A program made the translations under genes and the position numbers. 64,000 nucleotides of DNA from Plantactinospora endophytica (lineage in GTDB: Bacteria; Actinomycetota; Actinomycetes; Mycobacteriales; Micromonosporaceae), in the NCBI RefSeq assembly GCF_016862915.1, contig NZ_BONW01000017.1, positions 124,001 through 188,000 of the forward strand, in the 5' to 3' direction. Below the pieces are notes generated by a model. It had not been told where the DNA came from and did not search any database. It saw only the letters and a program-made list of their open reading frames with translations. Below, one piece after another: positions 1-64,000 of this stretch; position 1 is the stretch's first letter, and each line of letters opens with the position of its first letter.

Positions 1-542
1 AGGGCGCACACGGCCGGGTCGGCGACCTGTCGCAGTACGTACGCTCGCAGAGCGAGGGCATGTTCGACGTGCTCGCCTCGGACGAGTCGGCGACCGGTGG
101 CGAGATGCTCACCGCCGCCGCCTTCGCCGAGATCCGCGAGGTGGTCAGCCGGTTCTACAAGTTGATCTTCGTGGACACCGGCAACAACGTCCGGGCCCAG
201 AACTGGCAGGCGGCGATCGACGCCACCGACCAGCTCGTGGTGACCATGTCGGCCCGTAACGACTCCGCCGAGACGGCCGCCCGGATGCTGGACCACCTGG
301 AGCAGAGCGGCCGGCAGCGGCTCGTCCGGCAGGCGGTGACGGTGGTCTCCATGCCGCCGTCCCGCAAGGAGATCGACCTGCCGGCGATCGAGCGGCACTT
401 CGCCGCCCGCACCAGGGCGGTGCTGCTGGCGCCGTACGAGCGGTTGATCGACACCGGCGAGCCGATCCGGTACGCCCAGCTCTCCTCCGCGACCCGGGAC
501 GCCTGGCTCAAGATCGCCGCCGCCGTGGCCGAGGGGCTCTGA
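1..542 (+). CDS. MinD/ParA-like P-loop ATPase, C-terminal part (5' end outside window)
   Basis: The reading frame is open from base 3 and ends at a TGA at 540-542, giving about 179 residues of the C-terminal half of a MinD/ParA-type ATPase. Visible are the strand-plus-Asp segment of the Walker B region (LIFVDTGNN), the downstream DQLVVTMSARNDS segment and a helical C-terminus. The Walker A P-loop must lie upstream of the window. The family binds ATP at the membrane or nucleoid. In actinobacteria this variant, typically with a Pro-rich N-terminus, is related to EspI/MinD-like proteins, but the N-terminus cannot be seen. It converges on DUF3151, and the 200 bp between them holds degenerate repeats. 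Confidence 0.75.
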   Translation, partial: GAHGRVGDLSQYVRSQSEGMFDVLASDESATGGEMLTAAAFAEIREVVSRFYKLIFVDTGNNVRAQNWQAAIDATDQLVVTMSARNDSAETAARMLDHLEQSGRQRLVRQAVTVVSMPPSRKEIDLPAIERHFAARTRAVLLAPYERLIDTGEPIRYAQLSSATRDAWLKIAAAVAEGL

Positions 543-620
543 CCTCCGGACACGGCGGCCCCTCGACCCGGCGGTACGCCCGCCCGGCTACGGCGGCTAC
601 GGCTCTCGCGCCAGAAAGCG

Positions 621-795
621 CCCCGGCCGACAGGTCGAAGTCGCGGAGTCAGGCGCTGGAGAGTGCCCCAGGCCGACCGGTCGAAGTCGCGGGCTCGGAC
701 GCCGGACAGCGCCCCCGGCTAACAGCTCACAGTCGCGGGCTCAGGTGCCGGAGAGGGCGTCCCCGGCCGCCGGGTCGCAGTCGCGGAGGAACTGC
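621..795. repeat. Four imperfect ~46 bp tandem repeats over the 3' end of the DUF3151 gene
   Basis: Units start near 621, 666, 712 and 761, each with a CCCCgGCCGAc start, an AGTCGCGG core and a GcCGGAgAG tail. The fourth unit lies inside the end of the DUF3151 coding region and the third contains its stop codon. The first two are decayed copies in the intergenic space. Function unknown; slippage or local duplication is the simplest reading. Confidence 0.6.
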
Positions 796-1169
796 GCGCA
801 GCGGGCCGCCTCGTCGGACTCGCCGATCTCGCCGGCCGCCCGGGACAGCACGTGCAGGCAGCGCAGGAAACCCTGGTTCGGCCCGTGGTTCCACGGCACC
901 GGACCGTGTCCCTTCCAGCCGTTGCGGCGGAGCTGGTCCAGCCCCCGGTGATAGCCGGTGCGGGCGTACGCGTAGGCGGCGACGACCTGGCCGGAGTCGA
1001 GCGCCCGCGCGCCCAGCGCCGCCCAGGCCGCACTGAACGTCGGGTGCTGTGCGGCGACCGAGGCGTACGCCTCGTCGGTGTCCGCCGACCGCGCGTCGGC
1101 GAGCGCCGCCTCGGCCCCGTCGTCTGCGGGCAGCAGGGTGGCCGGCGGTTCGGGCAAGAGGTTCTGCAT
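741..1169 (-). CDS. DUF3151 family protein
   Basis: The 142-residue protein starts MQNLLPEPP at the ATG at 1167-1169, typical of the short actinobacterial DUF3151 proteins, whose function is unknown. It has helical repeats resembling TPR pairs (AWAALGARALDSGQVVAAYAYARTGY and a second helix pair near 100-130) and the motif NGWKGHGPVPWNHGPNQGFLRCL. No signal peptide or membrane segment is visible. A much longer open frame runs upstream, but it is GC-driven read-through antisense to the LOG and aldolase genes. The gene is divergent from the LOG-family gene. Its 3' end sits inside a tandem repeat. Confidence 0.8.
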   Translation of the reverse strand: MQNLLPEPPATLLPADDGAEAALADARSADTDEAYASVAAQHPTFSAAWAALGARALDSGQVVAAYAYARTGYHRGLDQLRRNGWKGHGPVPWNHGPNQGFLRCLHVLSRAAGEIGESDEAARCAQFLRDCDPAAGDALSGT

Positions 1170-1326
1170 CGGACCATTCAACCCGGCCGCCAGCAGCGAT
1201 GGCGAGCGGGGTGTGTCACGTGGCATGGCTGAACGGCTGATGGATCCGTCACGCGTGCGGCCGGTGCGGTTCGGCCGGGACTGGACTACAAATGGAGGTC
1301 CGGAGCCTCCCCAGGACCCGGTAACA

Positions 1327-1359
1327 GAGAGCCCGGCGACCTGGTGTCGTCGGGCTCTC
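1327..1359 (+). other. Strong hairpin in the leader of the LOG-family gene
   Basis: GAGAGCCCG (1327-1335) pairs with CGGGCTCTC (1351-1359), and 1336-1340 pairs with 1346-1350 (one G:U), leaving a 5 nt loop: a 14 bp stem. It lies between two divergent genes, about 70 nt before the chosen GTG. No T-tract follows on either strand, so it may be a leader structure or a factor-dependent terminator. Confidence 0.5.
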
Positions 1360-1430
1360 GCCGATTCCGCCCCATCTGTGGTCGACTTCCCGGTTCCGGG
1401 CCGGTTGCCTGGCGGGGGCAAGATGGCAGG

Positions 1431-2669
1431 GTGCCTACCCCACCGCCCGCAGACGTACTCGAACCGCACGACGACACCGTCGACGAGATCGAGTCCCGCG
1501 CGGAACTGGATCTCCACCTCCGGACCGGCAGCCTGGCCGGGCTGACCGTGCAGGGGCTTCGGCTGGATCTCGATCCGGTGCCGGACCTGACCACGGTCGA
1601 CCTGACCGACACCCTGTTCGCCGGGTGCCGGTTCGTCTCCCGCGAGGTGGAGGCGGAGCTGGTCCGGCGCGGCGCGACCGTGGTGCCGGCGTTCGGGGAG
1701 CTGCCGTACCCGACGCACCCGTCCCGGCTCTATGCCGCCGACGAACTGGCCCACGGGTTCGAGACCGACGGCTTCGCCGGGATGTACGACACCGTGGTCT
1801 ACGAGCACTTCCGGCGGCACGGTGGTGCGCTGCCGGAACTCCGGGAGGCGCTGGCCCAGCGGCTGCACGACCACGCCGTCGACAACGCGCTCGCCGACGC
1901 CACCCGGTCCTGGCTGACCCGGCACGGGCCGGCCTCGGTGGTCGGGGTGATGGGCGGGCACGCGGTACCGCGCGGCACTTCGGCGTACCGGTTGGCCGCG
2001 ACGCTGGGCTGGGAACTGGCCCGGGCCGGTCGGCTGGTGGTGACCGGTGGCGGGCCGGGGGTGATGGAAGCGGCCAACCTGGGCGCCTACCTCGCCGAGC
2101 GGTCGGCGGACGAACTCACCTCCGCGATCGACCTGCTGGCCGCCGCGCCGGACTTCACCGACCACGATCCCTACACCGCAGCGGCGCTCCAGGTCCGGGC
2201 CCGGTTCGCACCGGCGGTACCGCAGCCCCGCACCGGGAACGGGAACGGGAACGGGCGCCGGGACGCCGACCCGGACCGGTGGGCCCGGCAGGGCGGGCTC
2301 GCCATCCCCACCTGGCTGTACGGGCACGAGCCGGCGAACCTCTTCGCCGGCCGGATCGCCAAGTATTTCTCCAACGCGATCCGCGAGGACACCATCCTCC
2401 GACTGGCCCGGGGCGGGATCGTCTTCGCCGCCGGCCGGGCCGGCACGGTGCAGGAGGTGTTCCAGGCGGCCACCAAGACGTTCTACGGCACCGACGGCGC
2501 CAGCGGTCCGTACGTCTTCCTGGACCGCGCCTTCTGGACCCAGACGCTGCCGATCGAGGCCCTGTTGCGCCCGCTGCTGGCTCTCGCTCCCGCCGGTGAC
2601 CTGGCCCGTTCGGTGCACGTCACCGACGACGTGCACGAGGCCGTCCGGCTGCTCACCACCGCGCCGTAG
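1431..2669 (+). CDS. LOG-family (lysine decarboxylase-like) Rossmann-fold protein
   Basis: About 412 residues from the GTG at 1431; an in-frame upstream ATG at 1344 would lie inside the leader hairpin and is less likely. The LOG/TIGR00730 nucleotide-binding signature is visible: GVMGGHAVPRG, then GGGPGVMEAANLGAYL, then GRAGTVQEVFQAATKTFY in place of the classical PGGxGTxxE. LOG proteins cleave nucleoside 5'-monophosphates (cytokinin riboside monophosphate in the best-studied cases) or belong to the PpnN-like group. This one is longer than the ~190-residue small LOGs and carries a ~100-residue N-terminal region plus a middle linker, like actinobacterial long LOG-like proteins. Substrate unknown. 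It converges on fba. Confidence 0.75.
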   Translation: MPTPPPADVLEPHDDTVDEIESRAELDLHLRTGSLAGLTVQGLRLDLDPVPDLTTVDLTDTLFAGCRFVSREVEAELVRRGATVVPAFGELPYPTHPSRLYAADELAHGFETDGFAGMYDTVVYEHFRRHGGALPELREALAQRLHDHAVDNALADATRSWLTRHGPASVVGVMGGHAVPRGTSAYRLAATLGWELARAGRLVVTGGGPGVMEAANLGAYLAERSADELTSAIDLLAAAPDFTDHDPYTAAALQVRARFAPAVPQPRTGNGNGNGRRDADPDRWARQGGLAIPTWLYGHEPANLFAGRIAKYFSNAIREDTILRLARGGIVFAAGRAGTVQEVFQAATKTFYGTDGASGPYVFLDRAFWTQTLPIEALLRPLLALAPAGDLARSVHVTDDVHEAVRLLTTAP

Positions 2670-2690
2670 CCAGCGGCGACCGCCCGGGAC

Positions 2691-2741
2691 GGGTGGGCCG
2701 GCCGGTACCGGAAGTTCCGGCACCGGTCGCGCGGCCCACCC
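2691..2741. terminator. Bidirectional terminator-like hairpin between LOG and fba
   Basis: GGGTGGGCCG (2691-2700) pairs with CGGCCCACCC (2732-2741). Inside, CCGGT (2702-2706) pairs with ACCGG (2722-2726), with a further short stem within. It sits between two convergent stop codons and can serve both strands. There is no clear T-tract, as is usual in high-GC actinobacteria. Confidence 0.6.
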
Positions 2742-2764
2742 ACCGCCGGGTGTTCGCCGGGGTA

Positions 2765-3793
2765 CTACTTGGCCAGCGTCGTACCGGTCGAGCGCAGGTG
2801 CTCGCACGCCTCGGCGACCCGCTGCGCCATCCCCGCCTCGGCCGCCTTGCCCCAGACCCGAGGGTCGTACATCTTCTTGTTGCCGACCTCGCCGTCGACC
2901 TTCAGCACGCCGTCGTAGTTGCGGAACATGTGGTCCGCGACCGGCCGGGTGAAGGTGTACTGCGTGTCGGTGTCGATGTTCATCTTCACCACGCCGTAGT
3001 CGAGCGCCTCGCGGATCTCGGAGAGCAGCGAGCCGGAGCCGCCGTGGAACACCAGGCTGAGCGGCTTGTCGCCCTTGTTGTACTTGGCGCCGACCGCCTG
3101 CTGGATCTCGTTGAGGATCTCCGGGCGGAGCTTGACGTTGCCGGGCTTGTAGACGCCGTGCACGTTGCCGAAGGTCAGCGCCGCCATGTAGCGGCCCTTC
3201 TCGCCGAGGCCGAGCGCGTCGACCATGGCGATGCCGTCCTCGACGGTGGTGTAGAGCTTCTCGTTGATCGCGTTCTCGACGCCGTCCTCCTCGCCGCCGA
3301 CCACGCCGACCTCGATCTCCAGCACGATGTGCCCGGCCGCCGCCTCGTCGAGGAGCTGCGCGGCGATTTCGAGGTTCTCCCCGACCGGTACGGCGGAGCC
3401 GTCCCACATGTGCGACTGGAACAGCGGCTCCTCGCCGCGCGCCACCCGCTCCTTGGAGATCGCCATCAGCGGCCGGACGAACTTGTCGAGCTTGTCCTTC
3501 GGGCAGTGGTCGGTGTGCAGCGCGATGTTGACCGGGTAGTTCTTGGCCACCTCGCGGGCGTACGCGGCGAACGCCGCCGCGCCGGTCACCATGTCCTTGA
3601 CGGTCGGGCCGGAGAGGTACTCGGCGCCACCGGTCGAGACCTGGACGATGCCGTCGCTCTCCGCGTCGGCGAAACCGCGCAGCGCCGCGTTCAGGGTCTG
3701 CGAGGACGTCACGTTGATCGCGGGGTACGCATACCGGCCCGCCTTGGCGCGGTCAAGCATCTCCGCGTAGACCTCGGGGGAAGCGATGGGCAT
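2765..3793 (-). CDS. fba: Class II fructose-bisphosphate aldolase
   Basis: A 342-residue Zn-dependent class II aldolase that reversibly cleaves fructose-1,6-bisphosphate to DHAP and glyceraldehyde-3-phosphate in cytosolic glycolysis/gluconeogenesis. Class II signatures are visible: NIALHTDHCPK (Zn and catalytic region), a Glu-rich EIEVGVVGGEEDG segment, GNVHGVYKPG, VFHGGSGS and KMNIDTDTQYTF. Length matches actinobacterial Fba (~340). The ATG is preceded by AAGGAGCG at good spacing. About 220 bp separate it from the upstream membrane-protein gene on the same strand, so it probably has its own promoter. Confidence 0.95.
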   Translation of the reverse strand: MPIASPEVYAEMLDRAKAGRYAYPAINVTSSQTLNAALRGFADAESDGIVQVSTGGAEYLSGPTVKDMVTGAAAFAAYAREVAKNYPVNIALHTDHCPKDKLDKFVRPLMAISKERVARGEEPLFQSHMWDGSAVPVGENLEIAAQLLDEAAAGHIVLEIEVGVVGGEEDGVENAINEKLYTTVEDGIAMVDALGLGEKGRYMAALTFGNVHGVYKPGNVKLRPEILNEIQQAVGAKYNKGDKPLSLVFHGGSGSLLSEIREALDYGVVKMNIDTDTQYTFTRPVADHMFRNYDGVLKVDGEVGNKKMYDPRVWGKAAEAGMAQRVAEACEHLRSTGTTLAK

Positions 3794-4015
3794 GTGAAAC
3801 GCTCCTTACTAACCGCTCTCGGCCTGCTCGGCCGCTGTCTGAATGAACCTTCTTCAACCCCCTGCCGGTCCGTCGTGGCCGCAGGTGATGTCGAGGCGCG
3901 GGTGCCGCGCGGTTCAGGTTGAAAAGGGTTCGGTGGGTACGCCCGGACCGCGCTGTCCTCCGCCCCGAAGTATCCCGCAGGCCGCTCGCACCACTTCACC
4001 CCACCCGGCCCCGGC

Positions 4016-4402
4016 TCAGCGTTCGGACCGGCCCGGCCAGACGACACCGATCAGCCAGCTCACCACCGCCATCACGATCGCACCGTAGAAGGCCGGCCAG
4101 AAGCCGTCGATCTGGAAGGGCAGGTCGAACACGTGCGCGATCCAGTCCGTGAGCAGGAACAGCAGCGCGTTCACGACCAGCGCGAACAGTCCCAGGGTCA
4201 GGACGTAGAAGACGCAGCCGACGACGCGGATGATCGGCTTGAGTACCGCGTTGACCACCCCGAAGATGAACGCGACCACGAGTACGGTCAGCGCGTCCTC
4301 GCCGGTGGTGCGGCCGGTCAGCTCGATGCCGGGCACCACCAGGCTGGTGACCCACAGCGCAAGTGCGCTGATCACCAGCCTGATCAGGAAGCCCACCGCC
4401 AC
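4016..4402 (-). CDS. Phage holin family / DUF360-type small membrane protein
   Basis: A 128-residue, very hydrophobic protein with four predicted membrane helices: residues 4-24, about 36-56, 61-85 and 103-122. The pattern matches the Phage_holin_4_2 (YvlD-like) family, including GVVNAVLKPIIRV and LTLGLFALVVNALLF. Despite the name these are widespread chromosomal membrane proteins with no proven holin role. The start is a GTG at 4400-4402; a nearby ATG is out of frame. It lies upstream of fba on the same strand but 220 bp away. Confidence 0.85.
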   Translation of the reverse strand: MAVGFLIRLVISALALWVTSLVVPGIELTGRTTGEDALTVLVVAFIFGVVNAVLKPIIRVVGCVFYVLTLGLFALVVNALLFLLTDWIAHVFDLPFQIDGFWPAFYGAIVMAVVSWLIGVVWPGRSER

Positions 4403-4530
4403 ATCGTGGCACGTGACCCGTTCCGGGACGGGCGGTTTAGCCCGGTCCGGGACCGGGCACCGTGCTCCGGGTACGGGCCGTCCGATCAGCCCGTACGGTG
4501 GAGAAAGACGCCGACCGGCAGGAGTGGGAC

Positions 4531-4746
4531 ATGGGCCAGCCCGACGAGGACTTCGCTCCCGGCGACCACCTCGCCCCGGACGAGCGCGATCCGGAGGCGC
4601 CGGCCGAGGACGCCGTGGAGCAGGCGACCGTCGCGGACCCGAACACCGAGGACCAGCCGGAGGTGCAGCGCGGGCTGGAAGTGGACGAGTGGGACGCCCT
4701 CGAACAGGCCCGGGTGGTCGGTCCGCAGGACGACGACTACCGCTGA
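4531..4746 (+). CDS. Small acidic protein of unknown function
   Basis: A 71-residue protein starting at the ATG at 4531, chosen because GGAG lies 7 nt upstream; an earlier TTG-type start has no ribosome binding site. It is strongly acidic and rich in Asp, Glu, Pro and Ala, with few hydrophobic residues and no cysteine, so it is probably disordered. No family is recognised. The 3' end (DDDYR and stop) lies in a ~46 bp direct repeat. It converges on the glycosyltransferase gene. Confidence 0.6.
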   Translation: MGQPDEDFAPGDHLAPDERDPEAPAEDAVEQATVADPNTEDQPEVQRGLEVDEWDALEQARVVGPQDDDYR

Positions 4747-4822
4747 GCCGACGGTCGCGTTACCGCCGAGCCCCCACGACGACTGCCGGCGAGTCGACGG
4801 TCGCGTTACCGCCGGGCCGCCG
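4731..4822. repeat. Two ~46 bp direct repeats bridging two convergent stop codons
   Basis: Copy 1 (4731-4776) and copy 2 (4777-4822) share CGACGACT and a 20-base core beginning CGACGGTCGCGTTACC. Copy 1 contains the stop of the small acidic gene and copy 2 the stop of the glycosyltransferase gene. Confidence 0.65.
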
Positions 4823-6437
4823 CCGGGAGCGGTAGCGCGTCCAGAGTGTCCGCGAGGGTCGGCGGCGGGCCGGTGATCTCCGCCGATTCGCCCGTTCCGG
4901 CGAGCAGCCGGCGGTAGACCCCGGTGAGGATCTCGGCCTGGGCCGTCCAGGTCCAACCGGTCAGCAGCCCCGGCCGGTCGTACGCGGCCCGGTAGCGTTC
5001 CCGGTCCGCGAGTACCGCCCGGACGGCGCGGGCGTAGTCGGCCACGTCGCGGGCCCGGAACACCTCGCCCTGCCCGGTCGACCGGACCGTACCGGCCATC
5101 GTCTTCACGTCGCTGACCACCAGCGGCAGCCGGGCGTGCGCGTACTCGAAGAACTTGGTGATCAGCGCGATCTCGTGGTTGGGCCAGTGGTGGATCGGAA
5201 TCGCCCCGGCGTCGGCGCCGGCCAGGAACGGCACCACCTGCCAGTGCGAGACGTACGGCAGCACGTGCACCCGGTCGGCGACTCCGATCTTTCGCGCGTG
5301 CGCGACGAGCTTGCGCACGTACTGGAGGTCGGGGTTCACCACCAGCGCGGTGTGTACGCCGGGCAGCTCGGGCAACGCGTCGACCATGGTCCGCAGTCCC
5401 CGCTGCTCGGCGGCGCTGCCGCTGTAGACCACCAGCGGCACGTCGAGGCCGAGCCCGCAGCGCTGCCGCAGGTCGGGGACCGAGTCGTCCGACCCGTCCG
5501 GCGCGTGTTCGACGGCGGGCGCGTTCAGCACCACCGCCGGCTGTTCGGCGAGCCGGTGCTCGGCCCGGAGCAGGTCCGCCAGCGCGTCGGAGACGGTGAC
5601 CACGGCGTCGGCGTACGGGGCGTACTCGCGCTCGTGCGCCCGCATGGCGGGCAGCCAGCGGATGTTCGGTTGCCACGGCCGGATGCCCGGCAGGAACTCG
5701 TGGGCGTCCCAGACCAGCTTGACCTGTCGACCGGCCGCCTGTGCCCTGATCTTGGCACGAGCGCCGACGCCCAACATCCGGAAGTCGTTGGCGTGGATCA
5801 GGTCCGGCGCCAGTTCGTCGACCACCGGCCCGTACGCCAGTTCGTAGTCCCACAGCCCCGGTTCGAGCCGGCGCCAGGCCCCGTCCCCGAGGACCTTCTG
5901 CCAGAAGAACGTGTACCCGCGATCCCACGGGTTGCGGTAGCGGCGGGCGTACATGCCCCGGTTGTGCATCTTCGTCCGGACCCAGACCCAACGCCCGGCC
6001 AGGTCGGCCACGCCCAGCCGGGCCCGGTGCCAGAGTTCCGCCGCCCGGTTCCGGCGGCCGGCCCGGGCGGCCAGTTCGAGCTGGGCGCCCCGGAACCGCA
6101 GGTCCGCCCGCCAGGCGGCGACCTGCTGGGCCCGGTATTCGGCGATCCCGTTCGGCGGGTAGCCGAGCGGCCAGCGCAGCCAGGCCCGCTTGTACTGGTG
6201 GCGCTTGCGGAACAGCGGCTCGGGCATCGGCAGCAACCGGACCTGCGCCCCGCCGAGCTGCCAGCTCTGCGCGACCCCGGTCGGCGACCGGCCGAGCAGG
6301 ACGACCTCCCAGCCGGCGTCCGCCGCCGAGCGGGCCTGCTTCTGCACCCGGGAGTCCCCGTTGACGCCGTTGTCGACAAGCATGACGATCCGGCCCGGCA
6401 CGCGGCGGCCCGCCGCTCCGGCATCGTCAGGCGTCAT
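4806..6437 (-). CDS. Glycosyltransferase, GT4-like (GT-B fold)
   Basis: About 543 residues from the ATG at 6435-6437, preceded by GGAGACGAG. The N-terminal half begins RIVMLVDNGVNGDSRVQKQAR, a typical GT-B donor/acceptor start, and includes DLIHANDF and KLVWDAHEFLPG. The C-terminal half has PLVVYSGSAAEQRGLRTMVDAL, VHVLPYVSHWQVVPFLAGADAG and the Glu-containing HEIALITKFFEYAHARLPLVVSD, as in GT4 retaining transferases. It probably acts at the cytoplasmic face in polysaccharide or cell-envelope glycan synthesis; the sugar donor cannot be told. No other glycan genes adjoin it. Confidence 0.85.
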   Translation of the reverse strand: MTPDDAGAAGRRVPGRIVMLVDNGVNGDSRVQKQARSAADAGWEVVLLGRSPTGVAQSWQLGGAQVRLLPMPEPLFRKRHQYKRAWLRWPLGYPPNGIAEYRAQQVAAWRADLRFRGAQLELAARAGRRNRAAELWHRARLGVADLAGRWVWVRTKMHNRGMYARRYRNPWDRGYTFFWQKVLGDGAWRRLEPGLWDYELAYGPVVDELAPDLIHANDFRMLGVGARAKIRAQAAGRQVKLVWDAHEFLPGIRPWQPNIRWLPAMRAHEREYAPYADAVVTVSDALADLLRAEHRLAEQPAVVLNAPAVEHAPDGSDDSVPDLRQRCGLGLDVPLVVYSGSAAEQRGLRTMVDALPELPGVHTALVVNPDLQYVRKLVAHARKIGVADRVHVLPYVSHWQVVPFLAGADAGAIPIHHWPNHEIALITKFFEYAHARLPLVVSDVKTMAGTVRSTGQGEVFRARDVADYARAVRAVLADRERYRAAYDRPGLLTGWTWTAQAEILTGVYRRLLAGTGESAEITGPPPTLADTLDALPLPAAARR

Positions 6438-6690
6438 CTCGTCTCCGTCCCCGATCCCGGCGGCGCCGGTGCACGCCGCCGGAGCCCCGCGCACCGTCCC
6501 ACGAACCCGGCGAGTGTACGGGCCGACGCCTGCGACCAGGGCGGGAACCGGGTGACGCGAAGGTGAACAACACGCGTCGGAACCCCGCCCACCGACCGAC
6601 CCCGTAGCCGCACGGCGGCCGGCCGGGTCGCGGTCGAGACGCCGCAGCCCACCCGCAGGTCGAGCGTGGCGGGCCCGGCGACGAGCCCGG

Positions 6691-7839
6691 TCAGCGGGTG
6701 ACGCGGTCGGGATGCCGGACGACCCAGTCGGCCAGGGCGTCCCGCCGGAACGCGTCGAACAGGCTCCGGCTGAGCATCGGGTCCAGGCTCTCCATGCCGC
6801 TCCGCCGCCCGGAGTCGGGGTGCAGCGTCCAGCCGATCCCCACCGCGTCGGCGGCGGCGACCGCCCGCAGGGTGGTGAACAGCTCTGCCGGGGTCATCCC
6901 GTCGAGGTCGAGGACCAGGTTCCGGCCGAGCGCCCGGACGATCTCCGCGACCCGGACCGGGTTGACGGCGCTGGCCGGGTCGGTGATCTCGTGCAGCAGC
7001 GCCTCGGCGAACCGCTGCCCGTTGCGGTCCCGCTCGTGCGCCCCCTGGGCGAGGGCGTACCGCTGGCGCAGCAGGTCCTGCGCGCCGGCACCGTCCAGCT
7101 TCTGGCAGCCGGCCGGGAAGACACGCGTGGTGTGGTACGACCGCACCTGCTGGGGCAGGCACACCTTGACCCCGCCGACGGCGTCGGTCACCTCGCGCAG
7201 CCCGGTGTAGGTCAGCGTCGCGGTCGCGTCGAAGCGTACGCCGGTCAGCGCGGTGACGGTCCGCTCGGTCAGCGCGGCGCCCGCCGCCAGGTCGGGCCGG
7301 TGACCGGGCCGGTGACTGCCGAGGTAGAACGCGGCGCTCAGCTTGCCGAAGCCGTGCCCGGGCACCTCGACGCCGAGATCCCGGGGAAGCGAGACGAGGT
7401 AGAGCCGGCTCCGGTCCGCCGGCACGTGCACCACGAGTACGGTGTCCGCGCGGTGGCCGTTGCTCTGCCCGCCTCCGCCGTCGACGCCGAGGACGAGGAA
7501 GTTCAGCGGCTCGGCCGGGCCGGTCTGGTCCAGCGCGGGCGGCGGTGCGGCGACCTCCGGCACCGAAGGCGGCGGCCCCACGGTACGGCCGAGCATCGGC
7601 AGCGCGAGTACGCCGGTCAGGGCGAGGGCGGCACCGGCGACGGTGGCCGTCCGGCGTAGCCGCCGTCGGCGTACCGCCCGTCGGTCGATCGCGGCGCGCA
7701 GCGGCACCGGGTCCGGGGTCAGCGACTCGTGTCGGACGAACGCCGCCCGCAACTCGTCCTCGATCAGGGCCGGGTCCGGACCACCCGGGCCGGTGGCCCC
7801 GCGCTGGTCGCCGGACACCTTGATGTCGTCGTCGCTCAT
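6691..7839 (-). CDS. LytR-CpsA-Psr (LCP) family protein
   Basis: 382 residues from the ATG at 7837-7839. An N-terminal cytoplasmic segment of ~60 residues (AFVRHESLTPDPVPLRAAIDRRAVRRRRLRR) precedes one membrane helix (TVAGAALALTGVLALPML) and the extracellular LCP domain: LNFLVLGVDGG, RADTVLVVHVPADRSRLYLVSLPRD, and later the Arg-rich QRYALAQGAHERDRNGQRF. LCP proteins transfer polyprenyl-linked glycans to peptidoglycan. It starts 2 nt after the sigma-factor stop, so the two are co-translated. The charged N-terminal segment facing the sigma factor hints at anti-sigma-like pairing (inference). Confidence 0.85.
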   Translation of the reverse strand: MSDDDIKVSGDQRGATGPGGPDPALIEDELRAAFVRHESLTPDPVPLRAAIDRRAVRRRRLRRTATVAGAALALTGVLALPMLGRTVGPPPSVPEVAAPPPALDQTGPAEPLNFLVLGVDGGGGQSNGHRADTVLVVHVPADRSRLYLVSLPRDLGVEVPGHGFGKLSAAFYLGSHRPGHRPDLAAGAALTERTVTALTGVRFDATATLTYTGLREVTDAVGGVKVCLPQQVRSYHTTRVFPAGCQKLDGAGAQDLLRQRYALAQGAHERDRNGQRFAEALLHEITDPASAVNPVRVAEIVRALGRNLVLDLDGMTPAELFTTLRAVAAADAVGIGWTLHPDSGRRSGMESLDPMLSRSLFDAFRRDALADWVVRHPDRVTR

Positions 7840-7841
7840 GC

Positions 7842-8321
7842 TCAGGCCTCCACGAATTCGGCACGAAGGGTGGCGAGGGCGCGGGAGATGGCAGACCGGA
7901 CGGTGCCGACCGCACAGCCGAGCACCTCGGCGATCTCGGCGTCCGGCAGGTCCTCGTAGTAACGGAGTACCAGCGCCGCCCGCTGTCGGCGCGGCAGCCG
8001 GGCCAGCCAGGTCCACACCTGGTCCCGCTCCACGGTGGTCTCGGCGTGGTCGACGCGTACGACCACCGCCTCGTCGGGCTCCGCGCGCAGCAGCACCCGC
8101 CGCACCCAGGAACCGCGCTGCCAGTCGAGGTACTGGTTGGTCAGCATCCGGCGTACGTACCGTTCCGGAGCGTCGGCACGGGTCACCCGCCGCCAGTTGA
8201 GCTGGACCCGCACCATCGTCTCCTGTACGAGATCCTGGGCGAGATGGGGGTCGCCGGTCAGCATCACCGCATAGCGCAGCAGCGCGGTGAGTCTGGAGTC
8301 GGCGAACTCCTCGTACGTCAC
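7842..8321 (-). CDS. SigE-family RNA polymerase sigma factor (ECF type)
   Basis: About 159 residues starting MTYEEFADSRL from the GTG at 8319-8321, where GGAGG is 5 nt upstream; another GTG two codons earlier is the alternative. Region 2 spans roughly residues 10-70 (LLRYAVMLTGDPHLAQDLVQETMVRV, ERYVRRMLTNQYLDWQR). Region 4 is near 100-155 (LPRRQRAALVLRYYEDLPDAEIAEVLGC, GTVRSAISRALATLR). It belongs to the short actinobacterial SigE (SACE-type) group. It is followed at once by the LCP gene and is divergent from hen1, with a repeat-bearing 190 bp spacer. Confidence 0.88.
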   Translation of the reverse strand: MTYEEFADSRLTALLRYAVMLTGDPHLAQDLVQETMVRVQLNWRRVTRADAPERYVRRMLTNQYLDWQRGSWVRRVLLRAEPDEAVVVRVDHAETTVERDQVWTWLARLPRRQRAALVLRYYEDLPDAEIAEVLGCAVGTVRSAISRALATLRAEFVEA

Positions 8322-8408
8322 GGACACCTCCGGCCTCTTCCCTAAAGGGACGGTTCGACGGAGTCGAAAGATTGCCGGAGTCACCGAACCAGACGTCCGG
8401 TCGGCTCC

Positions 8409-8478
8409 GGTCGGCCGGTCCCTGCGACGGTAACCGGCCGGTCCGGGCGGGGTAACCGGCTGGTCCCGGCGGCGGTAA
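8409..8478. repeat. Short ~22 bp repeats in the sigma factor/hen1 divergent spacer
   Basis: TAACCGGCCGGTCCGGGCGG (from 8431) and TAACCGGCTGGTCCCGGCGG (from 8453) repeat at a 22 bp period. A degenerate TAAATCG begins at 8476 and a partial GGCCGGTCCCTGCGACGG lies before the first. They sit in the only regulatory space between the two divergent operons. Confidence 0.5.
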
Positions 8479-8512
8479 ATCGACGCGACGGGATGGGTGG
8501 TCGACTGTCAGC

Positions 8513-10213
8513 ATGGTGCACGTGTTGATCACCGTGACCACCACCTACCAGCCGGCCACCGACCTGGGCTACCTGCTCGTCAAGCACCCCGACCGGGTGC
8601 ACACCTTCGAGGTGCCCACCGGTACGGCGTACGTGATGTATCCGGAGGCCGGCACCGAACGCTGCACCGCGGCCCTGCTCCTCGACATCGACCCACTGGC
8701 CCTGGCCGGCGGCCGGTCCCGGCGGGGGAAGTCCGGCCGGGGTACCAGCCCGACGCCGGACGGCTTCACCCTCGGCCAGTACGTCAACGACCGGGCGTAC
8801 GCCGCCTCCAGCCTGCTCTCCTCGGCACTGTCCACCGTGTTCCGGTCGGCGCTGCGCGGCGCCTCGAAGGACCGGCCCGAGTTGGCGGCCACGGCGATCC
8901 CGCTGGAGTTGCGGGTGCCGGCGCTGCGCTGCCGGGGCGGTGCCGACCTGGCCGGCAAGCTGTTCGCCCCGCTGGGCTGGACGGTCACCGCCACCCCGAT
9001 CCCGCTCGACCCGACCCGGCCCGACTGGGGCGACAGCCGGTACGTCGACCTCGTCCTGACCGGTACGCTCCGGCTCGCCGACGCGCTCAACCACCTCTAC
9101 GTGCTGCTGCCGGTGCTGGACGACGCCAAGCACTACTGGGTCGCGCCGGACGAGATCGAGAAGCTGCTCCGGGCCGGTGCCGGCTGGCTGGCCGAACATC
9201 CGGAACGGGGTCTGATCACCCGCCGCTACCTGGCGCACCGCCGGGCGCTGGCCGGTGCCGCGCTGGCCCGGCTGGCCGAGCAGCGGCTCGCGGACGAGCC
9301 GGGTGACCCGGACACCGTCGTCGAGACCACCGACGGCGGGGCGGACGAGGAGGCGAACCTGCCGGCGACGGTCGACCGGCAGCCGCTCGCGGCGCTGCGC
9401 CGGGCGGCCGTACTCGACGCACTGGACTCCTCTGGTGCCGCCCGGGTCCTCGACCTCGGCTGCGGCGCGGGCGCGCTCCTCACCGACCTGGTCCGGAACC
9501 GCCGCTACACCGAGATCGTCGGCACCGACGTGTCGTCCCGGACGCTGGCGGTCGCCGAGCGGCGGCTGCGGCTGGACCGGCTGCCGCCCCGGCAGCGCGA
9601 CCGGATCAAGCTGTGGCAGTCCGCGCTGACCTACCGGGACGACCGGCTGCGCGGCTTCGACGCCGCCGTACTGATGGAGGTGGTCGAGCACCTCGATCCG
9701 CCGCGCCTGCCGGCCCTGGAGGCGGCCGTCTTCGGGCACGCCCGGCCCGGGACGGTGGTCGTGACGACGCCGAACGTCGAGTACAACGTGCGGTACCCCG
9801 GACTCACGGCCGGCGGTTTCCGGCACACCGACCACCGGTTCGAGTGGACCCGGGCCGAGTTCGCGGCCTGGGCCGAGGCGGTCGGCGCGCAGCACGGCTA
9901 CACGGTCACGATCAGCGGCGTCGGCGCGCACGACCCCGAGGTCGGCAGCCCCACCCAACTCGCGCTCTTCACCCTGGCCGCGCCGCCCCCGGCAACCGTC
10001 CCGGCGGACACCGGCCGCGCCACCCGCACGACCGGCAACGCGAACGACGACAGCACGACCGGAGACGCGAGAGCCGACAGCACGACCAGTAAGGCGGAAG
10101 CCGGGAGCGCGACCGATGGCGCCGACGACAGCACGGTCGGACACGCGATCGGCAGCGCGACCAGCAGCGCGAACGGCGACAGCACGAGCGGTGACGGAGG
10201 AGGTTCCCGATGA
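8513..10213 (+). CDS. hen1: Hen1: 3'-terminal RNA ribose 2'-O-methyltransferase
   Basis: A 566-residue bacterial Hen1. It methylates the 2'-OH at the 3' end of cleaved RNA before ligation, so the repaired site resists re-cleavage. The N-terminal ~240 residues are the Hen1_L domain (ITVTTTYQPATDLGYLLVKHPDRVHTFEV, LLPVLDDAKHYWVAPDEIEKLL). The C-terminal SAM-methyltransferase shows VLDLGCGAGALL, the Mg-binding MEVVEHLDPPRL and H-x-x-H region, TTPNVEYN and FRHTDHRFEWTRAEF. The ATG at 8513 has a weak RBS; GTG 8522 is possible. Beyond residue ~485 is an 80-residue Ser/Thr/Asp/Ala-rich tail not part of the family core. The stop overlaps the pnkp ATG (ATGA). Confidence 0.93.
   Translation: MVHVLITVTTTYQPATDLGYLLVKHPDRVHTFEVPTGTAYVMYPEAGTERCTAALLLDIDPLALAGGRSRRGKSGRGTSPTPDGFTLGQYVNDRAYAASSLLSSALSTVFRSALRGASKDRPELAATAIPLELRVPALRCRGGADLAGKLFAPLGWTVTATPIPLDPTRPDWGDSRYVDLVLTGTLRLADALNHLYVLLPVLDDAKHYWVAPDEIEKLLRAGAGWLAEHPERGLITRRYLAHRRALAGAALARLAEQRLADEPGDPDTVVETTDGGADEEANLPATVDRQPLAALRRAAVLDALDSSGAARVLDLGCGAGALLTDLVRNRRYTEIVGTDVSSRTLAVAERRLRLDRLPPRQRDRIKLWQSALTYRDDRLRGFDAAVLMEVVEHLDPPRLPALEAAVFGHARPGTVVVTTPNVEYNVRYPGLTAGGFRHTDHRFEWTRAEFAAWAEAVGAQHGYTVTISGVGAHDPEVGSPTQLALFTLAAPPPATVPADTGRATRTTGNANDDSTTGDARADSTTSKAEAGSATDGADDSTVGHAIGSATSSANGDSTSGDGGGSR
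10018..10200 (+). repeat. Low-complexity repeats encoding the Hen1 C-terminal tail
   Basis: Variants of GACAGCACGACC and GCGA-rich units recur near 10048, 10077, 10129 and 10178, encoding DST-containing stretches such as DDSTT, ADSTT, DDSTV and GDSTS. The tail has no hydrophobic core and is probably disordered. The repetition suggests growth by slippage. Confidence 0.5.
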
Positions 10214-12801
10214 GCACGCTGGACATTCCCGAGCTGGCCCTGGTGGCCCTGGTCGGCGTCTCGGGCTCGGGCAAGTCGACCTTCGCCCGCCGACACTTCG
10301 CGCCGACCCAGGTGCTCTCCTCGGACACCTTCCGGGCGATGGTCGCCGACGACGAGAACGACCAGTCCGCCTCGGGCGACGCCTTCGAGGTCCTGCACCA
10401 CGTCGCCGGGAAGCGGCTGCGCGCCGGCCGGCTGACCGTGGTGGACGCCACCAACCTCCAGCAGCACGCCCGGGCCGGGCTGGTCACCGTCGCCCGGGAG
10501 CACGACGTACTGCCGGTGGCGATCGTGCTGGACGTGCCCGAACCGCTCTGCTGGGAACGTACCCAGGCCCGCCCGGACCGGACGTTCGGCCGGCCCGTAC
10601 TCGGCCGGATGCAGCGGGACCTGCGGCGCAGCCTCGGACGGCTGGAGCGGGAGGGCTTCCGCAAGGTGCACGTGCTGCGCGGGATCGAGGAGATCGAGTC
10701 CGCCGAGATCCGCTACGAGAAGCTGTTCAACGACCGGAAGGAGCTGACCGGGCCGTTCGACATCGTCGGTGACGTGCACGGCTGCCGGGTCGAGCTGGAG
10801 GCGCTGCTGGTCCGGCTCGGCTGGACGCTGCACCGGGACGAGGCGGGACGGCCGGTGAACGCGACGCATCCGGAGGGACGTACCGCGATCTTCGTGGGCG
10901 ACCTGGTCGACCGGGGGCCGGACTCGCCCGGCGTACTCCGGCTGGTGATGGGGATGGTCGGCGCCGGCACCGCACTCTGCGTGCCCGGCAACCACGAGCA
11001 GAAGCTGCTGCGCAAGCTGCGCGGCCGCAACGTCACGGTGTCGCACGGCCTGGCCGAGACGCTGGCCCAGCTCGACGCCGAGGAACCCGGCTTCGTCGCC
11101 GAGATCTCCGCGTTCGTCGACGGCCTGGTCAGCCACTACGTGCTGGACGGCGGCCGGCTGGTGGTCGCGCACGCCGGGCTCAAGGCCGAATACCAGGGTC
11201 GGGCGTCCGGCCGGGTCCGGGCGTTCGCGCTGTTCGGCGAGACGACCGGCGAAACCGACGAGTACGGCCTGCCGGTGCGCTACCCGTGGGCCCGGGACTA
11301 CCGGGGCTCGGCCACGGTCGTCTACGGCCACACCCCGACCCCGACGCCGGAGTGGGTCAACAACACCATCTGCATCGACACCGGCTGTGTCTTCGGCGGC
11401 ACGTTGACGGCGCTGCGCTACCCGAGCCGGGAACTCGTCTCGGTGCCGGCGGCGAAGGAGTACTACCCGCCGGCCCGACCGCTGACCGCGACGCCGGCCG
11501 GTACGCCAGCGACGCCGGGCGGAGGCCGGTCCGGCGCCGTCGAGCGGGACGACCTCGGGCTGGACCTGCGGGACGTCACCGGGCGACGGCACGTCGACTA
11601 CGGCTACGGCGCGGTGACCGTACCGGCCGAGAACGCCGCCGCCGCGCTGGAGGTGATGAGCCGGTTCGCCGTCGACCCGCGCTGGCTGCCCTGGCTGCCG
11701 CCGACCATGGCGCCCTGCTCCACCTCGACGCTGGAGGGCTTCCTGGAGCATCCGGCGCAGGCGTTCGAGGACTACCGCAAGGCCGGGGTCGACCGGGTGG
11801 TGTGCGAGGAGAAGCACATGGGCTCGCGGGCGGTGGTGCTGGTCTGCCGGGACGAGGTCGACCCGTCGGCACCGGCGACCGCCGGCCGGTTCGGGCCGGG
11901 CGACGGGGTGGTCTACACCCGGACCGGCCGGCCGTTCTTCGGCGGCGACCGGGACCGGGAACTGCTGTCCCGGGTACGCGCCGCCGTCGGCAGTGCGGGG
12001 CTGTGGGCCGAACTCGACACCGACTGGCTGCTGCTGGACTGCGAACTGCTGCCCTGGTCGGCCAAGGCCGGCAACCTGATCCGGGAGCAGTACGCGGGCG
12101 TCGGCGCGGCGGGACGGGCCGCGCTGCCGGCCGTACTCGCGGCGCTGGACCAGGCGGCCGGGCGGGACCTGCCGGTTGCCGAGTTGCGGGCCCGGATGGC
12201 TCGCCGGGCGACCGACCTGAGCCGGTACACCGAGGCGTACCAGAGCTACGTGCGGCCGACCGACGGCCTCGCCGGGGTGACCCTGGCGCCGTTCGCCGTG
12301 CTCGCCGGCGAGGGCGCCTCGTACGCCGACCGGGACCACGGCTGGCACCTGGCGCTGGCCGACCGGCTGCACGCGGCCGATCCGGAGCTGTTCACTCCGA
12401 CCCGGCGCCGGGTGGTGGAGTTGGGGGACCCGGCGGCGGAGGCGGCGGCCACCGACTGGTGGTTGGAGCTGACCGCAGCCGGCGGCGAGGGGATGGTGGT
12501 GAAGCCGTACGCCGGGCTCGGCGCCCGGGACGCCGACGGTCGGCTGCTCCAGCCCGGTGTGAAGTGTCGTGGCCGGAACTACCTGCGGATCATCTACGGC
12601 CCGGAGTACGCCGAACCGGACCAGTTGGCCGTTCTGCGGCACCGGTCGCTGGGGCGTAAGCGGGGGCTGGCCCTGCGCGAGCACGGGCTCGGCCTGGCCG
12701 CGCTGGACCGGCTGGCCGAGGGCGCCCCGCTGTGGCGACGGCACGAGCTGGTCTTCGCGATCCTCGCCTGCGAGTCGGAACCGGTCGATCCCCGACTCTA
12801 G
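10210..12801 (+). CDS. pnkp: Pnkp: polynucleotide kinase-phosphatase-ligase of RNA repair
   Basis: An 863-residue three-domain RNA end-healing and sealing enzyme that works with Hen1. Residues ~14-28 carry the kinase P-loop (GVSGSGKSTFARRHF), which phosphorylates 5'-OH ends. Residues ~178-330 form a metallophosphatase with GDVHGC, GDLVDRGPDS, GNHEQK and the later GHTP, removing 2',3'-cyclic or 3'-phosphates. The C-terminal half is the adenylyltransferase/ligase with EEKHMGSRAVV; Lys535 is the expected AMP-accepting residue, and GEGMVVKP is a later nucleotidyltransferase motif. Length matches bacterial Pnkp (~850). The ATGA overlap with hen1 implies translational coupling and a stable complex. 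All catalytic motifs seem intact. Confidence 0.94.
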   Translation: MSTLDIPELALVALVGVSGSGKSTFARRHFAPTQVLSSDTFRAMVADDENDQSASGDAFEVLHHVAGKRLRAGRLTVVDATNLQQHARAGLVTVAREHDVLPVAIVLDVPEPLCWERTQARPDRTFGRPVLGRMQRDLRRSLGRLEREGFRKVHVLRGIEEIESAEIRYEKLFNDRKELTGPFDIVGDVHGCRVELEALLVRLGWTLHRDEAGRPVNATHPEGRTAIFVGDLVDRGPDSPGVLRLVMGMVGAGTALCVPGNHEQKLLRKLRGRNVTVSHGLAETLAQLDAEEPGFVAEISAFVDGLVSHYVLDGGRLVVAHAGLKAEYQGRASGRVRAFALFGETTGETDEYGLPVRYPWARDYRGSATVVYGHTPTPTPEWVNNTICIDTGCVFGGTLTALRYPSRELVSVPAAKEYYPPARPLTATPAGTPATPGGGRSGAVERDDLGLDLRDVTGRRHVDYGYGAVTVPAENAAAALEVMSRFAVDPRWLPWLPPTMAPCSTSTLEGFLEHPAQAFEDYRKAGVDRVVCEEKHMGSRAVVLVCRDEVDPSAPATAGRFGPGDGVVYTRTGRPFFGGDRDRELLSRVRAAVGSAGLWAELDTDWLLLDCELLPWSAKAGNLIREQYAGVGAAGRAALPAVLAALDQAAGRDLPVAELRARMARRATDLSRYTEAYQSYVRPTDGLAGVTLAPFAVLAGEGASYADRDHGWHLALADRLHAADPELFTPTRRRVVELGDPAAEAAATDWWLELTAAGGEGMVVKPYAGLGARDADGRLLQPGVKCRGRNYLRIIYGPEYAEPDQLAVLRHRSLGRKRGLALREHGLGLAALDRLAEGAPLWRRHELVFAILACESEPVDPRL

Positions 12802-13029
12802 GTCCGGACGCATCGCAGGTTCCAGACGCTTCGCGTAAGCGGGAGATTGAACGTGACGCGCGCCGGCCGGTCGGCGGTTCGGGAGATGTTCTGCCCGATT
12901 CCGTCCTGATCCGGCCGGCGCCGGCATCACTCGCCGGCTGCCGGGAAGGTCCGCCTAGACTGCTGTGGTACCCGCCACCATGCTGGCGGCCCTTCACCGC
13001 GCCATGCCGAGAGTTCCGGAGGTCTCCTC

Positions 13030-13743
13030 GTGCCGACGCCCACCACCACGCTGGCTCTGGGTCCGGATTGGCTGGATCCGGAGTGGTTGATCTCGACCTT
13101 CGGGCTGCTCGGCATCCTGGCCATCGTCTTCGCCGAGTCCGGGCTGCTGATCGGCTTCTTCCTGCCCGGCGACTCGCTGCTGTTCACGGCCGGGCTGCTG
13201 ACCGCCGACGGCGAGTACATCACCTACCCGCTGTGGCTGGTCTGCCTGCTGATCACCATCGCGGCGATCGCCGGTGACCAGGTCGGGTACGCGTTCGGCA
13301 AGAAGGTCGGGCCCGCGCTGTTCCGCCGGCCCAACTCCAAGCTGTTCAAGCAGGAGAACCTGATCAAGGCGCACGAGTTCTTCGAGAAGTACGGCGCCCG
13401 TTCGGTGGTACTGGCCCGGTTCGTGCCGATCGTCCGTACCTTCACCCCGATCGTCGCCGGGGTCAGCGGGATGCGCTACCGCACGTTCGTGATCTACAAC
13501 GTGATCGGCGGCATCCTCTGGGGTACCGGCGTCACGGTGCTCGGCTTCTTCCTCGGCCAGATCCCGTTCGTCAAGGCGAACATCGAGCTGATCCTGATCG
13601 CCATCGTCTTCGTCTCGGTGGTCCCGATCATCATCGAGCTGCTCCGGGCCCGGCTGGCCGCCAAGCGCGGCACCACCTCGGCCGAGCGGGCCGAACTGGA
13701 GCACGCCGCCCAGGAGGCCCAGCGCCACCGCCAGGGCTACTAG
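13030..13743 (+). CDS. DedA/SNARE-associated family membrane protein
   Basis: A 237-residue integral membrane protein of the DedA family. Visible are the re-entrant signature FAESGLLIGFFLPGDSLLFTAGLL, GDQVGYAFGKKVG, and HEFFEKYGARSVVLARFVPIVRTFTPIVAGVSGM with the conserved Arg/Pro residues, followed by C-terminal helices (VTVLGFFLGQIPFV, ILIAIVFVSVVPIIIELL). DedA proteins take part in envelope maintenance, and some recycle undecaprenyl phosphate. The GTG at 13030 follows GGAGG by ~8 nt. A TAGACT -10-like hexamer lies near 12955. It is monocistronic. Confidence 0.9.
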   Translation: MPTPTTTLALGPDWLDPEWLISTFGLLGILAIVFAESGLLIGFFLPGDSLLFTAGLLTADGEYITYPLWLVCLLITIAAIAGDQVGYAFGKKVGPALFRRPNSKLFKQENLIKAHEFFEKYGARSVVLARFVPIVRTFTPIVAGVSGMRYRTFVIYNVIGGILWGTGVTVLGFFLGQIPFVKANIELILIAIVFVSVVPIIIELLRARLAAKRGTTSAERAELEHAAQEAQRHRQGY

Positions 13744-13849
13744 GACTGTTCCGGGTCGGCGCGCCGCCAGAACTGTGTCGGCGACCCGGCGGCCCGGGAG
13801 GGGCGACCGACGAGATGCCGGCGAGGGTCGGCAGAACGGCGCGACCGGC

Positions 13850-14710
13850 TCACACGCTGGTCGCGCCGTCGGCTATCCGGGCGAGGAACTCGGCGGGCAG
13901 CTCCGGCAGGTCGGCCAGGCGCCCGGCGGCCAGCGCCCGGTACGTCAGCCGGGCCGCCTCCTCCAGGTTGGCGGCCCGCTTGTGCGCCAGCTCGACGCTG
14001 TCAGCCAGCACGGAGCAGCCGTGCCGGCTCAGGACCAGGCAGTTGGTGCCGTCCCGGGACGCGTCGGCGGCCAGTTCGGCAAGCTCGGTGGTGCCCGGCG
14101 ACCGGAACGGCACCCGGGCCACCCGGCGCAGGTAGAAGCCGTGGTCGGTGGTGACCAGCCGGACCTGTTCGTCAAGCGCGTCGAGCAGCAGCACGGTCTG
14201 CGGGTGCAGGTGCACGATCGCGTTCACGTCCGGCCGGGCCCGGTAGGTGGCGAGGTGCAACTCGACCTCGCTGGTCGGCAGGATCGCCGGCCTCGACCGC
14301 CCGCCCGGCGGCATCGCGTCGGCGGAGTCGGAGTCGGCGGCAGCGGCAGCGGCAGCGGGCATGGTGACGGAACCCGTCCTGCCACCGGCGCCCGGACCCC
14401 GTGGCGCGGGCAGCGCCGTACCAGCCGGGAGGGTGGTGCCGTCCTGGCGAGTGGACCCGTCCGGGTACGGCGAATCGTCCGAGTGGAACGGATCGTCCGT
14501 GAGGACGGAACCATCCGATATGCACACCCGGACGAAGGAGGAGCGGTCAAGCCGATCCAGCCAGGTGCCGCCAGCGGTCACCCAGCACGAGTCGCCGTCG
14601 GGCAGCCGGGCGGACAGGTTGCCGCCGGAACCGACCACAAGACCGGTCCGGACGACGTCCTGTCCGACGTACGTGAGCTGATCCCGAAGGTCACCCCGCA
14701 GATAGTTCAC
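13850..14710 (-). CDS. Class II aldolase/adducin family protein with an internal low-complexity insertion
   Basis: A 286-residue member of the fuculose-phosphate aldolase/adducin superfamily. The N-terminal part has VVGSGGNLSAR and the AGGT segment. The rest of the fold resumes at ILPTSEVELHLATY (catalytic Glu) and NAIVHLHP (two Zn His), with a third His in LSRHGCSV. Between residues ~71 and ~142 is an Asp/Ser/Gly/Pro/Ala-rich stretch (including a run of Ala) absent from typical ~215-residue members; it reads as a disordered loop insertion. Substrate unknown: a sugar phosphate or related aldol. It converges on DedA and has no pathway neighbours. Confidence 0.75.
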   Translation of the reverse strand: MNYLRGDLRDQLTYVGQDVVRTGLVVGSGGNLSARLPDGDSCWVTAGGTWLDRLDRSSFVRVCISDGSVLTDDPFHSDDSPYPDGSTRQDGTTLPAGTALPAPRGPGAGGRTGSVTMPAAAAAAADSDSADAMPPGGRSRPAILPTSEVELHLATYRARPDVNAIVHLHPQTVLLLDALDEQVRLVTTDHGFYLRRVARVPFRSPGTTELAELAADASRDGTNCLVLSRHGCSVLADSVELAHKRAANLEEAARLTYRALAAGRLADLPELPAEFLARIADGATSV

Positions 14711-14804
14711 GCCGGAAGCCCGCCCCGCCCCACCGCGTCATCAGCGGCTGGACCGTCTGGCGCCGTCCTGCACAGGGCGGACACCAGACGGGCCGGACCC
14801 TGAT

Positions 14805-15152
14805 TCAGCGGGCCTTCTTCGTGGCCCGCTTACGCGGCGGGGTCAGCAGATCGGCGATCGTCGCGATCGCCGTCGGCACCAGTCGGTAGTACGCCCACAC
14901 GCCCCGCTTCTCCCGCTCCAGCAAGCCGGCTTCGGTGAGGATACGGAGGTGGTGGCTGACCGTCGGCTGGGAGAGGCCAAGCGGCGCGGTGAGGTCACAC
15001 ACGCACGCTTCGCCCTCCGGTGCCGACTGGATCAGGCTGAGCAGTCGAAGCCGAGCGGGGTCGGCAAGGGCCTTGAGGACCCCCGCCAGCCGCTCAGCGT
15101 CGGCGCGCTCGATCGGCTCGCCGGCAAGCGGCGAGATCTGAGGCATAGTCAT
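14805..15152 (-). CDS. ArsR/SmtB-family winged-helix regulator
   Basis: About 115 residues if started at the ATG of MTMPQISPL; ATG 15180-15182 would add ten residues, and no start has an ideal RBS. The winged helix is clear: LADPARLRLLSLIQSA, then EACVCDLTAPLGLSQPTVSHHLRILTEAGLLEREKRGVWAYYRL. The CVCDL motif in the helix before the recognition helix matches the As(III)/Sb(III) site of classical ArsR. No arsenic transport or arsenate reductase gene is nearby, so metal sensing is unproven. It lies just downstream of pyrE on the same strand, with 57-87 bp between, including an AT-rich stretch. Confidence 0.82.
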   Translation of the reverse strand: MTMPQISPLAGEPIERADAERLAGVLKALADPARLRLLSLIQSAPEGEACVCDLTAPLGLSQPTVSHHLRILTEAGLLEREKRGVWAYYRLVPTAIATIADLLTPPRKRATKKAR

Positions 15153-15239
15153 TTCGGCCAACGCAGTTCCCACGTATTCCATCCTTCCACCAGCAGCATC
15201 GACCCGCCTGCATATCAGCAGATCCGAATCGGCAAACTT

Positions 15240-15779
15240 TTAGGCCACTAGGCCGAGGTCAGCCAACGTATAGGCTGCCCGGTATGGCAATCCGGCGGCT
15301 CGTACGGCGTCGCCCGCACCACGATCAACAATAACCGCCACACCCACCACCTCGGCTCCGGCCTCCCGTAACGCCTCCACTGCGGTCAGCACACTGCCTC
15401 CCGTCGTCGAGGTGTCCTCCACCGCCAACACCCGCCGACCACTAACCTCCGGACCTTCGATCCGGCGCTGTAGACCATGCGCCTTGCCGGCCTTGCGCAC
15501 CACGAAGGCATCGAGTCGACGCTCCGCCGCCGAAGCGGCGTGCAGCATCGACACGGCGATCGGGTCCGCACCCAACGTCAGGCCGCCAACGGCGTCGTAG
15601 TTCCAGTCCGCCGTGAGGTCGAGCATGGTCCGGCCGACCAACGGTGCCGCCGCGTGATGCAGCGTCACGCGGCGCAAGTCGACGTACCAGTCCGCCTCAC
15701 GACCCGAGGACAGCACCACCCGCCCGTGCACGACGGCGAGGTCAGTGATGAATTTACGCAGGTCGTCGTGGTCCCCCAT
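15240..15779 (-). CDS. pyrE: Orotate phosphoribosyltransferase
   Basis: A 179-residue PyrE that makes OMP from orotate and PRPP in de novo pyrimidine synthesis. Visible are the N-terminal FITDLAVVHGRVVLSSGREADWYVDLRR (typical of actinobacterial PyrE), GLTLGADPIAVSM, the flexible-loop FVVRKAGKAHGLQRRIEG and the PRPP-binding VLAVEDTSTTGGS. Length is normal. The RBS before the ATG is weak. The other pyr genes are absent from the window, as often in actinobacteria. The ArsR gene follows on the same strand. Confidence 0.92.
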   Translation of the reverse strand: MGDHDDLRKFITDLAVVHGRVVLSSGREADWYVDLRRVTLHHAAAPLVGRTMLDLTADWNYDAVGGLTLGADPIAVSMLHAASAAERRLDAFVVRKAGKAHGLQRRIEGPEVSGRRVLAVEDTSTTGGSVLTAVEALREAGAEVVGVAVIVDRGAGDAVRAAGLPYRAAYTLADLGLVA

Positions 15780-15961
15780 GGCCGGTAAGGGTACTGCGCC
15801 AAGGTGAGAGCCGAATGGCCGACCCGGGAACGGGGCCGTTCGCGTCGGTCTGACGGTGGCCGATGGGACGAAAAATCGGCTACTCTCCGCACTGAATCTT
15901 GCCCGGGCTCGGGCGTCTCACACCCGCCGTCGAAGCGCCGGATCGCCGCCCCGGAGCCGGA

Positions 15962-16822
15962 TCACAACTCTCCGCGACCGGTCCGACCCCGGGCGTCCTT
16001 GGCCACCGCCCGCCAGACCCGGCCCGGTGCGTGCCGCAGACCGAAGACCGCCACCTTGTACTTCCAGTCCGGCACGCTGACCATCCGGTCCCGATCCAGG
16101 TCACGAAGGGCGTCCCGCACCACGTCGTCGGCGCGCAGCCAGAGCCACTCGGGCGTCTTCGTCATGTTGATGCCGGCCCGGTCGTGGAACTCGGTACGCG
16201 TGTAGCCCGGGCAGAGTGCCAGCACCCGTACGCCCATCGGCCGGACCGACTGGGCGACCGATTCGCTGAAGTTGGTCACCCACGCCTTGCTGGCCGGGTA
16301 CGTCGATCCGGGCATGACCGGCCCGAAGCCGGCGACGGAAGAGACATTTATCACTGCCCCGTGCCGCCGCTCGGTCATCCCGGGCAGGGCGGCGAGGGTC
16401 AGCCGCAGTACGGCGTGCACGTTCAGCCGGAGCAGCCGGGACTCGTCGGCGACCGTCGACCGCACGAACGAGCGGTTGAGGCTGATCCCGGCGCTGTTCA
16501 CCAGCATGTCGACCGGGGCCGACGCGTCGGCGAGCCGGGCCTCGACCAGGCCGCAACCCTCGTCGGTGGCGAGGTCGGCCGGCAGCACGTCGACCCGGTT
16601 GCCGTGTCGGGCAATCAGCTCGGCGGCGGCTTCCGCGAGCCGCTCACCGTCCCGGGCCACCAGCAGCAGGTCGTACCCGTCGGCGGCGAGTCGTCGCGCG
16701 AACGCGGCGCCGATGCCGGCGGTGGCCCCGGTGACCAGTGCCCGGCGCGCTCCGTCCCGTCCCGCTCCGGACGGCCGACCGGCGTCGGATCCGCTGCCCT
16801 GCGGGGGAACGTCTGCTGCCAC
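15962..16822 (-). CDS. Short-chain dehydrogenase/reductase (SDR)
   Basis: About 286 residues from the GTG at 16820-16822, chosen because GAGGTGAGGA precedes it; the open frame extends further upstream without a good start. Classical SDR motifs are present: ALVTGATAGIGAAFARRLA (NAD(P) binding), VNSAGIS, the catalytic NVSSVAGFGPV with Ser, and STYPASKAWVTNFSESV with the Tyr-x3-Lys pair. The R after the first strand suggests NADP(H) (inference). Substrate unknown. It stands alone on the minus strand between pyrE and a membrane-protein gene. Confidence 0.85.
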   Translation of the reverse strand: MAADVPPQGSGSDAGRPSGAGRDGARRALVTGATAGIGAAFARRLAADGYDLLLVARDGERLAEAAAELIARHGNRVDVLPADLATDEGCGLVEARLADASAPVDMLVNSAGISLNRSFVRSTVADESRLLRLNVHAVLRLTLAALPGMTERRHGAVINVSSVAGFGPVMPGSTYPASKAWVTNFSESVAQSVRPMGVRVLALCPGYTRTEFHDRAGINMTKTPEWLWLRADDVVRDALRDLDRDRMVSVPDWKYKVAVFGLRHAPGRVWRAVAKDARGRTGRGEL

Positions 16823-17050
16823 GGACTTCCTCACCTCGACGACGTCACTGGCGTACGGCGGGACACGGCACGGGTCGGGGCGGGGCCGCGACGCGGCTTC
16901 GACCGTGCGGTGGCACCAGCGGTACCGCCGGACCAGCCGCACCGCTCCCACAACGTAGCCGAGTGTCCGGGACCGGAAAAGCCCGCCGCCGCGTGGCGTA
17001 CGGGCTTCGCTCGCCTGGCCGGCGCGGTCGACGACCGGCGGCCGGACGCA

Positions 17051-17089
17051 CCGGATCCCCCGGCGGCCGGTGCCGACCGGGGGATCCGG
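17051..17089 (-). terminator. Hairpin terminator after the PTNPP-repeat membrane protein gene
   Basis: CCGGATCCCCC (17051-17061) pairs with GGGGGATCCGG (17079-17089), and two more inner G:C pairs extend the stem. It begins 10 nt after the stop of the gene ending at 17100. Confidence 0.7.
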
Positions 17090-17099
17090 GCCGTCGGGA

Positions 17100-17816
17100 T
17101 CAGCTCCCCGGCGGGTTGGTCGGCGGGTTCGTGGGCGGGTTGGTCGGCGGGTACTGCGGGTACCCCGGGTCGGTGCCGTAGGTCGGCGACTGGCCCGGAT
17201 AGGGCGGCTGGCCCGGGTACGCCGTACCCGGTACCGGCGGCTCCCAGCCGACCGGCTGCTTGCGGAAGAACTCGTTCGACGCCGGCAACGCGAGCAGGAT
17301 GATCGCGGCGATCAGCGCCAACAGGGCGATGATCGAGAAGGTCAGCGAGAGCGGCCCGCTCCAGGACGGCAGCTCCGCCTCGAGCCGGCGCTGGACCTCG
17401 GCCGGGTCCGGGGAGTCCCCTGTGGAACCGCTGCCGACGCCCAACCCGGAGAGCGCCGAGCCGACGACGTTGCCCCCGGCGCAACAGACGCCCAGCCCGG
17501 CCACCACCCAGGTGGCGATCCGGGCGCCGTTGCGCCCCTGCGCGGTCAGCAGGCCGAGCACCACCAGGCCGAGGCCGACCAGCAGTTGCACGCCCGCGCC
17601 GAACGCGCTGGCGCCGACGACGATGCCCTCGGACCCCTCGGCGGGCGTGCCGGCGTACGCCTCCCGGTAGACCGTGGAGACGGTGCCGAGGACGGCGAAG
17701 CCGATCGCCGCGACCACGGCGAACAGGGCGCCCGTCAGATAGAGCAGGTAGGTGGCGATGGTGACTGTGCCTGGGCGCGGCCTCACGGTCGGCGCAGGTT
17801 GTGCGGGTACCGACAC
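17100..17816 (-). CDS. Four-helix membrane protein with a Pro-rich PTNPP-repeat tail
   Basis: A 238-residue protein. Hydrophobic segments lie near residues 20-45 (TYLLYLTGALFAVVAAIGFAVLG), 65-90, 98-120 and 155-178 (LSLTFSIIALLALIAAIILLAL). A short cytosolic-like linker (AEVQRRLEAELPSW) lies between helices 3 and 4. The C-terminal ~50 residues are Pro/Gly/Tyr-rich and end in three tandem PTNPP units. The GTG at 17814-17816 follows AAGGAGA. No family is recognised beyond the general actinobacterial pattern of membrane proteins with Pro-rich ends; function unknown. Confidence 0.75.
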   Translation of the reverse strand: MSVPAQPAPTVRPRPGTVTIATYLLYLTGALFAVVAAIGFAVLGTVSTVYREAYAGTPAEGSEGIVVGASAFGAGVQLLVGLGLVVLGLLTAQGRNGARIATWVVAGLGVCCAGGNVVGSALSGLGVGSGSTGDSPDPAEVQRRLEAELPSWSGPLSLTFSIIALLALIAAIILLALPASNEFFRKQPVGWEPPVPGTAYPGQPPYPGQSPTYGTDPGYPQYPPTNPPTNPPTNPPGS

Positions 17817-18024
17817 GGCTCTCCTTTCCTGGCTCGGGTTCCCGGCGCGGGTTCCCGGGATCGGTCTGTGCGGGATCGGGTGTTCCCGGATTCAACTTCC
17901 CAGATTCCGGACCACCGTATCGGTACGGGTCTCGCCGAGCCGGGCCGAACCGCCGCCGGCAGCCCGGCCCGGCCCCGGATCCGTTCCCGCCGCCCCGGCC
18001 GACCCTCCTGCTGCCCCGTACCCG

Positions 18025-18441
18025 TCAGTCCTGGTCGAGGCGGGCGGCGGCGTACTCGCCCAGGGTGGTCTGGTCCATCAGGCAGCCGCTGAAGGTGGTC
18101 AGCTCGGCCGGATCGTCGAGCAGTCCCCGCCAGGCTGTCCGGGCCGCCGCCGGGTCCAGCCGGTCGAGGAGCGTGACCGCGTACGCCCTGCCGGCGGCCG
18201 AGCCGTTGGCCAGCAGCCAGCCCAGCCGGCCACGGATCTCGTCGGCCCGTTCCGGCGGTTGCGCCGCCACCGTCCGGTACGCCTCGGTCGGTGGCAGCAC
18301 CTGTCCCGCCAGGCCCACTCCGCCGAACGCGACGACGTCGGCGCCGGCCAACTCGCGCAGCGCCGCCGCCAACTCGTCGACGCGTTCCGGCTGTTCCCGC
18401 TGTACCGGCCGCTCCGGCCGTTCCGGCAACTCGGTCATCAC
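18025..18441 (-). CDS. Conserved-looking protein of unknown function downstream of clpB
   Basis: A 138-residue, mostly helical, acidic soluble protein. It starts MTELPERPERP with a Pro/Glu/Arg lead, then helical stretches (RVDELAAALRELAGADVVAFGGVGLAG, RADEIRGRLGWLLANGSAAGRAYAVTLLDRLDP, AAARTAWRGLLDDPAELTTFSGCLMDQTTLGEYAAARLDQD). The repeated helix pairs resemble short HEAT-like repeats, but no named family is recognised. It begins 64 nt after the clpB stop on the same strand, across a hairpin, so it may share the heat-shock transcript (inference). Confidence 0.6.
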   Translation of the reverse strand: MMTELPERPERPVQREQPERVDELAAALRELAGADVVAFGGVGLAGQVLPPTEAYRTVAAQPPERADEIRGRLGWLLANGSAAGRAYAVTLLDRLDPAAARTAWRGLLDDPAELTTFSGCLMDQTTLGEYAAARLDQD

Positions 18442-18456
18442 CCAATGGTCACCCGG

Positions 18457-18505
18457 ACCGGCCGGAAGCGCCCGCCGGCAGTCCGGTGGGCGGGCTGCCG
18501 GCCGG

Positions 18506-18506
<1 letters not shown>
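18457..18506 (-). terminator. Hairpin at the end of clpB
   Basis: ACCGGCCGG (18457-18465) pairs with CCGGCCGGT (18498-18506), with an inner GCCCGCC/GGCGGGC stem. It overlaps the clpB stop codon and separates clpB from the small downstream gene, so it may attenuate read-through. Confidence 0.5.
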
Positions 18507-21097
<2,591 letters not shown>

Positions 21098-21204
21098 GGG
21101 CTCCCAATACGGTCCGCCGGCCGTGGGCACGGGCCGGCATCGGCAGCGTGGCGGGCGGCGACGCCGCACCCGGCGACACCACCTCCAGTACTGACGACAC
21201 AACC

Positions 21205-21231
21205 AGAGTTGAGTCTATTCCACTCAACTCT
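21205..21231. promoter_or_regulatory. HAIR operator (HspR site) upstream of clpB
   Basis: AGAGTTGAGT, a 7 nt spacer, then ACTCAACTCT: 10 bp arms in perfect dyad symmetry, matching the HAIR consensus CTTGAGT-N7-ACTCAAG in all but the outermost base of each 7 bp half. It lies between the stop of the upstream lipoprotein gene (21248) and clpB. Confidence 0.92.
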
Positions 21232-21247
21232 ACGGTCGTGACGTCGG

Positions 21248-22396
21248 TCACATTCCGCTCAACCGCACCCCGACCCACCGCCGGTCGGTACCGGAGCCGA
21301 GGCCGAGCCACGCCTCGCCACTCGGTGGATCCGCGGCGAACAACGTGCCGTCGTCAAGTATCCGCAGGTAGTGCTCGCCGACCGGCCAGGCCAGTTCCGC
21401 GTACCGGCCGTTGACGACCAGCCCGGTCCCCTCGGGCGACGAGACCACCAGCCGGCCGGCGCCGAGCGGCACGGCCGAGGTGAACCGTTCCGGCCGGCCC
21501 ACCGGCTCCACCGGCAGCCAGCGGGCCGGCTCGTCGACACCGACCCGCCGCCACAGCCGGGGGAACCGGGTCCGGTCGTCGGCGTGGTAGCCGACCAGCC
21601 AGGAGTCGCCGTCGGCCGCCATCGTCGGCAGCACGGCCCCCAGACCGCCGTCCACCGCCGGCAGCGCCGTCGTCCGCCAGCTCCGCCCGCCGTCCGGCGA
21701 GACCGACGCGTACGGGCGGCCGTCGGCGAACCCGCTGACGAGCAGCCGGTCACCACTGCTCGCCACCCCGGAGATCCCGGGCAGTGGCGGCTGGGTCGGC
21801 ACGTCCCGGCGCTCCTCCCCGGCCCAGCGCACCACCCTCGGCGGATCGTCGCCGTCGCAGCAGACCTGGTAACTCCCCTGCGTCGGGTGGTACGCGGCCG
21901 GCGGCTGCTCGCCCGGATAGTGCCGGAAGCTCCGGCCGGCGTCGACGGAGACGTACCAGTCCGCCGGCTGGACCCAGAGCACCAGTCGACCGTTGCCGGT
22001 GTAGAGCTGCTGGAAGCCGGCCGGCTGCGGATGCCGGAGCCGCTGCCAGGTACGCCCGCCGTCGCCGGTACCGAAGAGCAGGTTGGTCGCGTTCGGCCCG
22101 GAGGGTCCGGCGGCCGGCGTACCCGGGCCGGAGGCCGCGCCCGTGCCGTTGTCGACGAAGAGCGCGTAGCCGCGCGCGGCGTCGGTGAACTCGAACTGGT
22201 GCAGCACCGCGCCCGGCGGAACGGCGAGCCGCACGTGGCGTGGCTCCACCGTCGGCGCCGGGTCGGCCGGCCCCGGCGGTGGGGCCGGCGCGGCCCGCCG
22301 GATCTCCCCGATCGGGCCGGTGGTGCAGCCGGCGACGAGCGCGCCGGCCACGACCGCCGCCAGCACCGATCCGGTACGCCCTACCGAAACGCCCAT
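21248..22396 (-). CDS. Secreted lipoprotein with BNR/sialidase-like beta-propeller repeats
   Basis: 382 residues with a lipoprotein signal peptide: a charged start, hydrophobic VLAAVVAGALVAG and lipobox LVAGC (Cys24). A Pro-rich linker follows. The rest contains Asp-box-like repeats (GTGDGGRTWQRL, VSVDAGRSFRHY, VSPDGGRSWRTT), the pattern of exo-sialidase or photosystem-assembly-like propellers. Catalytic residues of a real sialidase cannot be assigned, so an enzymatic role is not claimed. It is probably anchored to the outer face of the membrane. Its stop lies 17 nt from the clpB HAIR site, on the same strand and upstream of clpB. Confidence 0.75.
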   Translation of the reverse strand: MGVSVGRTGSVLAAVVAGALVAGCTTGPIGEIRRAAPAPPPGPADPAPTVEPRHVRLAVPPGAVLHQFEFTDAARGYALFVDNGTGAASGPGTPAAGPSGPNATNLLFGTGDGGRTWQRLRHPQPAGFQQLYTGNGRLVLWVQPADWYVSVDAGRSFRHYPGEQPPAAYHPTQGSYQVCCDGDDPPRVVRWAGEERRDVPTQPPLPGISGVASSGDRLLVSGFADGRPYASVSPDGGRSWRTTALPAVDGGLGAVLPTMAADGDSWLVGYHADDRTRFPRLWRRVGVDEPARWLPVEPVGRPERFTSAVPLGAGRLVVSSPEGTGLVVNGRYAELAWPVGEHYLRILDDGTLFAADPPSGEAWLGLGSGTDRRWVGVRLSGM

Positions 22397-22513
22397 CGGT
22401 CACCTCCACAGAGCACCGAGCCCCCGACCGACGGTACGGTTCCGCCCCGCGCCGCCACACCCCGCGTACCGGCCGGTTCAACCCTCGATCGACATACGGG
22501 TAACGTTGGTTAC

Positions 22514-23014
22514 GTGCGAGTACGTGTGGAGCAGACCGCGTTGCCCGGGATCGGCGTACGCCACGACGTGGTGACCGCGTCCGGGCGTCGGCTCGGTGTG
22601 GTGACGCACCGCAACGGTCGACGGGATCTGGTGCTGTACGACCCCGACGATCCCGACTCCTGCACGGCAGACGTCCCGCTCACCGACGACGAGGCGGAGG
22701 CGCTGGCCGACATCCTCGGCGCCTCGCTGATGCTGGGCCAGCTCTCCGGGCTGCGCCAGCAGGCCGCCGGGCTGCTCACCGAGCAGATCGCCATCCCGGC
22801 CGGCTCGCGGTACGTCGGCCGGCGGCTGGGCGACACACAGGCACGCACCCGTACCAGCGCGTCCATCGTCGCGGTCCTCCGGGAGCGCGAGGTGATCGCC
22901 TCACCCGATCCGACCTTCCGGTTCGAGGCCGGCGATGTCGTGGTCGTGGTCGGCACCCGCCAGGGACTCGACGGTGTCACCGCGATCCTCGCCGAGACCG
23001 ATCCGGACGGCTGA
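22514..23014 (+). CDS. Cation:proton antiporter regulatory subunit (KhtT-like, TrkA-C domain)
   Basis: 166 residues from the GTG at 22514. The N-terminal ~60 residues (VEQTALPGIGVRHDVVTASGRRLGVVTHRNGRRDLVLYD) match KhtT-like regulators. The C-terminal ~85 residues form a TrkA-C/RCK-C domain (AIPAGSRYVGRRLGDTQARTRTSASIVAVLREREVIASPDPTFRFEAGDVVVVVGT). In Bacillus KhtT, this type of domain gates the KhtU antiporter; c-di-AMP binding is known for some members. The GTG lies ~7 nt after a TAACGT -10-like motif, so the mRNA may be leaderless. The antiporter gene starts 5 nt downstream. Confidence 0.85.
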   Translation: MRVRVEQTALPGIGVRHDVVTASGRRLGVVTHRNGRRDLVLYDPDDPDSCTADVPLTDDEAEALADILGASLMLGQLSGLRQQAAGLLTEQIAIPAGSRYVGRRLGDTQARTRTSASIVAVLREREVIASPDPTFRFEAGDVVVVVGTRQGLDGVTAILAETDPDG

Positions 23015-23019
23015 GGCGG

Positions 23020-24222
23020 ATGCATCACACCACAATCCTGCTCATCGAAGTGGGCGCGCTGCTGCTCGCCCTCGGACTGCTCAGCCGGCTCAGCCGGCGG
23101 ATCGGGCTCTCGCCGATCCCGCTCTACCTGCTCGCCGGGCTCGCCTTCGGGCACGGCGGGCTGGTGCCGCTGTCTGCCAGCGAGGAGTTCTTCGAGGTCG
23201 GCGCCGAGATCGGTGTGATCCTGCTGCTGGTCATGCTGGGCCTGGAATACTCCGCCAGCGAACTGGTCGGCAACCTGCGCGCGGCGGCCCCGGCCGGGCT
23301 GTTCGACGGTCTGCTCAACGCGTTGCCGGGGGCGGCCTTCGGCCTGCTGCTCGGCTGGGGCTGGGTCGGCGCGATCGTGCTGGCCGGGGTCACCTGGGTC
23401 TCCTCGTCGGGCGTGATCGCCAAGGTACTGGCCGACCTCGGCCGGGTCGGTAACCGGGAGACCCCGGTCATCCTGTCGGTGCTGGTCATCGAGGACCTGG
23501 CGATGGCGCTCTACCTGCCGCTGGTGACCGCCATCCTGAGCGGCCAGAGCCTGCTCGGCGGCGGCATCGCGCTGGCCATCGCGGTCTTCACCGTGGTGCT
23601 GGTGCTGGTGGTGGCGATCCGGTACGGCAACTTCATCTCCCGGATGCTCTCCGCCAAGGATCCGGAGGCGCTGCTGCTCGGCGTACTCGGGCTGACCCTG
23701 CTGGTCGCCGGCATCGCGGCCGGGCTCCAGGTGTCGGCGGCGGTCGGCGCGTTCCTGGTCGGCATCGCGCTCTCCGGGCCGGTGGCACACAACGCGACGG
23801 AGCTGCTCTCGCCGCTGCGGGACCTCTTCGCCGCCGTCTTCTTCGTCTTCTTCGGGCTGAACACCGACCCCCGGGCCATCCCGCCGGTACTGCTGCCGGC
23901 GCTGGCGCTGGCCGTGGTCACCATGGCCACCAAGGTGCTCACCGGTTACCTGGCGGCGAAGCGGGTCGGCATCGGCCTGCCGGGTCGGTGGCGGGCCGGG
24001 CTGGCCCTGGCGCCCCGGGGCGAGTTCTCCATCGTCATCGCCGGGCTGGCCGTCGCCACCAGTGTGGTCAACCCGCAACTCGGCCCGCTGGCCACCGCGT
24101 ACGTGCTGATCACCGTGGTGACCGGCCCGATGTTGGCCCGGTTGCCCGACTTCGGGTGGTTCAAGCGCTGGCTGCGCCGGTCGGCTGCGGCTGGTCCGGC
24201 ACCGGCTCCGGCGACGGACTGA
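23020..24222 (+). CDS. CPA2-family cation/proton antiporter (KhtU/KefB-like)
   Basis: A 400-residue polytopic membrane protein with about 12 hydrophobic segments: MHHTTILLIEVGALLLALGLLSRL at the start, IGVILLLVMLGLEYSASEL, VSSSGVIAKVLADLGR, VIEDLAMALYLPLV (acidic ion-path residues), LFAAVFFVFFGLNTDP and LAPRGEFSIVIAGLA. It has only a transport domain; the RCK function sits in the preceding gene, as in KhtTU. It should move K+ or another monovalent cation out in exchange for protons. It follows its regulatory gene by 5 nt (TGA then GGCGG then ATG). Confidence 0.9.
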   Translation: MHHTTILLIEVGALLLALGLLSRLSRRIGLSPIPLYLLAGLAFGHGGLVPLSASEEFFEVGAEIGVILLLVMLGLEYSASELVGNLRAAAPAGLFDGLLNALPGAAFGLLLGWGWVGAIVLAGVTWVSSSGVIAKVLADLGRVGNRETPVILSVLVIEDLAMALYLPLVTAILSGQSLLGGGIALAIAVFTVVLVLVVAIRYGNFISRMLSAKDPEALLLGVLGLTLLVAGIAAGLQVSAAVGAFLVGIALSGPVAHNATELLSPLRDLFAAVFFVFFGLNTDPRAIPPVLLPALALAVVTMATKVLTGYLAAKRVGIGLPGRWRAGLALAPRGEFSIVIAGLAVATSVVNPQLGPLATAYVLITVVTGPMLARLPDFGWFKRWLRRSAAAGPAPAPATD

Positions 24223-24419
24223 GGTGGGGCGCGGCACGCCCGCGCCCCACATTTCGGGATCACCGTTCGGCCGGTACCAGCACTGCGTAACGGGTTGATG
24301 AAATAGCACGTGGCGACCCTTTCGCAGGCTGGCAACAGCGCGTTACCGTGTCGCCGCAATAGCCACAGGTACTTGCGGGGGCCGGGGCCCGGCAGCCGCG
24401 TGAGCGGAAAGGCGGCCCG

Positions 24420-24851
24420 TTGAGCGTGCAGGATTCTGCGTTCCGGGGCTTTGCCAACCCGGTGGACCCCTCTCCCGCCGAGCTTCGGGCCTGGGCGTAC
24501 GAGCCGGACTCGGTGCCGCTGCACACCATGCCGAAGGACTGGGACCTGCTGGTCTCCGGTGACCGGCTGATCACCACGTTGTTCGACCTGGCGATGGACC
24601 AGTCGTGCCCGGCCCGCCGGTTCGCGCTGCACTGTCTCTACATCTACGCGGCGGACGGCATCCGGACCAAGTTCCAGGCCCACCCCAAGCGGCGGCTGCG
24701 CAAGCTGGTCGAGCAGGCCGAGCGGAACGGCGACGAGCAGATGGTCATCTGGGCGCACAACACCCGGATGCTCCAGGCGAGGCCGGAGCTGTTCGACTAC
24801 CGCGACTGGTGTGAGGGCGGCCTGGTCCGACAGGCCCGCCGGCTGGGCTGA
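24420..24851 (+). CDS. Conserved actinobacterial protein of unknown function
   Basis: 143 residues, soluble, with no signal peptide. A TTG start at 24420 is chosen because GGAAAGG lies 7 nt upstream; GTG 24426 is the alternative. Visible blocks are FRGFANPVDPSPAELRAWAYEPDSVPL, DWDLLVSGDRLITTLFDLAMD, CPARRFALHCLYIYAADGIRT, RRLRKLVEQAERNGDEQMVIWAHNTRML and YRDWCEGGLVRQARRLG. The second half is helical. I do not recognise a function. It is monocistronic, with a ~200 bp leader region after the antiporter. Confidence 0.75.
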   Translation: MSVQDSAFRGFANPVDPSPAELRAWAYEPDSVPLHTMPKDWDLLVSGDRLITTLFDLAMDQSCPARRFALHCLYIYAADGIRTKFQAHPKRRLRKLVEQAERNGDEQMVIWAHNTRMLQARPELFDYRDWCEGGLVRQARRLG

Positions 24852-25314
24852 CCGCGACTAGCTTCTCCAGCGGACCGGGCGTCGTGCTCCGGCCCGGGCG
24901 CTGACCGCCGGGCGGCTGGCGTTCGGTCGGGGCGACCCGCCGCCGGCTTGGTCGACCGGTCGATGTCGGGGCGGGGCCGCCGGGCGAGCGAGCGGTGGGC
25001 CGGGACCCCCCGTGGCCCCCGGACCACCAGTCACCTCTGGTGCCGGCGCGGAGCACGGGACCTGACCTGCGTACCGGAGGACCGCGAGATGCGGTCGTCC
25101 GCACCACTGGTCAGGTTACTGATCTCGTCGGCCGCGCGCGCCGGAACCGGGCAGCCGGCGGGGCCGGGCAGGAAGAGCTGGCGCTCGAAGACCTGTCGAC
25201 GAGCGCCAGCGGGGATCTTCGGTTGAGCCGAGCGACGCCGACCGGCGGCTGTCGTACCGGCGTACGTCGACGGTGCGCTGCGCTGGCCGCGCCGGGACCC
25301 GGTCCCGGACGGGC
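24852..25314. other. Gene-free stretch of 463 bp
   Basis: Several short open frames exist here, but none has a recognisable family or convincing RBS. The only clear structure is the terminator hairpin at 25177-25210. It separates a plus-strand gene from the convergent DUF4360 cluster. Confidence 0.5.
25177..25210 (-). terminator. Terminator hairpin downstream of the first DUF4360 gene
   Basis: GCTGGCGCTCG (25177-25187) pairs perfectly with CGAGCGCCAGC (25200-25210) over 11 bp with a 12 nt loop, about 105 nt past the stop on the minus strand. CTTCCTG follows on the transcript, only weakly pyrimidine-rich. Confidence 0.65.
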
Positions 25315-25953
25315 CTACTCGCACCGCATCCAGTTGAAGTGGTACGTCGTGCTGACGCTGCCGTCGACCGAGTCCATCATCAGGAAGCTGGTGCTCCTCG
25401 GGTCCGACGTACCGCGACTCACCCGCAGCTCCGTGTTGATGTTGAACAGTCGGACCACACCGCAGGGGGCGTAGACCAGCTCGGCCACGTCGGTGACGTC
25501 GGTCGTCTGCCAGTTGTCACTGGTCGGGCCGGCGATGTTGTGCGTCCGCATCGCCGTCGGCGACTGGCCCTGGATGTAGTAGCTCGCCCGCTGCATGCCG
25601 CTGGCACCGCGTTCGAGATGGGCGAAGCCGCGGTAGTCGGCCTGCCCGATCGCGTACGTGAAGCCGCCCGGGACGTTCACCTGGAGGACCAGTTGGCAGT
25701 TCTTCCGGAAGTCGGTCGGCGCGGTGCCGGCGCCGGCCTGGGCGAGGTAGTCGCTGTAGGTCACCGTGAACGCCGTGTTGTCCGGCGCCGTGGCGACCGC
25801 CGCCGTGCCGGCCCGGCAGCCGGACCCGTTGACCGTGACTACCTCGATGGTGATGCGCTCGGCCGGCGGATTGGTCGTCGGGACGGGGTCGGCGAGTACC
25901 GGCAGGCCCATCAACGACGCCGCCAGACTGCCGAGAACCAACGTGTGCAACAT
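25315..25953 (-). CDS. Secreted DUF4360 protein, paralog 1
   Basis: 212 residues from the ATG at 25951-25953, preceded by AAGGGAG. An N-terminal signal peptide (MLHTLVLGSLAASLMGLPVLA) leads into a DUF4360 domain: ITIEVVTVNGSGC, DNTAFTVTYSDYLAQAGAG, FRKNCQLVLQVNVPGGFTYAIGQADYRGFAHLERG, YAPCGVVRLFNINTELRV and a terminal HFNWMRCE. Four mature-region Cys (GSGC, KNC, APC, WMRC) are shared by all three paralogs and probably form two disulfides. DUF4360 proteins occur in actinobacteria and fungi and have no known function. This copy is followed by its own terminator hairpin. Confidence 0.85.
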   Translation of the reverse strand: MLHTLVLGSLAASLMGLPVLADPVPTTNPPAERITIEVVTVNGSGCRAGTAAVATAPDNTAFTVTYSDYLAQAGAGTAPTDFRKNCQLVLQVNVPGGFTYAIGQADYRGFAHLERGASGMQRASYYIQGQSPTAMRTHNIAGPTSDNWQTTDVTDVAELVYAPCGVVRLFNINTELRVSRGTSDPRSTSFLMMDSVDGSVSTTYHFNWMRCE

Positions 25954-25977
25954 TTCCGGGCTCCCTTCGGTCACCGT

Positions 25978-26001
25978 CGCGCGGGCCGTTCTGCCCGCGC
26001 G
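25978..26001 (-). other. Hairpin in the leader of DUF4360 paralog 1
   Basis: CGCGCGGGC (25978-25986) pairs with GCCCGCGCG (25993-26001), 9 bp with a 6 nt loop. It lies about 25 nt before the start codon, between paralogs 2 and 1, and may affect translation or mRNA stability. Confidence 0.5.
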
Positions 26002-26082
26002 ATGTATCACCTTTCATCCATCGATCGGATGGCCTCTTTCACCGGGCGCCCGCGCCCGCCAGTGCCGGGCGGGCGGGGCCCG

Positions 26083-26131
26083 CCTCCGGGCCGGGATGTC
26101 GTAACGGCAGCTCGGCATCCCGGCCCGGAGG
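26083..26131 (-). terminator. Perfect 16 bp hairpin after DUF4360 paralog 2
   Basis: The arms 26083-26098 and 26116-26131 are exact reverse complements (CCTCCGGGCCGGGATG) with a 17 nt loop. The hairpin starts 7 nt past the stop. There is no T-tract, so it may be a GC-type terminator or an mRNA-stabilising end. Confidence 0.7.
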
Positions 26132-26138
26132 AGACGTG

Positions 26139-26786
26139 TCAGGACTCGGGGCACTTCTTCCAGGCGAAGTGGTAGATGGTGTTGATGCCGCCATCCGTCG
26201 AGTCCATCGCCATGAAACTCGTGGTGGTCGCCGGGTTGGACGTCCCGACGTTCACCCGCAGTTCGGTGTTGATGTTGAGGAACCGCATCTCGCCGCAGGG
26301 GGCGTAGCTCACCGACGTGAGTTCCTCGGTGTCGGTCGTCTGCCAGCTGTCGTCGAGCGGGCCTCTGAACGAGTGGCTCTTGTACGTCGTCGGCGAGGAG
26401 CCCTGGAAGTAGTAGTTCGCCCGCGACTGGGCCGTCGCGCCGTTGGCCAGATACGCGTAGCCGCGGTAGTCGGCCTGGAGAATCGCGTAGGTGAAGCCCT
26501 CCGGAACGTGCACCTGGAGGGCCAACTGGCAGTTTTTCCGGGAGTCGGTCGGCCGCGCCCCCACGCCGACCTGGGCGAGATAGTCGCTGTACGTCACCGT
26601 GAAGGCCGTGTTGTCGGGGGCGACCGCGACGGCCGCGGTCCCGGCCGGGCAACCGGAGCCGTTGATGGTGATGACTTCGATGAGAATCTTCTCGTCCGGA
26701 GGCTCCACGGGCGGATCCGTCGGGATGACAATCGCGCCGCCAAGCAACGAGGCAACGAGACTGCCAATGGCCAGCACACTGATCAT
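26139..26786 (-). CDS. Secreted DUF4360 protein, paralog 2
   Basis: 215 residues; the ATG follows GGGAGGG. The N-terminus (MISVLAIGSLVASLLGGAIVIPT) is hydrophobic but lacks basic residues, so export is likely but signal cleavage is unclear. The DUF4360 core is intact: ILIEVITINGSGCPAGTAAV, DNTAFTVTYSDYLAQVGVG, SRKNCQLALQVHVPEGFTYAILQADYRGYAYL, YAPCGEMRFLNINTELRV and FAWKKCPES. It closely resembles paralog 1. A promoter-like TTGACG-N18-TAGGGT lies upstream, so it can be transcribed independently. Confidence 0.85.
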   Translation of the reverse strand: MISVLAIGSLVASLLGGAIVIPTDPPVEPPDEKILIEVITINGSGCPAGTAAVAVAPDNTAFTVTYSDYLAQVGVGARPTDSRKNCQLALQVHVPEGFTYAILQADYRGYAYLANGATAQSRANYYFQGSSPTTYKSHSFRGPLDDSWQTTDTEELTSVSYAPCGEMRFLNINTELRVNVGTSNPATTTSFMAMDSTDGGINTIYHFAWKKCPES

Positions 26787-26830
26787 GGGTTCCCTCCCGA
26801 TCGTGGCGATAATGTCGCGCGCGCACGCAC

Positions 26831-26860
26831 ACCCTAGCTCTATTTATTGATGTCCGTCAA
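26831..26860 (-). promoter_or_regulatory. Promoter candidate for DUF4360 paralog 2
   Basis: Reading on the minus strand, TTGACG (26855-26860) is followed after 18 nt by TAGGGT (26831-26836), about 45 nt before the ATG, in an unusually AT-rich patch. The same TTGACGG start occurs before paralog 3. Confidence 0.55.
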
Positions 26861-26923
26861 TGTCTTATAGACGAATCCGCAACAGAGCGAAACACGGTAC
26901 GACGACCCGAAGCGAAAAACGCA

Positions 26924-26984
26924 AGGGCCCCCCGAGTCGGCACGATGGACATTAACCATTCCATCGGCCACCCCGGGGGGCCCT
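26924..26984 (-). terminator. Rho-independent terminator after DUF4360 paralog 3
   Basis: AGGGCCCCCCG (26924-26934) pairs with CGGGGGGCCCT (26974-26984); an inner CGATGG/CCATCG stem sits at 26943-26948 and 26961-26966. On the minus strand the stem is followed by TGCGTTTTTCGC, a real T-tract, making this the most canonical terminator in the window. Confidence 0.85.
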
Positions 26985-27037
26985 AATTCGCGTCAGCCCC
27001 GCACTCTGCCGTCAGGGGACGCGGCACGGCGGCGCCG

Positions 27038-27655
27038 TCAGCACTCTTTCCAGCTCAGGTGGTAGATGCTGCGCACACTGCCCCGGCTCGAATCCATCGC
27101 CATGAAGCTCGTGCCGCTCTCGGCATCACCGGCGTCCAACCGCAGCTCGGTGTTGACGTTGAGGTTGCGTACCTGGCCGCAGGGCGCGTAGACCAGGGTC
27201 GCGGCGCGGTCGGACGTACGCCAGCCGCCGCTGTACGGCCCGGTGAACTCGTGGCTCGTCTGTGCGGTCGGCGAGGTACCCATGAAGTAGTAGTGCGAGT
27301 ACTGCGCACCGGTGGCCCCGCGCTGGAGGTACGCGAAGCCCTGTAGGTCCACCTGGGCCACCGCGAAGGTGAGCCCCTGGGGAATCTGGACCTTCAGGCT
27401 GAGCTGGCAGTTCTTTCTGAACTCGGTCGGCTTCGCCCCGGCACCGGCCAGCACGAAATAGTCGCTGTAGCTAACCGTGAAGGCCGTGTTGTCGGCTGCG
27501 GTGCTCACCTCGGCCGTCCCGGCCGGGCAGCCTGAGCCATTGACGGTCTCCACGCTGATGGTGATCCGCTCGGCCGGGATCACCAAGGGCTCGGTAGCCA
27601 CCGTCGAGGCAAACAATGCCGCGAGTACGCCGCCGACAGCCATCACGTTGGGCAT
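27038..27655 (-). CDS. Secreted DUF4360 protein, paralog 3
   Basis: 205 residues from the ATG at 27653-27655, with GGAAGGA upstream. The signal peptide is MPNVMAVGGVLAALFASTVA. The mature part keeps the family blocks: ITISVETVNGSGCPAGTAEV, DNTAFTVSYSDYFVLAGAG, FRKNCQLSLKVQIPQGLTFAVAQVDLQGFAYLQRG, YAPCGQVRNLNVNTELRL and YHLSWKEC. It is the most divergent of the three. It has its own promoter candidate and terminator, so the cluster looks like three separate transcription units rather than an operon. Confidence 0.85.
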   Translation of the reverse strand: MPNVMAVGGVLAALFASTVATEPLVIPAERITISVETVNGSGCPAGTAEVSTAADNTAFTVSYSDYFVLAGAGAKPTEFRKNCQLSLKVQIPQGLTFAVAQVDLQGFAYLQRGATGAQYSHYYFMGTSPTAQTSHEFTGPYSGGWRTSDRAATLVYAPCGQVRNLNVNTELRLDAGDAESGTSFMAMDSSRGSVRSIYHLSWKEC

Positions 27656-27698
27656 GGTAGTTCCTTCCGGTCGTCGCGATGCGGTCGCGCCCGAGCCC

Positions 27699-27727
27699 AC
27701 CATAGTCAGAACATAGATAGCCGTCAA
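27699..27727 (-). promoter_or_regulatory. Promoter candidate for DUF4360 paralog 3
   Basis: On the minus strand TTGACG (27722-27727) and TATGGT (27699-27704) are separated by exactly 17 nt, about 45 nt before the ATG and in an AT-rich patch. This is a good match to a housekeeping-sigma promoter. Confidence 0.65.
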
Positions 27728-27992
27728 TTAAACAATCTTGTTACCAACCACATTTTCTGGAACTGCTGATCAATTCTGTCGACGCCGGCCACAGGCAACC
27801 GCAGGGCCGCGACATAGCGCGCACCGGGACACCACTCGGCGACTCGCCGCCCCGTACCCCACATCGGACCGGATCGACGAGTTCGCTTCATGACCTTCGC
27901 CGTGCGTACGCCGGAAAGATCAGCCGATCGGAAGATCAGCGAAGTTCCGACGTCACCGCTATGTACGGTGAAGCCTCACGACGGGCCCGGGG

Positions 27993-28085
27993 TAATGGTT
28001 TCCGAGTCTTCCGACTAATGGATTCCCGAGAATCGGGCGTAATGTTCCCGAAACACCCGGGGTAATGGTTTCGGAGCACCCGGCG
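27993..28085. repeat. Four tandem 23-24 bp repeats with a TAATGG core
   Basis: TAATG(G) recurs at 27993, 28016, 28040 and 28063, a strict 23-24 bp period. The first and last copies are extended by a CCCGGGG prefix and a TTTCSGAG suffix (TAATGGTTTCCGAG, TAATGGATTCCCGAG, TAATGTTCCCGAAA, TAATGGTTTCGGAG). The array lies in the 620 bp gene-free stretch 27656-28275 between the DUF4360 cluster and hspR. Nothing else is recognisable there apart from the paralog 3 promoter. Confidence 0.65.
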
Positions 28086-28275
28086 TCGTATCGGCGGCGT
28101 CCAGGGATCGACACCGCCTGCCCGGGAAGGCTTACCGGCGGATAACCCGGTTTCCGAAAGGCGTCCGGACCGGCCAGCCGGAATCCGGAAGGGTTACGGG
28201 CCGGACCCCGCCGCACGACACCGCCGGTCAGGCGAACGCTCCGTCGCCGTCGGGACCGCCAGAGCGGTCCGGACG

Positions 28276-28725
28276 TCAGGCCGACGGATCGCTGCTGCGG
28301 CGGGGGCGCCAGACGACCAGCGCGGTCGAGGGCCGGTTGGTCGGTACCAGATCCCGCCGGGGCAGGCCGCCGAGCGCCTCCAGTTCGGCCATCCGGCGGT
28401 ACGCGGCCTCCAACTCGGCCTGAAGCCCGGCCACCCGCTGCTGGAGTTCGTCGACCAACTGCTCCAACACGATGATCCGCTTGATGCCGGCCAGGTTGAC
28501 CCCGTCGTCCTGGCTGAGCCGCTGCACCTCGCGGAGCAGGGCGACGTCGCGGGCGCTGTACCGGCGCCCGCCGCCCGGCGCGCGGCCCGGCTGCACCAGC
28601 CCCATCCGGTCGTACTGCCGGAGGGTCTGCGGATGCATGCCCGCCATCCGGGCGGCTACCGAGATCATCAGAACCTTGGCATCGGACGCCTGCTCGATCG
28701 AGACGACGATGTACTCCTCAGCCAC
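28276..28725 (-). CDS. hspR: HspR, MerR-family heat-shock repressor
   Basis: About 149 residues from the GTG at 28723-28725 (GGAGG 7 nt upstream); GTG 28734 is the alternative. The MerR-type helix-turn-helix reads VLMISVAARMAGMHPQTLRQYDRMGLVQPGRAPGGGRRYSARDVALLREVQRL, typical of HspR. Then follow a VNLAGIKRIIVLE segment and a Leu-rich coiled coil (LVDELQQRVAGLQAELEAAYRRMAELEAL). HspR binds HAIR sites with DnaK as co-repressor and sheds at heat shock. As the last gene of dnaK-grpE-dnaJ-hspR it is autoregulated, and it should also control clpB, whose HAIR is seen at 21.2 kb. Confidence 0.93.
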   Translation of the reverse strand: MAEEYIVVSIEQASDAKVLMISVAARMAGMHPQTLRQYDRMGLVQPGRAPGGGRRYSARDVALLREVQRLSQDDGVNLAGIKRIIVLEQLVDELQQRVAGLQAELEAAYRRMAELEALGGLPRRDLVPTNRPSTALVVWRPRRSSDPSA

Positions 28726-28774
28726 CTTGATCACCTCCGCCTTGCCGAAAGCCCCGTCGATCCTGCCAACTAGC

Positions 28775-29962
28775 TCAGTTGAAACGACGCACCCGGGCGT
28801 CGAGATGTTCCCGTCCGGCCGCCGGAGTCTGCGCCGCGAACGTCTCCAGCGCCTCCCGGGCCTCGGCCGAGAGCTGCTCCGGCACCACGATCTCCACGGT
28901 CACCAGCAGGTCACCGGCCTGACCGTCGCGCCGGGCCACCCCCCTCCCCCGGGCCCGCAGCGTACGGCCACTCGGTGTGCCCGGCGGCACCCGCAACGTC
29001 ACCGCCGAGTCCAGCGTGGGCACCCGCAGGTCCGTACCGAGCACCGCCTCCGCGATCGTGATCGGCACGGTCAGCGTCAGGTCGTCGCCACTGCGCCCGA
29101 ACAGGTCGTCCTCGCGGACCTTGACCAGGACGTACAGGTCGCCGGGCGGGCCGCCCCGGTCACCGGGCTCACCCCGGCCGGCGAGCCGGATCCGTTGGCC
29201 GTCGGCGACCCCGGCCGGAAACCGGACGTTCAGGGTGCGGGACTTGGTCACCCCGCCGGTACCCCGGCACTCCGGGCACTTCTCCTCCACGATCGTGCCG
29301 ACGCCCTGGCACTCCCGGCACGGCTCGGAGAAGCTGAACGAACCCTGGTTGCGGGTGACGACCCCGGCGCCCCGGCACTGCGGGCAGGTCTGGGGCAACG
29401 TCCCCGGCTTGGCGCCGTCACCGTGGCAGGTGTCGCAGACCCCGGGCGCGCGCAGCGTCAACGGCACCGTCACGCCGCGTACCGCGTCGTCGAAGTCCAG
29501 CATCACCTCGGCCTCCACGTCCCGGCCCCGGGCCGGGCCACGGGTCCGGGTCGGACCGCCGCCGGAGAAGATCGAGCTGAACAGGTCGGAGAAGCCCGCC
29601 CCGCCGAACCGGCGGTCACCGCCGGCCGCGCCACCCGGCTGACCGACCCCGCCGAAGAGGTCGGAGACGTCGAACGGGTAGCCGCCCGGCCCGCCGGACC
29701 GGGCGTTGCGGCGGAACGCGCCCGAGCCGAAGAGCGAGCGCATCTCGTCGTACTCCTTGCGCTTGCGCGCGTCGGCGAGCACGTCGTACGCCTCGGAGAT
29801 GGCCTTGAACCGCTCCTCCGCCTCGGCGTTCCCCGGATTGTGGTCCGGGTGCGATTCCCGGGCCAGCTTGCGGTATGCCTTCTTGATCTCGTCGGCGGAG
29901 GCGGACCTGGCCACCCCCAGCACGGCGTAGAAGTCCTTCTCCAGCCAGTCTTTGGAACTCAT
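28775..29962 (-). CDS. dnaJ: DnaJ co-chaperone
   Basis: A 395-residue type I DnaJ. The J domain has [37 protein letters not shown] with the HPD motif. A Gly/Phe-rich region follows (~75-150). The Zn centre has four CxxCxGxG repeats ([32 protein letters not shown]). C-terminal substrate-binding domains follow ([35 protein letters not shown]). It stimulates DnaK ATPase and delivers clients. It is the third gene of the heat-shock operon; a structured 140 bp spacer separates it from grpE. hspR follows after 49 bp. Confidence 0.97.
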
Positions 29963-29989
29963 CGGTCGTCCACCCCCTCTCCCTGTGGC

Positions 29990-30050
29990 GCGGTCGAGGT
30001 GCCGCCCGCGACCCGTCCTACGGACGGTGCACGGAAGACACCTCGACCGC
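29990..30050 (-). other. Nested hairpin between grpE and dnaJ
   Basis: GCGGTCGAGGTG (29990-30001) pairs exactly with CACCTCGACCGC (30039-30050), and CCGTCC/GGACGG (30013-30018 and 30022-30027) form an inner hairpin. It lies inside the operon, 27 nt before the dnaJ start. It may set the grpE:dnaJ ratio by attenuation or RNA processing. Confidence 0.55.
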
Positions 30051-30102
30051 GATGCACCGGCTCAACCTCGCTCCGGCCCGGTTTCCGCTGTTGTCGGAGC
30101 AC

Positions 30103-31086
30103 TCACTCCGGGTCGGCCACCGCGACCAGCGCGGGCCGCAGCAGCGAGTCGTTGACCTGGTAGCCGCGGCGCAGCACCTCGACACAGGTCGGTTCGGTCA
30201 CCTCGGCCGAGGTCTGGTGCGCGACCGCCTCGTGCTGGTTCGGGTCGAACGGGTCGCCCTTCTCACCGAACGGCGTCAGCCCGAACTTGGTCAGCGCGGC
30301 GGTCAACTGCTCCGCCACCGTGCCGAACGGCCCGACCAGGTCGCCGTGCTCGCGGGCCCGGTCCAGGTCGTCGAGTACGGGCAGCAGCGCGGCCAAGACG
30401 ACCCGGGTGGCCCGGTCCGCGTCCCGGGCCCGTTCCCGGTCCATCCGCTTGCGGTAGTTGGCGAACTCCGCCGTCACCCGCTGGAGGTCCCTGGTCCGTT
30501 CGTCCAGCTCGGCCCGCAGCGCCGCGAGTTCGGCGCCGAGCGGCCCGGGTCCGGCGTCGCCGGCAGCCGGCTCGGCGACCGGCGTCGCGGGAGCGTCCAC
30601 CACCGGCCCGTCCGTGCCGGACGGCCGCTCCGCCGCCAGCACCTCGGCCAGTTCGTTGTCGTCGACGACCGGGGTGGCCGGGTCCGGATCGGTGGTCGCG
30701 ATGTCCGGGGCGTCGCTCGTCGCCTCGGCCGGCTCGGTCGTCGCCTCGTCGCCCGCCACCTCCGGCCCGCTCTCGGTCGACTTGGCGTCGTCGACCGAGC
30801 CGGCGGCGGCGGTCGACGCGGTGTCGTCGACCTCTCCGGCCGCCACCACGGTCTCGCTGTCGCCGGCCGGCGGCTCCGGGTCCGGGTTCGGGTCCTTCGC
30901 CGCCAGCCCGGCGCCGCCGGACGTGCCGGCTCCGGCCGCTCCGCCGGAGCCCGGCTGGTCGCCGGTCAGGTTGATCTTCCGGTTGTTCCGGATGACGACG
31001 CCCTCGCCGGCCGTGCCCGAGGGCGCGGAGCCACCCGGCGCCGATCCGGTGGACGCCGGATCGGCGGCTCGTGGCCTGTCCGTCAT
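30103..31086 (-). CDS. grpE: GrpE nucleotide exchange factor with a long acidic N-terminal extension
   Basis: 327 residues, versus ~190-220 in many bacteria. The GrpE core is in the C-terminal half: a coiled coil (ELAALRAELDERTRDLQRVTAEFANYRKRMDRERARD), then VVLAALLPVLDDLDRAREHGDLVG, and the beta domain GLTPFGEKGDPFDPNQHEAVAHQ with CVEVLRRGYQVNDSLLRPALVAVA. Residues ~1-170 are Asp/Thr/Ala/Pro/Gly-rich and probably disordered, apart from VIRNNRKINL near residue 30. It exchanges ADP on DnaK. It starts 57 bp after the dnaK stop. Confidence 0.95.
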   Translation of the reverse strand: MTDRPRAADPASTGSAPGGSAPSGTAGEGVVIRNNRKINLTGDQPGSGGAAGAGTSGGAGLAAKDPNPDPEPPAGDSETVVAAGEVDDTASTAAAGSVDDAKSTESGPEVAGDEATTEPAEATSDAPDIATTDPDPATPVVDDNELAEVLAAERPSGTDGPVVDAPATPVAEPAAGDAGPGPLGAELAALRAELDERTRDLQRVTAEFANYRKRMDRERARDADRATRVVLAALLPVLDDLDRAREHGDLVGPFGTVAEQLTAALTKFGLTPFGEKGDPFDPNQHEAVAHQTSAEVTEPTCVEVLRRGYQVNDSLLRPALVAVADPE

Positions 31087-31143
31087 ACCACTACCTCAAT
31101 CCGTTGTGCTTACGACCAGCCCGGGTACGCGGCGAACGCGTCG

Positions 31144-33021
31144 TCACTTCTTGTCGTCCTCGTCGACGATCTCCGCGTCCACCACGTCGTCGGCGCCGCC
31201 CTTGGCTCCGGTCGGACCGGCCTCCGGGCCCGCGCCGCCGGCACCCGGCTGCCCCGGCTCGGACTGCTGCTGCGCGTAGAGCAGCGAGCCGGCCTCCTGG
31301 GAGACCTTGAGCAGCTTCTCGTGTGCGGTCTTGACGTTCTCCAGGTCGGTACCGCCGAGCGCCGAGCGCAGGTCGCCGAGCGCCTCGTTGATCTGGTCAC
31401 GCGGCTCGGCCGGCAGCTTGTCGCCGCTCTCGGCGAGGAACTTCTCGGTCTGCCACTGGAGCTGCTCGGCCTGGTTGCGGGTCTCGGCCTCGTCCCGCCG
31501 CCGCTTGTCCTCGTCGGCGTGGTCCTGGGCGTCCCGCATCATCCGCTCGATGTCGTCCTTCGGCAGCGCCGAGCCGCCGGTGATCGTCATCGACTGCTCC
31601 TTGCCGGTGCCGAGGTCCTTCGCGTTGACGTGCACGATGCCGTTCGCGTCGATGTCGAAGGTGACCTCGATCTGCGGTACGCCGCGCGGCGCCGGCGGCA
31701 GGCCGGTCAGCTCGAAGGTGCCGAGCTTCTTGTTGTACGCCGCGATGTCCCGCTCGCCCTGGAAGACCTGGATCAGCACCGACGGCTGGTTGTCGTCGGC
31801 CGTGGTGAAGACCTCGGAGCGCTTGGTCGGGATGGTGGTGTTGCGCTCGATCAGCTTGGTGAAGATGCCGCCCTTGGTCTCGATGCCCAGCGACAGCGGG
31901 GTCACGTCGAGCAGCAGGACGTCCTTGACCTCGCCCTTGAGCACGCCGGCCTGGAGCGCGGCACCGACCGCGACGACCTCGTCCGGGTTGACGCCCTTGT
32001 TCGGCTCCCGCCCGGTGAGCTGCTTGACCAGCTCGGAGACGGCCGGCATCCGGGTCGAGCCGCCGACCAGGATGACGTGGTCGACGTCGGAGACCTTGAC
32101 CCCGGCGTCCTTGATGGCCTGGTCGAACGGGCCCTTGCAGCGGTCGAGCAGATCCTGCGTCATCCGCTGGAACTCGGCCCGGGACAGCGTCACGTCGAGG
32201 TGCAGCGGCGCCGACGGTGCACCGTCGCCACCGGCCGGACCGGCCGTGATGTAGGGCAGGTTGATGCTGGTGGTGGTGGCGGCGGACAGCTCGATCTTGG
32301 CCTTCTCGGCCGCCTCGCGGAGCCGCTGCATCGCCATCTTGTCCTGCGACAGGTCGACACCGTGCTGACCCCGGAAGGTCTTCACCAGGTGGTCGATGAT
32401 CCGCTCGTCCCAGTCGTCGCCACCGAGGTGGTTGTCACCGCTCGTCGACTTGACCTCGATGACCCCCTCGGCGAGCTCCAGCAGCGACACGTCGAAGGTG
32501 CCACCACCGAGGTCGAAGACCAGGACGGTCTGCTCCTTGGAGCCCTTGTCCAGCCCGTACGCCAGCGCCGCCGCGGTCGGCTCGTTCACGATCCGCAGCA
32601 CGTTGAAGCCGGCGATCTCCCCGGCCTCCTTGGTGGCGGTCCGCTGGGCGTCGCTGAAGTACGCCGGGACGGTGATCACCGCATCGGTGATCCGCTCACC
32701 CAGGTACGCCTCGGCGTCCCGCTTGAGCTTCATCAGCGTCCGGGCCGAGATCTCCTGCGAGGTGTACTTCTTTCCGTCGATGTCGACGGACCAGTTGGTG
32801 CCCATCTCCCGCTTGACCGACCGGATGGTCCGGTCCGGGTTGGTCACCGCCTGACGCTTGGCGACCTCACCGACGAGCACCTCGCCGTTGCGGGCGAACG
32901 CGACGATCGAAGGAGTCGTCCGCGAGCCCTCGGCGTTGGCGATGACGGTAGGCTCACCGCCTTCGAGAACGCTGACGCAGGAATTCGTCGTGCCGAGGTC
33001 GATTCCGACCGCACGTGCCAT
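31144..33021 (-). CDS. dnaK: Hsp70 chaperone DnaK
   Basis: A 625-residue DnaK. The nucleotide-binding domain has [35 protein letters not shown], and [22 protein letters not shown]. The linker ([19 protein letters not shown]) and substrate-binding domain follow, then the helical lid and a Gly/Pro/Ala-rich tail ending [13 protein letters not shown], typical of Gram-positive DnaK. It is the first gene of dnaK-grpE-dnaJ-hspR. One clear HAIR and one degenerate HAIR lie upstream, so it should be repressed by HspR with DnaK as co-repressor. Confidence 0.98.
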
Positions 33022-33085
33022 CTTCGCTTCCTCGCTTCGTTACAAGGCGGGTGACGGGCACCGGCCCGCAGCGCACCCACCGCAA

Positions 33086-33106
33086 GTTGAGTGGACCGGA
33101 CTCAAT
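33086..33106. promoter_or_regulatory. HAIR operator upstream of dnaK
   Basis: GTTGAGT, 7 nt, ACTCAAT: the central six bases of each arm are perfectly symmetric. It overlaps the proposed -10 and would block dnaK transcription. Confidence 0.88.
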
Positions 33107-33132
33107 AGTGCCACGATCCCCCGTCCGCGCAA
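33104..33132 (-). promoter_or_regulatory. Promoter candidate for the dnaK operon
   Basis: On the minus strand TTGCGC (33127-33132) and ACTATT (33104-33109) are 17 nt apart. The -10 overlaps the proximal HAIR arm, as expected for HspR repression. Confidence 0.5.
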
Positions 33133-33139
33133 AGTCGGA

Positions 33140-33160
33140 CTTGAGTCACATCGACGCAAC
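33140..33160. promoter_or_regulatory. Second, degenerate HAIR upstream of dnaK
   Basis: CTTGAGT, an exact left half-site, is followed after 7 nt by ACGCAAC, which matches the right half-site at five of seven bases. Actinobacterial dnaK promoters often carry several HAIRs. Confidence 0.45.
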
Positions 33161-33324
33161 CCCCGGCAAGGCTTCTACCACCACGAATCCGTGCGGCGAC
33201 CGGAGCATCGACGGCGATCGTGGCGATCCGGACACCCGGTCGGGGAACCGGCAGCCGACAACCGGCTGATCCGTAAGCAACCGTGCCTGTTGTCTGTGTT
33301 GCAGGGATCGGGCAGTCTTTACCC

Positions 33325-35346
33325 GTGACGACCCACGGCGATCCGGCCACCGGCCTCGGCACGCCCCCGGTCGGTGCAGAAGCCCCCATCGACGACATCG
33401 CTCGCGACCGGGCCGACGGGGCCGCGCGCCGGCCACCGCCGAGTTGGCCGCTGGCGGCCCCGGACCGGCAGGCGCCCGGACGCGCCCCGGAACCGGACAC
33501 CACCCAGATCACTCCGGCCCGGCCGGCACCCGCGCCGGACGCCCCGGACGCCGCCGCCGAAGCCGGTCCGGCGCCGCAGGGCCGGACCGGTGCCGCCGAC
33601 GGGCCGGACGGCGACGCCGGTACCGACCTGCGCTGGGCGCTGACCCGGCTGCGTGCCGCGATCGACGTCACCGCCTATCCGCTGAACCTGCCCGGGGCGG
33701 ACGACGCCCGCCAGCTCGGCTCGTCGCTGCGCGCCCAACTCGCCGACTACCTGCTGCCCCGGCTCGCCCGGCTCGACGCGCCGCTGCTGGTGGTCGTCGG
33801 CGGCTCGACCGGCGCCGGCAAGTCCACCCTGGTCAACAGCCTGGTCCAGGCCCGGGTCAGCACTGTCGGGGTGCTCCGGCCGACCACCCGGTCACCGGTG
33901 CTCGTGTGCAGCCCGCTCGACTCGGCCTGGTTCCGCCAGGGTGACCTGCTGCCCGGCCTGACCCGGACCACCACCCCGGGAGACCAGCCGGACACCCTGC
34001 ACCTGGTCACCGCGCCGGCACTGCCGGCCGGGCTGGCCTTCCTGGACGCCCCGGACATCGACTCGGTGGTCGACGCCAACCGGGCGCTCGCCGCCCAGTT
34101 GCTCGCCGCCGCCGACCTGTGGCTCTTCGTCACCACCGCCGCCCGGTACGCCGACGCGGTCCCCTGGGAACTGCTGCGCACCGCCCGGCTGCGCGGTACG
34201 GCGATCGCGCTGGTCCTCGACCGGGTGCCGCCGGCCGCCGCAGACGAGGTGACCGCGCACCTCGCCGAGATGCTGGCCGCACACCAGCTCGGCGCCGCGC
34301 CGCTGTTCGTCCTGCCGGAGACCGTGGTCGACGGCCAGGGGCTGCTGCCGGGGCGGCACACCGAACCCCTGCGCTCCTGGTTCGGCCGGCTCGCCGCCGA
34401 CTCGGAGGCCCGGGCGGCGGTGATCCGGCAGACCCTGGACGGCGCCGTCGCCGCGCTCGGCCCGGCCGTCGAGAGCCTGGCCACCGCCGCCGACCAGCAG
34501 GCCACCGCCGCGCAGGCGCTGGACGAACGGGTCCGCAGCGGCTATCGCGGCGCCCGCCGTACGGTGGAGGAGGCGCTGCGGGACGGCCGGCTGCTCCGGG
34601 GCGAGGTGTTGGCCCGCTGGCAGGAGTTCGTCGGCACCGGCGAACTCTTCCGCACCCTGGAGGCCCGGGTCGGCCAGCTCCGCGACCGGCTCGTCGCGGC
34701 GATGACCGGTCGACCCGCCCCGAACGCCCAGCTCCGGACGGCGATCGAGTCCCAGCTCGTCACGCTGCTCCGCGAGGCCGCCGCCACGGCCGCCGAGCAG
34801 ACCGCAGCCGCCTGGCAGACCCATCCGGCCGGTGCCGCACTGCTCACCGACGAACTCTCCCGGCCCACGGAAGACCTGCCGGAGCGGGCCGAACGGCTGG
34901 TCCGGGACTGGCAGCGGAGCGTACTCGAACTGGTCCGTACCCAGGGCGGCGACAAGCGGTTCGTGGCCCGCAGCGCGGCGTACGCGGTCAACGCCACCGG
35001 CCTGGCGGTGATGGTCGCGGTCTTCGCCTCCACCGCGTTCATCCCGACCGGGCTGGAGGTGGCGGCGGCCGGCGGCACCACCGTCGCCGCGCAGAAGGTG
35101 CTCGAAGCGATCTTCGGCGACCAGGCCATCCGGGCCCTGGCCACCCGCGCCCGGTCCGACCTGCTCGGTATGGTCGACCGACTGTTCGACGAGGAGGCGG
35201 CCCGCTATCTGGCCCGCACCGCGGCGGCCGGCGTCGACGCCGGCCACGGCGACCAGCTCCGCGAGGCGGCCCGGCTGGTCGACGCCGCGCGGGCCGACGC
35301 CGGGCCGGACGGCACCGAGACAGCCGGAGCGGAGGCGGCCCGATGA
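33325..35346 (+). CDS. Dynamin-like GTPase, first of a coupled pair
   Basis: About 673 residues from the GTG at 33325; GTG 33283 is possible and neither has a clear RBS. A Pro/Ala-rich N-terminal ~105 residues precede the GTPase domain: P-loop GGSTGAGKSTLVNSL (~159-173), switch-like RPTTRSPVL, G3-like FLDAPDIDSVV and LVLDRVPP. A long helical stalk follows (RSGYRGARRTVEEALRDGRLL, LEARVGQLRDRLVAAM). Near residues 550-600 is a hydrophobic hairpin (GLAVMVAVFASTAFIP...VAAAGGTTVAAQKVL) suited to membrane contact. The pair resembles the Streptomyces DynA/DynB sporulation-septation dynamins (inference). The stop overlaps the next start (ATGA). Confidence 0.78.
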   Translation: MTTHGDPATGLGTPPVGAEAPIDDIARDRADGAARRPPPSWPLAAPDRQAPGRAPEPDTTQITPARPAPAPDAPDAAAEAGPAPQGRTGAADGPDGDAGTDLRWALTRLRAAIDVTAYPLNLPGADDARQLGSSLRAQLADYLLPRLARLDAPLLVVVGGSTGAGKSTLVNSLVQARVSTVGVLRPTTRSPVLVCSPLDSAWFRQGDLLPGLTRTTTPGDQPDTLHLVTAPALPAGLAFLDAPDIDSVVDANRALAAQLLAAADLWLFVTTAARYADAVPWELLRTARLRGTAIALVLDRVPPAAADEVTAHLAEMLAAHQLGAAPLFVLPETVVDGQGLLPGRHTEPLRSWFGRLAADSEARAAVIRQTLDGAVAALGPAVESLATAADQQATAAQALDERVRSGYRGARRTVEEALRDGRLLRGEVLARWQEFVGTGELFRTLEARVGQLRDRLVAAMTGRPAPNAQLRTAIESQLVTLLREAAATAAEQTAAAWQTHPAGAALLTDELSRPTEDLPERAERLVRDWQRSVLELVRTQGGDKRFVARSAAYAVNATGLAVMVAVFASTAFIPTGLEVAAAGGTTVAAQKVLEAIFGDQAIRALATRARSDLLGMVDRLFDEEAARYLARTAAAGVDAGHGDQLREAARLVDAARADAGPDGTETAGAEAAR

Positions 35347-37055
35347 CCGACATCCTGGGCAGGGTCCGGGACGTGTTCCGCCCTGACCAGCGCGCCGACC
35401 CGGACCGGCTGGTCGAGCGGCTGCACGCGGTCAACCGGTTCCTCGCCACCGTCGACGGCCACCTTCCCGACGAGCGGCTGGTCGCGGCGCACACCCTGAT
35501 CGAACGGGCCGGCACCCGGCTGGCGCTCTCCCTGAACCACACCGTGGTGGCCCTGGCCGGCGCCACCGGCAGCGGCAAGTCCAGCCTGTTCAACTCGCTG
35601 GCCCGGTTCGAGATGTCGCCGGTCGGGGTACGCCGGCCGACCACCGGGGTCACCCACGCCTGCGTCTGGGGGCCGCTGGACGGCGCCGCCCGGCTGCTCG
35701 ACTGGGTCGGGGTGCTGCCCCGGCACCGCTTCGTCCGGGAGAGCGCGCTGGACGGTGCGGACGAGGCGGCCCTGCACGGGCTGGTCCTGCTCGACCTGCC
35801 CGACTTCGACTCGGTGGAGTGGTCGCACCGCTCCGAGGTGGACCGGCTGCTCGGCCTGGTCGACCTGGTCGTCTGGGTGGTCGACCCGCAGAAGTACGCC
35901 GACAAGGTGCTGCACGACAGCTATCTGGGCGAGTTCCACCGGCACCGGGACGTCACCGTGGTGGCGCTCAACCAGGCGGACCGGCTGACCGCGAACGAAC
36001 TGACCCGGGTACTGGCCGACCTGCGCCGGCTGGTCGACGCCGACCAGCTCGGCGGGGTTCCGGTACTTGCCACCTCGGCGCTCGGCGACGCCGGCACCGC
36101 GCCGCTGCGGGCCACCCTGGAGCAGGCGGTCGCGGAGCGGCAGGCGGCGTTGCGCCGGCTCTCCGGTGACGTGGACACGGTCGTCGAAGGGCTCGCCGAC
36201 CTAGTCGACACCGGGCGGGCCGACGACGACGTGGACCGGCCGACGATCCGGCGGCTGATCGACGCGCTCGCCAGTGCGGCCGGGGTGCCGGCGGTGGCCG
36301 AGGCGACCGAGCAGGCGTACCGGCACCGGGCGGTGGCGGCCACCGGCTGGCCGCTGGCCCGGGGGCTGCGCCGGCTCAGGCCCGACCCGCTGCGGCGGCT
36401 GCACCTGGCCGAGGCTCCCGCCGAGCCGGAGCGCGTACCGGATCACGGTGGGCTGCTCGGCCTCGACCGCCCGCCGGTGGCCGCGACCTCGGTACCCGAG
36501 CCGACCGCCGCACAGCGTTCCGCCGTCGGGCTGGCCGTCCGGGCGGTCGCCGAGCGGGCCGGGGCGACCCTGCCCGCGCCCTGGTCGGCGGCGGTGACCG
36601 CAGCGTCCCGGTCCCGGCTGGCAGACCTGCCGGACGCGCTGGACCGGGCGGTGGCCAGTACCGACCTCGGCGTACAACGTCAGCCGATCTGGTGGCGGCT
36701 GGTCAACGCCGTGCAGTGGCTGGTGACCGTCGCCGCCACGGTCGGGCTGGGCTGGCTGGTGCTCGGCTACGCCGTACGCGCCCTCGGGCTGCCCGAACTC
36801 GACTATCCGCTGGTCGGGTCGGCACCGCTGCCCACCGTGCTGCTGCTCGGCGGCCTGCTCGCCGGCGTACTCCTCTCGCTGCTGGTCAAGCCGGTGATCA
36901 GGTGGGCCGCCCGGCGGGCCCGGTGGCGGGCCGAGGGCCGGATGCACGACGCGGTGGCCGAGGCCGCCCGGGGGTACGTGGTGACGCCGGTCCGCGAGGT
37001 GCTCCGGGCGTACGCCGAGGCACGGTCGGCACTGGCCGTCGCCGCGCCACGGTGA
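35343..37055 (+). CDS. Dynamin-like GTPase, second of a coupled pair, with two membrane helices
   Basis: 570 residues. The GTPase domain has P-loop GATGSGKSSLFNSL (~73-86), RPTTGVTHACVW (switch I), DLPDFDSVEWSHRSEVDRLL (G3) and VALNQADRL (G4). A helical middle region follows. Two membrane helices lie near 459-480 (LVTVAATVGLGWLVLGYAV) and 497-516 (TVLLLGGLLAGVLLSLLVK). A basic helical tail (RWAARRARWRAEGRMHDAVAEAARGYVVTPVREVL) completes the protein. The ATG overlaps the upstream stop, so the two GTPases are probably made in fixed ratio and form hetero-oligomers. Its TGA overlaps the next GTG. Confidence 0.82.
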   Translation: MTDILGRVRDVFRPDQRADPDRLVERLHAVNRFLATVDGHLPDERLVAAHTLIERAGTRLALSLNHTVVALAGATGSGKSSLFNSLARFEMSPVGVRRPTTGVTHACVWGPLDGAARLLDWVGVLPRHRFVRESALDGADEAALHGLVLLDLPDFDSVEWSHRSEVDRLLGLVDLVVWVVDPQKYADKVLHDSYLGEFHRHRDVTVVALNQADRLTANELTRVLADLRRLVDADQLGGVPVLATSALGDAGTAPLRATLEQAVAERQAALRRLSGDVDTVVEGLADLVDTGRADDDVDRPTIRRLIDALASAAGVPAVAEATEQAYRHRAVAATGWPLARGLRRLRPDPLRRLHLAEAPAEPERVPDHGGLLGLDRPPVAATSVPEPTAAQRSAVGLAVRAVAERAGATLPAPWSAAVTAASRSRLADLPDALDRAVASTDLGVQRQPIWWRLVNAVQWLVTVAATVGLGWLVLGYAVRALGLPELDYPLVGSAPLPTVLLLGGLLAGVLLSLLVKPVIRWAARRARWRAEGRMHDAVAEAARGYVVTPVREVLRAYAEARSALAVAAPR

Positions 37056-37477
37056 GCGCCGGCCGGTCCCGCCGGATCGTGGTCCGGGGCGGGCTGGCGC
37101 TGCTCGGCGTACTCCACCTCTCCTGGGGTGTGCCGGCCGTGTTGGCGCCGCGCTGGTTCTTCGACAACTTTCCCGGGTTCGGGCTCTCCTGGACGGCCGG
37201 CTATCCGCCGTACAACTCGCACCTGATGACGGATGTGGGCGGGGCGTTCCTGACCCTGGGAGCGATGCTGCTGGCCGCCGCCTGGCTCGACGACCGCCGG
37301 GTCACCGCCGTGGTGCTGGGCGGCCTGCTGATCTTCAGTACCGTGCACCTGGTCTTCCACCTGGCACACGCCGGCACGCTGACCAGCGCCGATCTGCTCG
37401 CCAGCCGGACCGTGCTGCTGTTCGGCGTGCTGGGCCCCGGCGCGCTGCTGATGCTGGACCGGCACCCTCGGGCGTAG
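37052..37477 (+). CDS. Small four-helix membrane protein coupled to the GTPase pair
   Basis: 141 residues from the GTG at 37052, overlapping the upstream TGA (GTGA). Hydrophobic segments: VVRGGLALLGVLHLSWGVPAVLA, LMTDVGGAFLTLGAMLLAAAWL, VTAVVLGGLLIFSTVHLVFHLAHAG and TVLLFGVLGPGALLML. Conserved-looking features are HLSWG, the PPYNSHLMTDVGG loop and two His in the third helix. I recognise no named function. The overlap suggests a role alongside the dynamin-like GTPases (inference). Confidence 0.75.
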   Translation: MSAGRSRRIVVRGGLALLGVLHLSWGVPAVLAPRWFFDNFPGFGLSWTAGYPPYNSHLMTDVGGAFLTLGAMLLAAAWLDDRRVTAVVLGGLLIFSTVHLVFHLAHAGTLTSADLLASRTVLLFGVLGPGALLMLDRHPRA

Positions 37478-37486
37478 GGTCGGTCC

Positions 37487-38716
37487 ATGGCCTCGCCTCG
37501 CACCCCCTTTGAAGCCGTGCTGCATGCCGCCCGCGACGTGACCAAGCTCGACTGCGCGCTGGACGCCGAGATGCTCGGCACGGCACTGCTGGGCAGTGTC
37601 TACGCGATCGCGGAAGAGGACCGCAACAGCGCCGTCCGGGCCTTCGTGGGCGATTTCCTCTCCGCGACGTCCCGTCGACGTACCGCCGCCGCGACCACGA
37701 TCCGGACCGTCTTCGCGGCCCTGGTGCCGGATGCCGCCGGCGCCGCGTCGGTCAAGCCGGGCGCGCAGGCGCCGTCCTGGTCCGGCCAGCTCGGCAAGGT
37801 ACGCCTGACCGGCAGCTACGCCTACGGCGACGTGTACGGCGACCAGACCTCCTACCTCGCCACCTTCGCGTACGACGACAGTGCGGCCGGCGGTCCCGAA
37901 CACGCCGTGGTGGCCCTGGTCGACCACAACATCGGCATCACCAAGGACGTCTTCGTCGGCGGCCCCGCCGAACGGATCCTCGGACAGGTCCGGGAGATGT
38001 GTGCCGGCGACGCGCTGACCTGGTTCCGCGAGGAGGATCCGGCCCGGCTGCGCGGCGAGGTTGCCCGACACCTGGACATCACCGACGAACTGGGTGACCT
38101 GCCCGACGAGGGCTCGCTGGCCACCGACCGGACCCTGGTCGGCGCCCGGTTGGCGCTGCTGCCCCGGCCCGCGCCGACCGCCGTCGTCGGCGACGAGCCC
38201 GAGCCGCTCTCCTCGGCCGAGCGGGACCGGCTGGTCCGCTCCTTCCTCGCCTCGCCGGAGGCGGCCCGGTTCGGCCTGCCCGAGGTGCCCGAGGCGGACC
38301 TCGCCTCGCTGCACTTCTGCCTGAGTCTGGTGCTGGACCACTCGGCGACGTTCTCCGACCCGGATCCGATGCGGTGGAGTCCGGCGGTGTCCGGCCTGTT
38401 CCTGCTCGACTGGGTGCACCGGCGGGCGGTACTCGACATGGACGACGCGGCGATGCTGCCCCGGGTGGTCCGGAGCTGGGCCGCGTACGCCAGCCGGCTC
38501 CGGGGGCTGCCGGCGGAGGCGACGACCCAGACCGACACCTCGATCGAGGAGATGGTGCCGGAGTTCGTCCGGCTCTACACCACCGGGGAGCGGCGCAGCC
38601 CGGCGACGGCGGCGGTGGCCCAGCTCATCGCCGACGGCGTGGACCCGAACGACCCGGCGGCGCTGGACGCCTGGATCGAGTCGAACCGCCAGCGCCTGGA
38701 CGACGACCCGGCGTAG
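37487..38716 (+). CDS. Conserved actinobacterial protein of unknown function
   Basis: 409 residues, soluble, acidic, no signal peptide. Blocks visible: the helical start (FEAVLHAARDVTKLDCALDAEMLGTALLGSVYAI), a Ser/Arg segment, then GKVRLTGSYAYGDVYGDQTSYLATFAYD and EHAVVALVDHNIGITKDVFVGGPAERILGQVREM, which look like a mixed beta sheet, and a helical C-terminal half with DWVHRRAVLD and VRSWAAYASRLRGLP. It has the layout of a broadly conserved Streptomyces/Micromonospora hypothetical, but I cannot name a function. It starts 9 nt after the membrane-protein stop, so it may belong to the same operon. Its 3' end is part of a 71 bp direct repeat. Confidence 0.72.
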   Translation: MASPRTPFEAVLHAARDVTKLDCALDAEMLGTALLGSVYAIAEEDRNSAVRAFVGDFLSATSRRRTAAATTIRTVFAALVPDAAGAASVKPGAQAPSWSGQLGKVRLTGSYAYGDVYGDQTSYLATFAYDDSAAGGPEHAVVALVDHNIGITKDVFVGGPAERILGQVREMCAGDALTWFREEDPARLRGEVARHLDITDELGDLPDEGSLATDRTLVGARLALLPRPAPTAVVGDEPEPLSSAERDRLVRSFLASPEAARFGLPEVPEADLASLHFCLSLVLDHSATFSDPDPMRWSPAVSGLFLLDWVHRRAVLDMDDAAMLPRVVRSWAAYASRLRGLPAEATTQTDTSIEEMVPEFVRLYTTGERRSPATAAVAQLIADGVDPNDPAALDAWIESNRQRLDDDPA

Positions 38717-38819
38717 CGCGTCCTCGCGCTCGTCAGCGCTCCTCCGTCGACTCGAACCGCCAGCACCTGGACGACGCCGACGTAATGCGCTGCCGCGCCG
38801 TCAGCGCTCCTCGGTCGGC
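38681..38819. repeat. ~70 bp direct repeat spanning two convergent gene ends
   Basis: Copy 1 from 38681 and copy 2 from 38752 share TCGAACCGCCAGC.CCTGGACGACG at the left end and CGTCAGCGCTCCTC at the right end (38731 and 38799). Copy 1 contains the stop of the upstream gene. Copy 2 contains the stop of the Uma2 gene. Confidence 0.7.
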
Positions 38820-39391
38820 TGGCCGAGCAACCGGGCCCGGCGGGCGGTCAGCGCGGGCAGGTCCACCCGGATCGGCCACGGCTGCTCGGTGGCGAACGGT
38901 TCGGTGGTGTAGTGGGTCACGTAGCGATATTTCCGACTGCCTGGGTCGAGCACCAGCTCGGCCAGTGAGATGGTCGGCTTGTCCTCCTCCGGCACCACGA
39001 TCCAGTACGCCGGGACGCCGGCCCGGGCGTAGAGGGCCCGCTTGGTCTCGGTGTCCCGCAGCGCCGAGGTCGGCGACACCACCTCGACCACCAGCAACGC
39101 GTCATTGATCGGGAACGGCGTACGCCGCACGTGCTCGGCCCGGGTGACCACCACGTCCGGCCGGGGTTCGTTGTGCTCGTCGACCGTGGTCGACTGGTCG
39201 GTGCCGATCACGTAATCGTCGGAGGGAATGGAATCCCAGAGGATGGTGGCGATCCAGCGCGTGACGGTGTTGTGGTCAAGCGTCTCTGACGCCGAGACGA
39301 TGGTGTGCCCCTCAATCAACTCGCAGCGCCGGTCAACGTGGGGTGGAAGGTTCACGGGCGCCACGGTAACGGTGAGCACCGACAGTTTCAC
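38801..39391 (-). CDS. Uma2-family (DUF820) PD-(D/E)XK-like protein
   Basis: 196 residues. The Uma2 restriction-endonuclease-like fold is visible: YELIEG-type start (CELIEGHTIV), EPRPDVVVTRAEHV with the first acidic residue, ALLVVEVVSPTSALRDTETKRALYARAGVPAYWIVVPEE with the E-x-V and Lys, and a beta-rich end. Uma2 proteins are common as solitary genes; nuclease activity is predicted but function is unsettled. The start is uncertain: GTG at 39389-39391 lies 3 nt from a terminator hairpin, and internal GTGs at residues 10 and 14 are alternatives. The promoter must overlap the terminator of the upstream M28 gene. Confidence 0.82.
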   Translation of the reverse strand: MKLSVLTVTVAPVNLPPHVDRRCELIEGHTIVSASETLDHNTVTRWIATILWDSIPSDDYVIGTDQSTTVDEHNEPRPDVVVTRAEHVRRTPFPINDALLVVEVVSPTSALRDTETKRALYARAGVPAYWIVVPEEDKPTISLAELVLDPGSRKYRYVTHYTTEPFATEQPWPIRVDLPALTARRARLLGQPTEER

Positions 39392-39394
39392 GCA

Positions 39395-39436
39395 ACGACG
39401 ACGGGGGCGGCGCGAGTGCGCCGCCCCCGTCGTCGT
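39395..39436 (-). terminator. 19 bp perfect terminator hairpin after the M28 peptidase gene
   Basis: The arms 39395-39413 and 39418-39436 are exact reverse complements with a GAGT loop. It begins 11 nt past the stop and ends 3 nt before the annotated Uma2 start. The transcript continues CGTTGCGTGAAAC, without a T-tract. Confidence 0.8.
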
Positions 39437-39447
39437 ACCGGGTGGTG

Positions 39448-40980
39448 CTAGATCGCTACGTCGTGGTCGTCGTGCAGGCCGCCACCGCCACCGGCCGGCG
39501 CGGTGGTGCCCTTGGTCGGGCCGGTCAGCGGGGTGGTGAGGCTGCGGGTGTCGTAGGCGTACGTGATGACCGCGTGCGCCAGCGCGTCGGACATCTCGTC
39601 GATCGCCTTGAGGCTGATGTTGTCGATGTCGTCACAGGACTGGTGGTAGCACGGGTCGTAGGCCAGACCGGCGGTACCGCCGTAGACCCGGGCCTCCTCG
39701 GCCGTCTTGACCAGCTCGGCCCCGGTGAAGAGGCCGCCGGACGGGATGTCGACCCCGGCCGCGATGAACGGGCCGTAGTCGCTGCGTCCGGAGAACGGCG
39801 TCTCGGCCGAGGCCAGCCGCTGCGACCGGAAGTAGTCGTGGAACAGCTTCTCGATCGCTCCCGAGCCGGCCGGGCCGGGTGCCGAGCCGGTGCCCGGCGG
39901 GAAGGCCGAGTTGTCGCCGTCGTAGACGAACCGGACGTAGTTCGGCGAGCCGACCATGTCGAAGTTCAGGTAGAGCGCGATCTTGTCCCGCTCCGCCTGC
40001 GGCAGGTTGGCGACGTAGTACGTCGAGCCGACCAGGTTGGCCTCCTCGGCGCCCCATAGCGCGAACCGGACCTTGTTCTTCGTCGGGAACAGCCGCATCT
40101 GCTCGGCGACCTCCAGCAGCGCGGCGCTGCCGCTGCCGTTGTCGTTGATGCCCGGGCCCTCCGGTACGGAGTCGAGGTGTGCACCCGCCATCACGACGTT
40201 GCCCGGGTCGCCCCAGCGCGACTCGGCGAAGATGTTCTCGGTGGTCGCCTGGCCCCTGAAGGTGTCGGTGAAGACCCGCAGGGTGAGCCCGCCCGCGACC
40301 TGGCCGACCAGTTCCTGGCCGAGTGCCTGCGAGACGCCGACCGCCCCGAAGTCCAACGTGTACGCGTTGCCCAGCGTTCCGGAGAGGTCACCGGGGATGT
40401 TGTTGTAGATGACCACCGCCGCCGCGCCGGCCGCCGCCGCAGTCGTGGCCTTCTGCCCGAACGGGCAGGTGCCCCGGCTGATCACGACGATCGTGCCGAC
40501 GTTGGCCGGGCCGAAGTCGCCCGGGTTGCAGCCCTGCGAGTCGCCGGCCGGCACGCTGGCCGGCGCGGTCACGTCGGCGCTGCCCGAGTAGCTCATGATC
40601 CGATGTGGCAGGTCGCCGGCCGGGGCCGAGACCCGTGCCAACTCGGACGGGGTGTTGATGAGGAAGGTCTGGAAGTCGAACGACCGCCGGGTGACCCGGT
40701 AGCCGGCCTTCCGGAACACCTTCTCCGCGTAGTCGACCGACCGGTCGTATCCTGGCGCGCCCGAGGCGCGGTTGTTGTTGTTACGGTCAGCGATCTTCTG
40801 TAGTTCCTTGAGGTGTTTGTGCACGCCCTTGGCCGTGACCGCCTTGCGCAGCACCCAGGAGCCGAGACTCCCGAGGCCGGAACTGGCCTGCGCCGGTGCC
40901 GGCGCGGCCGTCACCGCGAGCGCCGTCACGAGCGTAGTGGCCAGTAGGCCACGGCTCCATCGTTTGCTGGTGCGCCCCAC
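39448..40980 (-). CDS. Secreted M28-family zinc aminopeptidase with PA domain
   Basis: 510 residues with a signal peptide (MGRTSKRWSRGLLATTLVTALAVTAAPAPAQA, cleavage after AQA). A PA domain sits near 115-260 (GDSQGCNPGDFGPANVGTIVVISRGTCPFGQKATTAAAAGAAAVVIYNN). The M28 catalytic domain has the metal-ligand motifs VVMAGAHLDSVPEGPGINDNGSGSAALLEVAEQM (His, Asp), FALWGAEEANLVGS (Glu pair), NFDMVGSP (Asp) and CYHQSCDDIDN (His near the end). It resembles the Streptomyces griseus aminopeptidase group with an extra PA domain. It is exported and probably releases N-terminal residues from peptides. It is monocistronic, with a strong terminator. Confidence 0.9.
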   Translation of the reverse strand: MGRTSKRWSRGLLATTLVTALAVTAAPAPAQASSGLGSLGSWVLRKAVTAKGVHKHLKELQKIADRNNNNRASGAPGYDRSVDYAEKVFRKAGYRVTRRSFDFQTFLINTPSELARVSAPAGDLPHRIMSYSGSADVTAPASVPAGDSQGCNPGDFGPANVGTIVVISRGTCPFGQKATTAAAAGAAAVVIYNNIPGDLSGTLGNAYTLDFGAVGVSQALGQELVGQVAGGLTLRVFTDTFRGQATTENIFAESRWGDPGNVVMAGAHLDSVPEGPGINDNGSGSAALLEVAEQMRLFPTKNKVRFALWGAEEANLVGSTYYVANLPQAERDKIALYLNFDMVGSPNYVRFVYDGDNSAFPPGTGSAPGPAGSGAIEKLFHDYFRSQRLASAETPFSGRSDYGPFIAAGVDIPSGGLFTGAELVKTAEEARVYGGTAGLAYDPCYHQSCDDIDNISLKAIDEMSDALAHAVITYAYDTRSLTTPLTGPTKGTTAPAGGGGGLHDDHDVAI

Positions 40981-41357
40981 GCTGCCTCCCTGTCGGGTTA
41001 CCGGGGTTACCGGTCTTATCGAGGGAGGTCAGCATAGCCATGCGTCACTGGCCGGTGAATCGTCCACACGAGTGCGCTTACTGCCCGGTAGTGCCGGGCC
41101 GGAGGCGAACGGTCGGGCACCGATGGCCGGCGGGCACGCCCTGGGGGAGCAGGCCGGGCCCGCCGGCACCGCCGGTGACCGAACTGGCCCCCCGCCAGCC
41201 GATCAGGGCGGCGGCGCCGGCCCGAGGGCCAGCGCCGCCGAAGGCCGTCGTTGCCGGTCGACGACCTTGTTCCGGTGGTTCGGCCCGGCCGGTGGGTCCG
41301 GGACCGAATCTTTTTTCGTCCTACTGACGATAACCACTGTGGTAGCTTCTCGTCAAG
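40981..41357. other. Intergenic stretch of ~377 bp with a regulator-like dyad near 41325-41355
   Basis: It separates divergent genes for the M28 peptidase and the Nudix regulator. No gene is recognised. Just before the Nudix gene, TGACGA (41325-41330) and TCGTCA (41350-41355) flank an inner TAACCAC/TGTGGTA dyad, preceded by a TTTTTT run. This looks like an operator and promoter region for the regulator gene. Confidence 0.45.
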
Positions 41358-42068
41358 GTGGTGATAATTCAGATGGCCGAATTTCCGCCATTCGCCGTGA
41401 CCGTCGACCTGGTCGTCCTCACCGTGCGCGCGGACGAACTCTGCATCCTGCTGGTACGCCGTGGTGTACCGCCCTACCAGGATCGATGGGCACTGCCTGG
41501 CGGGTTCGTCGGGTTCGACGAGGACCTGCCGGACGCCGCCGCCCGGGAACTCACCGAGGAGACCGGGGTACCCGAGCCGATCGGCCACCTCGAACAGCTC
41601 GGCACGTACGGCTCACCGAAGCGGGACCCGCGCGGCCGGGTGGTGACGGTGGCGTACCTGGCCCTGCTTCCCGACCTGCCGCCACCGGTGGCCGGTACGG
41701 ACGCCGCCGCGGCGGACTGGCTGCCGGTGTCCCGGATCGCCGACGCCCAACTCGCCTTCGACCACGACGTGATCCTGGCCGACGGACTCGAACGGGCCCG
41801 GGCCAAGCTGGAGTACACCCCGCTGGCCACCGCGTTCTGCCCGCCGGAGTTCACCATCGCCCGGCTCCGCACGGTCTACGAGACCGTCTGGGGCAGCCGG
41901 TTGGACCCCCGCAACTTCCACCGGAAGGTGACCAGTACTCCCGGTTTCGTGGCGGCGGCCGGCCGGGTCACCGAGGGTGACCGGGGACGGCCGGCACAAC
42001 TGTTCCGCCGCGGCCCGGCCGAACTGCTGCACCCACCGATGCTCCGCCCCTCGGTCGCCCGAAGCTGA
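41358..42068 (+). CDS. Nudix domain with C-terminal winged helix (NrtR-like regulator)
   Basis: 236 residues from GTG 41358, or 231 from ATG 41373, which has the better-spaced AAGGTGGTG. The Nudix fold includes the complete box GFVGFDEDLPDAAARELTEETGV. The C-terminal ~80 residues (LEYTPLATAFCPPEFTIARLRTVYETVWGSRLDPRNFHRKVTSTPGFV) form the winged helix of the NrtR/AraR Nudix-regulator family. Members bind ADP-ribose or related nucleotides and control NAD or sugar metabolism; an intact box does not prove hydrolysis. The target is unknown, and no NAD-synthesis gene is near. A dyad just upstream suggests autoregulation. Confidence 0.85.
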   Translation: MVIIQMAEFPPFAVTVDLVVLTVRADELCILLVRRGVPPYQDRWALPGGFVGFDEDLPDAAARELTEETGVPEPIGHLEQLGTYGSPKRDPRGRVVTVAYLALLPDLPPPVAGTDAAAADWLPVSRIADAQLAFDHDVILADGLERARAKLEYTPLATAFCPPEFTIARLRTVYETVWGSRLDPRNFHRKVTSTPGFVAAAGRVTEGDRGRPAQLFRRGPAELLHPPMLRPSVARS

Positions 42069-42083
42069 CGCCCCGGGGCGCCG

Positions 42084-42905
42084 TCAGACGGGCGGGGTGC
42101 TGGGTACCGGTGCCGGAGTCGGCGCGGGGGTGGCCGGGTGGTCGGTCGGTTCCGGGGTGGCGGTCGGGCCGGCCGAGGCGGTCGCGCCCGGCGTGGGCGC
42201 GGCACCGGTCGGTGCCGGCGGGCCGGACGGCGCGGTGGGCGTACCGGACGGCGCGGGTGGCCCGGAGGGCGCCGCCGACGGCGATCCGGTCGACGAGTCC
42301 CGGGACGGGGACGGGGACGCCACCGGGGAGGGGGTGGGGGACGGCGTTTCCGGTGAAGGGGACGGCGGCGCGGGCGGGGCGGGCGACTGGGGCGGCGGGC
42401 CGGCGGTCGGTGGTACCGGTGCGCCGGGCAGCCCCGGGTCGTTCGCGCCGGGCGGTTCGACCGGCGGCAGCCGGCCGGGTTCGCCGTCGGCCGGAGCGGC
42501 CCGGTCGGGCAGGCCGCCGGGTGGGACGAGGAACGGGCGCCAGCCGGTCCGTTGGGACCGGGCACCCGTACCGGCCGGGCCCGGTTCGACCACCGGCGGG
42601 ACGGTCGGGTGCGGCGACACCAGCAGCGGCGGCAGCCCGGCCGAGGGTGGGACGAACGGGGTGGCGTCGGCCGGGGGCATCCCGTCGGCGACGGTCGCCG
42701 AACCGCTGCCGATCGCGGCCAGGATGGGCAGCGAGGAGGTACCGGCCAGCAGCGCGACCGTGAACAGGTACCGGCGGGCCGGGCGGCCGAGTCCCTCGGC
42801 CCGGTGCACCCCGGTCACCCTCCGATATCCGACGTGCGCGCCGCCGGAGCGGCGGTGCCGGGCCAGCAGCACGGGAGCCGGGGGCTCGTAACCGTGGTTG
42901 GGCAC
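42084..42905 (-). CDS. Pro/Ser/Thr-rich protein with one membrane helix
   Basis: 273 residues from a GTG at 42903-42905, with GAGGAG 6 nt upstream. A basic N-terminal ~45 residues precede one hydrophobic segment (YLFTVALLAGTSSLPILAAIG, ~46-66). The remaining ~200 residues are Pro-rich and become a PSP/TPTP/APS low-complexity tail, so the C-terminus is outside the membrane if the helix is a signal anchor. No domain is recognised. It might be a cell-wall-spanning stalk, but there is no direct evidence. Composition bias makes the reading frame less certain than elsewhere. Confidence 0.55.
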   Translation of the reverse strand: MPNHGYEPPAPVLLARHRRSGGAHVGYRRVTGVHRAEGLGRPARRYLFTVALLAGTSSLPILAAIGSGSATVADGMPPADATPFVPPSAGLPPLLVSPHPTVPPVVEPGPAGTGARSQRTGWRPFLVPPGGLPDRAAPADGEPGRLPPVEPPGANDPGLPGAPVPPTAGPPPQSPAPPAPPSPSPETPSPTPSPVASPSPSRDSSTGSPSAAPSGPPAPSGTPTAPSGPPAPTGAAPTPGATASAGPTATPEPTDHPATPAPTPAPVPSTPPV

Positions 42906-43388
42906 GGGAAACTCCTCGTCGTCGGCGGCGCGGGCCAGGCTGCGGCCGGTGGGAACTGATCGCGACCACCGTGACGGGGTCGCTACCTACAGTGGCGGAG
43001 TAACCCTGTGTTGGCCAGCGCCGCACAGCGTGTCAGCGACCGAGATTTGGTCAATCCGACCTCCGTACCCGATCAAATCGGCCTATCTGGTGCGAAGCCG
43101 GCGGCGGTCCGGATCCGGCGGAGGCCGAGCTATAGCGGTACTGAGCTGCTCTGCGAATATGGAGCCGACGGCAACGCGGCCGCGACCTTCGCGCACCCCC
43201 GCGGCAGGCAGGACGTGATGCCGGCGCTCGGTGGACCAGACTCGGCCAGAATCTGGTTCACGCCGCGTGGCTACCCCTACCGGGGCAGGCGCGGCAGCCA
43301 CCCCCGGCCCGGCACCAGCCGGACGGGCGCACGAGCTGCGCGGTCGGGACACCCCCGGTGCCGACGCACGAACGACAGGGAGATAGGG
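42906..43388 (+). promoter_or_regulatory. 483 bp leader region of the 2-oxoacid dehydrogenase operon
   Basis: No gene is supported here; an in-frame extension of E1 alpha exists but has no family similarity. Two short dyads, GATTTGGTCAATC (43044-43056) and CCGATCAAATCGG (43069-43081), sit 25 bp apart in an otherwise GC-rich sequence and could be operator half-sites. Confidence 0.35.
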
Positions 43389-44570
43389 ATGGCGAAGGGC
43401 GATCCCGCGGGCACGGCCCGCGGCAGGCGAGCCACACCCCGGTCCGCACGGTCTGGCGGAAAATCCCCAGGCACTGACCTGGTGCAACTACTCACGCCCG
43501 AGGGCGACCGGATCGACAAGGTCACCTGGTCCGACGGTACGGAGTACCGCGTCGACTTCACCGACGAGGAGTACCGCGGCCTCTACCGGGACCTGGTGCT
43601 GGTGCGGCGGCTGGACGCCGAGGCGACCGCGTTGCAGCGGCAGGGCGAGCTGGGCATCTGGGCCAGCCTGCTCGGCCAGGAGGCGGCGCAGGTCGGTTCG
43701 GGTCGGGCGCTCCGCCCGCAGGACATGGCCTTCCCGACCTATCGGGAGCACGGCGTGCTCTACTGCCGGGGCATCGACCCGATCATGCCGCTGGGCCTGT
43801 TCCGCGGCGTCGACCTGGGCGGCTGGGACCCGAACGAGTTCAAGTTCAACATGTACACGATCGTCATCGGGGCGCAGACCCTGCACGCCACCGGCTACGC
43901 CATGGGCGTGAACATGGACGGCAGGACCGGCACCGACGACGGCGAGGCGGTGATCGCCTACTTCGGCGACGGCGCCTCCGCCCAGGGCGACGTGAACGAG
44001 GCGTTCATCTGGTCGGCGGTCTTCAACTCCCCGATCGTCTTCTTCTGCCAGAACAACCAGTACGCGATCTCGGAACCGCTGGAGCGGCAGACCCGGATCC
44101 CGCTCTACCAGCGGGCGGCGGGCTTCGGCTTCCCCGGCGTACGGGTGGACGGCAACGACGTGCTGGCCACGTACGCGGTGACCCGGGCGGCGCTGGACAA
44201 CGCGCGTCACGGTCAGGGCCCCACCCTGATCGAGGCGTACACGTACCGGATGGGCGCGCACACCACCACGGACGACCCGACGCGCTACCGGATCGCCAGC
44301 GAGGTCGAGGCGTGGCAGGCGAAGGACCCGATCGCACGGGTCCGGGCATTCCTCACCAAGCAGGGCATCGCGGACGACGCGTTCCTGGCCGAGGTGGAGG
44401 AGCAGGCCAAGCAGGAGGCGCTGCGGCTGCGGGAACGGGTGTTGGAGATGCCCGACCCCGAGCCACTGACCCTCTTCGACAACGTCTTCCCGAACGGCTC
44501 GCCCGAGGTGGACGCCCAGCGCGAGGCCACCGCCCGTTACCTGGACTCGTTCGAGGGGAGCGTGCACTGA
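43389..44570 (+). CDS. 2-oxoacid dehydrogenase E1 component, alpha subunit
   Basis: 393 residues from the ATG at 43389, with AGGGAGATAGGG upstream. Thiamine-diphosphate-binding E1 alpha: YRDLVLVRRLDAEATALQRQGELGIWASLLGQEAAQVGSG at the start, the TPP motif GDGASAQGDVNEAFIWSAVFNSPIVFFCQNNQYAIS (~194-228), and the phosphorylation-loop-like AYTYRMGAHTTTDDPTRYR. It decarboxylates a 2-oxo acid. Branched-chain 2-oxoacids or pyruvate both fit; the heterodimeric E1 and sequence style favour the branched-chain (Bkd) type, which would supply iso/anteiso starter acyl-CoAs (inference). The stop overlaps the E1 beta start (TGATG). Confidence 0.9.
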   Translation: MAKGDPAGTARGRRATPRSARSGGKSPGTDLVQLLTPEGDRIDKVTWSDGTEYRVDFTDEEYRGLYRDLVLVRRLDAEATALQRQGELGIWASLLGQEAAQVGSGRALRPQDMAFPTYREHGVLYCRGIDPIMPLGLFRGVDLGGWDPNEFKFNMYTIVIGAQTLHATGYAMGVNMDGRTGTDDGEAVIAYFGDGASAQGDVNEAFIWSAVFNSPIVFFCQNNQYAISEPLERQTRIPLYQRAAGFGFPGVRVDGNDVLATYAVTRAALDNARHGQGPTLIEAYTYRMGAHTTTDDPTRYRIASEVEAWQAKDPIARVRAFLTKQGIADDAFLAEVEEQAKQEALRLRERVLEMPDPEPLTLFDNVFPNGSPEVDAQREATARYLDSFEGSVH

Positions 44571-45559
44571 TGGCCACCGAGACCCTCACCCTGGGCAAGG
44601 CGATCAACCGCGGCCTGCGCCGCGCACTGGAGCACGACCCCAAGGTCGTGATCATGGGCGAGGACGTCGGCAAGCTCGGCGGCGTCTTCCGGATCACCGA
44701 CGGCCTCCAGAAGGACTTCGGCGAGAACCGGGTGATCGACACCCCGCTCGCCGAGTCCGGCATCATCGGCACCGCGGTCGGCCTCTCCATCCGGGGCTAC
44801 CGGCCGATCTGCGAGATCCAGTTCGACGGCTTCGTCTACCCCGCGTACGACCAGATCGTGTCGCAGGTGGCGAAGATGCACTACCGCTCGCAGGGCAAGG
44901 TCAAGGTGCCCATGGTCATCCGCATCCCGTTCGGCGGCGGCATCGGCGCGGTGGAGCACCACTCGGAGTCCCCGGAGGCGTACTTCGCGCACACCGCCGG
45001 GCTCAAGGTGGTGGCCTGCTCGTCGCCGCAGGACGCGTACACGATGATCCAGCAGGCGGTCGCCTCGGACGACCCGATCGTCTTCCTGGAGCCGAAGCGG
45101 CGCTACCACGAGAAGGGCCAGGTCGACCTGGACGCCCCGATCGGCGACGCGTACCCGCTGCACTCCGCCCGGGTGGTCCGGCCCGGCCGGGACGCCACGC
45201 TGCTGGCGTACGGGCCGATGGTGCGTACCGCGATGGAGGCGGCCACCGCCGCCGAGGAGGACGGTCGGGACCTGGAGGTCATCGACCTGCGTACCCTCTC
45301 TCCGCTGGACCTCGGCCCGGTCTACGAGTCGGTGCGGCGCACCGGACGGTGCGTGGTCGTGCACGAGGCACCCGGCAACCTCGGCCTCGGCGCCGAGGTC
45401 GCGGCCCGGATCACCGAGGAGTGCTTCTACTCGCTGGAGGCCCCGGTGCTCCGGGTGACCGGCTTCGACACCCCCTATCCGGCCGCCCGGCTGGAGGAGG
45501 ACTACCTGCCCAACCTCGACCGGGTGCTCGACGGCGTCGACCGCACCTTCGGCTGGTGA
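44570..45559 (+). CDS. 2-oxoacid dehydrogenase E1 component, beta subunit
   Basis: A 329-residue transketolase-like beta subunit. Visible: LGKAINRGLRRALEHDPKVVIMGEDVGKLGGVFRITDGLQ, DTPLAESGIIGTAVGLSIRGYRPICEIQFDGFVYPAYDQIVSQVAKMHYRSQG, HHSESPEAYFAHTAGLKVV, and the C-terminal EVIDLRTLSPLD and CVVVHEAPGNLGLGAEVAA. It forms the alpha2beta2 E1 with the preceding gene, and the 1 nt overlap ensures coupled translation. The E2 gene follows directly. Confidence 0.94.
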   Translation: MATETLTLGKAINRGLRRALEHDPKVVIMGEDVGKLGGVFRITDGLQKDFGENRVIDTPLAESGIIGTAVGLSIRGYRPICEIQFDGFVYPAYDQIVSQVAKMHYRSQGKVKVPMVIRIPFGGGIGAVEHHSESPEAYFAHTAGLKVVACSSPQDAYTMIQQAVASDDPIVFLEPKRRYHEKGQVDLDAPIGDAYPLHSARVVRPGRDATLLAYGPMVRTAMEAATAAEEDGRDLEVIDLRTLSPLDLGPVYESVRRTGRCVVVHEAPGNLGLGAEVAARITEECFYSLEAPVLRVTGFDTPYPAARLEEDYLPNLDRVLDGVDRTFGW

Positions 45560-45564
45560 GCGGG

Positions 45565-47022
45565 ATGTCGCGGGTGCGGGAGTTTCCCCTGCCGGACCTC
45601 GGCGAGGGGCTGACCGAGGGCGAGATCCTCAAGTGGCTGGTACAGGTCGGCGACGTCGTCGAACTGAACCAGCCGGTGGTCGAGGTCGAGACCGCGAAGG
45701 CGGCGGTGGAGATCCCGGCGAAGTGGGCCGGGAAGATCACTTCGATCTTCCACGACGAGGGCACGGTGGTCGACGTCGGCTCGCCGATCTTCGCCGTGGA
45801 CACCGACCCGGGCGCCGGTGACCTGCCGGAGCCGTCGGCGGCCTCGCTGGCCGCCGTCGAGATCGCGCCCGCCGAGGGCGCCGTCGAGCCCGGCCTGATC
45901 GGCGGGCCCGCTCCGGGTGGCCGGACGGCGGTGCTGGTCGGGTACGGCCCGAAGACCGGCGCCGCCAAGCGCCGGCCGCGCAAGGGTGCCGGAGTACCCG
46001 CCGCGAACGGTGTCCCGGTGGCCGCCCCGGCACCGGTCGCGCCCGAGCCGGTGCGTGCGGCTCCCGAGCCGGTGCGTCCGGCGGCTGTCGCACCGGCACC
46101 CCGCAGTGGCGGGAGCACCGTCGCACCGGGTGGACTGGTGCTGGCCAAGCCGCCGGTACGCAAACTCGCCAAGGATCTCGGAGTCGACCTGCGTACCCTG
46201 ACCGGGTCGGGGCCGCTCGGCTCGATCACCCGGGACGACGTACACCTGGCGGCGAGCGGGTCCGCGACGGCGGCCGAGCCGGCGCCGGTCGGCCCGGGCA
46301 CGGCGGCACCGGCCTTCGGGCCGGACCGGGAGCAGCGGATCCCGGTCAAGGGCGTGCGAAAGCTCACGGCACAGAACATGGCGGCGTCGGCGTTCACCGC
46401 GCCGCACGTCACCGAGTTCCTGACGGTCGACGTGACGCGCTCGATGAAGGCGCTCGACCGGCTGCGCGGGCGCCGGGAGTGGCGGGACGTCCGGGTCTCC
46501 CCGCTGCTGCTGGTGGCCAAGGCCGTGCTGCTGGCGGTCGGCCGGCACCCGATGGTCAACTCGACCTGGGCCGGCGACGAGATCGTCGTCAAGGAGTACG
46601 TCAACCTGGGCATCGCGGCGGCGACCGAGCGCGGCCTGATCGTGCCGAACATCAAGGACGCCGGCCGGCTCACCCTGCGTGAGCTGGCGGACGCGATGAC
46701 GGCGCTGGTGCAGACCGCCAAGACGGGTCGGACGGCTCCGGCGGACATGTCCGGCGGCACCCTGACCATCACGAACGTCGGCGTCTTCGGCGTCGACACC
46801 GGTACGCCGATCCTGCCTCCGGGCGAGTCGGCGATCCTCGCCTTCGGCGCGGTCCGGGAGATGCCCTGGGTGCACAAGGGCAAGGTCAAGGTCCGGCAGG
46901 TGACCACGCTCGGGCTCTCCTTCGACCACCGGATCATCGACGGCGAGCTGGGCTCGAAGTTCCTGCGTGACGTGGGCGACTTCCTGGCCGATCCGGAGGC
47001 GGCGCTGCTCGGCTGGACCTGA
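45565..47022 (+). CDS. 2-oxoacid dehydrogenase E2 component (dihydrolipoyl acyltransferase)
   Basis: 485 residues from the ATG at 45565; GTG 45556, overlapping the E1 beta stop, is the alternative. One lipoyl domain (residues ~1-80) has the lipoylated Lys45 in VEVETAKAAVE. An Ala/Pro linker follows, then an E3/E1-binding domain near 185-220 (KLAKDLGVDLRTLTGSGPLGSITRDDV) and the catalytic domain with SFDHRIIDGELGSKFLRDV at the end. It transfers the acyl group to CoA. No E3 (lipoamide dehydrogenase) gene adjoins, so a shared E3 elsewhere is expected. A strong terminator follows. Confidence 0.94.
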   Translation: MSRVREFPLPDLGEGLTEGEILKWLVQVGDVVELNQPVVEVETAKAAVEIPAKWAGKITSIFHDEGTVVDVGSPIFAVDTDPGAGDLPEPSAASLAAVEIAPAEGAVEPGLIGGPAPGGRTAVLVGYGPKTGAAKRRPRKGAGVPAANGVPVAAPAPVAPEPVRAAPEPVRPAAVAPAPRSGGSTVAPGGLVLAKPPVRKLAKDLGVDLRTLTGSGPLGSITRDDVHLAASGSATAAEPAPVGPGTAAPAFGPDREQRIPVKGVRKLTAQNMAASAFTAPHVTEFLTVDVTRSMKALDRLRGRREWRDVRVSPLLLVAKAVLLAVGRHPMVNSTWAGDEIVVKEYVNLGIAAATERGLIVPNIKDAGRLTLRELADAMTALVQTAKTGRTAPADMSGGTLTITNVGVFGVDTGTPILPPGESAILAFGAVREMPWVHKGKVKVRQVTTLGLSFDHRIIDGELGSKFLRDVGDFLADPEAALLGWT

Positions 47023-47051
47023 TCCGCCGTCCGCCACCACCTGGCACGAGG

Positions 47052-47094
47052 CAGCCGGTGTGTCCCGGGTTACTCCCGGGCACACCGGCTGTTT
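47052..47094 (+). terminator. Terminator of the 2-oxoacid dehydrogenase operon
   Basis: CAGCCGGTGTG (47052-47062) pairs with CACACCGGCTG (47081-47091), and CCCGGG (47064-47069) with CCCGGG (47075-47080) after one bulged T. GTTTCC follows on the plus strand. It starts 29 nt after the stop. Confidence 0.85.
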
Positions 47095-47256
47095 CCGTAA
47101 GGTTACGAAGAACCGTCACCTTGAGGGCCGCCGGACCTTTGATTCGTAGGCTGGTGTCTCAGCTCACCTAATAATCGCTGGCGGATCGCGGCCTGGCGAG
47201 GTTGAATAGACACATCAGACGCGGACGACAACCGAATAGCCAGGGGGCGCAACACC

Positions 47257-47394
47257 ATGAGCATGCTCAACCGACTTCGTAACCGCCGGGACAGCGCGCG
47301 TCGCGCGCGGGCGATCGAGCGGGCACTGCGGGCGACCAGTTCGCCGGCTGTCCGTGACGAGATCCTGATCGCCGCGCAGCGTTACTACGGCTGA
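47257..47394 (+). CDS. 45-residue basic protein of unknown function
   Basis: ATG 47257 to TGA 47392-47394, preceded by AGGGGGCG at ~9 nt. The peptide begins MSMLNRLRNRRDSARRARAI and ends DEILIAAQRYYG: a strongly basic amphipathic first half, then an acidic-to-neutral helix ending in two Tyr. The clean start, isolated position and dedicated palindromic terminator argue that it is real. The pattern resembles a short conserved actinobacterial protein, but I cannot name a family or function. Confidence 0.7.
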   Translation: MSMLNRLRNRRDSARRARAIERALRATSSPAVRDEILIAAQRYYG

Positions 47395-47429
47395 CCTCGA
47401 CAGACTCCTCACCTCCTCCGCACCAGTTC

Positions 47430-47463
47430 GACGGCCCGCCCGGAGCGCTCCGGGCGGGCCGTC
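47430..47463 (+). terminator. Perfect 34 bp palindromic terminator after the 45-residue gene
   Basis: Positions 47430-47446 and 47447-47463 are exact reverse complements (GACGGCCCGCCCGGAGC), giving a stem of up to 15 bp with a GCGC loop. GGCGTTTCCC follows. The rest of the gene-free stretch up to 47752 shows nothing else clear except the RBS of the next gene. Confidence 0.85.
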
Positions 47464-47752
47464 GGCGTTTCCCACCCGTACGCCACCGGAGTACCGCCCC
47501 TGCGACACCGCCCGGTACGGTGGGCTCGGTCGCCGCCCGACCGGCCGGTAGGAAGTACGCCGAGCAGATCTGCGTTCGGCTCGCCCGGGCGACCGGGGCC
47601 CGGCGACCCGCGCTGCCCGGGCGGTACCGGCCTGGACCGGTTACCGTGCGGGGAGCTTGCCCAGCCGGTGTCACGCCGGAGTCGACGGCGACCTGGCCGG
47701 CGATCGGCGCGTGAGACCGGCGCGGCCGACATGTGATGGAGGAGGCGCGCGC

Positions 47753-50752
47753 ATGACGTCCGAGGATCCGCAGCACCCCGGCCGGTGGCCGGACGAGGCT
47801 GCGCCGGGCGCCGCAGGCCCAGCCACGTACGGCAACCCCGCACCACACCACGACGACCGGTTTCCGCCCCAGGGTCCGGGTAGCAGTAATCCGCCGGCCG
47901 ATTTCGGCTGGGCTCCGCCACCGCCGGCCGGCCGGGCCGGCGCGCCGGTGGCCTGGAACGAGTCACCGGGCGGCGCCCCTGGCCACCCCGGCCCGGCCGG
48001 CTGGGGAGGTCCCGGCGACGAGCCGGGCGCACCCGGCCCGCGCGCGGACGGCCCCTGGGGCCCGCCGCCGGAGGCCGCCGGACGCCCGTCCCCGGCCGCC
48101 GAGGGCTCCGGCTTCCCGCCGGAGTGGGGCAGCCCACCCGGCCAGTCCGGCCCGCCGCGCTGGTCCGGTGCCGGCCAGGCCGCCGAGCCGTCGAGCGGCC
48201 CACCGGGATACCCGGCCCCGGCCGACCCGCCCCCCGGGCCGGCGGGATACCCCAACCAGCCCGGCTCGCCCGCCGGACCGCCCGGATATCCGGAGCCGTC
48301 GGGGGGCGCCCCCGGCTACCCCGGCCAGCAGTACGGTGCCCCGGCGTACCCGCCAGCCGCACCGGGCAGCCCCGCCTATCCGCCGTCGGCACCCGGCAGC
48401 CCGGCCCAGCCCGCCGAGGCGAGCTATCAACCGGTGAACCGGGCGTCCCTGCCCGACGTGGAGCCGTGGCCGGCGGCCGAGGCATGGGGCGCGGCAGCAC
48501 CACGCGGCGACGCAAGCGGTCCGCCGGACGACTACCCACAGCGCCCCCGGCCGCCCGCCGAACCGGACGGGCCGGCCGGTGGTGCACCCCAGGCGGGCGC
48601 CTGGGCGCCGCAGCAGCCGACCTGGTCGTCCGGGCCCGGGGAGGCCAGGCCGGGTCCGTTCGAGCCGGCCCGGCCCGAATTCGAACGCCGCGAGCCTGAC
48701 TTCGACCGGCGCGAACCCGACTTCGACCGGCGCGAACCCGACTTCGACCGGCGCGAACCCGACTTCGACCGGCGAGAGCCGGACGGGGCGGCGTACCAGC
48801 CCGGACCGGGCCCGGGGATCTCGCCCGGGAACGCCGTACCGCTGCCGCCGCAGGAGACCCGGATCCCGGGTGCCAGCCTGGCCGCCTCACCGCCGGCCGA
48901 CTACCCGCCGGCCGCCGGCCGCCAGGTGCCCGGCGAGTACGGCGGACCGGCTCGGGAGCCGGGCGGATGGGCACCCGGAGGGCCCGAAGCGGCACCACAG
49001 TCGCCCGCACCCGGCTCGGGTGCCGCAGCGGTCGTACCGCAGCCGCGCATCCCGACCGAGTCGGCGGTCGCCGGCCGGGTCTCGGTACCCGGGCTGGCGG
49101 GACAGTCGGAGCCGGCCGCCCAGCCCGACCGGGCCACCGGACGGGCCGTGGCCGGCAGTGCCGCCGTACCGGCGGCCAGTCGGGTACTGCCCCCCGCCGA
49201 CCTTGCCGCCGCGCCCGCCGTACCGGCGCCCAAACCACGCGTGTACGGCCGGCCGCCGGCCGGAGACGAGCCCGACCAGCCGGGGCCGGCCGACGGACCG
49301 GGCGGCTGGGACGCCGGACAGTCGTCCGGACCGCCGGCCGCGCCCGGGGGCTGGGACGCCGACCGGCCGGGCGGCCCGGAGGCACGCCGGTCCGCACCGA
49401 CGGTCTACGGCGCACCGCCGGCCCCGTCCGGGCCGGACGAGCACGGTGACGGCTTCCCGGACGACCCGCCCGCGACCCGGGTCGCCGTTCCCGGCGCCCG
49501 GGCGGCACAGCCCGACGCCCCGAACCGCCCGTCGGAGGACTCGCCCTTCGCCGACCTGATCGGCCCGCCCGGCGCGCCGCTCGGGCCGGGACCGGGCGGG
49601 CCCGGGGCGGACGGACCCGGACCGGCTCCCTTCGACGGGAACCGGTTCGGTGGTCCCGGGCAAAGCGAGCAGCCCGACCGGTTCGGTGGCCCCGGCCAGG
49701 GCGAGCCTGACCGGTTCGGTCCCGGGGCGGCCGGCGGCAACCAGTTCGGCGGACCGGCCCCGTTCGACGGCGACCGCTTCGGTGGCCCCGGCCAGGGCGG
49801 CGCCGACCGCTTCGGCGGGCCCGGGCAGGGCAACCCCGACCGCTTCGGCGGACCCGGTCACGGCGAGCCTGACCGGTTCGGCGGCCCTGGTCAGGGCAAC
49901 CCGGACCGGTTCGGTGGACCCGGGCAGGGCAGCCCCGAACGGTTCGGCGGACCCGGGCAGGGCGAGCCTGACCGGTTCGGTCCAGGGGCGGCCGGTGGCA
50001 ACCAGTTCGGTGGACCGGCGCCGTTCGACGGGGACCGCTTCGGTGGTCCCGGAGCGTCCGGTGCCGGCCAGTTCGGCGCGTCCGCCCCGCCCGGCACCGA
50101 CCGGTTCGGCGGACCACCGCCCGGACACCCCGACTTCGGGCCGCCGCCCGGACAGCCGGGCTTCGGCCCGCTTCCCGACGCGGACGGGCCCGGGTTCGGC
50201 CGGCCCGGACCGGCAGGTGCCGGACCGGGGACGTACGGAGCGCCCGGGGCGGGACCGGGGACGTACGGTGCCCCCGGCGGGCCGCCCGGCGGGGCGGGGA
50301 CGTACGGCGCACCCGCGTCCTCCGGCCCCGGCTGGGGTGGGCAGGAAGAGGGCGAGCAGGGTCGGTTCGACTCGTTCAAGCCGGAGGCGGCGGAGTCGGC
50401 GGAGCCGAAGACCGAGGCCCCGACGCCGCAGGTCCGCAACGGCAAGGTGCTGTTCCTGGTACTGGTCGCCGCGGTACTGCTGCTGGCGGTGCCGCTCGGC
50501 ACGCTCTGGCTGCTCGGCAAGTTCGGTGGCGGGGACGCGCCGCCGCCGTTCAACCCGGCGGTGGGTGCCTGCGTCAAGGACTCCGGTGGCACGCCGGTGA
50601 TCGCGGACTGCGCCGAGCAGGGCGTCTTCAAGGTCGCCTCGAAGGTGACCGACAAGAAGGAGTGCCCGGCGGAGACTCCGCAGACGATCGTCGTACCGGA
50701 CCGCAAGGAGGTGCTCTGCCTGCAACCGGCGGCGGCACCGGCCGGCGGATAG
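47753..50752 (+). CDS. Large Pro/Gly-rich repeat protein with C-terminal membrane anchor and short extracellular domain
   Basis: 999 residues from the ATG at 47753 (GGAGGAGG 8 nt upstream). Residues 1-~890 are low-complexity Pro/Gly/Ala/Asp-rich, with tandem FDRREPD units (~310-344) and GGPGQGxPDRFGGPGQG units (~626-785). A single membrane helix follows (VLFLVLVAAVLLLAVPLGTLWLLGKF, ~898-923). The final ~70 residues (VGACVKDSGGTPVIADCAEQGVFKVASKV...CPAETPQTIVVPDRKEVLCLQP) hold four Cys and resemble the LppU/SCO3897-type extracellular domain. The topology is therefore a long cytoplasmic disordered part and a small outer domain. Function unknown. Repeats make length variation between strains likely. 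Confidence 0.75.
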   Translation: MTSEDPQHPGRWPDEAAPGAAGPATYGNPAPHHDDRFPPQGPGSSNPPADFGWAPPPPAGRAGAPVAWNESPGGAPGHPGPAGWGGPGDEPGAPGPRADGPWGPPPEAAGRPSPAAEGSGFPPEWGSPPGQSGPPRWSGAGQAAEPSSGPPGYPAPADPPPGPAGYPNQPGSPAGPPGYPEPSGGAPGYPGQQYGAPAYPPAAPGSPAYPPSAPGSPAQPAEASYQPVNRASLPDVEPWPAAEAWGAAAPRGDASGPPDDYPQRPRPPAEPDGPAGGAPQAGAWAPQQPTWSSGPGEARPGPFEPARPEFERREPDFDRREPDFDRREPDFDRREPDFDRREPDGAAYQPGPGPGISPGNAVPLPPQETRIPGASLAASPPADYPPAAGRQVPGEYGGPAREPGGWAPGGPEAAPQSPAPGSGAAAVVPQPRIPTESAVAGRVSVPGLAGQSEPAAQPDRATGRAVAGSAAVPAASRVLPPADLAAAPAVPAPKPRVYGRPPAGDEPDQPGPADGPGGWDAGQSSGPPAAPGGWDADRPGGPEARRSAPTVYGAPPAPSGPDEHGDGFPDDPPATRVAVPGARAAQPDAPNRPSEDSPFADLIGPPGAPLGPGPGGPGADGPGPAPFDGNRFGGPGQSEQPDRFGGPGQGEPDRFGPGAAGGNQFGGPAPFDGDRFGGPGQGGADRFGGPGQGNPDRFGGPGHGEPDRFGGPGQGNPDRFGGPGQGSPERFGGPGQGEPDRFGPGAAGGNQFGGPAPFDGDRFGGPGASGAGQFGASAPPGTDRFGGPPPGHPDFGPPPGQPGFGPLPDADGPGFGRPGPAGAGPGTYGAPGAGPGTYGAPGGPPGGAGTYGAPASSGPGWGGQEEGEQGRFDSFKPEAAESAEPKTEAPTPQVRNGKVLFLVLVAAVLLLAVPLGTLWLLGKFGGGDAPPPFNPAVGACVKDSGGTPVIADCAEQGVFKVASKVTDKKECPAETPQTIVVPDRKEVLCLQPAAAPAGG
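48680..48784 (+). repeat. Five tandem 21 bp repeats (FDRREPD)
   Basis: Units start at 48680, 48701, 48722, 48743 and 48764, nearly identical in the middle copies (TTCGACCGGCGCGAACCCGA). They encode F(D/E)RREPD five times: alternating charge with one Phe per unit. Confidence 0.9.
49629..50110 (+). repeat. GGPGQG/DRFGGPG repeat region
   Basis: About ten units of 30-45 bp encode (E/N/S)PDRFGGPGQG. A ~30-residue block containing GPGAAGGNQFGGPAPFDGDRFGGPG occurs twice (49710-49790 and 49980-50050). This is a compound tandem repeat in the middle of the large protein. Confidence 0.85.
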
Positions 50753-50780
50753 CGGGCGGCACGACAGCAGGACCATCACG

Positions 50781-50816
50781 GCGCCCCGCCTTCCGGTACT
50801 CCGGGAGGCGGGGCGC
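50781..50816 (+). terminator. Terminator after the repeat-rich surface protein
   Basis: GCGCCCCGCC (50781-50790) pairs with GGCGGGGCGC (50807-50816); the stem continues inward to 16 bp with one G:U pair and a TACT loop. It lies 28 nt after the stop. Confidence 0.8.
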
Positions 50817-50894
50817 TGGTCGTCGGCGGTCCCGGGGCGCGACGAGGGCCGGGGTCACGGAGCGGGTTCCGGCCGGGTCCTGCACTATGGGGCC

Positions 50895-52757
50895 ATGACT
50901 GCACGGGTACGGGCACCGGAGTTCCGGGGTCGAGGGTGGCTCAACACCGGCGGGCGCGAGCTGACCCTCGCCGACCTCCGCGGCAAGATCGTCCTGCTGG
51001 ACTTCTGGACGTTCTGCTGCATCAACTGCCTGCACGTGCTGGACGAGCTGCGCCCGCTGGAGGAGAAGTACGGCGACGCCCTGGTGGTGATCGGGGTGCA
51101 CTCGCCGAAGTTCGAACACGAGCGGGACCCGGAGGCGCTGGCCGCCGCCGTCGAGCGGTACGGCGTCGCGCACCCCGTACTCGACGACGTCGAGATGGCC
51201 ACCTGGCAGCAGTACGCCGCGAAGGCGTGGCCGACGCTGAACGTGATCGACCCGGAGGGGTACGTCGTCGCCTCGATGGCCGGCGAGGGTCACGCCGAGG
51301 GCCTCGCCCGGCTGCTAGACGAGTTGATCGCCACCCACGAGGCCAAGGGCACGCTGCACCGGGGCGACGGCCCGTACGTGCCGCCGGCCGAACCGGAGAC
51401 CGCGCTGCGTTTCCCCGGCAAGGTGATCGCGCTGGACGGCGGAGGGGCGCGGGCGGGAGGCGGGCCGGGCGGAACGCTGCTGGTCTCCGACTCGGCCCGG
51501 CACTCCCTGGTCGAGTTGGCGCCGGACGGCGAGACGGTGCTGCGCCGGATCGGGGCCGGGGAACGGGGCCGGACGGACGGCCCGGCCGAGCTGGCCCGGT
51601 TCGCCGAGCCGCAGGGCGTGTGCCGGCTGCCCGAGCACACCGCCGAGATCGCCGGGTACGACATCGTGGTCGCGGACACCGTCAACCACCTGCTCCGGGG
51701 CGTACGGCTGGCGACCGGCGAGGTGACCACGGTGGCCGGTACCGGTCGGCAGTGGCGCTCGACCGTGGACGACCACGCCCACGACGCCCTCTCCGCCGAC
51801 CTCTCCTCCCCCTGGGACCTGGCCTGGTACGACGACCGGGTCATCGTCGCGATGGCCGGCATCCACCAGCTCTGGTGGTTCGACCCGATCAAGCGGACCG
51901 TCGGCGTGTACGCCGGCACCACCGTGGAGGCGCTGCGGGACGGCCCGCTGCCGGACGTCTGGATGGCGCAGCCGTCCGGGCTCTCCGTCTCCGCCGACGG
52001 CAGTCGGCTGTGGATCGCCGACAGCGAGACGAGCGCGCTGCGCTACGTCGAGGGCGGGGTGCTGAGCACCGCCGTCGGGCAGGGGCTCTTCGACTTCGGG
52101 CACGTCGACGGCCCGGCCGAGCAGGCGCTGTTGCAGCATCCGCTGGGCGTCGGCGCGCTGCCGGACGGGTCGGTGCTGGTGGCCGACACCTACAACGGGG
52201 CGGTCCGGCGGTTCGACCCGGAGACCGGGACCGTGTCGACGGTCGCCGACGGGCTCGCCGAGCCGAGCGACCTGGTGGTCACCGCGGACGGCGAGGTGTT
52301 GGTGGTCGAGTCCGCAGGGCACCGGTTGAGCCGGCTGGCGCCGGGCTCCCTGTCGGCTGCCGGTGCCAGCACGGTCGCCGGCAACCGGCACCGTACGGAG
52401 CGTCCGCCGACCGATCTCGCCGCCGGTGAACTGACCCTGGACGTGATCTTCGAGCCACCGCCGGGGCAGAAGCTGGACGACTCGTTCGGCCCATCCACCC
52501 GGCTGGAGGTCTCCGCCTCCCCGCCGGAACTGCTGCTCGACGGGGCCGGGGTGGGCACCGAGCTGTCCCGCCAGCTGGTGCTGAACGACCAGGTCAGTTC
52601 CGGGGTGCTCCAGGTGGTGGCTCAGGCCGCCACCTGTGACGCCGAGGCCGAGCACGCCGCCTGCCACCTGAGCCGGCAGGACTGGGGCGTGCCGGTACGC
52701 ATCACCCCGGACGGGGTGCACCGGCTGCCACTCGTCCTGCGTGGCCTGGACAGTTGA
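50895..52757 (+). CDS. Thioredoxin-like/NHL-repeat fusion protein (NHLRC2-like)
   Basis: 620 residues. The N-terminal ~150 residues are a TlpA/thioredoxin-like fold (LADLRGKIVLLDFWTFCCINCLHVLDELRPLEEKYGDALVVIGVHSPKF) with Cys42-Ile-Asn-Cys45 as the redox-type motif; the preceding Cys41 makes CCINC, as in NHLRC2. The next ~330 residues form an NHL six-bladed propeller (LLVSDSARHSLVELAPDG, VVADTVNHLLRGVRLATGEVTTVAGTG, VLVADTYNGAVRRFDPETGTVSTVADG). The C-terminal ~100 residues form a beta-sandwich. No signal peptide, so it is cytosolic. Substrate unknown. It is preceded by a terminator and stands alone. Confidence 0.9.
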   Translation: MTARVRAPEFRGRGWLNTGGRELTLADLRGKIVLLDFWTFCCINCLHVLDELRPLEEKYGDALVVIGVHSPKFEHERDPEALAAAVERYGVAHPVLDDVEMATWQQYAAKAWPTLNVIDPEGYVVASMAGEGHAEGLARLLDELIATHEAKGTLHRGDGPYVPPAEPETALRFPGKVIALDGGGARAGGGPGGTLLVSDSARHSLVELAPDGETVLRRIGAGERGRTDGPAELARFAEPQGVCRLPEHTAEIAGYDIVVADTVNHLLRGVRLATGEVTTVAGTGRQWRSTVDDHAHDALSADLSSPWDLAWYDDRVIVAMAGIHQLWWFDPIKRTVGVYAGTTVEALRDGPLPDVWMAQPSGLSVSADGSRLWIADSETSALRYVEGGVLSTAVGQGLFDFGHVDGPAEQALLQHPLGVGALPDGSVLVADTYNGAVRRFDPETGTVSTVADGLAEPSDLVVTADGEVLVVESAGHRLSRLAPGSLSAAGASTVAGNRHRTERPPTDLAAGELTLDVIFEPPPGQKLDDSFGPSTRLEVSASPPELLLDGAGVGTELSRQLVLNDQVSSGVLQVVAQAATCDAEAEHAACHLSRQDWGVPVRITPDGVHRLPLVLRGLDS

Positions 52758-52944
52758 GCCGACAGGTGAGCCGACCGTTGAGCCGCCGACCGGGGACGGG
52801 GCGCGCGGGCCGAGCAGTTCGGCGGCGAACCTCACCAACCGGCATCTTCTTCATCCAACACGGCACGGGCGGCTACCAGCGACGTGGCGACGGTCGAGTA
52901 GGGACGTGACAGGAACCACTCCCGCAACCACTACCCCCGGGTAA

Positions 52945-52971
52945 CCTACGGTGCCGTAACCTGATCTGGTG
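52945..52971 (+). promoter_or_regulatory. Leaderless-type promoter of the hemolysin-III-family gene
   Basis: TAACCT at 52957-52962 ends 6 nt before the GTG at 52969, the spacing typical of leaderless actinobacterial mRNAs. A second TAACCT lies at 52942-52947. No Shine-Dalgarno sequence is present. Confidence 0.5.
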
Positions 52972-53646
52972 AGTACTTCCGCGCCGACCCGGCTACGCCC
53001 TGTCGACCTGGGCAAACCACGGATGCGAGGCTGGCTGCACGCGTACGCCTTCTTCGTCGCGGTGGTGGCCGGCGTCGTACTCTGCTCGATCGCCGCGACC
53101 CGGCCCGGCTGGACGCCGCTGGTCAGTTGCGCCGTCTACAGCGTCACGGTCTGCGGCCTCTTCGGCACCAGCGCGCTCTACCACCGTCGGGTCTGGTCCG
53201 AACGCGGCTACCGGGTGATGCGCCGGATGGACCACTCGATGATCTTCGTGTTCATCGCCGGTACGTACACCCCGTTCTGCCTGCTGGTGCTCTCGGCGGG
53301 CAGCGCGGCCGTACTGCTGCTGATCGTCTGGTCGGGCGCGGTGGCCGGGGTGGCGATGAAGCTGGTCTGGCCGCACGCGCCCCGCTGGGTTTCCGCGCCG
53401 CTCTACCTGGCGCTGGGCTGGGTCGCGGTCGCGGTGTTGCCGGACATCCTGGACCGGGGCGGAGTCACCGTGCTCGCGCTGCTGGTCGCCGGTGGCGCGG
53501 CCTACAGCATCGGCGCCGTCTGCTACGCGCTGCGCCGGCCCAACCCGTGGCCCACCGTCTTCGGGCACCACGAGCTGTTCCACGCCTGCACGCTGGTCGC
53601 GGCGATCTGCCACCACGTGGCGATCTACTTCGCCCTGTTCGCCTGA
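52969..53646 (+). CDS. Hemolysin III family (PAQR/HlyIII) membrane protein
   Basis: 225 residues, GTG start, seven predicted membrane helices. Family signatures: LGKPRMRGWLHAYAFFVAVVAGVVL, TSALYHRRVWSERGYRVMRRMDHSMIFVFIAGTYTPFCLL (metal-site His, Ser, Asp/His) and the C-terminal HHELFHACTLVAAICHHVAIYFAL (two further metal His). It is related to AdipoR/PAQR proteins, which have a Zn site and ceramidase-like architecture. The hemolysin name is historical; the bacterial role is unclear. It is monocistronic and probably leaderless. Confidence 0.93.
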   Translation: MSTSAPTRLRPVDLGKPRMRGWLHAYAFFVAVVAGVVLCSIAATRPGWTPLVSCAVYSVTVCGLFGTSALYHRRVWSERGYRVMRRMDHSMIFVFIAGTYTPFCLLVLSAGSAAVLLLIVWSGAVAGVAMKLVWPHAPRWVSAPLYLALGWVAVAVLPDILDRGGVTVLALLVAGGAAYSIGAVCYALRRPNPWPTVFGHHELFHACTLVAAICHHVAIYFALFA

Positions 53647-53703
53647 CCTGCTCCGCCCCGCCCGCCTGACCGCCGTCGCCCGCCCGCCCGTCCATCGGCC
53701 GGC

Positions 53704-53822
53704 GGTACAGGCTCCGTGCCCGGTATCGACTTCGCGCGGTGCAGACTCAGTCCCCGGTACAGAGGCGGTGCGGGGTGCAGATGCGGTGCACGGTGCGAAT
53801 TCGCGCGCGGTGCAGACCTCGG
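53704..53822. repeat. Degenerate GCGGTGCAGA repeats in the convergent spacer
   Basis: TTCGCGCGGTGCAGACTC (from 53731) recurs as TTCGCGCGCGGTGCAGACCTC (from 53800), with GCGGTGC elements between and GGTACAG at 53704 and 53756. The copies are ~70 bp apart. This is weaker than the other junction repeats. Confidence 0.4.
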
Positions 53823-53832
53823 GGAGCAGCCG

Positions 53833-54099
53833 TCAGAGCGGGCGGCCGGGGCGGCGTACCTCGTGGTACTCCTCGACGACCTGCTCCTCCCGGGCCGGTA
53901 CCCGGGGGGCCACCACCGGCGTGACGACGGTACGGCGACGGTTGCGCCAGAGGTAGGTGGTCATGATGATCCCGACCACGCCGGCGAGCATCAGTACCCA
54001 GCCGACGGCGTTCAGGTTGAGCCAGCCCGTCTCGACGTCCACCGCGAACGCGAGGATCGCGCCGAGCGCAATGAGAAAGATGCTTCCACCGATGCCCAC
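53833..54099 (-). CDS. DUF6458 small membrane protein, copy 1
   Basis: 88 residues. MGIGGSIFLIALGAILAFAVDVETGWLNLNAVGWVLMLAGVVGIIMTTYLWRNRRR is the DUF6458 layout: a Gly-rich first helix, a short loop with LNLN, a second helix and a basic stop-transfer. A charged tail with EEQVVEEYHEVRRPGRP follows. Function unknown. A second copy lies 1.1 kb away across the SixA gene. The 54100-54360 spacer to the SixA gene is divergent and holds the promoters of both. Confidence 0.88.
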   Translation of the reverse strand: MGIGGSIFLIALGAILAFAVDVETGWLNLNAVGWVLMLAGVVGIIMTTYLWRNRRRTVVTPVVAPRVPAREEQVVEEYHEVRRPGRPL

Positions 54100-54360
54100 T
54101 GTGTCGCCCTCCTAGGCTGTCGACTGGTACCGGTCGGGCCGGTCCCGTCCGCGGGGTCGCGGTGTCCATCGACATACCCAGGCGTTTCAAATCCGAATCC
54201 GGCAAGCTGGGAGCAGCGTCGCTGCCGGTGCCGAACCGGCGGGCGGCTGGCCCGGCCGGGCCAGCCGCCGCGACAGAGGCCGAGCAGCACAGGGACGACG
54301 CCGGCCACGCACCGGGACGACGCGACGGACGCACACGCCACGCGACGCAGGGGAGACAAC

Positions 54361-55074
54361 GTGACGGACACCAGCGCGGCCGGCGGAACCGGCGGTAACC
54401 CGGAATCGGGCGGGAACGCGGCGTCGGGCGGTAACCCGGAATCGGGCGGGAGTGCGGCGTCGGGCAGTGCCGGGCGGCCGGGTGGGGCCGGGGCACCGGT
54501 CGCGTCCGGAACGCAGCCGCGAAGTCTGGTACTGCTCCGGCACGCCAAGGCCGAGCGGCCGACCACGGCGCCGGACGCCGACCGTCCACTCACCGCCCGT
54601 GGGCACGCGGACGCCGCCGCCGCAGGTGCCTGGCTGGGCCACGGCGGCTACCTGCCGACCGTGGTCCTCTGCTCGCCGGCCAAACGCACCCGGCAGACCT
54701 GGCACGACGCCGCACTGGGCATGGCCGCGCCACCGATCCGCCCGCTCGACGGCCAGGCCCGACCCGCCGGAGGTACCGACGGCACCGGCCAGGCGGGCGG
54801 CGTACCGACCGTCCGGTACGACCAGCGGATCTACCACGGGTACGCGACAGATCTGCTCGACCTCGTCCGTTGCACCGATCCGGACGCACCCACCCTGCTG
54901 CTGGTCGGACACAACCCGACCATCTCGGAACTGTCCACTCTGCTCGATCCGGTGCACGCCGACCCGGAGGGGCTGCGTACCAGCGGAATCGTCATCCACC
55001 GGTTTGACGGCGGGTGGGCGGAACTGGGCCCCGGGGCGGGACCGATCGTCAAGTGGCACACCGCCCGGGGCTGA
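54361..55074 (+). CDS. SixA-type histidine phosphatase with repetitive N-terminus
   Basis: 237 residues from the GTG at 54361, with AGGGGAG 5 nt upstream. Residues ~1-50 are Gly/Ser/Asn repeats (GGNPESGGNAASG twice). The histidine phosphatase domain follows: RSLVLLRHAKAERP with the catalytic RHA motif, DRPLTARGHADAAAAGAWL, VVLCSPAKRTRQTW and LLLVGHNPTISELSTLL (second catalytic His). SixA in E. coli dephosphorylates histidine phosphoproteins; here the substrate is unknown. It lies between two DUF6458 genes on the opposite strand. Confidence 0.88.
   Translation: MTDTSAAGGTGGNPESGGNAASGGNPESGGSAASGSAGRPGGAGAPVASGTQPRSLVLLRHAKAERPTTAPDADRPLTARGHADAAAAGAWLGHGGYLPTVVLCSPAKRTRQTWHDAALGMAAPPIRPLDGQARPAGGTDGTGQAGGVPTVRYDQRIYHGYATDLLDLVRCTDPDAPTLLLVGHNPTISELSTLLDPVHADPEGLRTSGIVIHRFDGGWAELGPGAGPIVKWHTARG
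54394..54465 (+). repeat. Two tandem 36 bp repeats in the SixA N-terminus
   Basis: GGTAACCCGGAATCGGGCGG starts at 54394 and again at 54430, within a 36 bp unit encoding GNPESGG(N/S)(A)ASGG. Confidence 0.85.
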
Positions 55075-55113
55075 CCGGACGGATCGCGGCACGGTGCCGC
55101 GTACCCCGACGAA

Positions 55114-55153
55114 GGGTGCCCGGCCGGTGCGGTCGCGACCAGGCCGGGCACCC
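55114..55153. terminator. Bidirectional terminator between SixA and DUF6458 copy 2
   Basis: GGGTGCCCGGCC (55114-55125) pairs exactly with GGCCGGGCACCC (55142-55153), 12 bp with a 16 nt loop. It lies between the convergent stops at 55074 and 55164. Confidence 0.8.
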
Positions 55154-55163
55154 GAAACGGTTG

Positions 55164-55433
55164 TCAGGTGGGTGGCGCGCTCGGCGGCGGTGGATCCGGC
55201 GGCGGTGGCATCATCGCCGTCGGATGCGACAGCCGGTTCTCCTCGACGATCAGGGTCCGGGCCCGCTTCTTGCGGTCCTGCCAGTACCACATGGTGGTGG
55301 CCAGCACGCCGAGCCCGGCCAGGATGAAGACCCAGCCGACCGTACGAAGGTCGAGCCACCAGACGTTCGCCCTGACCGCGAACGTCAGGATGGCTCCCAG
55401 GGTGATGAGGAAAATTCCTGTACCGATGCCCAT
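55164..55433 (-). CDS. DUF6458 small membrane protein, copy 2
   Basis: 89 residues: MGIGTGIFLITLGAILTFAVRANVWWLDLRTVGWVFILAGLGVLATTMWYWQDRKKR, two helices with the DLRTVGW loop, then a basic stretch and a Pro-rich end (MMPPPPDPPPPSAPPT). The helices closely match copy 1, while the tails differ completely. It follows the fadE-like gene on the same strand, with a terminator between. Confidence 0.88.
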   Translation of the reverse strand: MGIGTGIFLITLGAILTFAVRANVWWLDLRTVGWVFILAGLGVLATTMWYWQDRKKRARTLIVEENRLSHPTAMMPPPPDPPPPSAPPT

Positions 55434-55519
55434 GTCCGCTGCACTCCCCCGTGCGATGGGTCGTGGGCTTTCATGACAAATCAGGTCAAACTGCTCCTAG
55501 CACCGCCTCAACAATAGCG

Positions 55520-55554
55520 CGGCGGCCGGCGAGCAACAGCTCCACCGGCCGCCG
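55520..55554 (-). terminator. Terminator after the acyl-CoA dehydrogenase gene
   Basis: CGGCGGCCGG (55520-55529) pairs with CCGGCCGCCG (55545-55554), and an inner GAGC/GCTC stem extends it. It lies 26 nt past the stop. CGCTATTGTTG follows on the minus strand. Confidence 0.75.
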
Positions 55555-55580
55555 GAGAACAGCGTCGGAGTACCGCTCGG

Positions 55581-57473
55581 TCAGAAGGCTTCCTCGGGCA
55601 GGTCCATCAGCTCCAGGTCGGCGCCCTGCACGATCCGCCGGTCGGCACCGATCCGGGGCAACACCTCCCGGGCGAAGAACCGGGCGGCGGCCAGCTTGCC
55701 GGTGTAGAACGCCTTGTCCTGGGCGGATACCTCGCCGCTCAGCGCCCGCAGCGCGACCTCGGCCTGCCGTTGCAGCAGCCAGCCGACCACCAGGTCACCG
55801 ACGGCGAGCAGGAAGCGCCGGCTGGCGAGCCCGACCTTGTAGAGCGCCCGCGCCTCGCCGCCCTGCGCGTCGCCGAGCCACCCGGTCATGGTGCCGAGCA
55901 TCGCCTGCACCTCGCCGAGCGCCCGACCCAGGGCCGCCCGCTCCTCCTTGAGCCGGCCGTCGCCCGGCCCGCCGGAGACCGCGTCGGCCGGCTCGGTGCC
56001 GCCACCGGACTCGACGAACGCCGCGATCTCCCCGGCCACCGCCATCAGGCTCGTACCACGGTCCCGGACGATCTTCCGGAAGAAGAGGTCGAGGCTCTGG
56101 ATCGCGGTCGTACCCTCGTAGAGGGTGTCGATCTTCGCGTCCCGGACGTACTGCTCCAGCGGGTAGTCCTGGAGGAAACCGGAGCCGCCGAACGTCTGCA
56201 ACGACTCGTGACCGAGCAGCTCGTAGGCGCGTTCCGAGCCGACTCCCTTGACCAGCGGCAGCAACAGGTCGTTGACGCCCTTGGCCAGCTTGGCGGTCGA
56301 CTCGTCGCCGTTCGCCTCGGCGAGGTTGATCCGGTCCTGCCAGGTCGCGGTGTAGCAGACCAACGCCCGCAGCCCTTCGGCGTACGCCTTCTGGAGCATC
56401 AGTGAGCGGCGCACGTCCGGGTGGTGCGTGATGGTCACCCGGGGCGCGTTCTTGTCCGTCGAGCGGAGCAGGTCGGCACCCTGCACCCGGCTCTTCGCGT
56501 AGTCCAGGGCGTTGAGGTAGCCGGTGGAGAGCGTGGCGATCGCCTTGGTGCCGACCATCATCCGGGCGTACTCGATGATCAGGAACATCTGCCGGATGCC
56601 GTCGTGCACGTCGCCGAGCAGCCAGCCCTTGGCCGGTACGCCGTGCTCGCCGAAGGTCATCTCGCAGGTGTTGGAGACCTTGAGCCCCATCTTGTGTTCG
56701 AGGTTGGTCGCGTACGCGCCGTTGCGCTCGCCCAGCTCCCCGGTCTCGGAGTCGAAGTGGAACTTCGGGACCACGAACAGCGAGAGGCCCTTGGTGCCGG
56801 GGCCGCCGACGCCCTCCACCCCGACCGGCCGGGCCAGGACATAGTGGATGATGTTGTCGGTCAGGTCGTGCTCACCACTGGTGATGAACCGCTTGACCCC
56901 CTCGATGTGCCAGGACCCGTCGGGCTGGGGAATCGCCCGGGTCCGGCCGGCGCCCACGTCCGAACCGGCGTCCGGCTCGGTGAGCACCATGGTCGACGCC
57001 CACTGCTTCTCGACGAAGAGCTTCGCCCACTTCTTCTGCCGCTCGGTGCCCTCCCGGTAGAGGGTGTGCGCGAAGGAGGGGCCACCCGCGTACATCCACA
57101 GCGGGGCGTTGGCGCCGAGGATCAGCTCGGCCGCCGACCACCAGAGCGCGCGGGGTGCCATCGTGCCGTCCAGCTCGGCCGGCAGGTCCATCCGCCAGAA
57201 CTCCGAGGCCATCAGCGCGTGGTAGGACTTCTTGAACGGCTCCGGCAGCGGTGCGCTGTGCGTGGCCGGGTCGAAGACCGGCGGGTTGCGGTCGCTCGCG
57301 GCGTAGCTGGCCGCCAGGTCCTCCCGGGCCAGCCGGTCCACCTCGGCGAGCACGCTCCGCGCAGTGTCGGCGTCCAACTCGGCGTACGGGCCGGCGCCGA
57401 ACGCCTGGTCCGCGCCGAAGACCTCGAAGAGGTTGAACTCCAGGTCTCGCCGATTGCTCCTGTAGTGGGTCAT
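55581..57473 (-). CDS. Acyl-CoA dehydrogenase, FadE5-like
   Basis: A 630-residue long-form acyl-CoA dehydrogenase. Visible: [20 protein letters not shown] (typical N-terminus of this actinobacterial group), [22 protein letters not shown] and [14 protein letters not shown] (FAD/substrate middle domain), [69 protein letters not shown], and a ~150-residue extra C-terminal helical domain. It catalyses FAD-dependent alpha,beta-dehydrogenation of acyl-CoA in beta-oxidation. Two TTAC-N6-GTAA dyads upstream predict control by a TetR-type regulator (inference). It has its own terminator. Confidence 0.93.
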
Positions 57474-57507
57474 TACGCCTCTGCCCCCCGGACGTCGCGA
57501 ACACAGG

Positions 57508-57546
57508 TTACCCGGCAGTAACAGGAGTTATATTACTCGCGGGTAA
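57508..57546. promoter_or_regulatory. Paired TTAC-N6-GTAA operators upstream of the acyl-CoA dehydrogenase gene
   Basis: TTACCCGGCAGTAA (57508-57521) and TTACTCGCGGGTAA (57533-57546) both have TTAC/GTAA arms; the second is symmetric at all but one base pair. They are centred 25 bp apart, 35-75 nt before the start codon. Confidence 0.7.
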
Positions 57547-57717
57547 GTCATGGTGGCGCACCCACACCAGTGACCCGCACCACAGTGACAGCAAGCTGAC
57601 GCACAGTACCGGACCGGACGCCCGGCGCGTCGCGGCCGGTCGCACCATCTTGGCTAGGACGCCGCCTCCGTCCACAGTTCGGACACCGCACCGCCGGGCC
57701 GCCGAGTTCCGCGTCGC

Positions 57718-58842
57718 TCAGTCGGGGGCGCCGACCTCCCAGCTCGGCACCGGCGCGGCGGTTGCCGAGTGCGGTCCCGGGTACTCCATCAGGACCAGTG
57801 CGATGTCGTCGTCGAGCCGGCCGCGTACCCATTCGACAAGTGCCGTCTCCAGCGAGGCCAGTCCGTCGGCGACGGTGCCGTGCCCGAGCAGCCGCCAGGC
57901 CCGGTCGGCGGTGGGGAAGAACTCCCCGTCCCGGCGCGCCTCGCCGAGCCCGTCCGTGAAGAGCAGCAGCCGGTCGCCCGGTTCGAGCCGCTCGACCCGG
58001 GGCCGGACCACCGGCATGAACCCCAGCGGCGGCGCGGGAGCCGGCGGCTCCATCGGGATCACCTGACCACGCCGCAGCAGCAGGGGGGCCGGATGACCAC
58101 AGTTGACGATCGTGAGCGTACCGCCGCGCTCCTCCACCAGGGCCGCGGTGACGAAGTCCTCGTCGCCGACGTTCCGGGCCACCGACCGGTCCAGGTCGGC
58201 CACGATCGCCCGCAGGTCGGCCCGCTCGTACGCCACGTGCCGGTACGAGCCGAGCACGATGCTGGCCAGCCGGACCGCGTCCAGCCCCTTGCCCCGGACG
58301 TCGCCGATGATGATCCGCACGCCGTACGGGGTGTCGATCGCCTCGTACAGGTCACCGCCGATGTCGGCGGCGGCGGTCGACGAGATGTAGTGCCCGGCCA
58401 CCGCCAGACTGCCGACCTGCGGACCGAGTGGACGGAGTACCGCCTGCTGGGCCACGGAGGCGAGCTTGGACAACTCGGCGATCCGGTCGGCCTGCCGCTG
58501 CCGGATCACCGCGAACAGCGCCGCGATCGCCGTCGCGAGTACCACGCCGACCAGGTTGACCGTGGTGGCCAGCGGCACCACCCGGCCGCCCCAGGCCAGC
58601 GAGGCGGCCAGCACGGTGGCGATCACGCCGACCGCGAGTACCACCCGCCAGGAGGCGAAGGCGGCGGCCAGGAACGGGGCCGCCGCGACCAGGCCGACAT
58701 AGTTGACCCTGGATTCGTCAGCGAACTCCACCACCGAGACGAGCGCGAGCAGCACTAGGGCCGCGCCGAGGCCGGCGCGGGAACCTTGGCTCAGCGGGCG
58801 ACGGCCCGGCGGCATCAGTTGCATGGGTACGCCGAACAGCAT
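57718..58842 (-). CDS. Membrane-bound PP2C/SpoIIE-type Ser/Thr phosphatase
   Basis: About 374 residues from the ATG at 58840-58842, preferred because a TACAAT -10 lies just upstream within a longer open frame; ATG 58911 would be the longer form. Membrane helices lie near 22-37, 45-65, 68-85 and 92-112 (AALVLLALVSVVEF, LVAAAPFLAAAFA, VVLAVGVIATVLAASLAW, LVGVVLATAIAALFAVI). The catalytic domain has GDLYEAIDTPYGVRIIIGDVRGKGLDAVRLASIVLGSYRH, VTAALVEERGGTLTIVNCGHPAPLLLRRG, LLLFTDGLGEARRDGEFFP and DDIALVLMEY, with the Asp residues that bind two metals. It probably acts in a partner-switching or stress cascade. Confidence 0.88.
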   Translation of the reverse strand: MLFGVPMQLMPPGRRPLSQGSRAGLGAALVLLALVSVVEFADESRVNYVGLVAAAPFLAAAFASWRVVLAVGVIATVLAASLAWGGRVVPLATTVNLVGVVLATAIAALFAVIRQRQADRIAELSKLASVAQQAVLRPLGPQVGSLAVAGHYISSTAAADIGGDLYEAIDTPYGVRIIIGDVRGKGLDAVRLASIVLGSYRHVAYERADLRAIVADLDRSVARNVGDEDFVTAALVEERGGTLTIVNCGHPAPLLLRRGQVIPMEPPAPAPPLGFMPVVRPRVERLEPGDRLLLFTDGLGEARRDGEFFPTADRAWRLLGHGTVADGLASLETALVEWVRGRLDDDIALVLMEYPGPHSATAAPVPSWEVGAPD

Positions 58843-59151
58843 GCCTGATCGACGAGCGCGATTGTACGAAGTTGACTCCTCGTCCGATCGGGTTCTGGCC
58901 ACCTGGCGCATCCCAGCGGTCCGGATCCGCCGGATCTTGTCGCCGAGTCAGCCAACCGTTGCAAGTCGAATGAACATTCTTAGATCATCGGGCTCACGTC
59001 ACGCGGTCGCCCCGTCACCGGGACGCGCCGCCGATCCCGAACCGCCGATCCCGAGCTGCCCCGTCGATCCCGAGCCGCCGCGCCGATCCCGGACCAGAGC
59101 ACGGATTCGGGCCAGTGCGTCGAGGGGTGCCGCGCCGACGGTCCGGGGCAC
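58843..59151. other. 309 bp gene-free stretch upstream of the PP2C gene
   Basis: TACAAT on the minus strand (58861-58866) is a near-consensus -10, 18 nt before the ATG. Farther up, CGATCCCGA recurs at 59032, 59046, 59065 and (as CGATCCCGGA) 59084, a short degenerate repeat array just past the RlpA-like gene stop. No gene is seen. Confidence 0.5.
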
Positions 59152-59784
59152 TCAGCCGAGTACCTCGTAGCGGACGTCGATGGCACCGAGGCTCAGCGAC
59201 GCGATCGCCTCGAAGCCGGCCCGGGACAGGTCGATGCAGCGCCCCTCGACGAACGGCCCCCGGTCGTTGATCCGGACCACCACGGACCGGCCGTTGTCCG
59301 GGTTCGTCACCCGGACCCGGGTGTCGAAGGGCAGCGTCTTGTGCGCGGCGGTCAGCGCGTTCGGGTCGAACGCCTCGCCGTTCGCGGTGACCTGGCCCTG
59401 GTCGTAGTAGGAGGCGCCGCAGGACCCGGTCTCGACCACCCGGCTCGTCGGGCTGGCCACCGGTCGTTTGGTGGCGGGCTTCGCGGTGCTGCGCCGGGTC
59501 TGGCTCGGCGAGGGGCGGGTACTGGCCCGGGAGGCGCGCTCGGGCGACCGGGTCGGGCTGGGCGGCAGCGCGTCCGGGGTCGGCGATGTGGTCACCGGCC
59601 CGCCCGGGGTACCCGGACTGGTCACGTCGACCAGGGTGGGCGCCGAGGTGCTGGCGGCCGGATCCGTGCCGAGTTTCACCACGCCGGCCGCACCCGCGCC
59701 GACCAGCGCGACGGCGACCGCACCGGCGGCCACCACACCGGTCGGCCAGCGCAGAATCCGAGCACGGGCATGCTTTCCAGCCAC
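59152..59784 (-). CDS. RlpA-like secreted double-psi beta-barrel protein
   Basis: About 210 residues from the GTG at 59782-59784, with GGAGGGG ~8 nt upstream; an earlier ATG is possible. One N-terminal hydrophobic helix (WPTGVVAAGAVAVALVGAGAAGVV) acts as signal or anchor. A Ser/Thr/Pro-rich linker of ~80 residues spans the wall. The C-terminal ~90 residues are the RlpA fold: TGSCGASYYDQGQVTANGEAFDPNALTAAHKTLPFDTRVRVTNPDNGRSVVVRINDRGPFVEGRCIDLSRAGFEAIASLSLGAIDVRYEVL, with the catalytic-type Asp in INDRGPF. RlpA homologs cleave denuded peptidoglycan glycans or bind the wall. It is divergent from the phosphoribosyltransferase gene. Confidence 0.88.
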   Translation of the reverse strand: MAGKHARARILRWPTGVVAAGAVAVALVGAGAAGVVKLGTDPAASTSAPTLVDVTSPGTPGGPVTTSPTPDALPPSPTRSPERASRASTRPSPSQTRRSTAKPATKRPVASPTSRVVETGSCGASYYDQGQVTANGEAFDPNALTAAHKTLPFDTRVRVTNPDNGRSVVVRINDRGPFVEGRCIDLSRAGFEAIASLSLGAIDVRYEVLG

Positions 59785-59992
59785 CGGACCGTCCCCTCCC
59801 AGCAACAACAGAGATCAGGTCGGACCGTAACGAGGGTGGTACTTCGGAAGTCAACGTGATCATGTGTTTTCGCCCGGTTATGTGGTGAAACGTGTAGCCG
59901 ATCATCCGACCCCGAGTGGGTCGGACGTGCCCGGTACCGCGAGGGGGGCGGGGGCGGTCGGGGCCGGGTCGGACGTCACGGAGAATCACAGG

Positions 59993-60553
59993 ATGCTTCC
60001 CGTACGGGCGCGGCTGCGTGGACGGCTGGTCGAGGCGTTCCGCTGGACCGACCCCGGGCCGGAGAGCAGCCACCTGGTCAGCGACGCCTCCGGCTGGTGG
60101 CGGGACCCGGCGATCCTCGCCGACCTCGGTCCGGCGCTGGCCGAGCCGTACCGGGCCGATCCGCCCACCGTGGTGGTCGCCCCGGAGGTCACCGGGCTGC
60201 TGCTGGCGCCGCTGGTGGCGACCGCGCTGGGCGTCGGGCTCGTGCCGGCGTACAAGAACACCGGAGAGCGGCGGATCGCCGAGCCGACCACCTGGGCCTG
60301 GACCGGCGCCGACTACCGGGGCCGCCGGCTGGCCCTGGGGGTACGCGACCGGCACCTCGGCCCCGGCGACCGGGTACTGGTGGTGGACGACTGGGTGGCC
60401 AGCGGCGCCCAGGTACGTGCCCTCTACGAGGTCGCCGCCGCGCGCGGCGCCACCGTGCTCGGCGCCGCCTGCCTGGTCGCCGAGTGCTCCCCGGAGGTGG
60501 CGGCCGAACTCCGGCTGGACAGCCTGCTCACCCCGACCGACCTTGACCCCTGA
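59993..60553 (+). CDS. Phosphoribosyltransferase-fold protein
   Basis: About 186 residues from the ATG at 59993; an upstream ATG gives an unlikely extension. Type I PRTase features are clear: the PRPP-loop motif RVLVVDDWVASGAQVRALYEVAAARGATVLGAACLV and an N-terminal APEVTGLLLAPLVATALGVGLVPAYKNTG segment in the place of the base-binding part. It resembles adenine-phosphoribosyltransferase-like proteins, but the substrate is not clear. Its stop codon starts a 32 bp repeat array running into the convergent FGE-like gene. Confidence 0.8.
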   Translation: MLPVRARLRGRLVEAFRWTDPGPESSHLVSDASGWWRDPAILADLGPALAEPYRADPPTVVVAPEVTGLLLAPLVATALGVGLVPAYKNTGERRIAEPTTWAWTGADYRGRRLALGVRDRHLGPGDRVLVVDDWVASGAQVRALYEVAAARGATVLGAACLVAECSPEVAAELRLDSLLTPTDLDP

Positions 60554-60664
60554 CCGACCGGGCGCAGTCGTGCCCTGTCGGCCAGGTGGCCGGGTGTAGC
60601 CGTGCCGGAACTCTCAGGTGGCCGAGCGTAGGCGTGCCGAGACTCTCAGGTGGCCGGCGGCGGC
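60551..60664. repeat. Three to four 32 bp tandem repeats filling a convergent gene junction
   Basis: Units begin at 60551 (degenerate), 60583, 60615 and 60647 (partial); the middle two share CAGGTGGCCG.G.GTAG.CGTGCCG.ACTCT. The array starts exactly at the stop of the phosphoribosyltransferase gene and includes the stop of the FGE-like gene (60646-60648). Confidence 0.8.
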
Positions 60665-61782
60665 TGCTCCGTACGGCACAGCCGGAAGCCGATGTTCGGC
60701 GCGAGGTGGTCGCCCCAGTCGTCGTCCCGCCAACTCGTCGAGGCGCGGGACATCCGGAACGAGACGCTTACCGCGCCGGCACAGTCGGCCCAGGAACCGC
60801 CCCGGAGCACCCGCTGCTCCCCGTCGGCCGGGCCGGTCGGACTCTCCACCGGGCTTTCGAGGTAGTACTCGGCGTCGTACCAGTCGGCCGTCCACTCCCA
60901 GACCGAGCCGGCCATCCCGTACAGGCCGTAGCCGTTGGGCGGAAGCCGGCGCATCGGCAGGATCGACAACTCGTCGAACCGGTCGAAGTCGCAGTGCTCT
61001 CGCGTCGGCGGCTCGTCCCCCCACGGATAGCGGCGGCCGACCAGCCCGCCCCGGGCCGCCCGCTCCCACTCCGCCTCGGTCGGCAACCGGTAACGGACCG
61101 TCTCCGTGGAGATCGCCGCGCAGAGTTCCTCGGCCTCCTGCGCGGCGACGCAGACCATCGGCTTGTCGTCGTACCCCCACGGCCGGCTCGGATCAGCGCG
61201 GGGCGGTACGCCGAACACGGACGCCGGGTCGACCGGCTCGTCGCCCCGGCTCAGCGTCATCCGGGGATGGTGTGCGTGCCAGTCGACCGCCCGGGTGGTC
61301 TCGTCCTCGCAGTACTGGAGTCGGATCCGGTTCGCCGAGTCGAGCACGAACCGCCCGCGCCGGCCGGCCGGGTCGGGATCGTCGTCCGGCTCCGGCTGCC
61401 CGTCCGGCGGCGGTCGCCACCCCATCAACCGGCAGTACGTCGACCAGCTCACCGCCGTCTCGGACAGCCAGTAGCCGTCCAGCCGTACCCGGTGCACCGG
61501 CCACTCGTCCGGGTCGGCCGTCTCCGAGCCCATCAGGAAGGTACCGGCCGGGACGTACCGGAAGGTCAGTCCGTGCTCCTCGACGGCCAACCGGTCCAAC
61601 AGGTCCCGCCGCGCGCCGGCCAGCTCGGCGTCGCCCGGGTCGAGCGCGTACGCCCGGTCGTAAACCGCCGCCGCGGCCCGCAGCTCGCCGGCCCGGACCA
61701 GTTTCCGGGCCAGTCGGCGCAGCCGGACCGGCCCACCGGTCGCCGCCCGCTCGGCGCGCAGCCACTCCTCGACCGCCGTCAC
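60646..61782 (-). CDS. SUMF1/EgtB/PvdO-family (FGE-sulfatase-like) protein
   Basis: 378 residues from the GTG at 61780-61782, 5 nt after the radical SAM stop. The first ~85 residues are helical, TPR-like (VEEWLRAERAATGGPVRLRRLARKLVRAGELRAAAAVYDRAYALDPGDAEL). The FGE-sulfatase domain follows: LTFRYVPAGTFLMGSETADPDEWPVHRVRLDGYWLSETAVSWSTYCRLM, VRYRLPTEAEWERAARGG, PNGYGLYGMAGSVWEWTADWY and RVLRGGSWADCAGAVSVSFR. Cys334 matches the first catalytic Cys of formylglycine-generating enzyme, but the second position (339) is Ser. Classical Cu-FGE chemistry is therefore doubtful. It may be an oxygenase of another kind, working with the radical SAM enzyme. No sulfatase gene is near. Confidence 0.82.
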   Translation of the reverse strand: MTAVEEWLRAERAATGGPVRLRRLARKLVRAGELRAAAAVYDRAYALDPGDAELAGARRDLLDRLAVEEHGLTFRYVPAGTFLMGSETADPDEWPVHRVRLDGYWLSETAVSWSTYCRLMGWRPPPDGQPEPDDDPDPAGRRGRFVLDSANRIRLQYCEDETTRAVDWHAHHPRMTLSRGDEPVDPASVFGVPPRADPSRPWGYDDKPMVCVAAQEAEELCAAISTETVRYRLPTEAEWERAARGGLVGRRYPWGDEPPTREHCDFDRFDELSILPMRRLPPNGYGLYGMAGSVWEWTADWYDAEYYLESPVESPTGPADGEQRVLRGGSWADCAGAVSVSFRMSRASTSWRDDDWGDHLAPNIGFRLCRTEQPPPAT

Positions 61783-61787
61783 CCCGG

Positions 61788-63215
61788 TCAGCTCCCGCAG
61801 GACGGGCGGCCCCGCCCCGTCCCCGCCGACACGTCGAGCACCACCAGCGGATTGCGTACCGGATCCGGCGTGAGCCGTTCCAGCGCGACCTGGTCGGTGA
61901 TCCACGGGTCCGGCGCGTTCACCGAGCCGTTCAGCACCAGCGCCCGCGCGCGGCAGCCGCCGCCGAAGGTGGCGGTCCCGCCCCGGCTGCTGGCCGGCTC
62001 GGTGTGCGGCAGCGCCCGGATCGACCGGAATCCGGTGCTGTGTCGCCAGATGTCGGCCAGCGACCGGTCCCGGACGTTCGCGGCGACGAACCGGGGGCCG
62101 AGGAAGCTGCACGGGTTGACGTCGCCCGCGACCGAGACCGAGCAGACCAGGTTGCCGGCGCCGCAGCCGTAGTTCTGCTGCACCACCGACTGGGTATCCC
62201 GCCGGGTGTGCGGGCCGAACGGGTCGATCTGGCGCAGCTCCATCCGGTCGTCGTCCAGCCGGGCCAGGGTGTTCAGCGCGGTGTTGTACTCGGCGAAGGT
62301 CGGCATCAGCTCCAGGTGCCGCTGTGCCACCCCGACCGGGTAGAGCGGCCGGAACACCGCCGTGTCCGCGCCCACCTCGCGGGCGAGCCGGGCACACGCC
62401 TCGACCTCCGCGACGTTCGAGCGCATGATCGTGAAAGCCAGCGTGAACCGGGCGTACCGGCGGAGCACCGCCAACCGGTCCAGCACCCGGTCGAAGGTGC
62501 CGGCGCCGCGTACCCGGTCGTTGCTCTCGGCCGTGGCGCCCTCCAGGCTGACGTTGAGCCAGACCAGTTCCCGCCGGCCGAACTCCCGGGCGATCTCCTC
62601 GGTGACCAGCAGCCCGTTGGTGGTGACACAGGGGGCGAGACCATGCGCGGTGGCGAGGTCGATGATCTGGAACAGGTCCTTGCGGAGCAGCGGTTCACCG
62701 CCGGTGAGGCCGAGCCGGAAACTGCCGAGGCTCGCCATCTCGGCGAAGAGCCGATCGATCTCGGCCAGGCTCAGCCGCCGCTCCCGACGCGGCAGGTCCC
62801 CCGCGAAGCAGTGCGTACAGCTCAGGTTGCAGGCGGAGACGACCTCCAGGTGTACGGCGAGCGGCCCGGCCAGGTGGTCGGCCGGCGGTTCCGGACCGTC
62901 GAGCACGACACCGGCGAACCGGTGCCCCACCGTGAAGAAGCCCAGCTCGTAGAAGTGCTCGTAGAACCGGAGCAGCCGCTCGCGGTGCCCGTCGTCGGCC
63001 ACCTCCGACAGCACCTCCCCGACCGGCCGGTCGACGAGCCGGCGCAGCAGTGCGGTGGCCTCGGCGTCGAACGGCAGGTACCGCGAGGTGCGGCGGTCGA
63101 AGACCAGGCTGCCGAAGTGCTGCGGAACCAGCACCAGCGGAGGCGGGGGCGGCGACGGGGGCGGCATCGTGGCCGGCGTCGGGGACGGGGACTGGGCCGC
63201 CGCCGCGCCGGTCAC
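61788..63215 (-). CDS. Radical SAM enzyme with N-terminal PqqD/RRE-like domain and partial SPASM/twitch region
   Basis: 475 residues from the GTG at 63213-63215, overlapping the upstream stop (GTGA). After a Pro-rich lead, residues ~31-95 look like a PqqD-type RiPP recognition element (FGSLVFDRRTSRYLPFDAEATALLRRLVDRPVGEV...LLRFYEHFYELGFF). The radical SAM core has CNLSCTHC (C129, C133, C136) and GLTGGEPLLRKDLFQII. The C-terminal region has YGCGAGNLVCSVSVAGDVNPC and a final GGGC, but not the usual CxxCx5C in between, so the auxiliary [4Fe-4S] set is reduced. It reads as a maturase of peptides or proteins, probably recognising a leader through the RRE. Substrate unknown. Confidence 0.85.
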   Translation of the reverse strand: MTGAAAAQSPSPTPATMPPPSPPPPPLVLVPQHFGSLVFDRRTSRYLPFDAEATALLRRLVDRPVGEVLSEVADDGHRERLLRFYEHFYELGFFTVGHRFAGVVLDGPEPPADHLAGPLAVHLEVVSACNLSCTHCFAGDLPRRERRLSLAEIDRLFAEMASLGSFRLGLTGGEPLLRKDLFQIIDLATAHGLAPCVTTNGLLVTEEIAREFGRRELVWLNVSLEGATAESNDRVRGAGTFDRVLDRLAVLRRYARFTLAFTIMRSNVAEVEACARLAREVGADTAVFRPLYPVGVAQRHLELMPTFAEYNTALNTLARLDDDRMELRQIDPFGPHTRRDTQSVVQQNYGCGAGNLVCSVSVAGDVNPCSFLGPRFVAANVRDRSLADIWRHSTGFRSIRALPHTEPASSRGGTATFGGGCRARALVLNGSVNAPDPWITDQVALERLTPDPVRNPLVVLDVSAGTGRGRPSCGS

Positions 63216-63853
63216 CGGGTACCGCCGGGTGGGGTGAGCCGGAAGCCGGCGCGTACCCAGATCCGGTCGGCGGCCACCGGCACGCCCAACCCCACCGCAC
63301 CCAGCTCGCCGAGCCGCCCGACCTGGTAGCCGGCCTGGTCCCAGCCGGTACCCTCGGGCGGCCGGTGCGCGGTCCGGGGCTCCATCGGCGCCCAGTCGCC
63401 GTCGTCGAAACCCGGGCGGGTCCAGCGGTCGTCGGCCGGCTCGACCGGCGACCACCGCCAGCCGCCGTCCACGGTGGACAGGATCGAGATCTCGACCGCC
63501 TGCTCCGGGGTGGAGTCGACGTGCGGGTCGTGGCCCGGGCGGTGCACGGCGGCGAACATCAGCGCGATGAACGCCGGGTCGACGTCCGCGACGGTGAAGG
63601 CGAGGACGTGCTCGCCGTACGGGACGACCGGGCGGGCCGAGGGCGGCTCCACGCCGTCGAGCAGGAACCGGCACTCCCCGGCAGCGTAGAGCTGGACCCG
63701 CAGCGGCACCCCGGCCAGCGGGTCCCGCCAGCGGAGCACCACGCCGCCACAACCGGCCGGCACCTCGCAGTGCCCGTGCTCCTCCAGGATGAACAGCGGC
63801 GACTCCTTGGCGTACCTCGACACCGAGTTGAGTTTCAGTTCCCGGTCCGGCAT
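63212..63853 (-). CDS. Unknown protein heading the radical SAM/FGE-like cassette
   Basis: 213 residues from the ATG at 63851-63853, with GAGAGGTGG upstream; a longer frame exists without a good start. No signal peptide. The first ~40 residues (LKLNSVSRYAKESPLFI then EEHGHCEVPAGCGGVVLRW) hold Cys29 and Cys35 and a Gly-rich turn; a third Cys lies in AAGECRFLLDG. The C-terminal half has WTRPGFDDGDWAPMEPR and IWVRAGFRL, the pattern of jelly-roll domains at the N-termini of glycosidases. It could be the substrate, a scaffold or a carrier of the modification system. I do not recognise a named family. Confidence 0.65.
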   Translation of the reverse strand: MPDRELKLNSVSRYAKESPLFILEEHGHCEVPAGCGGVVLRWRDPLAGVPLRVQLYAAGECRFLLDGVEPPSARPVVPYGEHVLAFTVADVDPAFIALMFAAVHRPGHDPHVDSTPEQAVEISILSTVDGGWRWSPVEPADDRWTRPGFDDGDWAPMEPRTAHRPPEGTGWDQAGYQVGRLGELGAVGLGVPVAADRIWVRAGFRLTPPGGTR

Positions 63854-64000
63854 GCCCACCTCTCGTCCCGCCGCTCCAAGGTCGCCCAACCTACCGCAGC
63901 GACGCCAGCCGGAGACGTACCCTTTCCGGTGCTTTCCGGCCGGAATCCGGCCCGGATTTCCCCTGGTCCGACGGTTATCCACAGGGCGACGCGGTTTTAC
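63854..64000 (-). promoter_or_regulatory. Upstream region of the radical SAM cassette (runs off the window)
   Basis: The 147 bp upstream of the first cassette gene hold no confident gene. An in-frame extension of 43 codons reads MDNRRTRGNPGRIPAGKH and on, basic and unlike a conserved domain. The cassette promoter is expected here, but no clear -35/-10 pair stands out. Confidence 0.3.

Follow-up and report, generated by a model that had tools for sequence, protein, structure and literature searches.

The formylglycine-generating enzyme (FGE) carries two Cu(I)-ligating cysteines after its RGGS motif, and QhpD, the radical SAM enzyme of quinohemoprotein amine dehydrogenase, forms thioethers within a protein. 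SkfB combines an RRE, a radical SAM domain and a Twitch domain, as set out in part of PMC6231123, and sections of PMC7159879 describe FxSxx-COOH peptides and radical SAM/SPASM enzymes that occur in VMAP-ternary conflict systems. Here we analyze a trio of genes that resembles the maturation of peptide antibiotics and appears to be an undescribed relative of it. We recognized no paper describing the trio among the open-access papers searched (subscription papers lay outside the search), where the literal motif CEVPAGCGG occurs in 0 papers.

According to the ORF calls, the trio (P1, P2 and P3) consists of three adjacent minus-strand genes at 60646-63853 of the window, the whole 64,000-nucleotide stretch of DNA analyzed (Table 1). 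The reading frames of P1 and P2 overlap by 4 nt and the gap between P2 and P3 is 5 nt, so the linkage described in the original prediction is borne out by the ORFs. Plus-strand genes flank the trio on both sides. Named by eye, the neighbors in the window are phosphoribosyltransferase-, phosphatase- and two-component-like, and we rejected them as parts of the system because no recurrence across clades was seen.

Table 1. Features of P1, P2 and P3, with nucleotide positions in the window
Feature	Position	Strand	Description
P1	63212..63853	minus	213-aa orphan; N-terminal segment conserved, C-terminal domain predicted to be beta-rich; proposed substrate/carrier
P1 residues 8-43	63725..63832	minus	leader/core-like segment, from conservation, low model confidence and a free 39-aa version
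P1 residues 28-37, HCEVPAGCGG	63743..63772	minus	proposed modification site, Cys29 and Cys35
P2	61788..63215	minus	RRE-radical SAM-SPASM/Twitch enzyme, 475 aa, GTG start
P2 residues 27-100	62916..63137	minus	RRE/PqqD-like domain, beta-beta-beta-alpha-alpha-alpha
P2 residues 129-136, CNLSCTHC	62808..62831	minus	radical SAM motif CxxxCxxC; all three Cys in 28/28
P2 residues 351-421	61953..62165	minus	reduced SPASM/Twitch-like part, Pfam SPASM 1.6e-6
P3	60646..61782	minus	TPR-like N-terminus and FGE/SUMF1-fold (FGS) protein, 378 aa, GTG start
P3 residues 21-55	61618..61722	minus	weak TPR-like helices, Pfam TPR_14 E 0.0012, below curated cut-off
P3 residues 77-369	60676..61554	minus	FGE-sulfatase domain, Pfam PF03781, 2.5e-46
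P3 residues 327-334, RGGSWADC	60781..60804	minus	Cys334 aligns with first FGE Cys

One genome scan, which demanded an exact match to EEHGHCE or CGGVVLRW, gave 29 relatives, making 30 loci with that of the window. Because L035 and L042 come from the same MAG and hold overlapping pieces of P1, they very probably represent a single gene divided between two contigs, and the 30 loci then hold 29 genes; L014, L019 and L022 match genomes G003, G103 and G084. Genes were called with a home-made high-GC caller (a simpler one for nine contigs) and start sites are approximate. The order P1-P2-P3 is kept in 25 of the 30 loci, on one strand and with gaps of up to 73 nt by the chosen starts, in Actinomycetota, Planctomycetota, Myxococcota, Acidobacteriota and Eisenbacteria; in L026 and L034, no P3 was detected next to P1-P2. 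The trio is thus adjacent well beyond this genome, and the recurrence in conserved order, originally expected across actinobacteria, extends to several phyla. Distances among P1, P2 and P3 correlate at 0.74-0.79 (25 loci, shared inheritance still included), values reached by none of 500 label permutations. The conservation of this adjacency across phyla exceeds chance. Absences in the searches of genome groups are not firm, because 4-16 first-look candidates were scored per genome in the results shown.

Having seen no recurrence across clades, we also kept other neighbors out of the system: a BTAD-NB-ARC-TPR gene in Virgisporangium (scanned in L008 only), a Ser/Thr kinase-TPR gene (L023, L024), a P450 gene (L025) and a SUKH gene (L015). 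A mobile element was also rejected, with no P1 match in plasmids or viral contigs and no P2 match in plasmids at E<=1e-60. The 29 neighbors scanned with Pfam, far from all of them, included no metallopeptidase, no recognized amine dehydrogenase subunit and, outside the EAD loci described below, no peptidase.

P2 matches the Pfam models Radical_SAM (4.8e-23) and SPASM. Its putative auxiliary-site residues Cys351, Cys369 and Cys421 are kept in 28/28 aligned members and Cys358 in 21/28 (28 P2 rows, L028 and L042 left out), so that P2 shows the CxxxCxxC and SPASM/Twitch cysteines of RRE-containing radical SAM maturases. By Foldseek, its best PDB matches are the RRE-bearing RiPP maturases SkfB and SuiB (aligned range not shown); the SkfB match stands at 5.3e-18 and spans, counting gaps, 383 alignment columns on a target of 383 residues. 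The best NCBIfam match is the mycofactocin maturase, with 171.5 bits under a cut-off of 265. Viperins are the sole PADLOC matches (7e-22) and also appear among the lower Foldseek matches. In the N-terminal part, the model places strands at residues 27-32, 35-40 and 45-49 and helices at 51-62, 65-70 and 75-90. When a profile of this part (21 of the 28 P2 rows) was compared by hhalign with 18 PqqD domains (the best 18 of the 30 listed loci), the probability was only 56.5, although the score was reached by 0 of 200 column-shuffled controls. Detection by profile, on which the original prediction staked its RRE-like segment, therefore divides: the Pfam PqqD model recognized 0 of the 21 members given, while profile-profile comparison and fold agree with such a domain. 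An N-terminal RRE is hence supported but not proven by topology and the PqqD comparison, and an RRE-guided radical SAM enzyme, as first proposed, remains the likely identity of P2.

P1 belongs to no known family that we could find: its single Pfam match, DUF6237, has an E-value of 0.25 and was disregarded, NCBIfam gave no match, and neither P1 nor P3 matched PADLOC at E<=0.001. Its C-terminus gave a 29-position profile match to the rhamnosidase chain 3w5m (E 3e-5) and its predicted structure is beta-rich, in support of the jelly-roll-like C-terminus noted originally. We take the terms beta-rich and jelly-roll-like only from the predicted secondary structure and the rhamnosidase match, because the model, low-confidence tail included, had 0 PDB matches at E<=0.001 in Foldseek. 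The C-terminal end carries no FxSxx.

Conservation in P1 peaks in an N-terminal segment of low model confidence whose last residues are CEVPAGCGG. Model confidence averages 45, 58, 62 and 60 in the successive 10-residue blocks of residues 1-40, rises to 81 for residues 41-50 and is mostly above 90 beyond. Among 28 aligned sequences (L020, L042 and the second L035 copy left out), mean majority identity is 0.91 at residues 21-43, a region partly selected by the scan patterns, against 0.50 at residues 44-105 and 0.48 at 126-213. The exact-match patterns inflate conservation at the EEHGHCE and CGGVVLRW positions, yet residues 8-23, 31-34 and 43, which lie outside them, still average 0.74. The P1 copies of L059 and L061, found by profile and lacking both patterns, retain CEVPAGCGG, and a divergent copy from the myxococcal phylum retains SHCQGAPVGCGG. 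Both Cys29 and Cys35 are kept in 28/28 sequences. A second P1-like copy in L035 keeps only the second Cys, and the two copies share one P2. The P1 frame is full-length in 27 of the 28 sequences, the remaining one (L035) being cut only by the contig start.

The putative precursor segment forms the N-terminal part of P1, and a single Chloroflexi genome (L034) also encodes it as a free 39-residue ORF with the Cys pair and a Shine-Dalgarno-like stretch. Of 35 codons, 6 differ synonymously and 4 non-synonymously between this peptide and the N-terminus of P1; uniform random substitution gave 9.8 amino-acid changes on average, with a fraction of 0.0002 at four or fewer. For the surroundings of the trio in the window, the earlier statement that no short Cys-rich peptide gene lies nearby holds. 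It seems, however, to be the P1 N-terminus itself that supplies the Cys-bearing peptide, which in L034 exists as a free ORF. From the conserved, low-confidence N-terminus with its Cys pair and the free version of it, we infer that P1 is the likely substrate of P2, one of the two options suggested originally.

Regarding P3, the strong PF03781 match, with a TPR signal under cut-off, agrees with the predicted FGE-sulfatase fold and helical N-terminus. In the alignment to 6muj, the second FGE Cys position is Ser339. The equivalent of Cys334 is present in 22 of 26 P3 members (second L035 copy left out), but the second aligned position is Cys in 0/26, so no member has Cys at both aligned copper-binding positions; L037 comes closest, with a Cys one position ahead of the second site. 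It is therefore highly improbable that P3 oxidizes a P1 Cys to formylglycine in the manner of FGE, with P2 acting in a second step: the fold and the first Cys would suit this, whereas the pair is missing in 26/26 and P3 was not found beside P1-P2 in two loci. We rejected FGE-type oxidation, part of the original prediction, on the missing pair.

Taken together, these results lead us to give a probability of roughly 60% to the following reading: P2 binds the leader of P1 and alters the Cys pair, the probable product being a thioether, and the modified tail is left on the beta-rich carrier. The cassette would be a protein-maturation module in which P1 joins a RiPP-like precursor segment to a beta-rich domain. 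The P1 leader, LxLNSLSRYxKxS, would be docked by the RRE of P2, and the radical SAM/Twitch core of P2 would modify the adjoining HCEVPAGCGG, most likely by forming a thioether from Cys29 and/or Cys35 as SkfB-type sactisynthases do. The modified segment would probably be retained on P1, since across clades we saw neither a peptidase nor a transporter recurring with the trio; the exception, an EAD-linked trypsin or caspase in four loci, could cut P1 there. For P3, a role as accessory or binding subunit is more likely than that of a second oxidase.

One could argue that the conservation of the P1 N-terminus reflects protein-protein docking instead of modification. It is rather unlikely, in our judgment, that P1 stays unmodified and that its N-terminus is a docking or metal-binding tail assembling a P1-P2-P3 complex that acts on another molecule. 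A conserved interface would yield equal invariance, and the viperin matches of P2 were counted in its favor; however, P2 has RRE-like and Twitch-like parts, its top fold matches are peptide maturases, and the free peptide of L034 keeps the Cys pair without the remainder of P1. That same peptide, the mycofactocin maturase match and the trypsin or caspase genes near the trio in four loci would agree with P2 making a free peptide or a cofactor of the PQQ or mycofactocin kind, with the beta-rich part of P1 as no more than a handle removed later. We regard this as quite improbable, since every aligned P1 is full-length where its contig allows, the free peptide is confined to one genome and the Pfam-scanned neighbors outside the EAD loci gave no peptidase. 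As to the maturation of P1 by P2, some observations were counted against it: the L035 copy with only the second Cys, sharing one P2; the PqqD results (0/21 by Pfam, 56.5 by hhalign); P1 without a PDB match; and the near-invariant core, which is unusual for secreted RiPPs. Peptidases adjoining the trio in the four EAD loci were likewise counted against the favored reading.

Those four loci place the trio in EAD operons whose genes are all co-directional with it. In three Streptomyces loci (L018, L020 and L021), EAD1-trypsin and EAD1-EAD7 genes precede the trio and a long gene comes after it; this gene is an EAD7-NTPase in L018 and L020, and that of L021 clusters with them by blast. In Nonomuraea (L027), the trio sits between caspase-EAD7 and EAD7-AAA genes. 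An EAD effector and an EAD NTPase therefore share an operon in L018, L020 and L027, and in L021 by clustering of its NTPase gene. The NACHT and AAA matches of the NTPases are under the Pfam cut-offs. A single clade of the four loci was rejected in the P2 tree (AU p 0.0008). No EAD match was found in P1, P2 or P3 of the window, which shows no such operon, and a search of the window's genome gave no EAD7 match, although its controls were also silent. These results suggest a role in immunity at the four EAD loci, not in this genome, and the operons resemble candidate cell-suicide defense systems.

It is somewhat unlikely that the trio as such is a sensor/effector module of STAND-type immunity, in which P3 (C-type-lectin-like) and modified P1 would recognize an invader and the EAD7-NTPase and EAD-linked proteases would kill the cell. 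Its presence inside these operons, in loci that do not form one clade, argues for this, as do the FGS proteins with STAND NTPases and EAD7 proposed as invader-binding modules in part of PMC8195603 and the radical SAM/SPASM-modified peptides that accompany some VMAP-ternary systems (PMC7159879, in part). Against it, the EAD context is found in only 4/30 loci, the NTPase matches fall short of the cut-offs, the EAD7 search of the window's genome gave nothing (nor did its controls) and P1 and P3 are without a PADLOC match. A further reading is a protein-bound RiPP: the motif, modified by the radical SAM enzyme at the CxxxxxC loop and staying on the beta-rich carrier, would act with the lectin-like FGS partner as a primed sensor or trigger, in two separate lineages inside EAD7-NTPase-caspase/trypsin suicide operons. 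We put this forward as a doubtful proposal; if true, bacterial innate immunity would have a chemical sensor installed after translation.

Should the modification be real, RRE-guided radical SAM chemistry would reach beyond secreted peptides and cofactors to a protein tail that is conserved in several phyla and may stay in the cell. Radical SAM chemistry would also gain a possible place in EAD cell-death operons besides the FxSxx systems, and P3 would add an FGE-fold family that is no formylglycine-generating enzyme. As the target is near-invariant, the reaction would be easy to test.

By comparing the trio with known systems, we find likenesses on several sides. Like the FGS-STAND NTPase systems treated in part of PMC8195603, whose main text contains the term 'radical SAM' 0 times, it can combine an FGS fold, EAD7, a STAND-like NTPase and a caspase or trypsin; unlike them, it encodes FGS in a gene of its own, next to those of a radical SAM enzyme and P1, and 26/30 loci have no recognized EAD partner. 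With the VMAP-ternary FxSxx systems it shares a radical SAM-modified peptide (here proposed) attached to EAD-bearing conflict systems. What defines those systems, according to PMC7159879, is a metallopeptidase together with a small protein that diverges rapidly, whereas the trio has a near-invariant motif, an FGS protein and no metallopeptidase among the Pfam-scanned neighbors. P3 shares the fold of SUMF1/FGE and differs in the aligned Cys pair. QhpD acts on a protein and not on a released peptide, as we propose for P2, but the Pfam-scanned neighbors of the trio include no recognized amine dehydrogenase subunit. The SkfB-type sactisynthases (6EFN) and SuiB differ in that the proposed substrate of P2 is the N-terminus of a protein of ~200 aa with a near-invariant core, in the P3 partner and in an RRE-like part that Pfam PqqD misses; they share with P2 the three-domain plan, as its top fold matches, and a Cys-bearing substrate segment beside a leader-like stretch.

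The original prediction had read three minus-strand ORFs in the window, and their positions, the 4-nt overlap between P1 (an orphan 213-aa protein) and P2 (a 475-aa radical SAM enzyme) and the 5-nt gap between P2 and P3 (a 378-aa protein) were all borne out. A 36-nt unit in three copies, with a spacing of 32 nt and 69-75% identity to the first copy, spans the 3' end of the P3 gene and the gap beyond, and may be a chance product of GC-rich DNA. Elsewhere in the window, three tandem ORFs with similar starts (signal-peptide-like, then a ITIEVVTVNGSG-like stretch) are apparently paralogues, and two similar short ORFs lie on either side of a plus-strand gene.

Coordinates of the three genes and of other features in the window and in related loci
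Feature	Coordinates	Strand	Description
P1 ORF	window 63853-63212	minus	no recognised family
P2 ORF	window 63215-61788	minus	Radical_SAM + SPASM domains
P3 ORF	window 61782-60646	minus	FGE-sulfatase domain
36-nt unit	window 60558-60657		three imperfect direct copies
Tandem ORFs	window 25315-27655	minus	three ORFs, 205-215 aa
Membrane-like ORFs	window 53833-54099, 55164-55433	minus	88 and 89 aa
Free 39-aa ORF	L034:3875-3994	plus	repeats P1 N-terminal motif; Chloroflexi genome
Divergent P1	L073:1332-2453	minus	Myxococcus-phylum genome
Second P1-like and P3-like pair	L035:2618-5147		follows the trio

The trio is a conserved three-gene module found in several phyla. A scan by sequence pattern over 84,980 species genomes yielded 98 matching stretches, and a P1 relative is encoded in 29 of them. 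Among these loci and the window, 25 of 30 present the order P1-P2-P3 on one strand with gaps of up to 73 nt (start sites chosen by us), and six further regions taken from genome search hits (L067-L072) share the order, so the recurrence in kept order to which the original prediction had looked for support was found. From the remaining loci, L030 is arranged P1-P3-P2, L026 and L034 have P1-P2 with no P3 adjoining, and L028 and L042 are interrupted by contig ends; L042 and L035 are very probably two ends of a single gene from the same MAG. L035 has the layout P1-P2-P3-P1'-P3', two P1/P3 pairs with one P2, and its second P1 retains the second Cys of the motif only. In a divergent seventh further region, L073, the order is P1-P3-P2, P2 being truncated at the contig end, and the P1 of this region carries an N-terminal extension of ~220 aa. 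Across 25 loci, the pairwise distances of each protein follow those of the other two (correlations of 0.74-0.79, matched by 0 of 500 label permutations), for which shared inheritance alone could suffice.

P1 is rare, being present in 2 of 7 genomes of its own genus and 2 of 61 relatives, and its nearest named relative is from Plantactinospora mayteni (81% identity). A 4-row P1 profile matched 3 of 396 phylum genomes, at full length solely in the window's own, and P2 was found in 4 of 150 genomes of its family at E<=1e-60. Using a 28-row P1 alignment, with first-look candidates scored in part and the seed genome counted, so that absences are not firm, we obtained matches in at least 2 of 294 genomes from the phylum of a Planctomycetales genome, 10 of 195 from that of Myxococcus (one weak and divergent), 1 of 251 from that of a Chloroflexi genome, 5 of 250 from the family of Thermomonospora and 1 of 297 from that of Streptomyces sparsogenes. 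In L038, titled Comamonas sp. KCTC 72670, P2 and its neighbours closely resemble Myxococcus ones; mislabelling or a contaminated contig may account for this.

The best explanation of the trio, to which we give a probability of about 0.6, is RRE-guided radical SAM modification of the Cys pair at the P1 N-terminus. Mean majority identity over 28 aligned P1 proteins is 0.91 for residues 21-43, against 0.50 for 44-105 and 0.48 for 126-213, a contrast due in part to selection because the scan required EEHGHCE or CGGVVLRW; outside these patterns (residues 8-23, 31-34 and 43) it is 0.74. All 28 have both Cys29 and Cys35, two profile-found relatives with neither pattern (L059 and L061) retain CEVPAGCGG, and the divergent L073 protein retains SHCQGAPVGCGG. 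In the AlphaFold model, the four 10-residue blocks of residues 1-40 have low mean confidences of 45, 58, 62 and 60, and later blocks mostly exceed 90. A free ORF, MPDLNLNSLSRFSKKSSTMILEVYSHCEVPAGCGGDEDE, lies ~590 nt upstream of the full P1 gene of L034, differing from the P1 N-terminus at 14 of 105 nt, 9 of them third positions. These give 4 amino-acid changes versus a mean of 9.8 under uniform random substitution (fraction with 4 or fewer, 0.0002). L034 alone has such a copy among 63 scanned sequences, many of them overlapping.

Regarding P2, the RRE-like N-terminus of the original prediction held in part. Its structure model gives a predicted beta-beta-beta-alpha-alpha-alpha topology, and hhalign aligned, over 58 columns and with a probability of 56.5, a profile built from the N-termini of 21 of the 28 P2 proteins with a second profile, built from the 18 best among 30 PqqD-family domains of related genomes. 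None of 200 column shuffles came up to the alignment's score of 25.8 (their maximum was 17.8, and the reversed profile gave 8.7). However, the Pfam PqqD model matched 0 of these 21 N-termini, and a PDB sequence search with the N-terminal profile brought up no RRE protein. For the P2 model as a whole, SkfB and SuiB are the top PDB matches by fold; the SkfB alignment has 383 columns including gaps, for a target of 383 residues, and in the model the RRE likely falls inside it. CxxxCxxC and Cys351, Cys369 and Cys421 are in 28 of 28 P2 proteins and Cys358 in 21 of 28; these four would fit one auxiliary cluster. Guided by its RRE, P2 would act on the P1 Cys pair. We further infer that the chemistry would be thioether formation and that the modified segment would be kept on P1 as a tail.

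The original prediction made P3 an FGE-fold second enzyme; the fold stood, and P3 did not pass as an FGE. In alignment with a solved FGE, Cys334 (22 of 26 members) lies opposite the first and Ser339 opposite the second of two Cys that we take to bind copper. Since none of the 26 members carries a Cys at position 339 (L030 and L037 have one a position earlier), P3 was classed as FGE-fold rather than FGE. According to a proposal in PMC8195603, FGS domains that accompany STAND NTPases bind invader molecules.

In Streptomyces loci L018, L020 and L021, EAD1-trypsin and EAD1-EAD7 genes precede the trio. In L018 and L020 the trio is followed by a long gene with EAD7 and NTPase matches (NACHT/AAA below Pfam cut-offs); the L021 counterpart was grouped with these two genes by blast clustering only. 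In Nonomuraea L027 a caspase-EAD7 gene stands on one side of the trio and an EAD7-AAA gene on the other, and in all four loci the run of genes resembles an operon. A P2 tree made to keep these four loci in a single clade was rejected (AU p 0.0008), for a group set by neighbourhood before the tree, in a test run after the first tree was seen and with L027 among the long branches. The trio's link to conflict systems is real but local, because the window's genome gave no EAD7 match (controls were silent too) and plus-strand genes lie on both flanks of the window trio.

Some VMAP-ternary systems have their own radical SAM/SPASM enzyme and peptide as a known accessory, which comes with a metallopeptidase and FxSxx peptides according to PMC7159879, whereas neither of the latter was seen among 29 trio neighbours given to Pfam. 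SkfB, the top fold match of the P2 model, has an RRE, radical SAM and Twitch plan as described in PMC6231123. In its proposed mode of action, the trio would be like the sactisynthases.
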